Assembly (NCBI GenBank): GCA_947632715.1
Contig: CANRQF010000006.1
Location: 1 to 40,173 of the forward strand
Source of the DNA: an uncultured Bacilli bacterium
Lineage (GTDB): Bacteria; Bacillota_I; Bacilli_A; RF39; UBA660
Direction: 5' to 3'
Length of the DNA stretch: 40,173 bases
The notes under the pieces are model-generated. The model searched no databases. It had not been told where the DNA came from and saw nothing but the letters and a program-made list of their open reading frames with translations. Position numbers and translations under genes: made by a program. Shown here one piece after another: positions 1 to 40,173 of the stretch; positions within the stretch are counted from its first letter, which is position 1; each line of letters opens with the position of its first letter.

Positions 1-168
1 TTGAAATAGATGATAGGAAAACAAGAAAAAAAGAAGAAAACTTTATTGTGTCATTTGACCAAGAAAACGTGGTTTAGCCATATAGCAGTAGAAGTACCAG
101 GTGAAGAAACAGAAAATGTTTGGTTAGAACCTGTATCTGATGAAGAATATAATAATTTAGATAATTAG
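1..168 (+). pseudogene. Broken 3' end of an unrecognised gene
   Basis: The window opens inside a coding-like stretch. One frame (from base 3) reads a charged sequence ending ...SFDQENVV and stops at 75-77. Another frame (frame 1) then carries a plausible continuation, AVEVPGEETENVWLEPVSDE, to a TAG at 166-168. The two pieces join into one sensible acidic C-terminus only if a frameshift lies near 70-80. A short ATG-started ORF (10-168) exists in the second frame, but its first half is low-complexity lysine and is probably not real. The family is not recognised. This is either a decayed gene or a sequencing indel. Confidence 0.4.
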
Positions 169-178
169 AAAAATTAAA

Positions 179-209
179 AAACAAACTGTTTGTGATGGTT
201 TGTTTTTTT
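179..209 (+). terminator. Intrinsic terminator
   Basis: An 8-bp stem (AAACAAAC / GTTTGTTT) with an 11-nt loop is followed directly by a run of T. It sits just after the broken gene that ends at 168. Confidence 0.7.
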
Positions 210-245
210 ATGTCTAAAAATTTATTTTAAATAATAAAAAGGTTA

Positions 246-692
246 TTGCGAAACAATTGCTCAAACTATATAATAAAGTTATCAAGAAGGTTAAAAATAC
301 AAGAAAGTAATACTATTTTATATGAAACAGAAGATGGAAAAATAAATATAGATGTAATTTTAAGAGATGAAACAATCTGGCTTACTCAAAAAAGTATGGC
401 TGAATTATTTGATTGTTTTAAAGGCAATATAGGATTACATTTAAAAAATATATTTTTAGATAAAGAATTGGACAAAAATGCAACTACCGAGATTTTCTCG
501 GTAGTTCAAAAAGAAGGCAATCGTGATGTAAAAAGAAATGTAGAATTCTATAATTTGGATGCTATAATTGCAGTAGGTTACCGAGTAAATTATATTTAAA
601 AGAAAATAAAAAATAGATTTGACAAAATACTAGCCCACTACAGGGAAGAAGGAAATTCATTACAAAAACTATCTCTAGGAGATATTGTTTAA
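246..692 (+). pseudogene. RhuM-family (virulence RhuM/antirepressor-like) gene, truncated
   Basis: The translation contains the N-terminal RhuM-family domain: an ILYETEDGKI start, the TIWLTQKSMAELF helix, the HLKNIF segment, then a strand pair and FYNLDAIIAVGYRVN. Intact RhuM proteins are about 320-340 residues. This one stops at a TAA (597-599) right after the conserved GYRVN. The same frame continues past that stop for 30 codons (IKNRFDKILAHYREEG...LGDIV) to a TAA at 690-692. That tail is not the normal RhuM continuation, so it is probably an unrelated gene end fused by deletion. No good start codon or ribosome binding site is seen; the TTG at 246 is nominal. RhuM proteins are common cargo of phage and mobile islands, and their exact function is unclear. 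It is read here as a mobile-element remnant. Confidence 0.75.
482..506 (+). repeat. Perfect palindrome inside the RhuM remnant
   Basis: Two perfect 11-bp arms (AACTACCGAGA / TCTCGGTAGTT) flank a 3-nt loop. The codons spell ATTEIFSVV. No T-run follows, and it lies mid-gene, so it is not an ordinary terminator. Matching palindromes occur at the comparable place in the Bro pseudogene (3422-3436) and in dinD (8144-8173). Confidence 0.9.
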
Positions 693-780
693 AATTAAAC
701 TAAGTAAATCTAGTAAACCTTTAGTATGTTTAAAAAATATTGTTAACATGTTATAGTTCTTTTTGAAAGGAGAAAGAAAT

Positions 781-1287
781 ATGAATCAAGAAAAAATTGG
801 CAAATTTATTTCTGAGCAAAGAAAAATAAAAGAGTTAACCCAAGAAGAATTAGCAGAAAAATTAGGTATTACTAAAAATGCTGTTAGTAAATGGGAACGA
901 GGATTATGTTTAATGGATATGTCTTTACTAAAACCACTTAGTGAAATATTAGGAGTAAGTATAAACGAAATACTTCTAGGAGAAAAAATACAAGAAAAAG
1001 ATATAGAAAAAAAGAGTGAAGAAAATATCATTAAATTAACAGAACTAATTAATTTAAAAACTATGAAATATGGTATTATTGGTATGGCTTTGTTTTCTAT
1101 AATTTTAATGTTAATTTCATTTTCTAAAAATAAGCCTGCATCATCTATTGTTAGTTTATTGTGTGCTTATAATTCTATAACATTTTTAAGCCGTTATAAA
1201 ATAAGAAGAGATAAAACAGATTTAATTACTGGCACAATGTTTTTTATAGCTGTTCTATGTAATACTATTGCCTTTATTTTATCCTAA
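781..1287 (+). CDS. XRE-family regulator with membrane C-terminus
   Basis: This 168-residue protein has an N-terminal XRE/Cro HTH (residues about 5-60, with LTQEELAEKLGITKNAVSKW) and two or three hydrophobic segments (about 98-116, 122-138, 148-168). It is therefore a DNA-binding domain tethered to the membrane. The ATG at 781 is chosen over an upstream in-frame TTG (763) because GAAAGGAG lies 5-8 nt before it. The first 11 residues (MNQEKIGKFI-) are almost the same as those of the XRE gene at 35998, while the membrane parts differ. Nearby, 1288-1390 holds only a short coding-like remnant. The target and signal are unknown. By analogy with other one-component membrane regulators it may sense an envelope state (inference). 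Confidence 0.85.
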   Translation: MNQEKIGKFISEQRKIKELTQEELAEKLGITKNAVSKWERGLCLMDMSLLKPLSEILGVSINEILLGEKIQEKDIEKKSEENIIKLTELINLKTMKYGIIGMALFSIILMLISFSKNKPASSIVSLLCAYNSITFLSRYKIRRDKTDLITGTMFFIAVLCNTIAFILS

Positions 1288-1391
1288 TAACATACTTTTT
1301 AGAAAGAATCGAAGAAATAATATGGCTAATGAAAGTAAAAAAGATTACTTGAAAAAAGTTTAATAAAACTATATTTTGAATTCAATTTATC

Positions 1392-1429
1392 GAGCAGATC
1401 TTAAATGATTTGCACTTTTTTATTTTTTT
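1392..1429 (+). terminator. Intrinsic terminator
   Basis: A 7-bp GCAGATC / GATTTGC stem (one G-T pair), closed outside by a G-C pair at 1392/1415, has a 6-nt loop and a long T-rich tract. It insulates the ABC operon from upstream transcription. Confidence 0.7.
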
Positions 1430-1440
1430 AAATATATACA

Positions 1441-1480
1441 TTGACAACTGTGTATAATCTGTATATAATGTATATATACA
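1441..1480 (+). promoter_or_regulatory. Promoter with overlapping palindromic operator of the GntR/ABC operon
   Basis: A TTGACA -35 (1441-1446) lies 17 nt from a TATAAT -10 (1464-1469). A perfect inverted repeat, TGTATATA (1460-1467), 5-nt spacer, TATATACA (1473-1480), covers the -10 and the probable start site. GntR/YtrA-type regulators bind such AT-rich palindromes and usually repress their own operon. The regulator gene begins 14 nt downstream, so autorepression is the simplest reading. Confidence 0.85.
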
Positions 1481-1493
1481 AAAGAGGTGAACT

Positions 1494-1871
1494 ATGGAAA
1501 TAATAATTAGTAATTCTAATGGGGTTCCAATTTATGAACAAATTAAAGAACAAATCAAAGTTAAAATAGTTTCTAATGAATTAAAAGAAAATGAATTATT
1601 ACCTTCCATAAGAACTTTAGCAAAAGATCTTCGTTGTAGTGTTATAACAACCAAAAATGCTTATGAAGAATTAGTAAAAGAAGGTTATATAAAAAATATT
1701 CCATCCAAAGGGTTTTATGTTGCTAAAATAAATAAAGATATTGCTTTAGAAGAACAATTAAATAAGATAGAAGAACTTATGGATAAAGCAGTTAGTATTG
1801 CCAAAATGAATAATATAAATAAGAAAATGCTAAGTGAAATGTTAAATATATTGTATGAGGAGGATAAATAA
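1494..1871 (+). CDS. GntR-family regulator, YtrA-like
   Basis: This 125-residue protein has a GntR winged-helix domain (about residues 8-75: PIYEQIKEQIK, LPSIRTLAKDL, VITTKNAYEEL, GFYVA). A short C-terminal helical tail of about 45 residues follows, in place of a ligand-binding domain. That is the YtrA architecture, which typically controls an adjacent ABC exporter. The ATG at 1494 follows AGAGGTGA at good spacing. The next gene starts 2 nt after the stop, so it is the first gene of a three-gene operon with the ABC ATPase and permease. The inducer is unknown; related systems respond to cell-wall antibiotics or peptides (family knowledge). Confidence 0.92.
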   Translation: MEIIISNSNGVPIYEQIKEQIKVKIVSNELKENELLPSIRTLAKDLRCSVITTKNAYEELVKEGYIKNIPSKGFYVAKINKDIALEEQLNKIEELMDKAVSIAKMNNINKKMLSEMLNILYEEDK

Positions 1872-1873
1872 AA

Positions 1874-2731
1874 ATGGATAATGTTTTAGAAATTAAAAAT
1901 CTTTGTAAAAAATATGATAATTTTGAACTTAAAAATATATCATTTACTTTACCTAAAGGTATGATTATGGGGTTTATTGGTGAAAATGGTGCTGGCAAAA
2001 CGACAACCATAAAAGCTATATTAGATATTATTAAATCTTATAGTGGTGAAATTAAAATATTTGGTTTAGATAATCGTAAAAACGATAAAGAAATAAAAGA
2101 AGATATAGGAGTAGTTTTAGATGATATGTTTTTCCCTGAAATTCTTACTCCTAAAGATATAAATAATACAATGCAAGGTATTTATAAAAATTGGGATACT
2201 AAAATGTTTAATGATTATTTAAAAGAATTTTCATTATTACCTAATAAACAAATTAAAACTTTTTCTAAAGGTATGAGAAAAAAACTAGAAATTGCAACTT
2301 GTCTTTCTCATCACCCTAAGCTTTTAATATTAGATGAGCCAACATCGGGACTTGATCCAGTAGCTAGAGCAGAAATAATTCAAATATTTCAAAGCATACT
2401 AGAAAAAGATGATTGTTCTATTTTACTTTCTAGTCATATTACTGCTGATTTAGAACATATTGCTGATTATATAACTTTTATAAATAATGGTGAAATTGTT
2501 TTATCTAAAACTACAAATGAATTATTAGATAAATATGGAATAGTAAAATGTACAGAAAAAGAGTTTAAAGATATTGATAAAAAAGATTATATTAAGTATA
2601 AAAAATCAAAATATGAATATGAGGTATTAATTCCTGATAAAAAAGAATTTAAAACTAAATATAATATTTCTGTAATTGATAAAATAACTTTAGATGACCT
2701 TATGGTTTTAATGATTAAGGGGGAAGCATAA
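1874..2731 (+). CDS. ABC transporter ATP-binding protein
   Basis: This is a 285-residue nucleotide-binding subunit. Visible motifs are Walker A GENGAGKTT (36-44), an ABC signature-like FSKGMRKK (130-137, SKGM in place of the usual LSGGQ), Walker B LLILDEP (150-156), a D-loop SGLD and an H-loop His in LSSHIT. A C-terminal extension of about 75 residues follows. It belongs to the ABC-2 exporter class that partners YtrA-type regulators. The start lies 2 nt after the GntR stop. The stop shares its last base with the permease ATG, which implies translational coupling. Confidence 0.93.
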   Translation: MDNVLEIKNLCKKYDNFELKNISFTLPKGMIMGFIGENGAGKTTTIKAILDIIKSYSGEIKIFGLDNRKNDKEIKEDIGVVLDDMFFPEILTPKDINNTMQGIYKNWDTKMFNDYLKEFSLLPNKQIKTFSKGMRKKLEIATCLSHHPKLLILDEPTSGLDPVARAEIIQIFQSILEKDDCSILLSSHITADLEHIADYITFINNGEIVLSKTTNELLDKYGIVKCTEKEFKDIDKKDYIKYKKSKYEYEVLIPDKKEFKTKYNISVIDKITLDDLMVLMIKGEA

Positions 2732-3363
2732 TGATAGGATTTATTAAAAAAGATTTAGCTATGATTAAAAGTAATTTTAAATTACTGGGAGTATTAATTG
2801 TTGTATATGCTATAATGGGTTTAATGGAAAAAATGGATATTTCATTTATCTTACCATTTATGTGTGTAATGATAATGATTTCATCATTTAGTTATGATAA
2901 TTATAATAAATGGGATGCTTATTCTATTTCATTACCTAATGGAAGAAAAAATAGTGTAAAATCTAAATATGTAACTACAATATTAATGACACTTATTGTT
3001 TCTATTATTACAATTATTTTGTCTTTCATTATTTCGTATGTTAATACTAAAACTATTAACTATGAACAAATATTAGTAACAATGTTTGGTACAGTATTTG
3101 GAACATTATTAGTTTTAACAATTATGTATCCGATTATTTATAAGTTTGGTGTTGAAAAAGCAAGAATTGGTATTTTTTTACTAGTGTTTGGTATAGTTAT
3201 TGTTGGTAGTTTAATTGCAAATTTTTTAGATTTATCAAATGTTTTAAAATCATTAGCCTTTTTAGAAGATTATATAATAATAATTTTAATAGTAATTACT
3301 ATTATTATGGTTTATGTATCTTATAAAATATCAGAAAAAATATTTAGCAAAAAAGAATTTTAA
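2731..3363 (+). CDS. ABC-2 type transporter permease
   Basis: This is a 210-residue, very hydrophobic protein with about six membrane helices and no large extracytoplasmic loop. It resembles the short ABC-2 permeases paired with YtrA-like regulators. Its ATG overlaps the ATPase stop by one base and has AAGGGGGA upstream. The end is notable: the stop codon is followed immediately by the decayed Bro gene with no terminator between them, so the junction was probably made by an insertion or deletion. Substrate unknown. Confidence 0.85.
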   Translation: MIGFIKKDLAMIKSNFKLLGVLIVVYAIMGLMEKMDISFILPFMCVMIMISSFSYDNYNKWDAYSISLPNGRKNSVKSKYVTTILMTLIVSIITIILSFIISYVNTKTINYEQILVTMFGTVFGTLLVLTIMYPIIYKFGVEKARIGIFLLVFGIVIVGSLIANFLDLSNVLKSLAFLEDYIIIILIVITIIMVYVSYKISEKIFSKKEF

Positions 3364-4046
3364 GAAAAATACAAACTGGCGAAAGTTGAAACAACGATTA
3401 AGAGAAGAAGGAAATGAAACCGTGACAAATTGTCACACTTTGAAACTTAAAGCTCAAGATGGGAAATATCGTTTAACTGATGTTTGTGATATTGAAGGAA
3501 TGTTTAGAATAATCGAATCCATTCCAAGTAAAAATGCTGAGCCTATAAAGCAATGATTAGCAAAATTAGGTAGTGAAAGGATTGATGAAGTATTTGATCC
3601 CTCAATAGCAGTACAAAGATCAATTGATTTATATAGAGTAAAAGGTTATGAAGAAAGGTGGATTACTAAAAGAATACAAAGTATTCAAGATAGAAAAGAA
3701 CTTACAGATGTATGGAAAGAAAATGGTATTACTGAAAGTAAAGAATTTGCTATATTAACTAATGAAATATATAAAACATGGTCTGGAATGACTGCCAAAG
3801 AATATAAAGAATTTAAAGGGCTTCGCAAAGAGGCACTTCGTGATAATATGGATAATATAGAAAGATATAAGTGAAGAAGTAACAAAAAGATTAGCCAATA
3901 AAACAAAGCCTAAAGGATTAAAAGAAAATATTAAAATTGCTCATGCTAGTGGACAAGTTGCTAAAAATACAAGAGATGAAATTGAAAATCTACTTGGTGA
4001 ATCCGTTGTTACTAATCAAAATAAATTGAACTATCAATATATATGA
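3364..4046 (+). pseudogene. Bro-N/phage antirepressor gene, broken by a stop and a frameshift
   Basis: The conceptual protein runs from TNWRKLKQRLREEGNE through RLTDVCDIEGMFRIIES and AEPIKQ to a TGA at 3554-3556. Family members have Trp there (KLWLAKVG-type motif), so this is a TGG-to-TGA change. The frame stays open afterwards (LAKLGSERIDEVFDPS, YEERWITKRIQSIQDRKELT, FAILTNEIYKTW, FKGLRKEALRDNMDNIE) to about 3860. The frame then shifts to read SEEVTKRLANKTKPKGLKEN...GQVAKNTRDEIENLLG, ending at a TGA at 4044-4046. The usual Bro N-terminus before the WRKL segment is missing; the homology starts within a few codons of the permease stop. Decayed phage or mobile-element gene. Confidence 0.85.
3422..3436 (+). 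repeat. Perfect palindrome inside the Bro pseudogene
   Basis: GTGACAA, one central A, then TTGTCAC form 7-bp perfect arms. They are translated as VTNCH within ETVTNCHTLKL, just before the DGKYRLTDV strand/helix. This is the position comparable to the palindromes in the RhuM remnant and dinD. Confidence 0.85.
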
Positions 4047-4137
4047 AAAAGAAAAAATAGAAAATAAGAACAATCAGAATTAAAAAACTTTTAAAATTAT
4101 GATAAAATATTTATATATCAAATAATGAGGTGTGGAT

Positions 4138-4473
4138 ATGGAAAAAATATACAATAAATTAGTAAGGGATAAAATACCAGAAATAATAAAAGGTAATGGT
4201 GAAAATCCTATTATTAGAACTTTAAATGATAATGAATATAAAAAAGAATTAGAAAAAAAACTAAATGAGGAATATGAGGAAGTATTAAATGCTACAGGTA
4301 AAGATAGACTTGAAGAGTTAGCAGATATGGTTGAAGTAATTAAATATTTAGCAAAAATAGAAAATAGTTCTTTAAGTGAAATTATAAAACTTTCTGAAGC
4401 AAAAAGTATGAAAAGAGGAGCTTTTGATAAAAAAATATTTCTAGAAAAAGTAATAGATGAAGATAGAAAATAA
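4138..4473 (+). CDS. MazG-like nucleotide pyrophosphohydrolase (phosphoribosyl-ATP pyrophosphohydrolase-like)
   Basis: This 111-residue all-alpha protein begins YNKLVRDKIPEIIK, the hallmark of small MazG/HisE-related NTP pyrophosphohydrolases. Metal-binding acids are in place: E45-x-x-E48 and E60-x-x-D63 (EELADMVE). The family hydrolyses non-canonical or excess (d)NTPs to NMP and PPi as a house-cleaning step. The ATG at 4138 is preferred to a GTG at 4132 because GAGGTG (4127-4132) then sits 5 nt upstream. It appears to be a single-gene unit. Confidence 0.88.
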   Translation: MEKIYNKLVRDKIPEIIKGNGENPIIRTLNDNEYKKELEKKLNEEYEEVLNATGKDRLEELADMVEVIKYLAKIENSSLSEIIKLSEAKSMKRGAFDKKIFLEKVIDEDRK

Positions 4474-4474
4474 T

Positions 4475-4496
4475 GTGGCTTTAGTAAGTCACTTTT
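4475..4496 (+). terminator. Weak intrinsic terminator
   Basis: A six-base stem (GTGGCT / AGTCAC, one G-T pair) with a 6-nt loop precedes TTTT, right after the MazG-like gene. The T-run is short. Confidence 0.45.
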
Positions 4497-4673
4497 ATAT
4501 TATTATAATAATAGATTGAAAATATTTTTCTTTATTAATTAAATTTATATGTTAATATATTAATATATTAAGTAACATTTTATTAAATGCAACCATTTTT
4601 TTACAAAAAACAACCTAAAGATGGTAGTGTGCAACCAGTAGAAATTATAATATGTTAGTGAAAGGAGAAAAAT

Positions 4674-6248
4674 ATGAACAATCAATTTTCAGAAAATTTA
4701 AAAAGAATTAGAAAGGAACAAAATCTTTCACAAGAACAATTAGCATTTGAACTAGGAGTATCAAGACAAGCTATATCAAAATGGGAATCAGGAGTAGCTT
4801 ATCCTGAAATGGATAAAATCATTGCTTTATGTAATAAATTTGATTTAAATATAGATGATTTATTACATAAAGATATAAAAGAGATTAAAGGTGAAGAGGA
4901 AAGTAAAAAGAAATTAAACAAAACAATAGATGACTTTTTAAAATTTATAACTGATACAGTTAATTTATTTAGTAATATGAATTTTAAAAGTAAAATTAAA
5001 TGTTTAATTGAACAAGCAATTATTATCATTATATTTTTTGGTATCTTTTATGCAGTTGTTAATATTGGTCATATTGCATTGTTTGATTTACTAATAATTT
5101 TACCTAATAAAATTCAACTATTTATAAATCACTTTTTAACATATGTTTTAGCACTATTGTGTTTTATAGTATTATTCGTTATATTTATCCATATATTTAA
5201 AACTAGATATTTAGATTATTATGAAAAATTAAAAGAAAGTGTTAATAAAGAAAATATTAATATAGAAAAATCTAATGTTGAAGATAATATAGATAAGCAA
5301 GAAAAAATTGATAATAAAAATAAAATTTTATTTAGAAAAAATGAAAATAAAATAATAATTAGAGATCCTAAACATAGTGAATATAAATTTATAAATAGTT
5401 TATTTAAATTCATTATAACTATAATTAAATTTTTTGCTCTATGTTTAGCATTCTTTGTTTGTGGTATGTTAATATTATTATTTATTAGTTTTATATTATC
5501 ATTTTTAGTTTTTAAAACTGGTTTATTCTTTTGGGGATTACTTACTACCATTGTATCATCAATAGTAATTATTACGATAGTGTTATTAATAATATTAAAT
5601 TTTGTCTTTGATAGAAAAAATAACAAGAAAAAAATTATTTGGAGTTTTATAGTATCATTAGCTTTCTTTGGATGTGGGATTGGTCTTATATTAATTGGTA
5701 CTCTTAATTTTAATATTATGAATAATAATGAATCAATGTTAAAAACTGTAACATTTGAATATGATATGAATGAAGATACATTCTTTAATTTATATGATAG
5801 TTATATTGAATATGTTGAAACAGATATTGATAATATAAGAGTTGATTATAAAATTAATAAATATTGTGAATTATATAATGATGAGGATGAAAGATATAGC
5901 ACTGGGATTCAGGCTTGGACTTATTGTTCAAATCCACTTAAATTAATAAAAGAATTTATAAAAAATATAAATAATAAAAAGATAATTCCTATAGATAGTG
6001 AAGTAAAAGTTATTGTTTATGCTTCAAAAGATAATATAGAAAAATTAAAAAGTAATAGAGAAAAACATTTTAAAAATGAACAAACAAATATGAATCAAAT
6101 AATTTATTATCAACTTAAAATTGATGAATTGGAAAACAAACTTGCAAATTATGAAATTGAATTTTCTGAATATGAAGATAAAATTGCTGAACTTAATTTG
6201 CAAATACAAGAGTATAAAGAAATAATAGATTCTTATGAATGTGAGTAA
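4674..6248 (+). CDS. Large XRE-family membrane regulator with coiled-coil C-terminus
   Basis: This 524-residue protein has an XRE HTH at residues about 5-62 (LSQEQLAFELGVSRQAISKW). Membrane segments lie near 112-138, 152-175, 245-282, 285-312 and 322-345. A charged cytoplasmic-type loop (about 178-240) separates the first pair from the rest. Residues 350-455 form an extramembrane domain with an aspartate/tyrosine-rich start. A heptad-like coiled coil closes the protein (about 465-520: YYQLKIDELENKLANYEI region). The ATG follows AAAGGAG. It stands alone between the MazG-like gene and the MATE exporter. The HTH is typical of gut Firmicutes membrane-bound regulators; the C-terminal domain is not recognised. 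Signal and targets unknown. Confidence 0.85.
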   Translation: MNNQFSENLKRIRKEQNLSQEQLAFELGVSRQAISKWESGVAYPEMDKIIALCNKFDLNIDDLLHKDIKEIKGEEESKKKLNKTIDDFLKFITDTVNLFSNMNFKSKIKCLIEQAIIIIIFFGIFYAVVNIGHIALFDLLIILPNKIQLFINHFLTYVLALLCFIVLFVIFIHIFKTRYLDYYEKLKESVNKENINIEKSNVEDNIDKQEKIDNKNKILFRKNENKIIIRDPKHSEYKFINSLFKFIITIIKFFALCLAFFVCGMLILLFISFILSFLVFKTGLFFWGLLTTIVSSIVIITIVLLIILNFVFDRKNNKKKIIWSFIVSLAFFGCGIGLILIGTLNFNIMNNNESMLKTVTFEYDMNEDTFFNLYDSYIEYVETDIDNIRVDYKINKYCELYNDEDERYSTGIQAWTYCSNPLKLIKEFIKNINNKKIIPIDSEVKVIVYASKDNIEKLKSNREKHFKNEQTNMNQIIYYQLKIDELENKLANYEIEFSEYEDKIAELNLQIQEYKEIIDSYECE

Positions 6249-6340
6249 AAATATTACTTACATCAATCAAAAATTTGTGTTAAAATTGATTCAGTTAAGC
6301 AAAAAATTAAGTCAAATTTATCAATGAGTAGCTAAAATGC

Positions 6341-6370
6341 GTAAGTCCAATTGAAAAGGACTTACTATTT
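6341..6370 (+). terminator. Intrinsic terminator
   Basis: A perfect 8-bp stem GTAAGTCC / GGACTTAC with a 9-nt loop is followed by TATTTTT. It ends the 4674 transcription unit and lies just before the MATE gene's ribosome binding site. Confidence 0.75.
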
Positions 6371-6398
6371 TTATGCTTAAATTGAGGAGGAATTTTTT

Positions 6399-7799
6399 GT
6401 GAAAAAACTTGATTTAGAAAATGATAAAATACCTATGTTAATTAAAAATTTTGCTATACCCTGTGTTATTAGTATGATAGTAGCTGCTCTTTATAATATT
6501 GTTGATCAAATTTTTATAGGGTGGAGTAAAGCAGGGGCTTTTGGCAATGCTGCCACTAACATTGTTTATCCGTTTACAGTTATTGCTCTTGCATTTTCGT
6601 TATTAATTGGTGATGGTGCAGCAGCTTTATTTAATTTATCATTAGGAGCTAAAAATAAAAAACAAGCTAACAAATCGATTGGTAATGCCTTAATTCTTTT
6701 AGTATTTATTTCTATTGTTTTAACAATTATAGGAATAGTATTTCAAAGACAAATATTAAGCATTTTTGGTGGTAATCCTAAAGAAATAGAATGTTACAAT
6801 TATGCAAGAGAATATTTACAAGTTATATGTTATGGATTACCATTTTATATTATTGGTCAAGGTTTAAATGCATCCATAAGAAGTGATGGTAGTCCAAAAT
6901 ATGCTATGATTGCAACAGTTGTAGGAGCAGTATCTAACATAATTTTAGATCCTATATTTATATTTGTATTTAAAATGAGTGTAAAAGGAGCAGCGATAGC
7001 AACTATTATTGGTCAAATATTAACTTTCATTTTAAGTGTTATGTATTTTAAAAAATCAAAATCTTTTAAAATAACTAAAGAATCAATAAAATTAGATAGA
7101 AATATATGTAAAAAAATAATATCTTTAGGATTAGCATCTTTAATAACTCAACTTGCAATTGTTATTATTATTGCCGTAGCTAATAACTTAGTTGGTAAAT
7201 ATGGTTATGAGACAATAGCAAGTACAGGATTATCTTATGGAGTTGTAACTCCTCTAGCAGTAATTGGCATATGTATGAAAGTGTTTGGAATTATTGTATC
7301 TATAGTTATTGGTGTGTCATTGGGTGGAATGCCTATTATTGGATATAATATGGGAGCAAGAAATATTAGTAGAGTTAAAGAAACAATTAAGTATATTTTA
7401 ATAATAAATTTTATAATTGGTTGTATTGCATTTATTATATTTGAAATATTTCCAACGCTTATTATTAATATATTTGGAAAAGGTAACTCTTTTGAATATT
7501 TAGAGTATGCTAAATATTGTTTAAGAATATTTTTAGGTGGTATTATTTTAACTTGTATTATTAAATCTTTATCTATATTGTTACAATCCATGGGTTCTAG
7601 TTTCAAGTCAACCATTTTAGCATTATCAAGAGACGTTATATTTTTTGTACCAGCTATTATTATAATAGCTTCTGTAAGTCATAGTGTTGTAGCAATGTTA
7701 TGGAGTGCTATAATTGCTGATACGCTAGCTTTTATTTTAGGAATTGTTTTGCTAAAAATTGAATTAAATAAACAAAAATTAAAAGATTTTAAAGTGTAA
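6399..7799 (+). CDS. MATE-family efflux transporter
   Basis: This is a 466-residue polytopic protein, the normal MATE length, with about 12 helices in two related halves. Family features include the N-terminal KNFAIPCVISMIVAALYNIV helix, the IGDGAAALFNLSLGAKN motif early in the first half, and the PIIGYNMGARN counterpart in the second half. MATE proteins export drugs or metabolites using a Na+ or H+ gradient; the substrate cannot be told from sequence. Translation starts at GTG 6399, 8 nt after GAGGAGG. It is flanked by terminators on both sides, so it is monocistronic. Confidence 0.92.
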   Translation: MKKLDLENDKIPMLIKNFAIPCVISMIVAALYNIVDQIFIGWSKAGAFGNAATNIVYPFTVIALAFSLLIGDGAAALFNLSLGAKNKKQANKSIGNALILLVFISIVLTIIGIVFQRQILSIFGGNPKEIECYNYAREYLQVICYGLPFYIIGQGLNASIRSDGSPKYAMIATVVGAVSNIILDPIFIFVFKMSVKGAAIATIIGQILTFILSVMYFKKSKSFKITKESIKLDRNICKKIISLGLASLITQLAIVIIIAVANNLVGKYGYETIASTGLSYGVVTPLAVIGICMKVFGIIVSIVIGVSLGGMPIIGYNMGARNISRVKETIKYILIINFIIGCIAFIIFEIFPTLIINIFGKGNSFEYLEYAKYCLRIFLGGIILTCIIKSLSILLQSMGSSFKSTILALSRDVIFFVPAIIIIASVSHSVVAMLWSAIIADTLAFILGIVLLKIELNKQKLKDFKV

Positions 7800-7800
7800 A

Positions 7801-7833
7801 AAGGTAAATTTTAAAAAAGTTTATCTTTTTTTT
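7801..7833 (+). terminator. Intrinsic terminator
   Basis: Stem AAGGTAAA / TTTATCTT (one G-T pair) followed by a run of T, immediately after the MATE stop codon. Confidence 0.75.
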
Positions 7834-7842
7834 AAAAAACTA

Positions 7843-7872
7843 TTTACAATTAAAAGTTTTAAATAGTATAAT
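7843..7872 (+). promoter_or_regulatory. Promoter of dinD-like gene
   Basis: TTTACA (7843-7848) and TATAAT (7867-7872) are separated by 18 nt. Just downstream, at about 7882-7896, is a GATGATCAGATGAT segment (a direct repeat of GATGA around TCA) that could be an operator. No Gram-positive LexA box of the GAAC-N4-GTTC type is visible. Confidence 0.65.
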
Positions 7873-7945
7873 GCTTTTATTAGATGATCAGATGATATAA
7901 AAAAAGATAAAAACAGTTAATTAAAAGAAAAATCAGGAGGGGAAT

Positions 7946-8791
7946 ATGGAAAAAAATAATTGTTTAGTAGATGAAAATGAAATGGCAATGTTTGAAAGTA
8001 TAAAACATGTTAATGAGTATGGAGAAGAATATTGGGAAGCAAGAGAATTAATGCGAGTTTTAGAATATAAAAGATGGGACAAATTTAAAAATGTTGTAGA
8101 AAACGCTAAATCTGCTTGTGAGAATAGTAATAATAATGTTAGTGACCATTTTTCCCAAGTCGGGAAAATGGTCGAAATAGGCTCCAATACGAAAAGAAGT
8201 ATAATAGATTATCATTTATCCAGATATGCGTGTTATTTAATTGTTCAAAACGCTGACCCAAAAAAGGAACCAGTAGCACTTGGGCAAACATATTTTGCTA
8301 TTCAAACTAGAAAACAAGAAATAAATGAAAAAGAATATAGTCAACTCAGTGAAGATGAAAAAAGATTTTATCAAAGAAATTTAACCAGAAAAGGAAATTA
8401 TTCATTAAATATGGTTGCTAAAAATGCTGGTGTTAAAAATTTTGATAAATTTCATAATTGGGGTTATAAAGGATTATATAATGGTGAAACCGCAGATGAT
8501 ATTGCTAAAAGAAAAGGATTAAGATATCGAGAAGATATTTTAGATAATATGAATGAAGATGAACTGGTGGCTAATCTATTTAGAATAAATCAAACGAAGC
8601 AAAAATTAAAAAGAGAAAATATTAAAACGGAAAATAAAGCTAATGAAGTGCATTATGAAGTTGGAAAAGAAGTACGAGATACAATTAAAAGATTAGGGGG
8701 AACAATGCCTGAAGATTTACCTACACCAAAGAAGAGTTTAAAAGAGTTAGAGAAAGAATATAAGCAAAAAAGAATAGAAAATAAAAATTAA
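7946..8791 (+). CDS. dinD: DinD-family DNA damage-inducible/antirepressor-like protein
   Basis: At 281 residues this is close to the length of E. coli DinD. Family blocks are present in order: EYWEARELMRVLEY, WDKFKNVVENAKSAC, NVSDHFSQVGKMVEIGS, RYACYLIVQNADPKK, LGQTYFAIQTRKQE, HNWGYKGLYNGETADDIA, ELVANLFRINQTKQKL and RLGGTMPEDLPTPKKSLKEL. E. coli DinD is SOS-induced and inhibits RecA filament function (family knowledge). The N-terminal part is Bro/antirepressor-like. The ATG follows AGGAGGGG. No LexA box is obvious, so SOS control is not supported here. A DNA hairpin (8144-8173) lies within the coding sequence. It is the only intact member of the three related genes in this window. Confidence 0.92.
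   Translation: MEKNNCLVDENEMAMFESIKHVNEYGEEYWEARELMRVLEYKRWDKFKNVVENAKSACENSNNNVSDHFSQVGKMVEIGSNTKRSIIDYHLSRYACYLIVQNADPKKEPVALGQTYFAIQTRKQEINEKEYSQLSEDEKRFYQRNLTRKGNYSLNMVAKNAGVKNFDKFHNWGYKGLYNGETADDIAKRKGLRYREDILDNMNEDELVANLFRINQTKQKLKRENIKTENKANEVHYEVGKEVRDTIKRLGGTMPEDLPTPKKSLKELEKEYKQKRIENKN
8144..8173 (+). repeat. Near-perfect palindrome inside dinD
   Basis: The left arm GACCATTTTTCCC and right arm GGGAAAATGGTC pair over 12 bp with a single bulged T and a 5-nt loop. It encodes DHFSQVGKMV. No terminator-like T-run follows it in the sense direction. It is the third such palindrome in a Bro/RhuM/DinD-type gene in this window. Confidence 0.88.
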
Positions 8792-8848
8792 CTATTTTAA
8801 TTAATTTAATAATGATGTTATAGTTTTAATATAAAAGGAGAAGAATAT

Positions 8849-9349
8849 ATGAGTGAATTAAGAAATAAAAAAAGTTTAGTTATTTATTTTTCTAGAGCTG
8901 ATGAAAACTATGCTGTAGGATATGTTAATAAAGGAAATACTGAATATATTGCTGAGTATGTAAGAGATATTATTGGAGCACAAATTTTTAAAGTAGAACC
9001 ATTAGTACCATATAGTAAAGAATATAATAAGTGTATAGAAGAAGCTAAATTAAGGGTTGGTAATGCTCCGATAAAAAATAAGATAGATGATATTTCTCAA
9101 TATGAAGTTATTTATATTATGACTCCTGTTTATTGGGGAAGCTATGCTCCAGAAATAGAAACAGCAATTAAAGATTTAGATTTTACAAGGAAAACTATTA
9201 GAATTGTAACGACTCATGAAGGATCTGGCCTTGCCAATGTTGTTGATGACATTAGAAAAATTTGTAAGGGAGTAGTTATAAATGACTTTATTGCTATAAA
9301 AGGTAGTGAATGTATAAATGCTAAAAATACAATAGAAAATTGGCTTTAA
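8849..9349 (+). CDS. Flavodoxin family protein
   Basis: This 166-residue protein has a flavodoxin-like alpha/beta fold. It opens with LVIYFSRADENYAVGYVNKGNTEYIAEYV; the KGNTEYIA turn stands for the FMN phosphate-binding loop. It continues with YIMTPVYWGSYAPEIETAI (the flavin-binding loop containing YWG) and a late VTTHEGSGLANV segment. Such proteins carry FMN and act as electron carriers or quinone/flavin reductases. The start has AAAGGAG upstream and a terminator follows. No redox partner gene is adjacent. Confidence 0.88.
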   Translation: MSELRNKKSLVIYFSRADENYAVGYVNKGNTEYIAEYVRDIIGAQIFKVEPLVPYSKEYNKCIEEAKLRVGNAPIKNKIDDISQYEVIYIMTPVYWGSYAPEIETAIKDLDFTRKTIRIVTTHEGSGLANVVDDIRKICKGVVINDFIAIKGSECINAKNTIENWL

Positions 9350-9373
9350 TTAAAAATATTTAAATTATTCTTG

Positions 9374-9402
9374 GCAGATTATGAAAAGTAATTTGCTTTT
9401 TT
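9374..9402 (+). terminator. Intrinsic terminator
   Basis: Stem GCAGATTA / TAATTTGC (8 bp, one G-T pair) with a 7-nt loop and a run of T follows the flavodoxin gene. Downstream, GGAAC (9412-9416) resembles an ECF-type -35 and could belong to an autoregulated promoter of the sigma gene; this is weak evidence. Confidence 0.7.
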
Positions 9403-9459
9403 AAAAAAAATGGAACTTTTTTAGGAAAAATTGCAACTATAATAGTGAGGTGAATGAAA

Positions 9460-10002
9460 ATGATCGATCAAGAAACCTTAAAAACATTTGATAAAATTTA
9501 TGATGAAACTTATGATAATATTTTAAAATATGTTATATGTAATTGTTCTAATATTGAAGATGTAAAAGATATAGTTCAAAATATTTATTTAGAATTATTA
9601 AAAGGTTTAAACAAAAAAATTACTTATAATAATATTAATGCTTATGTTATGGGAATTGCTAAAAATAAAATTAAAGAATATTATAGATTTAATTATAAAG
9701 CCAAAATCATATCAATATTTTCTAAAAAAGATGATATAGAACTATTAGAAACAATTAAAGATGACATAGATATTCAAAAAGACTTAATAACAAAGGAAGA
9801 TTTAAAATTTATTTGGGATTATTTAAAAAATAAAAAAGTAATAATTTCCAAAATATTTTATCTTTATTATTATTTAAATATGAGTATTAAAGAAATAGCT
9901 CAAGAATTAAATATAAGTGAATCAAATGTAAAACATTATTTGTATAGAACATTAAAAGAACTTAAAAATGTTGTGAAACAAAGGAGTGATGAAAATGTTT
10001 AA
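9460..10002 (+). CDS. ECF-type RNA polymerase sigma factor
   Basis: This 180-residue protein has sigma region 2 (about residues 5-70, with a VKDIVQNIYLELLKGL helix) and region 4 (about 130-175, MSIKEIAQELNISESNVKHY HTH). There is no region 1.1 or 3, the minimal ECF form. ATG 9460 is preferred over ATG 9454 because GAGGTGA ends directly against 9454 but lies 6 nt from 9460. Its last 8 nt overlap the next gene, which encodes a single-pass membrane protein with a cytoplasmic N-terminus, the usual sigma/anti-sigma arrangement. The cue is probably an envelope signal (inference). Confidence 0.88.
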   Translation: MIDQETLKTFDKIYDETYDNILKYVICNCSNIEDVKDIVQNIYLELLKGLNKKITYNNINAYVMGIAKNKIKEYYRFNYKAKIISIFSKKDDIELLETIKDDIDIQKDLITKEDLKFIWDYLKNKKVIISKIFYLYYYLNMSIKEIAQELNISESNVKHYLYRTLKELKNVVKQRSDENV

Positions 10003-10678
10003 AAAGCAAATAAAAGAAGAAGTATTTGATTTTGATAAAGAGAGAATGAAAAAACAAATACTTGCTGAATATGAAAGGGATAATAAAAAAATGAATAAGT
10101 ATGTAAAATGGTCTTTAATACCAATCTGTTTAGTTGTAATTATGAGTATAATTATATTATATAAGAATAATTCAAATATATCTTTAAATAATCCAACTAA
10201 TGTGGATAAAGAAAATAATTTAAATTTTAATAAAATAAGCGAAATAAAAACACTTGATGCTGATGTAAAAACAGAATTTAGTGATTTAGCTATATTATGG
10301 CCTGATATTTTAATAGATGGTAATGGATTAAAACTTCCAGAAGATTTAGATAAAACTAAAGCATATGTTCTTTTTACAAAAGAAGCTGAAACAGATAAAT
10401 ATACTCATTTAAACTCTTATGTTTATAATTATTTTAATGAAGGAAAAGATAGAAATATTAGAATGGCTTTTTCTAAAACAGAGAAACCAATAAGAGATTA
10501 TTATTTTAATGAAAAAGATGCTAAAAAATCTAATATCAATGATTATGAATTATTAATATATAATTATCAAAAAATATATTTTGCCGAATTTAAAATTAAG
10601 GAATATTATTTTGATATAGAAACAGAAAATATTACTCAAGAAGAATTTATTTCATTATTAAAATCAATAATTAATTAG
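9995..10678 (+). CDS. Putative membrane-bound anti-sigma factor
   Basis: This 227-residue protein has a cytoplasmic stretch of about 35 residues, one membrane helix (about 37-58: WSLIPICLVVIMSIIILY) and an extracytoplasmic domain of about 165 residues. It overlaps the upstream ECF sigma gene by 8 nt, and AAGGAG within that gene serves it. The cytoplasmic part lacks the HxxxCxxC zinc motif of ZAS-type anti-sigmas. Assignment therefore rests on gene order and topology. The outer domain is not recognised; it could be the sensor. Confidence 0.65.
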   Translation: MFKKQIKEEVFDFDKERMKKQILAEYERDNKKMNKYVKWSLIPICLVVIMSIIILYKNNSNISLNNPTNVDKENNLNFNKISEIKTLDADVKTEFSDLAILWPDILIDGNGLKLPEDLDKTKAYVLFTKEAETDKYTHLNSYVYNYFNEGKDRNIRMAFSKTEKPIRDYYFNEKDAKKSNINDYELLIYNYQKIYFAEFKIKEYYFDIETENITQEEFISLLKSIIN

Positions 10679-10721
10679 TTTTATGTTAAAATAAAATTGT
10701 TTAGATAAGCGAGGAATTGAT

Positions 10722-11228
10722 ATGGAAGACTATGTGTGTAAAATAGCATCTTTAGAAGAAATGAATGAAAAATGGAATTATGAAATAGAGCATAGTAAAA
10801 GTAATAAAAGTAATTGGATTGAATGGAAAAAAGAAAATATCGAACATTATCAAAAAGGCTATTTAATACCATATTATGGAATTTTAAATGGCAAAATAAT
10901 ATGTGAAGCAACTGCTAATATAAATCCTAAAATTGTTCAAAATAGTGATATGTTAGTAGATACTAATAGAGTTTATCTTTCGGCATTTAGAACAATTGAA
11001 GAATATCAAGGAAAAGGTTATTTTTCTAAATTAATGAAATTTATGTTAAATGATTTAAAAAATAAAGGTTATACAAAGGTAACATTGGGTGTAGAGGCAA
11101 CAGATTATAAGAACAAAAAAATTTATGAACATTATGGTTTTACTGAATATTTAAAAAAAGGAGTAGAAAAATATCCTGATAGTACAAATATAGATGTTGA
11201 ATACTATTCTAAAGATATAAGTAAATAA
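10722..11228 (+). CDS. GNAT-family N-acetyltransferase
   Basis: This 168-residue protein has the GNAT acetyl-CoA loop in the form EYQGKGYFSKL (residues 95-105, Q/R-x-x-G-x-G/A pattern). A following helix and strand (KNKGYTKVTLGV) and a YEHYGFTEYLKKG C-terminal motif complete the fold. These enzymes transfer acetyl from acetyl-CoA to an amine on a small molecule or protein; the acceptor is unknown. ATG 10722 has a GAGGA 9 nt upstream. A terminator shared with the convergent TetR gene follows. Confidence 0.88.
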   Translation: MEDYVCKIASLEEMNEKWNYEIEHSKSNKSNWIEWKKENIEHYQKGYLIPYYGILNGKIICEATANINPKIVQNSDMLVDTNRVYLSAFRTIEEYQGKGYFSKLMKFMLNDLKNKGYTKVTLGVEATDYKNKKIYEHYGFTEYLKKGVEKYPDSTNIDVEYYSKDISK

Positions 11229-11230
11229 AA

Positions 11231-11266
11231 AATAATATCAAGTTTTAATGCTTGGTATTATTTTTT
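11231..11266. terminator. Bidirectional terminator between GNAT and TetR genes
   Basis: A 12-bp stem AATAATATCAAG / CTTGGTATTATT (one wobble) with an 8-nt loop has T on the right and A on the left. It overlaps the stop codon of the leftward TetR gene and serves both convergent genes. Confidence 0.8.
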
Positions 11267-11782
11267 ATTTGAATATTCACTTTTTAAGATATATTCTATT
11301 TCTTCGGGTGATTCCTTACATCCATTAAGAAGCCATTTTTTAATAATGGCATTAAGTCCTGCTTTAAAAAATTCCATGTGATAATCTATATATTTATCAT
11401 CGTATAATTCTTTTGATAATTGATAGTCATATTTTTGTGTGATAAGATTTTGATCCAATTTCAATTTAAAATAAGTTTTATAAAATATTTGATTATCTTT
11501 TATATGTTTAAACAGTTTTAAAAAATTGTTTGAATTATGATTTGTTTCTCTTTCCTCTTGGTATAAAGAAAAAACATCTTGCTCTAAATCTTGACCGATT
11601 TTGTCTCTTAAATCATAAATATCAAGATAATTAACATAAAAAGTAGAACGATTTATTTTAGCAAGCTTACAAATATCAGTAACAGATATTTCAGTTATTT
11701 CTTTTGTTTGTAATAAAGTTATAAACACTTTACTTATTTTATCTCTAGTTTCTTTTTTTCTTTTATTATTTGGTGTATTCAT
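11258..11782 (-). CDS. TetR/AcrR-family regulator
   Basis: This 174-residue protein has an N-terminal TetR HTH (about residues 10-58: TRDKISKVFITLL, ITEISVTDICKLAKINRSTF, YVNYLDIYDLRDKI). A C-terminal helical domain of about 110 residues ends in a GLNAIIKKWLLNGCKESPEE segment typical of the DhaS/TetR_C_33-like subfamily. It is read leftward from an ATG at 11782 preceded by AAAAGGAG. It is divergent from the small repeat protein and membrane protein at 11905-12518, which are its likely targets. A 12-bp palindrome at 11870-11881 is a candidate binding site. Confidence 0.9.
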   Translation of the reverse strand: MNTPNNKRKKETRDKISKVFITLLQTKEITEISVTDICKLAKINRSTFYVNYLDIYDLRDKIGQDLEQDVFSLYQEERETNHNSNNFLKLFKHIKDNQIFYKTYFKLKLDQNLITQKYDYQLSKELYDDKYIDYHMEFFKAGLNAIIKKWLLNGCKESPEEIEYILKSEYSNKK

Positions 11783-11825
11783 ATCCTAACTCCTTTTAAT
11801 TGGACAAATGTTTATAAATTGTTGA

Positions 11826-11881
11826 TTGTTTTTCTTTTTCAAAAAGATTATACTAAAATTGTAATAAAAAGACAACTGTCT
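11826..11881 (+). promoter_or_regulatory. Promoter and candidate TetR operator
   Basis: TTGTTT (11826-11831), 17 nt, TATACT (11849-11854) form a plausible promoter. Just after the expected start site lies the palindrome AGACA-AC-TGTCT (11870-11881). It sits where a divergent TetR could block transcription of the 11905 operon. Confidence 0.55.
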
Positions 11882-11904
11882 AGTTATTGAGAAGGAGTGA
11901 TTAT

Positions 11905-12102
11905 ATGACCAAAATAGTAGATACTAATAAGAAAATTGAAAATGCTGTTGTTGGAGGATACAAAAAAATCGAAGATACAGTTGTTGGTGGATATCAAAAG
12001 ATAGAAGATAAATTTGTTGATACTTTCTTAAAAAAAGATGGTGAAACAATTGAAGAAGCAAAAGTAAGATTACAAAAAGAACAAGAAAAATTAAATAAAT
12101 AA
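11905..12102 (+). CDS. Small hendecad-repeat protein
   Basis: This 65-residue protein is built of an 11-residue repeat: (A/T)VVGGY(K/Q)KIED twice, with a partial copy KKIEN before and KFVDTFL after. It then ends in a charged helix (EEAKVRLQKEQEKLNK). Eleven-residue periodicity suggests a long amphipathic helix that may lie on a membrane (inference). ATG 11905 is chosen because AAGGAG lies 7-12 nt upstream; an earlier in-frame TTG at 11887 lacks such a site. It is followed 20 nt later by a four-helix membrane protein. Function unknown. Confidence 0.8.
   Translation: MTKIVDTNKKIENAVVGGYKKIEDTVVGGYQKIEDKFVDTFLKKDGETIEEAKVRLQKEQEKLNK
11944..12009 (+). repeat. 33-nt tandem repeat, two copies
   Basis: Two in-frame 33-nt units (11944-11976 and 11977-12009) each code for an 11-residue VVGGY-KIED unit. 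They differ mostly at third codon positions, so the protein repeat is old and maintained. Confidence 0.8.
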
Positions 12103-12122
12103 AGTTATAAGGAGGAAAAATT

Positions 12123-12518
12123 GTGAAAAAAGAAACTTTATTAGAAATTATTTTAGGAACTATTGGTGGTTTAGTATTTGCAATAGGTATGTGTATGTGT
12201 TTAATACCAGAATGGGACTTATTTGCATCAGGTGTTGTAGTAGCAATTTTAGGATTTATTATTCTACTTTGTATTATTCCTGTATATCGCAAAAATCATC
12301 CTAAAAAGGAACATTCTCCTATAAACTTTGGAATTGTATTTACCTGGATTATTGGAATAGTTGGTGCTTTAATAATGGGATTTGGTATGAGTAAAGTTAT
12401 GGTTGATGATCCAACTAAAACTGATTTACTAATAGGTATCATAACAGGTATTGTTGGTTTACTTATTTGTGTATTTAACTACCCAATATATTCTTATTTA
12501 AAAAGTAACAAAGATTAG
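12123..12518 (+). CDS. Four-helix membrane protein of unknown function
   Basis: This 131-residue protein has four hydrophobic helices (about 8-28, 33-55, 68-90, 101-121), arranged as two similar pairs, each followed by a Y-rich basic turn (PVYRKNHPKK; PIYSYLKSNK). This suggests an internal duplication. The start is a GTG at 12123 with AAGGAGG upstream. It lies in an operon with the small repeat protein and is probably controlled by the divergent TetR. Its family is not recognised. Confidence 0.78.
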   Translation: MKKETLLEIILGTIGGLVFAIGMCMCLIPEWDLFASGVVVAILGFIILLCIIPVYRKNHPKKEHSPINFGIVFTWIIGIVGALIMGFGMSKVMVDDPTKTDLLIGIITGIVGLLICVFNYPIYSYLKSNKD

Positions 12519-12528
12519 TTATTTGCTT

Positions 12529-12550
12529 GGAAGAATATTCTTCCTTTTTT
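12529..12550 (+). terminator. Intrinsic terminator
   Basis: The perfect 16-bp palindrome GGAAGAAT/ATTCTTCC is followed by six T. It ends the 11905-12518 operon. Confidence 0.8.
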
Positions 12551-12557
12551 CTTTTAA

Positions 12558-12566
12558 TGGTATAAT
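12558..12566 (+). promoter_or_regulatory. Extended -10 promoter
   Basis: TGG-TATAAT (TGnTATAAT) lies 22 nt before the ATG of the 12589 gene. No convincing -35 is present, which is usual for an extended -10. Confidence 0.55.
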
Positions 12567-12588
12567 TATATGTAGTTAGAGGTGTGAT

Positions 12589-13443
12589 ATGAAAAAGATA
12601 TTAAGCAAATTATTTATTCCTAATAAAATAATTGGATTTATTACATTTAATGTGGCTTTTGGATTGCTTATTTATGTTTTTACTTTTCATTTAGAGGAAA
12701 CACCACTTGCTTATATAAGTTATCTTTTATCTACTTATGCTCTAATTATATTTATTATTTGGTTTTGTAAGATATGTGAATTTGGTAACAATGCTATAAA
12801 GAAATCTAAACCTTATGAGTTGTATAAAAAACATGAACTTTTAATGACAAAGTTTAGTCTAGCATTTGCAATTTTATTACATTTTGTTTATGGTATTTTT
12901 AAACTAGGTACTGGAATATATTATATGTCTTGGTGGTTTATCACTTTTGCAATTTATTATTTAATATTGTGCTTAATGAAATTGTCTATTGTAAAGGATA
13001 TTAAAAATGAAGTTGGTAAAAATTTAAAAAATGAATATAAAAAATTAAGATTAACTGGTATTATACTTTTATTTTTAAATTTAATACTATCGGGTATAAT
13101 TGTTTTAATAATTAAACAAAATAGAGAAATAACTTATGCTGGTTTTATCATTTATATAGTTGCTATGTATGACTTTTATTTAATCATAAGTGCCATTATA
13201 AATGTAATTAAATATCGAAAAGATCATAGTCCACTTTTAGCATCAAGTAAATGTATTAATTTAACAGTTGCAATGATTTCAATAATTTCTTTAGAAGTTG
13301 CTATGGTATCAGAGTTTGGAACTAATGACAGTGAATTTAAAATAATTATGACTAGTATAATGGGATTTGTTGTTTGCTTAATAAATACAACTATGTCTAT
13401 ATATATGATAATTAGATCTAATAAAAAATTAAATGTAATATAA
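12589..13443 (+). CDS. Polytopic membrane protein, unknown
   Basis: This 284-residue protein has about eight hydrophobic helices (near 14-33, 40-62, 88-106, 112-131, 153-175, 181-207, 224-241, 251-274). No catalytic or transport signature is recognised. The ATG follows GAGGTG. It has its own extended -10 promoter and terminator, so it is a single-gene unit. Confidence 0.75.
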   Translation: MKKILSKLFIPNKIIGFITFNVAFGLLIYVFTFHLEETPLAYISYLLSTYALIIFIIWFCKICEFGNNAIKKSKPYELYKKHELLMTKFSLAFAILLHFVYGIFKLGTGIYYMSWWFITFAIYYLILCLMKLSIVKDIKNEVGKNLKNEYKKLRLTGIILLFLNLILSGIIVLIIKQNREITYAGFIIYIVAMYDFYLIISAIINVIKYRKDHSPLLASSKCINLTVAMISIISLEVAMVSEFGTNDSEFKIIMTSIMGFVVCLINTTMSIYMIIRSNKKLNVI

Positions 13444-13449
13444 TATGAC

Positions 13450-13480
13450 GAATTAAAATGGTTTTTTAATTCATTTTTTT
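13450..13480 (+). terminator. Intrinsic terminator
   Basis: Stem GAATTAAAA / TTTTAATTC (9 bp) with a short loop and a run of seven T. A TATAAT (13485-13490) for the next operon follows directly. Confidence 0.75.
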
Positions 13481-13522
13481 ATTGTATAATATACTTGAAA
13501 ATTTTAACGGGAGGTTTCAGTA

Positions 13523-14125
13523 ATGATTTATACTAGTAGTCATAAAGATTGGCAAAGTACTTTTTTTAAAACATATGCTATTTCTGGAAATAGAGGAAAA
13601 GATGTAAATTATAAAGGAAGATATTATTCTTTGTTAGCTCCTAAAAAGGAATTTTGGCAAATTTGGCATAATAATATTGGTATAATTCCAGAGGAAGAAA
13701 ATAATAAATATTACATTGAAGAATATTTTAAACGAGTATTAATTAAATTAGATCCCCTAAAAGTATATAATGAACTTGATGATAGTGCTCTTTTATGTTA
13801 TGAACCAGCCCAAGAATTTTGTCATCGTCATATTGTATCTGCTTGGTTTGAATTATTTTTAGATAAAAAAGTTGAAGAAGCAAAAAGTCACGAATATAAA
13901 GTAGAAGTAATTAAAAATTTAGAAATTAAAGAACAAATAAAAAAAGATTTAGAAGAAATAATTAAAAATAATGTTGATATGAATGGATTTCATTCTCTAA
14001 GAGCATTATATTTATTTCAAAAAGCTCAATTAGAAGATAACAACAACTTAAAGTTAGAAGCAGAATTAGAAGAAAATAGATATAGAGAAAAAGAGTTATT
14101 AAGAGTAAGGAAAAAAGGAAATTAG
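13523..14125 (+). CDS. DUF488-like protein
   Basis: This 200-residue protein contains the motif ALLCYEPAQEFCHRHIVSAW (residues 89-108). It matches the DUF488 hallmark in which a Cys strand end is followed by FCHR (C92, C100-H-R). The N-terminus (SSHKDW, YAISGNRG) is also consistent. The C-terminal third is a charged coiled coil. DUF488 proteins have an unclear biochemical role and often sit with nucleic-acid or radical-SAM-like genes. The ATG has GGGAGG 9 nt upstream. It heads a tight operon, with 1 nt to the HAD gene and 9 nt from that to the DUF5131 gene. Confidence 0.72.
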   Translation: MIYTSSHKDWQSTFFKTYAISGNRGKDVNYKGRYYSLLAPKKEFWQIWHNNIGIIPEEENNKYYIEEYFKRVLIKLDPLKVYNELDDSALLCYEPAQEFCHRHIVSAWFELFLDKKVEEAKSHEYKVEVIKNLEIKEQIKKDLEEIIKNNVDMNGFHSLRALYLFQKAQLEDNNNLKLEAELEENRYREKELLRVRKKGN

Positions 14126-14126
14126 T

Positions 14127-14867
14127 ATGAAAGAATTAAGAACTTTAGAATTAGAAAAAAAGAAATATTTAATTTTTGATCTAGATGGTACTTTAATTGA
14201 TTCCATTGGTATTTATAATGCTGCTGATCAGGAAGTAATTCAAAGATATGCTGGTAAATTTATACCATCAGATATTATTCAAGAAGAAAGAGATTTATTT
14301 TTTAAAAATCATGAATCAGGTGATACTTATTTAAATTATATGGAATTCCTTATTAATAAATATAATTTGGATATGACGAAAGAAAAATTATTAGAAATTA
14401 GAAATGCTATCTCTCATTATGCTTATGCTAATGTTATTAATTATAAAAGTGGAGTAGTTACTGTTTTAAAAAAATTATATAATGCTAAATATACTTTAGT
14501 ATTGGCTACAATTACTGATAAAAGTCAATTATATATTTATGTTAGCGAAAATAAAAAAATGCAAGAAGGTTTAAATATTGCTGAGACATTTGATTTAATT
14601 CTTACTAAAGAAGATGTTAAATATAAAAAACCTAATCCTGAAATATACAATAAAGTTTTAGAATATTACAATGCTAATAGAGAAGATTGTCTAGTTTTTG
14701 AAGATTCTTTAGCAGGGGTTATGGCTGCCAAAAGTGCTGGTATAGAAACGGTTAATGTTTATGATAAATATGCTATAAAAGATCGGGCAAAAATTAATTC
14801 ATTGTCAGATTATTATATTTCAAATTTCAAAGAATTTAATAATTATTTAAATAGAAAAAAATATTAG
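14127..14867 (+). CDS. HAD-family hydrolase (phosphatase-like)
   Basis: This 246-residue protein has HAD motif I IFDLDGTLIDS (nucleophile D18, D20), motif II LATIT, a lysine in YKKPNPEIY (motif III) and motif IV FEDSLAGVMAAKSAG with the acidic pair. A helical cap lies between motifs I and II. Enzymes of this subfamily (phosphoglycolate phosphatase / beta-phosphoglucomutase-like) remove or move phosphate on small molecules; the substrate is unknown. It starts 1 nt after the DUF488-like stop, so it is translationally coupled. In context it may process a product made by its operon partners (inference). Confidence 0.9.
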   Translation: MKELRTLELEKKKYLIFDLDGTLIDSIGIYNAADQEVIQRYAGKFIPSDIIQEERDLFFKNHESGDTYLNYMEFLINKYNLDMTKEKLLEIRNAISHYAYANVINYKSGVVTVLKKLYNAKYTLVLATITDKSQLYIYVSENKKMQEGLNIAETFDLILTKEDVKYKKPNPEIYNKVLEYYNANREDCLVFEDSLAGVMAAKSAGIETVNVYDKYAIKDRAKINSLSDYYISNFKEFNNYLNRKKY

Positions 14868-14876
14868 GAGTTTAAA

Positions 14877-15602
14877 ATGGCTATTTGGAATCCTTGGCAT
14901 GGCTGTCATAAAAAAAGTGCCGGTTGCTTAAATTGTTATATGTTTAGAAGAGATTCTTTATATGATAAAGATAGTAATATTGTAAGTAAAACTAAAGATT
15001 TTAATTTAGCTATTAAAAAGCATCGGGATGGAACATACTATCTAAAAAGTGGTGAAGTTGTCTATACATGTATGACTAGTGATTTCTTTATTGAAGAAGC
15101 TGATGCTTGGAGATGTGAAATATACAAAATGATGAAATTAAGAAGTGATTTAACATTTGTGATTATAACAAAAAGAATTGAAAGATTTAATGAATCACTT
15201 CCAAGTGATTGGAATAATGGTTATGATAATGTTACCATCTGTGTAACTTGTGAAAATCAAAAAATGGCTTTAGAAAGAATACCTTTACTATTAAAATTAC
15301 CAATAAAAAATAGAGAAGTAATTTGTGAACCAATGTTAGAAAAAATAAATATTACACAATACTTAAAAACCGGTTTAATTAAACAAGTAACATGTGGTGG
15401 CGAATCAGGTGATAATGCCAGAATTTGTAATTATGATTGGATATTAAAAATGCATGATGATTGTAAAAAGTATAAAGTAAATTTTTATTTTAAACAAACG
15501 GGTGCTAAATTTATAAAAAATAATAAATTATATAAAATAGAGAGATATAATCAGTTAACGCAAGCTAATAAAGCAAATATTAATTTATTAAATTTTAATT
15601 AG
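14877..15602 (+). CDS. DUF5131 (phage Gp37/Gp68-like) Cys-cluster protein
   Basis: This 241-residue protein opens with WNPWHGC-x6-C-x2-CY (C10, C17, C20), the diagnostic start of DUF5131/Gp37-Gp68 proteins. It continues with VVYTCMTSDFFIEEADAWR, FVIITKRIERF, VTICVTCENQ, REVICEPMLE and a WVICGGESG-like QVTCGGESGDNAR. The triple-Cys motif, barrel-like repeating strands and terminal GG-ES-G suggest a metal or Fe-S, radical-SAM-like TIM barrel (family-level inference). It is last in the three-gene operon with the DUF488-like and HAD proteins. Related genes are common in phages, where their role is unknown. Confidence 0.88.
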   Translation: MAIWNPWHGCHKKSAGCLNCYMFRRDSLYDKDSNIVSKTKDFNLAIKKHRDGTYYLKSGEVVYTCMTSDFFIEEADAWRCEIYKMMKLRSDLTFVIITKRIERFNESLPSDWNNGYDNVTICVTCENQKMALERIPLLLKLPIKNREVICEPMLEKINITQYLKTGLIKQVTCGGESGDNARICNYDWILKMHDDCKKYKVNFYFKQTGAKFIKNNKLYKIERYNQLTQANKANINLLNFN

Positions 15603-15634
15603 AAAACAATTTGTATGTTAAAATTGTTTTTTTT
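15603..15634 (+). terminator. Intrinsic terminator
   Basis: Stem AACAATTT / AAATTGTT, flanked by extra A-T pairs, with a run of eight T. A TATAAT (15639-15644) for the ABC exporter follows. Confidence 0.75.
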
Positions 15635-15666
15635 CTGTTATAATTTTAAGTAGAAAGTGAGATAAC

Positions 15667-16554
15667 ATGAGTTTAGAATTAAAAAATGTTTCTAAAACCT
15701 TTGGCTTAAAAAAAGCAGTTGATAATATAACGTTCACTTTAGATAAACCAGGTGTCTTTGGTTTACTTGGTACTAATGGTGCTGGTAAAACAACGACTAT
15801 AAGAATGATTTTAGGAATATTAAAAAAAGATAGTGGAAGTATTACTTGGAATGGTGAAGAAGTAAATCGTAAAAAAGTTAACTTTGGATATTTACCAGAG
15901 GAAAGAGGAATATATCCTAAAATAAAAATTATTGATCAACTAGTATATTTTGCTTCCTTAAAAGGTATTAAAAAAGAATGTGCTCTTAAATCTATTTATA
16001 AATGGGCAAAAGTATTAAAAGTTGAAGAATATTTAGAAGTAAATGCCGAAAAATTATCTAAAGGTAATCAACAAAAAATACAATTTATGAGTGCTATAAT
16101 ACATGATCCAGAATTGGTTATTTTAGATGAACCTTTTAGTGGTTTAGATCCAGTAAATACAGAAATATTAAAAAATATTATAATTGATTTAGTAAAAAAA
16201 GGTAAATATATTATTATGTCAGCTCATCAAATGGCCACAATTGAAGAATTTTGTACAGATATTTTAATACTTAATAAAGGTAAAACAGTATTACAAGGTA
16301 ATTTAAAAGAAATAAAGCAAAAATACCCAGCCAATCGTCTAAAGGTTGATGTTTCTTCTTCTATCGATGATATTATTCATAAACTAAAATTAACAATAGA
16401 AAATGTAGTAGATAATGAATATACAATAAAACTTGATAATGAAGAAGTTGCTCATACTTTATTAAAAGAAATTGTTAATAAAAAAATAGAAGTTAATAAA
16501 TTTGAAATAATGAAACCAACATTAAATGATATTTTTATAGAGAAGGTGAATTAA
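15667..16554 (+). CDS. ABC exporter ATP-binding protein, NatA-like
   Basis: This 295-residue protein has Walker A GTNGAGKTT (35-43), a YLPEERGIYPK Q-loop segment, signature LSKGNQQK (131-138), Walker B LVILDEP (151-157) and H-loop in SAHQM. A C-terminal DUF4162-like domain follows. The YLPEERGLY block and the domain order are those of NatA/YhaQ-type ATPases that energise Na+ or drug export with a NatB-like partner. That partner gene starts 1 nt after this stop. Confidence 0.92.
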   Translation: MSLELKNVSKTFGLKKAVDNITFTLDKPGVFGLLGTNGAGKTTTIRMILGILKKDSGSITWNGEEVNRKKVNFGYLPEERGIYPKIKIIDQLVYFASLKGIKKECALKSIYKWAKVLKVEEYLEVNAEKLSKGNQQKIQFMSAIIHDPELVILDEPFSGLDPVNTEILKNIIIDLVKKGKYIIMSAHQMATIEEFCTDILILNKGKTVLQGNLKEIKQKYPANRLKVDVSSSIDDIIHKLKLTIENVVDNEYTIKLDNEEVAHTLLKEIVNKKIEVNKFEIMKPTLNDIFIEKVN

Positions 16555-16555
16555 T

Positions 16556-17776
16556 ATGAATGATATTTTATCAGTAATGAAATTTACAATTAAAGATATG
16601 TTAAAAAGAAAATCATATATTATATCCACTATTATAATTCTAATATTAATTGTTGTTGGCTTTAATATTCCTAATATCATAAGTAAATTTAATAATAGTG
16701 ATACCAATAATGATATGAAAATTGCTATTATTGATCAAAATAATATTTTTGAAGATAAGCTTATATTATTAAATGATTTTAATTTAAATTATGATTTAAA
16801 TTTTGATATAAATGAAAATGATATAGAAAAAGAATTAGAAAATGAAAATATAGATTCAGCAATTATAATTTCTAAAGATAATTATCAAGTTAATATGAAG
16901 TATTTAGTTAATGATATGTCTTTAGTTTATTCTACTCCAGATGATTTAATTAATAGTATTAGTGATTTATATCGAACAATAAATTTAAATAAATTAGAAC
17001 TTACGGAAGAACAAATTGCTAGTATCAATCCATCTTTTAATATACAAATCGAAAGTTTAGGCGATAATTCAGGATTCAATACGATTATAACTGTGATAAC
17101 ATCTATTATTTTATTCTATGCTATCTACTTCTGTGCTTATCAAGTTTCGGGAGCTATTACTGTAGAAAAAACCTCTAAAGTTATGGAAACACTAGTAGTA
17201 TCTACATCGCCAACTAATATAGTATTAGGTAAAACTATAGGAATTGGTATTGTTGGATTTGGTCAAATGTTACTTATTATTTTAACTGCCTTTATTAGTG
17301 CTAATTGTTTTTTAGAAAAAGAACTTTTAAATATGATTTTAGATACTTCTAATATTACATTCTCCTTTGGCATTATAACAATTATTTATTTTGTATTAGG
17401 ATATTTATTATTTGCTTTTCTGTATGCTTTAACTGGATCAACTGCATCTAAACCAGAGGATATTCAATCTGTTAATACTCCAGTAGCTTTATTAGCGGTT
17501 TTTGGTTTTTATTTTTCGTACTTCTCAAGTATAAATCCTGATAATAAAATAAATTACTTTGCATCTTTAATTCCAGTTTCATCTCCGTTTTGTATGCCAC
17601 TTAGAGTAATGATGGGACTTGCTAGTTCAGTAGATATTATAATTTCTATATTCATATTAATTATAACGATATTAATTATTACTAAAATAGCTATAAAAAT
17701 ATATTCTAGTGCTATTCTTAATTATGGTACTAAATTATCACTAAAAGATTTAATTCAATTATATAAAAATAAATAA
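16556..17776 (+). CDS. ABC exporter permease, NatB-like
   Basis: This 406-residue protein has one N-terminal helix (about 21-40), an extracytoplasmic domain of about 135 residues, then five or six helices. It contains the conserved EKTSKVMETLVVSTSP motif that typifies ABC2_membrane_3/NatB permeases. The ATG has GAAGGTG upstream. With the ATPase it forms an exporter; Na+, peptide or antibiotic substrates are all possible. Confidence 0.9.
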   Translation: MNDILSVMKFTIKDMLKRKSYIISTIIILILIVVGFNIPNIISKFNNSDTNNDMKIAIIDQNNIFEDKLILLNDFNLNYDLNFDINENDIEKELENENIDSAIIISKDNYQVNMKYLVNDMSLVYSTPDDLINSISDLYRTINLNKLELTEEQIASINPSFNIQIESLGDNSGFNTIITVITSIILFYAIYFCAYQVSGAITVEKTSKVMETLVVSTSPTNIVLGKTIGIGIVGFGQMLLIILTAFISANCFLEKELLNMILDTSNITFSFGIITIIYFVLGYLLFAFLYALTGSTASKPEDIQSVNTPVALLAVFGFYFSYFSSINPDNKINYFASLIPVSSPFCMPLRVMMGLASSVDIIISIFILIITILIITKIAIKIYSSAILNYGTKLSLKDLIQLYKNK

Positions 17777-17790
17777 AGAAGAGGTTAAAA

Positions 17791-18768
17791 ATGGCAAATG
17801 TAAAAAATAATAAAAAGGTGAATACTAAAACAAATACAAAAAATAAGAAAAAAGTGGTATCAAATACGAAAAATAAAAAAGTACAAAAAGAACCAGTTAA
17901 TAATAATTATATTTGGTTTTTGTTTATTGTCTTTATAATTGGTTTATCTTTTGGTATAACTTTAGGATTAATTGGTCACATAACAAGAGATAATACTAAA
18001 TCATATAAAAGTTATTATAATTATACTCTAAATGTAAGTAAGATGAAAAATTGTACCAATGATATTCATCTACTTTATACATTTAATGATGGAAGAAGAT
18101 TATATACTAAATGTTTAAATACTATTGAAATAAAAGATAATGATAAAACTTATAATTATTTGGAAAAAGAATTAAATAATGATGAAAATATAATGAATGA
18201 AATTTTTGAAAATTTAAAATTTGTTAATGAATATGATGATGGCAGTAAATATTATCAAAGTAATAGTAGTCATATATACGCTAATAATGATATTGCAGTT
18301 ATTAAATGTCATAAACTTAATTTAGATACTAATCTATTTAATGAAGATATTTATATTGGTTTAGATGGTATGGAATATACTAGTGATTTTTGTGAAAATA
18401 ATAATTATACTTTAATAAGTAATTATAAATATGATTGTTCATTTACTAAAACTTATCATATTGAGAATTTATTAGATGATTATAAAACAGATGATCCTTT
18501 ATATTCATATATAGTAGTTGATTCATTTCAAAATAATAAACCTAAAATTATAGTTATATCTTCTAAATTAAAGAAAACTTTAAAAGAAAATAAAACATAT
18601 GAATTTACTTATTATATTAATGGTAATTCGCAAATTTTAATAGATGAAAATTATGTTGATGAATATATGGGTAATAATGATATATTAATTACTTTAGATA
18701 TAAAAGAAACTAAAAAAACAGGTTTAGATCAAATAAATGATAGTGTATGTAAACCAATGGAGGCTTAG
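17791..18768 (+). CDS. Single-pass membrane protein with unknown outer domain
   Basis: This 325-residue protein has a Lys/Asn-rich, highly basic cytoplasmic tail (1-40), one helix (about 43-66: NYIWFLFIVFIIGLSFGITL) and an extracytoplasmic domain of about 255 residues. The domain is rich in Tyr/Asp and carries several Cys that could form disulfides. It follows the ABC permease by 14 nt and may be co-transcribed. A small membrane gene follows 4 nt downstream. No family recognised. Confidence 0.75.
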   Translation: MANVKNNKKVNTKTNTKNKKKVVSNTKNKKVQKEPVNNNYIWFLFIVFIIGLSFGITLGLIGHITRDNTKSYKSYYNYTLNVSKMKNCTNDIHLLYTFNDGRRLYTKCLNTIEIKDNDKTYNYLEKELNNDENIMNEIFENLKFVNEYDDGSKYYQSNSSHIYANNDIAVIKCHKLNLDTNLFNEDIYIGLDGMEYTSDFCENNNYTLISNYKYDCSFTKTYHIENLLDDYKTDDPLYSYIVVDSFQNNKPKIIVISSKLKKTLKENKTYEFTYYINGNSQILIDENYVDEYMGNNDILITLDIKETKKTGLDQINDSVCKPMEA

Positions 18769-18772
18769 AAGT

Positions 18773-18958
18773 ATGAAGAAAAAGAAAAAAAGTTTTTATA
18801 ATGTTGGTGTGTTATGTGCCATTTTAGCATTAATTTTATGTATCCTTTCCCTTATTTATTATGCTTTTACAAAAAGAATGCCTAATGTTACTTTTACTGT
18901 TGTTATTTTATTAGGAATTGGTGTAATATGTACCATACTTGAAGGAAAAAAGAAATAA
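18773..18958 (+). CDS. Small two-helix membrane protein
   Basis: This 61-residue protein starts MKKKKKSFYNVG and has two hydrophobic helices (about 10-31 and 38-56) and a basic tail. The start at 18773 is supported by GGAGG (18759-18763) overlapping the end of the previous gene; an upstream in-frame ATG has no such site. Likely co-transcribed with the 17791 gene. Function unknown. Confidence 0.7.
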   Translation: MKKKKKSFYNVGVLCAILALILCILSLIYYAFTKRMPNVTFTVVILLGIGVICTILEGKKK

Positions 18959-18993
18959 TTAAGAAAAAATTAAGAGTTTTATAAGAATTAATT

Positions 18994-19048
18994 AAAGAAT
19001 ACTTAAAAATCTATAGTATAATTATAGATATAAAAAGAAGTATTCTTT
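18994..19048 (+). promoter_or_regulatory. Nested inverted repeat upstream of the wall locus
   Basis: The outer 11-bp arms AAAGAATACTT (18994-19004) and AAGTATTCTTT (19038-19048) enclose an inner pair ATCTATA (19009-19015) / TATAGAT (19023-19029). A TATAAT (19017-19022) lies at the centre. The T-rich tail could make it a terminator for the upstream genes, while the centre looks like the -10 of the next operon. It may also be a regulator site; the VanR-like response regulator encoded downstream is the obvious candidate. Confidence 0.6.
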
Positions 19049-19070
19049 TCTGTTTTGGAGAGGGTCAAAT

Positions 19071-19886
19071 ATGAAAAATAAAAATTCTATTAAATATCTA
19101 TTAATTATTATATTATTATTTATTTTATTTTTTACTAGTTATAAATTATATATTAATATACCAATACTAGAAACAGATAATTCTAATATTGAAGCAACTT
19201 ATAGTAATACCATATTAAATGAGTTAAATAAACTTAGTAAAAATGATGAACGAATTAAGAAAATATTAGATAATTATAAAGAATATCCTGAAACTTTACT
19301 TTATATGTTATCTAAAGATTTAGATATGACAGATTTTGTTTTAGATTATCCTTCGAAAAAAGGTCAAGTATTTAGTGATGATGTTGGTGATATTAATTTA
19401 GATTCAGTGCCTTTATTCTTACAATGGGATGAAAGATGGGGTTATGGTAATTATGGTAAAAATACAATTGTTTTAAGTGGTTGTGGTCCCACTAGTTTAG
19501 CAATGGTTTTAGTATATCTTACTAAAGATAAAACACTTACTCCATATAAGATTGCTAAAATGGCGGAAGAAAAAGGATACTATGTCGATAATGGTGGTAC
19601 AACTTGGGATTTAATGCATTATGGCAGTAGTAATTATGGTGTTCATAGTAAAGTTTTACCACTTTCTAAAAGTGCTATTGTAAATGCCCTAAATAATAAT
19701 CATCCCATTATTTTAAATGTAGGACCAGGTGATTTTACTAGTAAAGGTCATTATATTGTTTTAACTGAAGTAGTGAATGGTTTATTTAAAGTAAATGATC
19801 CCAATAGTATAAAAAATAGTAATAAATTATGGGATTATGATGATATAAAGAATCAAATAAAAAATATTTGGGAATTTTATATTTGA
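19071..19886 (+). CDS. Membrane-anchored C39-like cysteine peptidase
   Basis: This 271-residue protein has an N-terminal membrane anchor (about 8-28) and a peptidase C39-like domain (about 113-270). It begins VPLFLQWDERWGYGNYG and carries the Cys in SGCGPTSLAMV (C138), His in KGHYIVL (H227) and Asp in KVNDPNS (D243). C39_2-type enzymes act outside the cell on peptides or wall material; the exact substrate is unknown. The VanR-like gene starts 14 nt later, so it is likely the first gene of a wall-response operon. Confidence 0.87.
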   Translation: MKNKNSIKYLLIIILLFILFFTSYKLYINIPILETDNSNIEATYSNTILNELNKLSKNDERIKKILDNYKEYPETLLYMLSKDLDMTDFVLDYPSKKGQVFSDDVGDINLDSVPLFLQWDERWGYGNYGKNTIVLSGCGPTSLAMVLVYLTKDKTLTPYKIAKMAEEKGYYVDNGGTTWDLMHYGSSNYGVHSKVLPLSKSAIVNALNNNHPIILNVGPGDFTSKGHYIVLTEVVNGLFKVNDPNSIKNSNKLWDYDDIKNQIKNIWEFYI

Positions 19887-19900
19887 AAGTAGGTGTTTAA

Positions 19901-20584
19901 ATGAATATTTTAGTTGTTGATGATGAAAAAGAAATCGCTGATTTAATTGAAATATATTTAACAAATGAAAATTATCATGTTTATAAATATTATGATAGTA
20001 AAAACGTTTTAAATGATATCGATAAATTAAAAATAGATTTAGCAATATTAGATGTGATGATGCCTACTATAGATGGTTTTCAATTATGTAGTATTATAAG
20101 AGAAAAGTATACTTTTCCCATTATCTTTGTAACTGCTAAAGTTGAAGATATTGATAAGATTAGTGGTTTATCGATTGGAGCCGATGATTATATTACCAAA
20201 CCTTTTCAACCTTTAGAACTAATTGCGAGAGTTAAAGCCCAACTTAGAAGATATAAAACTTATAATAAAACAAATGATGATAATATTATTGATTTTAGAG
20301 GTATAACCATTAATAATGATACCCATGAATTTATCTTTGAAGATGAACCAATTGAACTTACCAAAACTGAATTTTCTATTCTCTGGTGTTTATGTCAAAA
20401 TAGAGGTAATGTTGTTAAAACAGAAGATTTATTTATGAATGTATGGGGAGAAAAATATTTTGAAAATGATAATAATACCATCATGGTTCATATAAGACAT
20501 TTAAGAGAAAAAATGCATGATACGAGTAAAATACCAAAGTATATAAAAACAGTATGGGGAGTGGGGTATAAAATTGAAAAATAA
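19901..20584 (+). CDS. vanR-like: VanR-like response regulator (OmpR family)
   Basis: This 227-residue protein has a receiver domain (acidic D7/D8, phospho-acceptor D51, T78, K100) and an OmpR winged helix (about 130-225). The linker region GADDYITKPFQPLELIARVK, followed by QLRRYKTYN, is strikingly like VanR of vancomycin-resistance clusters. The following histidine kinase overlaps its end by 11 nt. It likely controls this locus, possibly through the inverted repeat at 18994-19048 (inference). Confidence 0.92.
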   Translation: MNILVVDDEKEIADLIEIYLTNENYHVYKYYDSKNVLNDIDKLKIDLAILDVMMPTIDGFQLCSIIREKYTFPIIFVTAKVEDIDKISGLSIGADDYITKPFQPLELIARVKAQLRRYKTYNKTNDDNIIDFRGITINNDTHEFIFEDEPIELTKTEFSILWCLCQNRGNVVKTEDLFMNVWGEKYFENDNNTIMVHIRHLREKMHDTSKIPKYIKTVWGVGYKIEK

Positions 20585-21695
20585 ACTATTAAATAAATTA
20601 TTTATTAAATTTTTAATAAAAATAGCATTATGGACTATTATTTGTCCTTTTGCCATTTTATTTCTTAGTGAATTTGTAGACTATTTAGTTAATGTTGCTG
20701 ATTTTCAATTCATATATGCTATATCACCTAAAATTTATTATTTTTTTCAAGGAATTCATAGGAATATGGATGAAGATATGTACTTATTTATTGGTTTATT
20801 TAGTTGGTTAATTGGTATAATTATTATCGTGTTCTTATTTGTAAAAAAATTATTTAAATTATTAAACGCTTTATCTAAAGCATCTCAAGATATATTAAAT
20901 AATGATATACATTATATTGAACTCCCTATTGAATTTCAAGATTTACAAAAACAAATAAATACGATTAAAACGGAATCAATTAAAAATGAAAATTTAGCTA
21001 AAGAAAATGAACAAAGAAAAAATGATTTAGTTGTATATTTAGCTCACGATTTAAAAACTCCTCTTACTAGTTTAATTGGTTATTTATCCCTTCTAAGTGA
21101 AATTAAAGATATGCCAAGTGAAAAACGAGAAAAATATATTGATATTGCTTTAGATAAATCTTATAAATTAGAAGATTTAATTAATGAATTATTTGAAATA
21201 ACAAGATTTAATTCAGAAACTATTCTTTTAGAAAAAGTAGATATTAATTTAAATATTATGTTAGAACAAATTATTGATGATTTTTATCCTACTTTAAAAG
21301 AACAAGATAAAGAAATAATATTAAATAGTAAATATAAATATTTTGTTGAAGGAGATTCAGATAAATTAGCCAGAGTATTCAGTAATTTAATTAAAAACGC
21401 TATTTATTATAGTACAGATAAAGATATAAATATTAATGTTAGGAAGATAAAAAATCAAGTAGAAATAGTAATCAGTAATAAAGGTGATGTCATTCCTAAA
21501 GAAAAATTAAATAAAATCTTTGATAAGTTTTATCGTATCGATACTTCAAGAACTACGAAAACCGGTGGTAGTGGACTAGGTCTTGCTATTGCCAAAGAAA
21601 TAGTTGAACTACATAAAGGTTCAATAAAGGCTACTAGTGATAAAGACGCTACCAAATTCTATGTAACTTTACCCATTAAGGAAGAAATAAGTTGA
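20574..21695 (+). CDS. vanS-like: VanS-like sensor histidine kinase
   Basis: This 373-residue kinase has two membrane helices (about 16-35 and 72-92) around a short outer loop, then a linker. The HisKA domain has the VanS-type box VVYLAHDLKTPLTSLIGYLS (H158). The ATPase has N box FSNLIKNAIYYS and G box GGSGLGLAIAKEI. The start is a TTG (20574) inside the VanR-like stop region with GGAGTGGGG upstream; no better ATG is near. It probably senses a cell-wall signal through its helices and short loop. Family similarity to VanS is clear from the H-box; a role in glycopeptide response is not shown. Confidence 0.9.
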   Translation: MKNKLLNKLFIKFLIKIALWTIICPFAILFLSEFVDYLVNVADFQFIYAISPKIYYFFQGIHRNMDEDMYLFIGLFSWLIGIIIIVFLFVKKLFKLLNALSKASQDILNNDIHYIELPIEFQDLQKQINTIKTESIKNENLAKENEQRKNDLVVYLAHDLKTPLTSLIGYLSLLSEIKDMPSEKREKYIDIALDKSYKLEDLINELFEITRFNSETILLEKVDINLNIMLEQIIDDFYPTLKEQDKEIILNSKYKYFVEGDSDKLARVFSNLIKNAIYYSTDKDININVRKIKNQVEIVISNKGDVIPKEKLNKIFDKFYRIDTSRTTKTGGSGLGLAIAKEIVELHKGSIKATSDKDATKFYVTLPIKEEIS

Positions 21696-21709
21696 TTATT
21701 TCTTCTTTT
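21681..21709 (+). terminator. Intrinsic terminator after the kinase
   Basis: Stem GAAGAAATAA / TTATTTCTTC (10 bp) with a GTTGA loop and TTTTA. It overlaps the last codons and TGA of the kinase gene. A TATAAT (21715-21720) follows and could start the next gene. Confidence 0.75.
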
Positions 21710-21737
21710 AATTTTATAATTTAAGTGGTGATTTTAT

Positions 21738-22739
21738 TTGGAAACAATACCATTTAAAAAAAGTGATTTAAAAATATTATTATTACATAATCAATATAAT
21801 GACATGCAAAAATTAGAAAACATAGGTCATGAACTAGGCTTAAATATTACATGCATTTTAAATGATAAAAAATCTACAATAAAGAAAAAAATTACTACAG
21901 AGTTAGATAATTATGATATTGTTATTATTAATAATTCAACAAACATAAATTTTATAAATGAATATTTAGAAAAGAATAAAAATAGTTTAAAATTATTTTT
22001 AAGATATAAGTATCAAGACTATTATTCTTTTTATCGAACTTCTTATGGCTCTAATATAATACTAGAAAGATTTTATAGTAATATGCCAACTGATATTATT
22101 AGTTTTAATATATTAAATAGTAATGATAAGATTTCTAATATATTTAAAGCTATAATTACAAGTTCATTAAATATATATAATGATAATTTTAGAAAAATAG
22201 AAGATTTAAATTTTAAATCATATCAAGAATATGATGAAGCGTTTAAATTATTTGAAAAGAAAGAATTATTAGAGGAAGAATCATATTTAAAATTGCACAA
22301 AGAATTTATTGAGATGTCTAATTTAATTTTGTTATATTTAAATTATAAAAAACAAGGTTATATTAAGAGTGAATTGGAAGATTTAAATATTAGTTATGAT
22401 GAAAATGGTAATATTAATATAAAAAATACTTATCAAAATAATATTTATGGCATTTTAATATTAGATAAATTATATCAAGAATTTAATGTAAGAGAGTTTT
22501 CATTACAAATGTATACTGAAGATAATAAATTATTATTTGATAAGAGGTTAGCTATTTATACTGATGCTTATAAATTAACAACTAAAACACCACCAAAACC
22601 AAATATAGAAGAACAATTAATAATTAAAGATATCATAAGTAAAGTAAATAATATTTTAACTCCTATTTTAGAAGAAGCAGTTGTCCATAAAAGTAAAATA
22701 GAAAAAGAAAATAACGAAAAATTGAAAAGAAAAAAATAA
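21738..22739 (+). CDS. Unknown cytoplasmic protein in the wall locus
   Basis: This is a 333-residue soluble protein. Its first 110 residues (LKILLLHNQYNDMQ, YDIVIINNST) alternate strands and helices like a Rossmann or receiver-like fold, but without the acidic pocket. The middle is helical, and the end is a Lys/Glu coil. The start is a TTG at 21738 after GTGGTG; the first internal ATG is at codon 23. Not recognised. It lies between the VanS-like kinase and VanY-like peptidase, each with its own promoter-like element, so a role in the same response is plausible but unproven. Confidence 0.7.
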   Translation: METIPFKKSDLKILLLHNQYNDMQKLENIGHELGLNITCILNDKKSTIKKKITTELDNYDIVIINNSTNINFINEYLEKNKNSLKLFLRYKYQDYYSFYRTSYGSNIILERFYSNMPTDIISFNILNSNDKISNIFKAIITSSLNIYNDNFRKIEDLNFKSYQEYDEAFKLFEKKELLEEESYLKLHKEFIEMSNLILLYLNYKKQGYIKSELEDLNISYDENGNINIKNTYQNNIYGILILDKLYQEFNVREFSLQMYTEDNKLLFDKRLAIYTDAYKLTTKTPPKPNIEEQLIIKDIISKVNNILTPILEEAVVHKSKIEKENNEKLKRKK

Positions 22740-22743
22740 TTTT

Positions 22744-22752
22744 TGATATAAT
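22744..22752 (+). promoter_or_regulatory. Extended -10 promoter of the VanY-like gene
   Basis: TGA-TATAAT matches TGnTATAAT. It lies 19 nt before the ATG at 22772, just past the previous stop. Confidence 0.5.
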
Positions 22753-22771
22753 TAAAGTGGGATGATTAATT

Positions 22772-23695
22772 ATGAATAATAGGAATAAATACTTAGTTAT
22801 ATTAATAATAATTAGTATACTAACTTTAAGTGTTTTTGGTATACTTATTTATCTAAATCATGATGATAAAAATAATGAATTAGATAATAGTGAAATTGTC
22901 AACAAAGAAAACGAAAATAATAATAACAGCATCGAAGCAAATCCAAAAAAGGAAGAAGAGAATAAGGAGGATATAATTATTACTGAGTTAAAAAGTGAAG
23001 AGTATTTTATTCAAAATAATTTAGATAGATATTTAAGTTATAAAGGTATTCATCCAGAAAAAAGTAATAAAGATATTATTGCGGATGTAAATAGTAATAT
23101 AGATAAAGATTTTTATACGGACATAAAAAGTAGTGATTTAGATAAAGGAATACTTGTTATAGTTAATAAATATCATGCTCTAACTAAAGATTATGTACCT
23201 GATTTAGTGACGATGGAAAATACTTATACCGGTGTAGCTGGAGCTAAAATGCAAAAAGAAGCTTATGAACATTTTAAAGAAATGGTTGATTCAGCCAAAT
23301 TAGAAGATATTAAATTATTTAATGTTTCTGCTTATCGTAGTTATAATACCCAAAATACTTTATATACTAATTATGTTAAAAGAGATGGAGTAGATGGAGC
23401 AGATCGTTATTCAGCAAGACCAGGACATTCTGAACATCAAACAGGACTAGCATCAGACATAAATACCGCATCATCTAAAGATCATTTTGAAAATACTAAA
23501 GAATACTCTTGGTTAATAGCAAACTCTTATAAATATGGGTTTATTTTAAGATATCCAGAAAATAAAGAATATCTTACAGGTTATAAGTTTGAACCATGGC
23601 ATTATCGTTATGTTGGGGTAGAAGTTGCAACCTACATTCATGAACATGATATAACATATGATGAATACTATGCTTATTTTGTTGAAAATAATTAG
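22772..23695 (+). CDS. vanY-like: VanY-like D-alanyl-D-alanine carboxypeptidase (M15B)
   Basis: This 307-residue protein has an N-terminal membrane anchor (about 7-27), an Asn/Glu-rich linker (30-70) and an M15B/VanY catalytic domain (about 135-300). Zinc-site residues sit in the motif GHSEHQTGLASD (H222, D229) and the EPWHYRYVG motif (E274, H277). The SAYRSYNTQ block is also characteristic. The enzyme trims the terminal D-Ala from peptidoglycan precursors outside the membrane. Its position after VanR/S-like genes mirrors van-type clusters, but no ligase or dehydrogenase genes are here. Confidence 0.93.
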   Translation: MNNRNKYLVILIIISILTLSVFGILIYLNHDDKNNELDNSEIVNKENENNNNSIEANPKKEEENKEDIIITELKSEEYFIQNNLDRYLSYKGIHPEKSNKDIIADVNSNIDKDFYTDIKSSDLDKGILVIVNKYHALTKDYVPDLVTMENTYTGVAGAKMQKEAYEHFKEMVDSAKLEDIKLFNVSAYRSYNTQNTLYTNYVKRDGVDGADRYSARPGHSEHQTGLASDINTASSKDHFENTKEYSWLIANSYKYGFILRYPENKEYLTGYKFEPWHYRYVGVEVATYIHEHDITYDEYYAYFVENN

Positions 23696-23718
23696 GTAAC
23701 AACTAATTATTTTTTTTA
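23687..23718 (+). terminator. Intrinsic terminator
   Basis: Stem AATAATTAG / CTAATTATT (9 bp, loop GTAACAA) with a run of T. It includes the stop codon of the VanY-like gene. Confidence 0.8.
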
Positions 23719-23772
23719 TTTACTTATTTTATCATTGGTATTATAATATACCTTACTGAAAAGAGGGAAAAA

Positions 23773-24360
23773 ATGGAAAATGATATAAATGCTTGGTGGA
23801 ATGAACAAGTAAAAGAATATCAAGATAATGATTTAAAACAAAAGAAAATAATAGACTTTAAATTCAAATGTAAAAAAGATTTAGCAGCTAGAATGAATTG
23901 TCAAGATTTTAATGAATTAAGAAATGTATGGGATTCATTAAATAATAAATACAAAAAATATAAAAAAGGTAAAGATAATGTATGGGAAATGGCTAAAAAA
24001 CAAAAAGGATTTTATAAAACATATGATTTTACATATACTGTAAAAGTAATGCAAAGTATTCAAACTATTAATAATATTGTAAATAGTATTGATATTAATA
24101 AAATTAGTGAAGATTTATGTAATCAAATTTTTTTGGCAGCAGCTGAAAGTGAAGTAATATTTGAAAGAATAATTGATTTAGATATCTATTTTAATATGGA
24201 GCTAATTTATGATGATGAAGATTTCTTCTTTGATGAAGAAAAATATTATACATTATGTAATAATTTAGTTTGTGCATATTTAGATAAAACTGAAGATTTA
24301 TTAAACGAATTAAAACATAATTATGAAGTACAAGATGTTTTGAAAAGAGTATTGAAATAG
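23773..24360 (+). CDS. Unknown protein, paralogue of the next gene
   Basis: This 195-residue soluble, helical, charged protein shares its layout with the next gene's product: an N-terminal W-x-(E/K)-Q start, a K-rich FKCKKDLAARMNCQDFNEL block with a conserved N-C pair, and a late (I/R)DL(D/N)(I/L)YF(N/G)MEL motif. An acidic run (DDEDFFFDEE) precedes the end. No family recognised. The start has AGAGGG upstream. The pair is 13 nt apart and so co-transcribed. Confidence 0.78.
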   Translation: MENDINAWWNEQVKEYQDNDLKQKKIIDFKFKCKKDLAARMNCQDFNELRNVWDSLNNKYKKYKKGKDNVWEMAKKQKGFYKTYDFTYTVKVMQSIQTINNIVNSIDINKISEDLCNQIFLAAAESEVIFERIIDLDIYFNMELIYDDEDFFFDEEKYYTLCNNLVCAYLDKTEDLLNELKHNYEVQDVLKRVLK

Positions 24361-24373
24361 GAAGGTAATAAAA

Positions 24374-25066
24374 ATGACTAGAAAAATGATTAATGAAGAA
24401 TGGTTTGAAAAACAAAAAAATAAGTATTTAGATTCTTTAGCGGGTTTTGAATTTTCAAAACAATATAAGGAAAATAAAGAAAAAATTTTAGATAAGTTAA
24501 AATCTGAATTTAGGTGTATTTTTAATTGTAGTTCTTATGATGAGTTAGAATTTATTGTTAGACAAGTCAAAGATGATAATTATCAAAAATTTGTTAATGA
24601 TAAATTAAAAAACATTAATCTTTATGATAAAAGCTTTCAAAAAAAAGTTGAATTTATGAAATCAATTAACTTAGCTAAAATGATACAAAATATTTTCGAT
24701 AGTTATGAAAATAGATTTTTAACAAACGAACGTAGTATGATTACATTTTTAAGAGTATATACTTTAAGTGATACAATATATCGTGATGTAATTGATTTAA
24801 ACTTATATTTTGGTATGGAATTAGCTAAATATGAAAGTGTTATTTTTACAGAAGATGAAAGACAAGCTTTAAATTTATATAATAGTTTGTATGATACATA
24901 TTTAGAATATTATCAAAGATTTGTTTTAACACTTCCAGAATCAGAATTAAAACAAGAATTAGAAGAAATACCTAATGAATTAACAAAAATAGAAACAGTG
25001 ACTATAGAAATAGAGAGAAAAACATTTGGCAAAAATTTTTTAAGAAGAAACAAAAAAATACGATAA
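24374..25066 (+). CDS. Unknown protein, paralogue of the previous gene
   Basis: This 230-residue, largely helical protein resembles the 23773 product: WFEKQKNKYLDSL at the start, FRCIFNCSSYDELEF in place of the FKC...NCQDFNEL block, and RDVIDLNLYFGMELA near residue 140. Its C-terminus adds about 35 basic residues. The two genes look like a tandem duplication that has diverged. The ATG has AAGG upstream. The stop lies inside a shared bidirectional terminator. Confidence 0.78.
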   Translation: MTRKMINEEWFEKQKNKYLDSLAGFEFSKQYKENKEKILDKLKSEFRCIFNCSSYDELEFIVRQVKDDNYQKFVNDKLKNINLYDKSFQKKVEFMKSINLAKMIQNIFDSYENRFLTNERSMITFLRVYTLSDTIYRDVIDLNLYFGMELAKYESVIFTEDERQALNLYNSLYDTYLEYYQRFVLTLPESELKQELEEIPNELTKIETVTIEIERKTFGKNFLRRNKKIR

Positions 25067-25085
25067 ATTGACTATCGTATTTTTA
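25058..25085. terminator. Bidirectional terminator between convergent operons
   Basis: ATACGATA / TATCGTAT stem (8 bp) with a 7-nt loop, A-rich on the left and T-rich on the right. It overlaps the stop codons of the 24374 gene and of the leftward DHHW gene. Confidence 0.8.
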
Positions 25086-26181
25086 TTATACCTATATCTG
25101 TATCAATATTATTAATATTATATAAGAATAAAACATTTTTTATATTATTATCTTTGATATAATCACTAATATTTAAATTATAATATCTAGGATCAATAAC
25201 TATAATTATTTGGTAATGATTAGCAATAAGAGGAATAAAGGAATTAGCATAACTATCTTTAATTATTAATAACTTTTCCTTATTATCTATTTTATTATTA
25301 GTTATTTCTATTATAGGTTCATTATTTCCTAAAAAATATGAATATTTATCTTTTTCTTTTAAATACTTTTCTTGATAAAAATCATCAGTTATTTTATTCA
25401 AATATTTAATTGTTACATCATAATCTAAAGTATTTATTTTATAAATATCATCAGCATATTTTTTATCGGTAAATACTTTAGAATATAAAGTACCTAAAAA
25501 ATTATCACTTACTTTCGTAATATTTAAATCATCTAAATTATAATAAGTTATATTATTATCTATACAGTATTGTTTATAAGCAAAGTAGGCACCATAACTA
25601 GTCCAGTGATGATCTGTTTTATAAAATAATTGATAATTATCTTTTTCTTCCTTTAATATATTGTAAATATCAATTGTTTTAAAATTCAAATTATTATAAT
25701 AATAATTAATGATATCTAATTCACTTTCATTAATATTATGTTTAGGTAATTTATCTTCATTTATACTAGTTGATGTCGGACTTAATAACATCTCTATATT
25801 AATATTAGGATTATTATTTTGAAATTTATTTAATGTCTTAATTATTTTATCTTGATTAACATTTGTTTTAAATCGATTAATTAAATAATGATCTTTAGCA
25901 ATATAAACATCACTAATCATTTCTTGTCCACTTAATAAATAAGCTTTAGTTTTTAAAGATACGAAATTATCTCTTAAAGGGAAGTGATCAGTTGTATAAT
26001 TTTCTAAACTAGGAATATATGTACCTTTAAATAATTTATCAATACTAAACTTGGGAAACTCAGTTAAATATCTAAATTCATTTTCCGAAAAATCTTTTTT
26101 AGGAAGAAAGAAAAAGGTAATAGAGAATCCTAAAATAATTATTGAAATAGTAATTGCAATTAATTTATAAACTTTTTCCAT
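25072..26181 (-). CDS. DHHW-family protein (SGNH-like partner of MBOAT)
   Basis: This 369-residue protein has an N-terminal membrane anchor (about 6-26) and an AlgJ/AlgX-like outer domain. It carries the diagnostic KTDHHWTSYGAYFAY motif (DHHW at 190-193), a DHFPLRD motif near 65 and a late IIKDSYANSF serine block near 316. These proteins pass acyl groups, usually acetate, from an MBOAT channel to a wall polymer or exopolysaccharide. It is last in a leftward operon and starts 2 nt after the MBOAT stop with no obvious Shine-Dalgarno, so it is likely translated by coupling. Confidence 0.92.
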   Translation of the reverse strand: MEKVYKLIAITISIIILGFSITFFFLPKKDFSENEFRYLTEFPKFSIDKLFKGTYIPSLENYTTDHFPLRDNFVSLKTKAYLLSGQEMISDVYIAKDHYLINRFKTNVNQDKIIKTLNKFQNNNPNINIEMLLSPTSTSINEDKLPKHNINESELDIINYYYNNLNFKTIDIYNILKEEKDNYQLFYKTDHHWTSYGAYFAYKQYCIDNNITYYNLDDLNITKVSDNFLGTLYSKVFTDKKYADDIYKINTLDYDVTIKYLNKITDDFYQEKYLKEKDKYSYFLGNNEPIIEITNNKIDNKEKLLIIKDSYANSFIPLIANHYQIIIVIDPRYYNLNISDYIKDNNIKNVLFLYNINNIDTDIGIIKIR

Positions 26182-26183
26182 AA

Positions 26184-27578
26184 TTAAAATCTAAAGTACA
26201 AGAAGGGATTATAAGTATCACTCACAAGATAAGAAATTGTTATGATAAATAAGATAAGATAACTTATAAAGAAGATTGTACAATATACTCCTTTCCATTT
26301 ACTATTTGTAATTTTTTCTTTAATAATTTTACTAACTGGCATTGATAATATTATTGCAATAATTAAAGTAATACCATAATTTCTAATAAAGAAATAGAAA
26401 TCATTTTGAATAAATGTATTAGTAAAAATATTTTTAGTAAAATTAATTAAGATATTAATATCGTCAAAGGCAAATATTAACCAACCAATCAATATTAAAA
26501 TAATACTATATAGATGTTTAAAGAAGTTAGGTAATTTTTCTAAATATTTTTTTAAAATAAATTTTTCTATTAATAAAACTAAACCAAAATATAATCCCCA
26601 GAAAATGAAATTCCAACTAGCACCATGCCAAAGTCCAGTTAAGAACCAAACAATTAAAATATTTCTGATATTTTTTATAACACTACATCTTGAACCACCA
26701 AGGGGAATATAAACATAATCTTTAAAAAATGATGATAAAGATATATGCCATCTCCGCCAAAACTCTGTAATACTTTTAGAAATATAAGGGTAGTTAAAGT
26801 TTTCTAAATAAGTAAATCCTAACATTTTACCAATACCGATAGCCATATCACTGTAACCACTAAAGTCAAAATAAATTTGAAAAGCAAAGGCAATAATACC
26901 TAAGATAAGGGTAAGAGATGAATAACTAAGATAATTAGTAGATACCTCTAAAAATAGAGAGCCTAAAGTATTAGCAATTAAAACTTTTTTAAATAGACCT
27001 TCTAAAAACCTAATAAAACCATTAACATAATTATTAAAACTAATATCTCTATGATGTAGTTCTTCACTTATGGTGTCATATCTAACTATAGGCCCTGCGA
27101 TTAACTGAGGAAACATCGAAACATAAGTCATAAAGTTAAGAAAATTCTTTTCATATTTAATGTTACCTCTAAAAACATCAATTGTATAACTCATTGTTTG
27201 AAAAGTAAAAAAGCTAATGCCAATGGGAAGAGGTAACAGAAGTAAAGGTATATCTAAATTAAATAAACTATTTAAATTAGTTATTAAGAAATCACTATAT
27301 TTAAAAAATCCTAGTAAAGATAAATTAACTATAATAGATTCAATTAAAATGAGTATTCTTTTTCTTTTATTTTTAATTTTATTTAATAATAAACCATTAA
27401 TATAATCAACTAGGGAAGAGAAAAGCATTAAAATAATATATACTGGTTCACCCCAAGCATAGAATATTAAACTAAAGATTAGTAAAATAAAATTCTTTAA
27501 TTTATAAGGGACTATATAATAAATTATTAAAAAAATAGGCAAAAAGAAAAAGATAAACGGAATGCTACTAAAAACCAT
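26184..27578 (-). CDS. MBOAT-family membrane O-acyltransferase (AlgI/DltB-like)
   Basis: This 464-residue polytopic protein has the MBOAT/AlgI signatures: FPQLIAGPIVRY (about 156-167), FDFSGYSDMAIGIG (about 237-250), FWRRWHISLSSFFKDYVYIP (273-292) and the catalytic His in TGLWHGASWNF (H318). Enzymes of this type transfer an acyl group across the membrane; with a DHHW partner this is usually O-acetylation of a polymer. AAAGGA precedes the ATG. The next gene toward the left is the DHHW protein; the gene before is the DUF4358-type lipoprotein. Confidence 0.94.
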   Translation of the reverse strand: MVFSSIPFIFFFLPIFLIIYYIVPYKLKNFILLIFSLIFYAWGEPVYIILMLFSSLVDYINGLLLNKIKNKRKRILILIESIIVNLSLLGFFKYSDFLITNLNSLFNLDIPLLLLPLPIGISFFTFQTMSYTIDVFRGNIKYEKNFLNFMTYVSMFPQLIAGPIVRYDTISEELHHRDISFNNYVNGFIRFLEGLFKKVLIANTLGSLFLEVSTNYLSYSSLTLILGIIAFAFQIYFDFSGYSDMAIGIGKMLGFTYLENFNYPYISKSITEFWRRWHISLSSFFKDYVYIPLGGSRCSVIKNIRNILIVWFLTGLWHGASWNFIFWGLYFGLVLLIEKFILKKYLEKLPNFFKHLYSIILILIGWLIFAFDDINILINFTKNIFTNTFIQNDFYFFIRNYGITLIIAIILSMPVSKIIKEKITNSKWKGVYCTIFFISYLILFIITISYLVSDTYNPFLYFRF

Positions 27579-27605
27579 ATATTTATCCTTTCTTTATTTT
27601 ATTAA

Positions 27606-28415
27606 TTATTTTTCTTCAATTTTGGCATCTTTTATAATATCAAATACAGCATCATTATCTTTAGAAATTACATAAATAAGATAATCACCATATTCTTCTT
27701 CTAATCTATTTTTTACTAAATCATATTGATCTGGTAAATAAGTTTTCCATTGTTCTTCTAATTTAGCCATGTAATCATCCATTTTTTCTTGAACATCTTT
27801 TGTTTTACCTTTAGCAGGTTTTAAAATAACTAAACTATTAGAATTAATTACCATCATTGGTACTTTCGCTAAATATTCATCAACTAAATCTTTTTCAATA
27901 CCAAACTTGTCAGTAAATTCATCTTCAGAAACATCCATTAAATTATTGAATACTTTACTATGAAGTTTTTTAACTTCATTAAGTAAATCTTTACTATTAT
28001 CTGCAATAATATAAATTAAATATTCTTGATATTCTTCATATGTTAATTTAGATTTAACATCTTTCTTTAGACTATCAATGTATTTATCAATAGCAGTTTT
28101 AACTGTTTCCTTTTGATCTTTAGCAGGTTTAATAATGAAATACATTGCTGTTTTCTTTTTATTAACAGCTACATTAGATTCTTCAATTGCATCTGAATCT
28201 AAATTAATATTAAATGTTTTCTTTAAATCATAAACACTACTTAATCCTTCAATTTTATCATCTAAATAATTAGCAGCACTTACTCTTGCAAATTCATCAA
28301 GTTCTAATTTAGTAACATTTTCTCCAATCTCTTTTAAATTTAATTCAAAATGTTCTTTGCCACATCCTGTAACTAAAAGAACACAAACCAATGTTAAGCA
28401 TAATAATTTTTTCAT
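27606..28415 (-). CDS. Lipoprotein with two DUF4358-like domains
   Basis: This 269-residue protein has a lipoprotein signal peptide ending in LLVTGC (C18). Two similar halves follow: YFIIKPAKDQKETVKTAIDKY...YEEYLIYIIADN and LVILKPAKGKTKDVQEKMDDY...YGDYLIYVISKD, each a DUF4358-like unit. The start at 28415 is chosen because it begins the signal peptide and has GGATGGAG upstream; an earlier in-frame ATG (28457) would bury it. DUF4358 proteins are found beside MBOAT/DHHW genes. Role unknown; it may chaperone or position the acyl-transfer machinery (inference). Confidence 0.85.
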   Translation of the reverse strand: MKKLLCLTLVCVLLVTGCGKEHFELNLKEIGENVTKLELDEFARVSAANYLDDKIEGLSSVYDLKKTFNINLDSDAIEESNVAVNKKKTAMYFIIKPAKDQKETVKTAIDKYIDSLKKDVKSKLTYEEYQEYLIYIIADNSKDLLNEVKKLHSKVFNNLMDVSEDEFTDKFGIEKDLVDEYLAKVPMMVINSNSLVILKPAKGKTKDVQEKMDDYMAKLEEQWKTYLPDQYDLVKNRLEEEYGDYLIYVISKDNDAVFDIIKDAKIEEK

Positions 28416-28510
28416 AAACTCCATCCTTTCAACTAATGCACTTAACTTCTTTTGCATTCACTATTATTGTAACACACTATTATAAATAAATAAACAAATA
28501 CCTAAAAAGA

Positions 28511-28539
28511 TTGGAATTTTAAAGTATTTATAATATAAT
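28511..28539 (+). promoter_or_regulatory. Promoter of the 28565 gene
   Basis: TTGGAA (28511-28516), 17 nt, TATAAT (28534-28539). It faces away from the DUF4358 gene. Confidence 0.65.
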
Positions 28540-28564
28540 TATTTTATAAGGTTGGGTGATGGTT

Positions 28565-29098
28565 ATGCAAGATGTTAATGACTATAAAATATATATAATT
28601 TTAACCTATACAGGAACTATTTTATCATTTATAATTAAACTATTTACAAAAGCTAAATATACTCATGCTTCCATATCTTTAGATGAAAACTTAAATAAAA
28701 TGTATAGTTTTGGTCGAATTAATCCTTACAATCCTTTTGTTGGTGGTTTTGTGCATGAAGGTATAAATAAAGGTACTTTTAAAAGATTTAAAAATACTCA
28801 CTGTCAAATATATTATTTGAATGTTACTATGAATGAATATAAAGAAATAGAAAATATAACAAATAATTTTTTAGATAATCAAGATAAATATAAATTTAAT
28901 GTTTTAGGCATGTTTTTAACACATTTAAATATTAAATATAAAAGAGATAAGTATTATTATTGTTCAGAATTTGTTAAATATGTTTTAGAAAATGCTAAAG
29001 TTAATATAGAATTACCCAATATTACAAAACCTAATGATTTTCAAGACGTTAAAGAATTAAAATTAGTGTATAAAGGTAAATTAAAAGCATATCGTTAA
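28565..29098 (+). CDS. Permuted papain-like (YiiX/DUF830-type) protein
   Basis: This 177-residue protein has a His in KYTHASISLD (H34) and a Cys in YYYCSEFVKYVL (C133), the order His...Cys seen in circularly permuted NlpC/P60-papain folds such as YiiX/YebB. Such proteins hydrolyse or bind amide or lipid substrates; the substrate is unknown. Start 28565 is preferred over the GTG/ATG at 28556/28559 since GGGTGAT then lies 4-5 nt upstream. A signal peptide is not evident. Confidence 0.82.
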   Translation: MQDVNDYKIYIILTYTGTILSFIIKLFTKAKYTHASISLDENLNKMYSFGRINPYNPFVGGFVHEGINKGTFKRFKNTHCQIYYLNVTMNEYKEIENITNNFLDNQDKYKFNVLGMFLTHLNIKYKRDKYYYCSEFVKYVLENAKVNIELPNITKPNDFQDVKELKLVYKGKLKAYR

Positions 29099-29139
29099 AT
29101 AAAAAATTATAGTATAATTAGAGTAATGGAGTGAAAATA

Positions 29140-30423
29140 ATGTTTTTTAGAAAGAAAAAAATAGACAATTTAGTGGCAGCACCCTTAAATTATTGGGAAG
29201 AAAAATCTTATTTTTTAGTAATAATAGATCATGATGAGAATATTCTTGCAAATATTGCCAAAAATGTTACAAAAATAAAGAATTTAAAAATAAAAAATGA
29301 AAATTTTTCAACTGATGAAGGTGTTTTTATCCTTAATATAGAATATGAAAATGAACCATATGAAGTTGGCTTTTATTTAAATAGTTTTACTATTCCAGAG
29401 TATTATTTAAATAAATCTGTTAGTTTTTCTAAAGAAGAAATTGCTAAACTAAGAGATGCTAAAATGGCATTAACTATTTTTATGCCTTTTTCTAATAATC
29501 CTAAAAAATCTTATCACTTACAGTTAAAAATAGCGACGATGGTGGTTTCTGATTCTATCGCTATAATGGATGAAAGTGGGGAAAAATTAATTTCCTTTAG
29601 ATGGGCTAAAATGGCCGCTAACTCTAAAATATTACCAAGTTCCCACGATTTATTCACAATTCAAGCTGTTAATCATAAAAGTGGAGAAGTATGGTTACAT
29701 ACCCATGGACTTTGTCGTTGTCATTTAACTGAGTTAGAAATACTTGGCTCAAACCAAAAGAACTTTATTAGTCATTATAATTTACTTACAACTTTTGCTT
29801 CTTTCTTAATTGATAAAAAAGATGAATATTTTAAAAATAATTATGCTAATATAGGTATCCTTATTAATAGATCTCCAGTTATTGCTACTTATATCCCTTG
29901 GACGGATGCTTTAAAAATATATAATAATATTAAAATAGGTTCTGTAGTAGATCGTGTAAATGGTCATAATAGTGATACCAGTGTTGTCTTTTTATATAAA
30001 GATGAAGTAGATATTCAAAATCACATATTAAATAAAATAGATATTTATAATGATTACTGGAGTGATAATCCGATATTCTTCATTAGTGATGAAGAAACAA
30101 CAAGAATGAGTAGACTTTCAAAGGAAAGATTTAATTATGTTAAAAAAGTTTTTAATGATAAAGATGTTGAAGTAAATGTTAAAATAGGTTTACTAGTAGA
30201 TACAAAAGATAATTATGAACATATATGGTTTAAATTATTAGAAATAAATGATGATAAAATTAAATTAGAGCTAATTCAAGATCCATATGATGTTAAAAAT
30301 ATTCATAAAGGAGATATTGCTTGGTATAATGTAAGTGATATTACTGATTGGATAATATTTACGAAAGATATGACAATTGATCCTAATAATGTTTATTTAT
30401 TAGATATAAAAGAGGAATTATGA
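29140..30423 (+). CDS. DUF4026/DUF2314 domain protein
   Basis: This 427-residue cytoplasmic protein has blocks recognisable from the DUF4026 family: PLNYWEEKSYFLVI, FHLQLKI-like SYHLQLKIATMVV, FRWAKMAANS, TIQAVNHKSGEVWLHTHGLCRC and a C-terminal DUF2314-like EHIWFKLLEIN...GDIAWYNVSDITDWIIF. Function unknown; the family is found in Firmicutes. The ATG at 29140 has GGAG 8 nt upstream and is preferred to a GTG at 29131. Its TGA overlaps the ATG of the CDF gene by 4 nt (ATGA), so the two are translationally coupled. Confidence 0.87.
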   Translation: MFFRKKKIDNLVAAPLNYWEEKSYFLVIIDHDENILANIAKNVTKIKNLKIKNENFSTDEGVFILNIEYENEPYEVGFYLNSFTIPEYYLNKSVSFSKEEIAKLRDAKMALTIFMPFSNNPKKSYHLQLKIATMVVSDSIAIMDESGEKLISFRWAKMAANSKILPSSHDLFTIQAVNHKSGEVWLHTHGLCRCHLTELEILGSNQKNFISHYNLLTTFASFLIDKKDEYFKNNYANIGILINRSPVIATYIPWTDALKIYNNIKIGSVVDRVNGHNSDTSVVFLYKDEVDIQNHILNKIDIYNDYWSDNPIFFISDEETTRMSRLSKERFNYVKKVFNDKDVEVNVKIGLLVDTKDNYEHIWFKLLEINDDKIKLELIQDPYDVKNIHKGDIAWYNVSDITDWIIFTKDMTIDPNNVYLLDIKEEL

Positions 30424-31283
30424 AAATAGAGAGAAGAATATTAATTTATAGTATGTTCAATAATTTAATAATAGCTATTATTAAATTAGTTGGTGGTTTA
30501 ATTTATGGTCTTTCTTCTTTATTTGCTGATGGTATGCATACATTTAGTGATTTTATTACAGATATCATTAGTTTTATTGCCTCCAAAATATCTAAGAAAA
30601 GACCTACTAAGTATCATCCTTTTGGTTTTGGCAAAGTAGAATATTTAACTAATCTTTTTGTTGGTATTATCTTACTCATTTTAGGGTTATATATTATCAT
30701 TAGTAGTTTCTTTAAAAAAACTATTATTCCCCCATTATCATTATTAATATTATTATTTATAACTCTAATATTAAAATTAATTGCTATAGTGATTATGCAT
30801 ATTGTTGGTAAGAATATAAATAGTAATTTATTAATAACTTCCACCGAAGAATCTAAAGCTGATTTATATTCCACATTTGGTGTCATAATTATTACTATTT
30901 TATTACAATTTACAGATAAATTACCAATTTTAAAATATGCTGATTTAGTTGGTTCTATTCTCATTGGTTTAATTGTTTTAAAAACAGCATTTAAAGTTAT
31001 TGTTGATAATTCTTTATGTTTAATTGGGGAAGTAGATGATAATAAAGAAATAAAAGATAAATTAAAAAAGATAATTAAAGACATAGATAAAATAGAAGAT
31101 TATGAAATAGATTTAATTAAGTATGGTTCTTATTATCGTTTGCAATTAACCCTAGAGTTAAGTTCTGATTTAAGTTTAAGAAAAGTAACAAAAATTGTTA
31201 ATAAATTAAAAAAAGAGATAAAATATAATAAAGATTTAAAAATAAAGTATATAACAGTATATGTTAAAGATGAAAGTAATTAA
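30420..31283 (+). CDS. Cation diffusion facilitator (CDF) transporter
   Basis: This 287-residue protein has six helices and a cytoplasmic C-terminal domain (about 205-287). TM2 carries the metal-site motif DGMHTFSDFITD (H40-x-x-x-D44) and the HPFGFGKVEYLTNL loop follows. In TM5 the usual HxxxD is replaced by E145-x-x-x-D149 (ESKAD), so the ion may not be Zn2+; Mn2+ or Fe2+ would be alternatives (inference). CDFs export divalent metals using the proton gradient. It is coupled to the DUF4026 gene. Confidence 0.9.
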   Translation: MKIERRILIYSMFNNLIIAIIKLVGGLIYGLSSLFADGMHTFSDFITDIISFIASKISKKRPTKYHPFGFGKVEYLTNLFVGIILLILGLYIIISSFFKKTIIPPLSLLILLFITLILKLIAIVIMHIVGKNINSNLLITSTEESKADLYSTFGVIIITILLQFTDKLPILKYADLVGSILIGLIVLKTAFKVIVDNSLCLIGEVDDNKEIKDKLKKIIKDIDKIEDYEIDLIKYGSYYRLQLTLELSSDLSLRKVTKIVNKLKKEIKYNKDLKIKYITVYVKDESN

Positions 31284-31301
31284 TAGAAAGAAGGTAATAA
31301 T

Positions 31302-32276
31302 ATGTGTACTGCAATATCTTATAAAACAAAGGATGCTTATTTTGGTAGAAATTTAGATTTAGAATATTCTTATATGGAAACGGTGACAATTACACCAAGA
31401 AATTATGAATTTAATTTTCGTAAATTAAATTCCATAAAAAATCATTATGCTATGATTGGTATGGCTTATGTTAGTGATAATTATCCCTTATATTATGATG
31501 CCATCAATGAACATGGTCTTGGGATGGCTGGTTTAAATTTTCCTAATAATGCTTATTATTTTGAAGAACAAAAAGATAAAAATAATGTTGCTCCTTTTGA
31601 GTTTATTCCTTATATTTTATCTCAATGTAAAACAGTTAAAGAAGCAAAAGAATTACTAGAGAATATTAATTTAGTAAATATTAATTATAGTGATAAATTA
31701 CCTTTATCACCACTTCATTGGATTATTGCTGATAAAAATGAAACAATTACAGTTGAATCAGTTAAAGAAGGATTAAAAATTTATGATAATCCCGTGGGAG
31801 TACTTACTAATAATCCAACATTTGATAAACAGATGTGGAATTTAAATAACTATATGAGTTTATCACCATTGCCACCACAAAATAACTTTTCTAGTAAATT
31901 AGAATTTGATACTTATAGTCGGGGTATGGGAGCGCTTTTCTTACCTGGTGATTTATCTAGTGCTTCTAGATTTGTTAAAGCCACATTTACCAAAATGAAT
32001 TCAGTTGCCAAAGAAGATGAAAATTCTAGTATTAGTCAATTTTTTCATATTTTAGAGTCTGTTTGTCAACAAAGAGGTTGTGTTATTATGGGTAAAGATG
32101 AATATGAAATAACTATTTATAGTTCTTGTTGTAATCTTGATAAAGGAATTTATTATTATAAAACTTATGATAATAGTATGATAAGTAAAGTTGATATGCA
32201 TAAAGAAAACTTAGATAGTGATAAACTTGTAAGTTATGAATTAATTGAAGAAGAACAAATATATAATCAAAATTAA
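31302..32276 (+). CDS. Choloylglycine hydrolase/bile-salt hydrolase-like
   Basis: This 324-residue Ntn-hydrolase begins Met-Cys-Thr, so Cys2 is the nucleophile after Met removal. Catalytic residues match the family: R16 and D19 in FGRNLDLEY, N79 in AGLNFP, the NN pair at 170-171 in LTNNPTFD and R223 in SSASRFVK. The S-R-G triplet (206-208) and LPGDLSS loop are typical of bile-salt hydrolases rather than penicillin V acylases. The enzyme removes glycine or taurine from conjugated bile acids in the cytoplasm. No signal peptide is seen. This supports a gut habitat. Confidence 0.92.
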   Translation: MCTAISYKTKDAYFGRNLDLEYSYMETVTITPRNYEFNFRKLNSIKNHYAMIGMAYVSDNYPLYYDAINEHGLGMAGLNFPNNAYYFEEQKDKNNVAPFEFIPYILSQCKTVKEAKELLENINLVNINYSDKLPLSPLHWIIADKNETITVESVKEGLKIYDNPVGVLTNNPTFDKQMWNLNNYMSLSPLPPQNNFSSKLEFDTYSRGMGALFLPGDLSSASRFVKATFTKMNSVAKEDENSSISQFFHILESVCQQRGCVIMGKDEYEITIYSSCCNLDKGIYYYKTYDNSMISKVDMHKENLDSDKLVSYELIEEEQIYNQN

Positions 32277-32290
32277 AAAGGATGGTTATT

Positions 32291-32824
32291 ATGGAAAAAA
32301 GAAAAAAAGACATTGTTAAAATGTTATTAAATCAAAATTTAGATGAAAAAGATGAAGAAGAAATGATGGAATTATTAATCGATAGTCCTATCTCTTTAGA
32401 TGTTGATAAAGAAATTGATTCTAAAATGACATTTGGGGATAGAGTAGCTGATAAGTTATCAGAAATCGCTGGTAGTTGGACATTCATAATCTTATTTTGT
32501 CTATTTCTATTATTTTGGATTATTTTAAATGGTGTAGTTTTAATTAATGGTATCGATCCCTATCCATTTATTTTGCTTAATTTATTGTTGTCTTGCTTGG
32601 CAGCACTTCAAGCACCAATTATAATGATGAGTCAAAATAGACAATCTAAAAAAGATACAATTCGTAATAAGAATGATTATCGTACTGATTTAAAAAGTGA
32701 ATTAATTTTGGAAGAATTACATGATCATATTGAAAAAGTTTTATCTAATCAAAAAGAAATATTAAAATACTTAAAAGAGTTAAATGAAGAAGACATAAGT
32801 AAAAAGAGTAATAAAAATGATTAA
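32291..32824 (+). CDS. DUF1003 membrane protein
   Basis: This 177-residue protein has the DUF1003 core: FGDRVADKLSEIAGSWTFI, two helices (about 66-87 and 95-115) and the signature PFILLNLLLSCLAALQAPII-MMSQNRQ. A basic then acidic coiled coil ends it. Function unknown; the family is widespread. ATG 32291 is preferred over 32282 because AAAGGATGG then sits about 6 nt upstream. Confidence 0.9.
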   Translation: MEKRKKDIVKMLLNQNLDEKDEEEMMELLIDSPISLDVDKEIDSKMTFGDRVADKLSEIAGSWTFIILFCLFLLFWIILNGVVLINGIDPYPFILLNLLLSCLAALQAPIIMMSQNRQSKKDTIRNKNDYRTDLKSELILEELHDHIEKVLSNQKEILKYLKELNEEDISKKSNKND

Positions 32825-33265
32825 AAAAATATTACCAATTATATTAATATTTTTAGTGGGAGGAATTATTTTAATGCTAATATTTAATAAGAATAATGAT
32901 ACTAAATTAGAAGAAAATAAAATATTTTTAACCATTGATAATACTAAGTAGAAGTTTTACTAGAAGATAATAACGCTACTAAGGAACTTGTAAAAAGATT
33001 AAAAGAAGAAGATATTATTATCTTAGGAAAAGAATATGGTGGTTTTGAAAAAGTTGGATCTCTTGGTTTTGATTTACCCAAAGATGATAAAAAGATAACA
33101 ACAAATCCCGGTGATATCGTCTTATATGAAGGAAGTAATATAAGTCTATTTTATAATTCTAATTCTTGGAGTTATACAAAAATTGGTCATATTAATATCG
33201 AACAAGAAAGATTACAAACTATTTTAGGTGATGGTGATAAAGAATTACATTTTTCTATAGAGTAG
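32817..33265 (+). pseudogene. Cyclophilin-like fold membrane-anchored protein, frameshifted
   Basis: It starts at ATG 32817, overlapping the DUF1003 gene's end by 8 nt. It reads a signal anchor (IKKILPIILIFLVGGIILML), then FLTIDNTK, and hits TAG at 32949-32951. Dropping into the next frame at 32951 restores EVLLEDNNATKELVKRLKEE...YGGFEKVGSLGF...TTNPGDIVLYEGSNISLFYN...YTKIGHI to a TAG at 33263-33265. That is the cyclophilin-like fold signature. One lost base (a likely G: AAGGTAGAA to AAGTAGAA) explains it. It is either a recent pseudogene or an indel error in the assembly. Confidence 0.85.
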
Positions 33266-33275
33266 AGGTTGTAAC

Positions 33276-34004
33276 ATGAATAATATGGGTAACTTTATAA
33301 AAAGTTTAAGAGAAGAAAAAAATTGGACACAAGAAGATTTAGCAAATAAAGTTTGTTATAGTAGAGAAGCTGTATCGAAATGGGAACGAGGAAGATGTGA
33401 ACCCGATATAGAAGTGCTAAAAAAATTAAGTACATTATTTGATGTTAAAATAGAAGAGTTAATTGCAGGAAAGAAAAATCCCAAAGAAGAAAGTGTAGCA
33501 GTTAATTTATATACTAAAAATAGTGTTATTAAAAAGAAATTAAAAATAGTTATAACTATATTAATTTTAATTGTATTTTTAATATTTACTTTTATCTTTG
33601 CATCTTACTATGTTAAAGAGTATCGCTCAGTTAATATATATGATATGTATGGAGTTGGTAAAAGTTACAATGTAAGTAATGGTTTAATTACAAAAACCAG
33701 AGATAGAATATGTATAAAATTTGATTTAGTATCTAATTATGGCACTAATAATATGAATAATAAAATTACAAAAATTGAGTTATATTATAAAAATAATAAT
33801 CAAGATATATTATTAAATACTGAATATGTTAACGATACATTTATTATTGACAAAGTTAATAATGATAATTTAATTGACTTTAAAAATTTTGATAATTATG
33901 TAAATAATTTTTATATTAGACTTTATTTAAAAAGTGATATTATTGAAGATATTAAATTAAGAATTGAAGATACTATTATTAATGATTCAGTAATATATAG
34001 GTAA
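33276..34004 (+). CDS. XRE-family regulator with single membrane helix and outer domain
   Basis: This 242-residue protein has an XRE HTH (about 5-62: WTQEDLANKVCYSREAVSKW), one helix (about 88-112) and a 130-residue extracytoplasmic domain. The topology is that of a one-component transmembrane sensor. AGAGG lies 8 nt upstream of ATG 33276. It is the third of four membrane-linked XRE proteins in the window. Signal and targets unknown. Confidence 0.86.
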   Translation: MNNMGNFIKSLREEKNWTQEDLANKVCYSREAVSKWERGRCEPDIEVLKKLSTLFDVKIEELIAGKKNPKEESVAVNLYTKNSVIKKKLKIVITILILIVFLIFTFIFASYYVKEYRSVNIYDMYGVGKSYNVSNGLITKTRDRICIKFDLVSNYGTNNMNNKITKIELYYKNNNQDILLNTEYVNDTFIIDKVNNDNLIDFKNFDNYVNNFYIRLYLKSDIIEDIKLRIEDTIINDSVIYR

Positions 34005-34072
34005 TGGTCTTAAAAAGACCTAGGTTATATAAAACATATATGTTAAGATTTCCTTGAGAGAGGAGGATATTC

Positions 34073-34996
34073 ATGAATAAAAAGGTATATTTAATAATTG
34101 TTATTAGTTTTTTAACGGGTGTCATTTTAAGTAGTAGTGTATTTTTAATCTTTAATAATCATAACAACGATAATAAAGTATCAAATAATAATAATGTAAA
34201 TAATAATGAAGTAGATAAAAATAATAATAATAACAATGAAGAAGATAATAATAAAGAGGACAATAATATAGAAATAAATGATAGTGAAGATTATGAAAAA
34301 TTAGCTAATGGTTATTATGAAATAGCAAAAGATGTTTATACTTATATTAAAGAAGATGGTAATAATTTAGTTGATGCAATGACTAATCAAGTTATTTTTG
34401 ACACGAGTAAAAAATATGCTAAAACTAAACTAGAAAATTTAGATTTTTTTAATGATTTAACTGTTGATAATCCAGATTTAGATGAATATTTAAAATATTT
34501 TTTCTGGTTTTTTAGAGAAGAAACAAAGACTAGTTTTAGTAAAGAAGATATGTCAGTAATTTTATCTTTTGTTGCAGATATGACAGATACGCCAAGAGAT
34601 AGTGAATATATTAAGAATTTAGCTAAAAGATATTTTAATGTCGATAATTTTGAAATGATACCTGGTACTTATACAACTTTATTTTCTAAATATGATCTAG
34701 AAAAATATACAATTATGAAGAAAAATGGTTATTATGTCATGGGTGGATTAGAACCTACCGATTTTGATTTAAAATATGATGCATATATGACAGATATTAA
34801 AGTAAATGGTAATAAAGTAACTATTTATTATGATTATGCTACCAATGGTGTAGTTGATACTGGTTGTTATAGTGAAAATTTAAGTCAAAAAGAAAAAGAA
34901 GAATGTCGTGTAGGTACTTATGAGTTAGAAATAACTATGGATAAAGATAAGCAAATATTTGCTGTCGATAAAATGATATATACTAAGACAAAGTAA
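34073..34996 (+). CDS. Membrane-anchored secreted protein, unknown
   Basis: This 307-residue protein has an N-terminal anchor (about 5-27), then a 40-residue Asn/Glu/Asp-rich linker, then an outer domain (about 75-307) with helices followed by strands (TVDNPDLDEYLKYFFWFF; IKVNGNKVTIYYDYATNG). The linker resembles wall-spanning spacers. AGAGGAGG precedes the ATG. No family recognised. It lies directly after an XRE membrane regulator and may be its target or partner (inference). Confidence 0.72.
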   Translation: MNKKVYLIIVISFLTGVILSSSVFLIFNNHNNDNKVSNNNNVNNNEVDKNNNNNNEEDNNKEDNNIEINDSEDYEKLANGYYEIAKDVYTYIKEDGNNLVDAMTNQVIFDTSKKYAKTKLENLDFFNDLTVDNPDLDEYLKYFFWFFREETKTSFSKEDMSVILSFVADMTDTPRDSEYIKNLAKRYFNVDNFEMIPGTYTTLFSKYDLEKYTIMKKNGYYVMGGLEPTDFDLKYDAYMTDIKVNGNKVTIYYDYATNGVVDTGCYSENLSQKEKEECRVGTYELEITMDKDKQIFAVDKMIYTKTK

Positions 34997-35020
34997 AGAG
35001 CAATCTTTACTTTTCATTTA
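34991..35020 (+). terminator. Intrinsic terminator
   Basis: Stem AAGTAAAGA / TCTTTACTT (9 bp) with a GCAA tetraloop, then a T-rich stretch. It overlaps the stop of the 34073 gene. Confidence 0.7.
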
Positions 35021-35028
35021 CACTAAAA

Positions 35029-35057
35029 TTGACTTTCAAAATAAATTGTAATATATT
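35029..35057 (+). promoter_or_regulatory. Promoter of the 35080 gene
   Basis: TTGACT (35029-35034), 17 nt, TATATT (35052-35057), with the ATG 23 nt downstream. Confidence 0.65.
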
Positions 35058-35079
35058 TTAATTAAATAGAGGTGGAGAT

Positions 35080-35871
35080 ATGAAAAAGAAAATAATAATG
35101 GGGTTATTGACTATTGTGGGAGTTATTTTGTTAGATACAATTGTAGCAATGGTTTTAAATCAAAGTCCTATTTTAAGTATTAAAAAAGAAATAGGTAATA
35201 GTTATGTAAAACAAGGTATATTAATTGATACTTATTTCTGTGTTAAAGATAGTGATTTAGTAACTGTCAGTTGGCATTTTAAAACTTCTAAGTTTGCTTG
35301 TCAAACTAATAAAGTAGAAGATATTGTCGATAAAACTACTGCTATGAGTGATTTTGCTTGTGATGAAGCATTAGAAGAATTTTATACTGATGATGAATAC
35401 CATTATTATTATCCGTGTCAAAAAAATAACTATGTTGTAGTTAAATATACTGATGGAACTGAAAAGACAGTTAAAGAAGCTTTAAAAGAAAAAGCAATAA
35501 CAATTGCCGATTTAGATGAACATAATATTTCTTATATTAAGAAAGAAAAAGAGATAGATAATAAATGTTTAAAAGATTTACTTGAGGGTTATATTACAAC
35601 AGAAAAAGTAACGTCGAAAGAAGTAAAACTAAGTAAAATTATTAGTACTAGTTTAAAGAAAGTAACTTATTCTTATGTTTCTAAATCCAAAGCAGGTATT
35701 ATAGCTATTGTTAATACAACTGATAGTAAAGTAATAGAGTCTTTAGATAAATATATGGATAAAAATTATAAAGGTTATAAAAAAGATGTTAAAAATAATT
35801 ATACAATTTATGTTTATAATAATAATGAACTTGAAGATGAAATAATTGATATAGATTCTTGCTTAAAATAG
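35080..35871 (+). CDS. Membrane-anchored secreted Cys-rich protein
   Basis: This 263-residue protein has a signal anchor (about 4-24) and an outer domain. The first half has Cys in GILIDTYFCVKDSD, FACQTN, FACDEAL and YPCQKN, which could form disulfides. The NQSPILSIKKEI-to-GILIDTY arrangement recurs in small Firmicutes secreted proteins of unknown role. GAGGTGGAG precedes the ATG. It has its own promoter and terminator. Confidence 0.75.
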   Translation: MKKKIIMGLLTIVGVILLDTIVAMVLNQSPILSIKKEIGNSYVKQGILIDTYFCVKDSDLVTVSWHFKTSKFACQTNKVEDIVDKTTAMSDFACDEALEEFYTDDEYHYYYPCQKNNYVVVKYTDGTEKTVKEALKEKAITIADLDEHNISYIKKEKEIDNKCLKDLLEGYITTEKVTSKEVKLSKIISTSLKKVTYSYVSKSKAGIIAIVNTTDSKVIESLDKYMDKNYKGYKKDVKNNYTIYVYNNNELEDEIIDIDSCLK

Positions 35872-35894
35872 TAAATGAATAATTTACTATTTTT
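35868..35894 (+). terminator. Intrinsic terminator
   Basis: Stem ATAGTAAAT / ATTTACTAT (9 bp) with a GAATA loop and a run of T, overlapping the stop of the 35080 gene. Confidence 0.8.
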
Positions 35895-35997
35895 ATATAA
35901 TAGGAAAGTCATACAAACTTTTTGTTCTAACTCTAGGAATATTTCCTGTAAATTATTAAATATTTATATTAAGATTTAAACATGAAATGGAGAAGTT

Positions 35998-37464
35998 ATG
36001 AATCAAGAAAAAATAGGAAAATTTATTGCGGAATGTCGTAAAGAAAAAAAGTTAACTCAAGAGAAGTTAGCAGAAATTTTAGGAGTTACAGAAAAATCAA
36101 TAAGCAATTGGGAAAATGGCCGAAATATGCCTGATCTTACTTTGTTTAAACCATTATGTGAAGCATTAGGTATAACCATTAATGAACTTTTAAGTGGAGA
36201 AGTAATAGATAATAAAGATTATCAAAATAAATTTGAAGAAAATGTTATTAATACCATAAATTATAATAATAATAAAAATAGTAAAGTAAAAGAAATAATG
36301 GGTATTATTTTACTAATTTTAGGTATCTTATTTGTTATATGTGGTTTTGCTATTTTTAAAAGTGAAAGTAGTTTTAGTACCATTTTTATTGTTCTAAGTG
36401 CTGTTTTTATCTGGACCGGATTAATTCAAATAACTAATAAACTAAAATATTTAAAAAAAATATTAATCTCTTCTTTAGTATTTATTACTTATTTATTTGT
36501 TATCTTTTTTGTTGATTACTTAGCAGTTTTACACAATAATATTCCCCCAAGACTAAATTACGAAAAAGAATATTATGATAATATGATTATTTATAAAAAT
36601 CCTTTTTATAATGTTTTTAGAATTAATAAAGATACTTCTATGGAATATTATTTAATAGATTTAAAGAAAGAATATAATAAAGATAATGTTCCTATATCAT
36701 TATTTAATCGTAATAAATCAGGTATAGATAATATTATAAAGTATAAATATAAATATTTTAATAATCAAAGTAATACTAATAATTTAATTAAAGATTTACC
36801 AATGGGTGAATATTTTAAGGAAGCTGAATATGATAATGACAATAGTAGATTAACTATTAATTATGAACTTACTGATTATCAAATTGATTATAATTTTAAA
36901 GCTACATTTCTTTATAATATCGTTTCTTTATTTTCTTTACTTGATAATTTAGAATATATTACTATTAATGTTAGTGATTTTAGAGGATTAGAAGATATTA
37001 CTATAACTATTGATAGAGATACAATATATAATAATTATTATGGCTTTAAATATATCATTAGAAATGGAATAGATAAATATTATTTTAATGAATTTTTAGA
37101 GAAAAAATTAAATGATTATTATTTTGTAACAGATACTTTTAAAACTTTAATAATGGATACAGCCTTTGATAAAACAGTTAAAATAGAATCAGTTATTTAT
37201 AAAGATGAAGAATTTGAAGTAATAAAAACAATTAATGATTCAGATACTTTAAATAAAGTATTAAATATCTTAAGATCAAGTAATGCGATTCCAAATGGTT
37301 CACTTATTACTTTAGAGGGATCTAACTCATCAATCTATTTATATAATAGTGATAATGAAATAGTTTTAAAATTAAGATTATATAGTTTAACTAATTGTTT
37401 TGGTATTTCAGGAAAAGAATATTGTATGGATAATAAAGATGAATTTTATTCTTATATAAATTAA
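35998..37464 (+). CDS. XRE-family membrane regulator with large outer domain
   Basis: This 488-residue protein has an XRE HTH (about 5-62: LTQEKLAEILGVTEKSISNW), then helices near 99-120, 125-145 and 153-178. An outer domain of about 310 residues with Tyr/Asp/Asn-rich strands follows. Its start MNQEKIGKFI is nearly identical to the XRE gene at 781, but the membrane and C-terminal parts differ, so the DNA-binding module may have been shuffled between genes. TGGAGAAG lies upstream of the ATG. Fourth member of the set; signal unknown. Confidence 0.85.
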   Translation: MNQEKIGKFIAECRKEKKLTQEKLAEILGVTEKSISNWENGRNMPDLTLFKPLCEALGITINELLSGEVIDNKDYQNKFEENVINTINYNNNKNSKVKEIMGIILLILGILFVICGFAIFKSESSFSTIFIVLSAVFIWTGLIQITNKLKYLKKILISSLVFITYLFVIFFVDYLAVLHNNIPPRLNYEKEYYDNMIIYKNPFYNVFRINKDTSMEYYLIDLKKEYNKDNVPISLFNRNKSGIDNIIKYKYKYFNNQSNTNNLIKDLPMGEYFKEAEYDNDNSRLTINYELTDYQIDYNFKATFLYNIVSLFSLLDNLEYITINVSDFRGLEDITITIDRDTIYNNYYGFKYIIRNGIDKYYFNEFLEKKLNDYYFVTDTFKTLIMDTAFDKTVKIESVIYKDEEFEVIKTINDSDTLNKVLNILRSSNAIPNGSLITLEGSNSSIYLYNSDNEIVLKLRLYSLTNCFGISGKEYCMDNKDEFYSYIN

Positions 37465-37544
37465 GAAATATTTAATAATTTATTAAGATTAATTTAATAA
37501 TTAAATAATAAGATTAATATATAATTATTTTGGAAGTGGTGAGA

Positions 37545-38867
37545 ATGAAAAATAAAACTAAAGCCAAAATATTTTATACTACTAGTATAATCTTATTATT
37601 TTTTTATTTTGTTTTAGAATTACCTTTTTTTACTTTTTATACTGGTAATCGTTTAATCTTATTATTTTTAATTGTACTTTTTATCTACTTAGGAGGTTTA
37701 TTTTTAACAAAAGAGTTAAAGAATAATAAACCTATGATAGTAAATTTAAAAATATTTTTTGCTCTTTATATATTACTATATTTAACCCTAACTTTGTTTG
37801 ATACGATGTGGGGAAGAGGAGGAATAACTTTTAATAATCGTTTTACCTTTAATAATAACTTTGTCCCTTTTAAAACAATTATAAATTTTATAGCTAAATT
37901 TGATAGTTTATATGATGCAAATGATATATTATTTAATTTATTAGGTAATTTTATTGCACTTATGCCATTATCTTTCTTTTTACCATTATTTTTTAAGAGC
38001 CAAAATAAATTTTCTTACTTTTTATTAACTATTTTAGGTATTACTATTTGTACCGAAACTATTCAAATGGTAAGTGGTATCGGTGTATTTGATATTGATG
38101 ATATTATTTTAAATACTAGTGGTGCTTTAATTATGTTTTTAATTTTAAAAATTAATAGTTTTAATAATTTTGTTAGAAATATTATATTACTAGAAAAAAA
38201 TTCAATAGCTAAGAAAGATATTATTAAAATTATTATAAGTATAACTTTAGTATTTATTACTATTTTATCTATAATCTTATATTGTAATTATCTTCATAAA
38301 AGAAGCTTTGATAATTATTTATATATTACTAATCCAGAAGTTAGAGTAATAGATGAATATCCCGATTGTAACAATAGTTTAAATATCTTTTATGAAGATG
38401 AATATAATACTTATTCATTTTTGTGTTCACCAATTGATCAAATATATATTTTTCTTAATGGTGAAAAATATTTAGTTACAGATGTTTTAGAGGGAAAAAC
38501 TAAATATAATTATAGTATAAATAGCCTAATAAATAGATTAGATTATTATAATGTTAAATATAAAATAATTCCTAAATATGAAATGATAAATATAAAGATA
38601 AAAAATATTATTTATAATAATAGTATAACTTATCCAAATACATCTATTAATATTGAGAATGAGGAATTATTACAAATAATTGTGAATAATTCTAAAATAG
38701 ATGAAGAATATTCTTATATTAACTTATATTTTAAAGGACTTAAGGAAGGCAATACTAAAGCTGAGATAATATTTAAAGATAGAAATACCAATAAAATATT
38801 AGAAAGAAGAAACTATCTAGTTACTATAGACGAAAATTTAAATGTTAATTATACAGCTGAAAATTAA
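37545..38867 (+). CDS. VanZ-like membrane protein
   Basis: This 440-residue protein has an N-terminal set of five or six helices (to about 200) with the VanZ-like pattern: NFVPFKTI, DILFNLLGNFIALMPLSFFLP, TETIQMVSGIGVFDIDDIILN and TSGALIMF. A further helix (about 232-250) and an outer domain of about 190 residues follow. The C-terminal extension is not part of VanZ and is unrecognised. VanZ-family members have been linked to teicoplanin or lipoglycopeptide tolerance. ATG 37545 has a GTGGTGAG upstream, favouring it over a TTG at 37530. Confidence 0.82.
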   Translation: MKNKTKAKIFYTTSIILLFFYFVLELPFFTFYTGNRLILLFLIVLFIYLGGLFLTKELKNNKPMIVNLKIFFALYILLYLTLTLFDTMWGRGGITFNNRFTFNNNFVPFKTIINFIAKFDSLYDANDILFNLLGNFIALMPLSFFLPLFFKSQNKFSYFLLTILGITICTETIQMVSGIGVFDIDDIILNTSGALIMFLILKINSFNNFVRNIILLEKNSIAKKDIIKIIISITLVFITILSIILYCNYLHKRSFDNYLYITNPEVRVIDEYPDCNNSLNIFYEDEYNTYSFLCSPIDQIYIFLNGEKYLVTDVLEGKTKYNYSINSLINRLDYYNVKYKIIPKYEMINIKIKNIIYNNSITYPNTSINIENEELLQIIVNNSKIDEEYSYINLYFKGLKEGNTKAEIIFKDRNTNKILERRNYLVTIDENLNVNYTAEN

Positions 38868-38884
38868 ATTTTCATTTGGAATTG

Positions 38885-38913
38885 TTGACACTTTCGATTT
38901 GGTAAGATATAAT
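38885..38913 (+). promoter_or_regulatory. Promoter of the DUF5305 gene
   Basis: TTGACA (38885-38890), 17 nt, TATAAT (38908-38913). It resembles the promoter at 40103-40130: both begin TTGACACT and end ATATAAT. Confidence 0.75.
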
Positions 38914-38961
38914 TATTATTGAGATATAGTAGATTAAATGAATAATAAGGAGTTAGTAATT

Positions 38962-40059
38962 ATGGATAATAATGAAATTAATAATAACGAAAAAGCTTTA
39001 GAAACAAAAGAAAACAAATCATACTTTAGTTATAATATGAGAATTACTATATATGTAGTTTTGTTCCTTATAAGTTTTATAAGCTGTTTAGTTGCAGCTA
39101 AATATTCTTTTGAATACAATGATGCTTTAGAAGTTGATTATAGTGAAAATCAAAATATTGATTATAAAGTATATTTAAAAGAAAATGAATTTTATGAAGA
39201 AGAATATTTAGGAAAGAATATGCTATATGTAGCAAGTTTAATAGATAGAATAGATGTTAATTTGAATTATGATTTTAAAATTGCTAAAGAAATAAATTTA
39301 GATTATGAATATAAAATAGTAGGTAACCTTGTTATTAAAGATAGTAATAACCAAAAAACATTTTTTACTAAAGAATATGTGTTAAAAGAACCAAATAAAG
39401 GTAAGATAAACAAAGATGAATTTAACATTAATGAAAATGTTGAAATAGATTATGGTTATTATAATAGTTTAGCTAATAGTTTTAAAACACAATTTGGAGT
39501 AGATACAACAAGTTATTTAGAGGTTGCTTTAGTAATAAATAAAGATAGTTCTAAAGATATTGTTCCAATAAATGATACAAGTAATGTAATGATTAGTATT
39601 CCATTATCTGAAAAAGCAATAGATATTAAATTCCAATCTCAAGATGCTAGTATTATAAGAAAAGCTGTTGCAGATAAAAAATTAGAATTTAATAGTGCTG
39701 TTTTTATAGTAGAAGTTGTACTATTGATAATTTCAGTAATCTTAATAAAGAGAATAATTGAATTATTATCTTTATTATCAACTAAAAAAAGTAAATATGA
39801 TAGTTATTTAGAAAAGATATTAAAAGAATTTGACCGTTTAATTGTGGAAACTACAACTGGTATTAATGAAAATAAAAGTCATGTAATATATGTTCATAAA
39901 TTTGAAGAATTATTAGATGTAAGAGATACTTTAAAAGTGCCAATCATGTATTACAATATAGTTAAACATCAAAAATGTTACTTCTATGTAAAGAATAACA
40001 ATGATGTATACTTATTAAAATTAAAAGCCAGTGATATGGAATTAGATAACGATAAATAA
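38962..40059 (+). CDS. DUF5305 membrane protein
   Basis: This 365-residue protein has one helix near 25-48, an outer domain of about 200 residues (DYKVYLKENEFYEEEYLGKN, YVASLIDRIDVNLNY: the DUF5305 pattern), a second helix (about 248-270) and a cytoplasmic tail. ATG 38962 has AAGGAG 9 nt upstream; an earlier in-frame ATG (38938) lacks one. DUF5305 genes are often near signal peptidase genes; here the following gene is cut off. Function unknown. Confidence 0.82.
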   Translation: MDNNEINNNEKALETKENKSYFSYNMRITIYVVLFLISFISCLVAAKYSFEYNDALEVDYSENQNIDYKVYLKENEFYEEEYLGKNMLYVASLIDRIDVNLNYDFKIAKEINLDYEYKIVGNLVIKDSNNQKTFFTKEYVLKEPNKGKINKDEFNINENVEIDYGYYNSLANSFKTQFGVDTTSYLEVALVINKDSSKDIVPINDTSNVMISIPLSEKAIDIKFQSQDASIIRKAVADKKLEFNSAVFIVEVVLLIISVILIKRIIELLSLLSTKKSKYDSYLEKILKEFDRLIVETTTGINENKSHVIYVHKFEELLDVRDTLKVPIMYYNIVKHQKCYFYVKNNNDVYLLKLKASDMELDNDK

Positions 40060-40062
40060 TTA

Positions 40063-40093
40063 AAAAATTGCAATTCACGTAGCAATTTTTTAT
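40063..40093 (+). terminator. Intrinsic terminator
   Basis: Stem AAAAATTGC / GCAATTTTT (9 bp) with a 10-nt loop and further T, after the DUF5305 gene. Confidence 0.78.
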
Positions 40094-40102
40094 TGTAAAT
40101 TA

Positions 40103-40130
40103 TTGACACTCGGGGGGGGTATTATATAAT
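40103..40130 (+). promoter_or_regulatory. Promoter with a G8 tract in the spacer
   Basis: TTGACA (40103-40108) and TATAAT (40125-40130) are 16 nt apart. The spacer contains eight G in a row (40112-40119). Gain or loss of one G would set the spacing to 17 (optimal) or 15 (weak), a classic phase-variable layout. It drives the gene starting at 40156. Confidence 0.8.
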
Positions 40131-40155
40131 TATTTATATAAAATAAGAGGTCAAT

Positions 40156-40173
40156 ATGTATAATAAGAGATAT
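40156..40173 (+). CDS. Start of a further gene (cut by window end)
   Basis: An ATG (40156) with AAGAGG upstream opens MYNKRY and runs off the window. It is 26 nt downstream of the -10 element of the G8 promoter. The product cannot be identified. Confidence 0.5.

Follow-up and report, generated by a model that had tools for sequence, protein, structure and literature searches.

The window analyzed here is an entire contig of 40,173 nucleotides (C6) from a 1.23-Mb metagenome-assembled genome (MAG). Pattern scanning of its last 1.4 kb recovered only 2 perfect (12/12) promoters, that of a DUF5305 gene and a second one that carries 8 consecutive G residues (G8) in its spacer. The features of this region are the following:

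38885–38913, plus strand: ordinary promoter of the DUF5305 gene, with a 17-nt spacer and without a G tract, which provides an internal control
38938–40059, plus strand: DUF5305 gene (PF17231, E = 1.3e-8), upstream of the G-tract promoter
40061–40092, plus strand: hairpin with a T-rich 3′ arm, directly 3′ of the DUF5305 stop codon (z = −2.8)
40097–40173, plus strand: start of a conserved cassette of promoter and 5′ gene part, 77 nt identical to the end of contig C87
40103–40108, plus strand: −35 box TTGACA (sequence and promoter pattern scan)
40112–40119, plus strand: G8 homopolymer in the promoter spacer, the proposed slippage tract, separated from the −35 box by CTC and from the −10 box by TATTA
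40125–40130, plus strand: −10 box TATAAT, spacer of 16 nt (sequence and promoter pattern scan)
40145–40150, plus strand: AAGAGG, ribosome-binding-site-like (sequence reading)
40156–40173, plus strand: first 6 codons (MYNKRY) of a putative surface-protein gene of family A, the rest being cut off by the contig end

The ATG at 40156 lies 25 nt past the −10 box of the G8 promoter. On re-reading of the sequence, the coordinates, the 16-nt spacer, and the consensus TTGACA and TATAAT hexamers of the original prediction were all correct, as were the perfect hexamers and the 17-nt spacer of the sister promoter of the DUF5305 gene. The hairpin is probably a terminator between the DUF5305 gene and the G-tract promoter; a stricter scan called no terminator at this position, and Rfam yielded no RNA element near the G-tract promoter. 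Elsewhere in the window, 4 genes (781–1284, 4674–6245, 33276–34001, and 35998–37461) appear by eye to have XRE-type helix-turn-helix-like starts. The tract had been singled out for its rarity in AT-rich DNA. It is the single run of 6 or more G in the window and is thus uncommon, but this is not decisive, as the number of G6 matches in the window (3, overlapping) was reached by 7 of 100 dinucleotide shuffles.

The contig ends 54 nt past the tract, within the exact 77-nt overlap with C87, so that the window includes just 6 codons of the downstream gene and shows the tract at the assembler’s dominant length alone; assemblers typically leave such an exact overlap at a contig end when they are halted by a repeat. 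The start of the cassette recurs in near-identical form in contigs C32, C48, and C83. Complete homologs of the downstream family A gene on C32 and C83 encode proteins of 823 and 915 aa, respectively, which are near-identical over their first ~320 residues and then diverge, and one of the two has a C-terminal Laminin_G_3/concanavalin-like domain. Family A gene bodies that lack their 5′ start are located on C88, on C20, and at the end of C32. DNA identity between C32 and C83 is below 0.5 upstream, 0.99 from the promoter on, and drops after ~1 kb, so that the promoter and the constant 5′ part of the gene constitute one cassette.

Distribution of G-tract promoters in the genome and among relatives

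The 1.23-Mb genome contains 13 tracts of at least 7 G (G7+), of which 12 (11 G8 and 1 G9) are simple repeats lying between a −35 (TTGAC) and a −10 (TATAAT) element, the lone exception being a G7 on C28. A reversed control pattern gave no match in this genome and 1 match across 60 genomes. This genome-wide concentration in promoter spacers, taken with the reversed control, is the decisive test that the tract is real. Rather than a one-off, the G8 tract of the window belongs to a promoter cassette that is present in dispersed copies. An extra, decayed copy with G6 and a 13-nt spacer is located on C49.

The G-tract promoter pattern was matched by 26 of 37 genomes of the genus, one of them (G025) through a chance G5 only, with up to 40 such promoters per genome. 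A class-wide sample of 395 genomes added 9 matching genomes from other genera of the same family, with up to 42 promoters in one of them, and single matches in 5 other families. The matches bearing names belong to uncultured Bacilli represented by MAGs from rabbit (“Lapin”). None of the viral contigs scanned contained the promoter, and there is thus no sign of phage carriage.

Natural controls point to the tract as an add-on to some genes, in agreement with the original prediction. On C4, 3 tandem genes of another family (family C) have a G8 promoter with a 16-nt spacer, whereas the fourth family C gene is preceded by TTGACA-17-TATAAT without a G tract. In G001, G002, G004, and G021, a DUF5305-like gene adjoins or overlaps a family A homolog with no G-tract promoter between them, whereas in the window the hairpin and the G8 promoter are inserted between the 2 genes. 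The C4 array (G000:C4:23500-34500) also holds repeated fragments of other genes between its family C genes, one of ~81 aa with CxxxCxxC-like cysteines, suggesting that a larger unit may have been duplicated repeatedly. The promoter flanks, which are of CTC, CC, or CT type, are uniform within each genome and differ across G003, G006, G010, G012, G017, G024, and G034; even where G012 and G006 are 90.6% identical upstream, the flanks are of CC and CTC type, respectively. The uniformity per genome suggests concerted evolution or cassette replacement.

Tract length, spacer length, and downstream genes

We tabulated 337 G-tract promoters from 20 genomes. Their G runs comprise 5 (2 promoters), 6 (4), 7 (22), 8 (231), 9 (73), and 10 (5) residues. 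Length varies on constant flanks among paralogous copies within genomes: in G034, where the flanks are identical in 38 of 40 promoters, there are 1 G6, 7 G7, 22 G8, 6 G9, and 2 G10 tracts; G003 has 12 G8 and 13 G9; and 6 tandem adhesin-like genes of G035 have near-identical promoters with G8, G9 (4 copies), and G10. Indels restricted to the homopolymer, with constant flanks around it, are the signature expected of slippage. Comparison of orthologous loci gave few clean pairs, among them G024 and G012 (upstream flank 70% identical) with G9 and G8, respectively; the remaining pairs had equal tract lengths or different flank types. G6–G8 tracts are considered mutable and those longer than G7 hypermutable (PMC4235727). 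With G8 in the window and G5–G10 in relatives, the tracts reach mutable length (at least 6–8 G), and G8 is placed at the mutable/hypermutable border of the published scheme (PMC4235727). The window genome encodes MutS1, so switching of G8 may be slow; with MutS1 present, loss of mismatch repair as the driver of slippage is not supported.

Spacer lengths are concentrated just below the usual optimum. Among the 337 promoters, the spacer is 15 nt in 132, 16 nt in 168 (300 of 337 at 15–16 nt), 17 nt in 13, shorter in 18, and longer in 6, and the mode is 17 nt in none of the 20 genomes. By comparison, the 33 ordinary perfect-hexamer promoters without a tract in the window genome have spacers of 17 (17 promoters), 18 (9), 16 (5), and 13 nt (2). 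A spacer of at least 17 nt is thus found in 1 of 12 G-tract promoters versus 26 of 33 ordinary promoters (Fisher P = 3e-5, a value that overstates independence because the promoters of one genome are copies related to one another). The 1 exception, a G9 promoter on C37, is the only 17-nt copy in the window genome. A repeat between −10 and −35 is known to act on a 17/18-nt optimum (PMC4235727).

For other genera, 46 promoters were listed, in which the choice of the −35 element is sometimes uncertain; the spacer is 16 nt in 14, 18–20 nt in 22, and 17 nt in none. For the adhesin-like genes of G035, the likely −35 element is a TTGACA located 10 bases further upstream, which gives spacers of 18, 19, and 20 nt. 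These 6 genes (G035:C4:1-26000), encoding surface proteins of ~1140–1260 aa, each have a G8, G9, or G10 promoter, and the spacer of the G8 copy (18 nt) is the closest to the optimum. Some tract promoters of G035, G140, G242, and G351 have apparent spacers of 18–20 or 12 nt; the former would require a G to be lost, not gained, and the latter may use another −35 element.

The genes behind G-tract promoters probably encode membrane or secreted proteins in each case checked. In a survey of 8 genomes, an N-terminal hydrophobic segment was present in all 74 readable downstream ORFs, compared with 17 of 42 window genes under the same rule; the protein families differ between species, and it is from these segments that surface exposure of the products is deduced. 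An AlphaFold model of one downstream protein, computed without an alignment, had a mean pLDDT of 47.5, too poor for use. Behind the 17-nt G9 promoter on C37 lies a gene for a SipW-like signal peptidase (NF046067, E = 6.8e-33, below the model cut-off; TIGR02228, above the cut-off). The cluster around this promoter (G000:C37:5500-11237) encodes 2 signal peptidases of the SipW-like type, together with several proteins that are putatively secreted.

Proposed spacer switching, alternative explanations, and known systems

The best explanation of these observations, and one we consider likely, is a slippage-driven spacer switch (phase variation) of a sigma-70/sigma-A type promoter. Replication slippage would add or remove one G, shifting the spacer within about 14–18 nt. 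In the window copy, G8 gives 16 nt, one below the genome’s usual 17, which would be restored by G9. Cells of one population would consequently transcribe the downstream surface-protein gene with unequal strength, and each of the multiple promoters of a genome would vary independently. Promoters usually tolerate a 16-nt spacer, and G8 may therefore be dim instead of off. The original reading of the tract as a putative phase-variation switch fits the length-variable copies, the spacers off 17 nt, the membrane or secreted products, and the sister promoters that lack a tract; we infer the switching itself, and likewise frequent slippage within populations, control of expression by spacing, and a benefit from surface variation.

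The strongest competitor, although an unlikely one, is that a shared regulator, coordinating a surface-protein regulon, binds the G tract or uses it as a structural element, changes in tract length being tolerated noise. Such a role would suit a tract common to the SipW-like signal peptidase gene and to putative secreted proteins, and 2 further observations run counter to switching: the length mode is strongly G8, which is the consensus at 11 of the 12 G7+ promoters of the window genome, and the tract on the coding strand is always G, whereas C tracts, expected to slip equally well, were found in no promoter spacer of the 37 genomes searched. Spacing alone does not explain this strand bias, for which a regulator or DNA-structure role may be responsible; shared descent of the cassette could be another cause. 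On the other hand, the tract is a plain homopolymer that contains no palindrome, and its length ranges from G5 to G10. Moreover, the gap to the −35 box measures 0, 2, 3, or 5 nt and the gap to the −10 box 8, 5, or 3 nt; the tract moves against both elements by as much as 5 nt while the spacer total is held at 15–16 nt, which favors spacing over a fixed protein-binding site.

Less probable still is a passenger role, in which the tract slips but has no selected function and was carried along when a cassette of promoter and gene was recently amplified. The homogenization of flanks within genomes (CTC, CC, or CT) and the sharp onset of copy identity at the promoter are in keeping with such an amplification. 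However, a G tract with comparable spacing off the optimum recurs in several genera, within flanks of different design and ahead of unrelated families, and persistence of G8 in AT-rich DNA would be unlikely without selection. An artefact of assembly or sequencing, suggested by the termination of C6 inside a repeat, as Illumina data also show at phase-variable tracts (PMC4235727), retains almost no probability. As regards the existence of the tract it is already refuted, since the same promoter lies inside contigs C4 (3 copies), C32, C37, and C83, each time between a unique upstream flank and a complete gene, and has been assembled in many other MAGs too.

Spacer switching by slippage may also have a stricter form, which we find doubtful: the cassette, copied to dozens of dispersed loci and held just off the optimum at nearly all of them, would then make up a slippage-based system of near-exclusive expression. 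Each genome would strongly express one or a few surface proteins at once, from a repertoire that includes the SipW-like signal peptidase gene.

The porA tract of Neisseria meningitidis is located between −35 and −10. Like the window promoter, porA (poly-G) and opc (poly-C) of this species have a promoter homopolymer ahead of a surface-protein gene; both undergo transcriptional switching by tract length (PMC4235727), and in opc a change between 11 and 12 C alters expression (PMC3447861). The Neisseria cases concern single genes, each with a tract of its own, in a Gram-negative organism, whereas here one promoter type occupies up to ~40 loci; furthermore, porA and opc are phase-variable, whereas for the window-type promoters, known here from their sequences, switching is the proposed behavior. 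In Mycoplasma hyorhinis, a poly-A promoter switch is found at all vlp genes, which encode surface lipoproteins, and in M. mycoides, dinucleotide repeats in the promoter spacer switch the vmm surface lipoprotein genes (PMC10502178). The vlp genes offer the likeness of a paralogous family with a common switch, but vlp and vmm rely on A or dinucleotide repeats, whereas the present set has G tracts at dispersed loci, several unrelated protein families, and MutS. The tracts of Campylobacter jejuni are mostly inside reading frames rather than in promoter spacers. As here, poly-G tracts are numerous in its genome, with high switching rates tied to absent mismatch repair (PMC4235727), in contrast to the presence of MutS1 in the window genome. 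Judged by their anatomy, the G-tract promoters belong with promoter-spacer repeats of the porA/vlp/vmm type.

A literature search, with most subscription papers outside its coverage, yielded no account of phase variation at poly-G promoters in these Bacilli. The mechanism is already known elsewhere; what appear to be new are the lineage, the scale, and the shared cassette. Compared with the known cases, one promoter type is reused genus-wide at dozens of scattered loci, in front of several unrelated protein families and with a spacing just off the optimum. If the proposed switch is real, the slippage-controlled promoters of these uncultured gut bacteria would form one of the larger sets of their kind, and dozens of surface-protein states would be readable from tract lengths in existing metagenomes. 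The avoidance of 17-nt spacers supplies a testable rule as to which genes are on.
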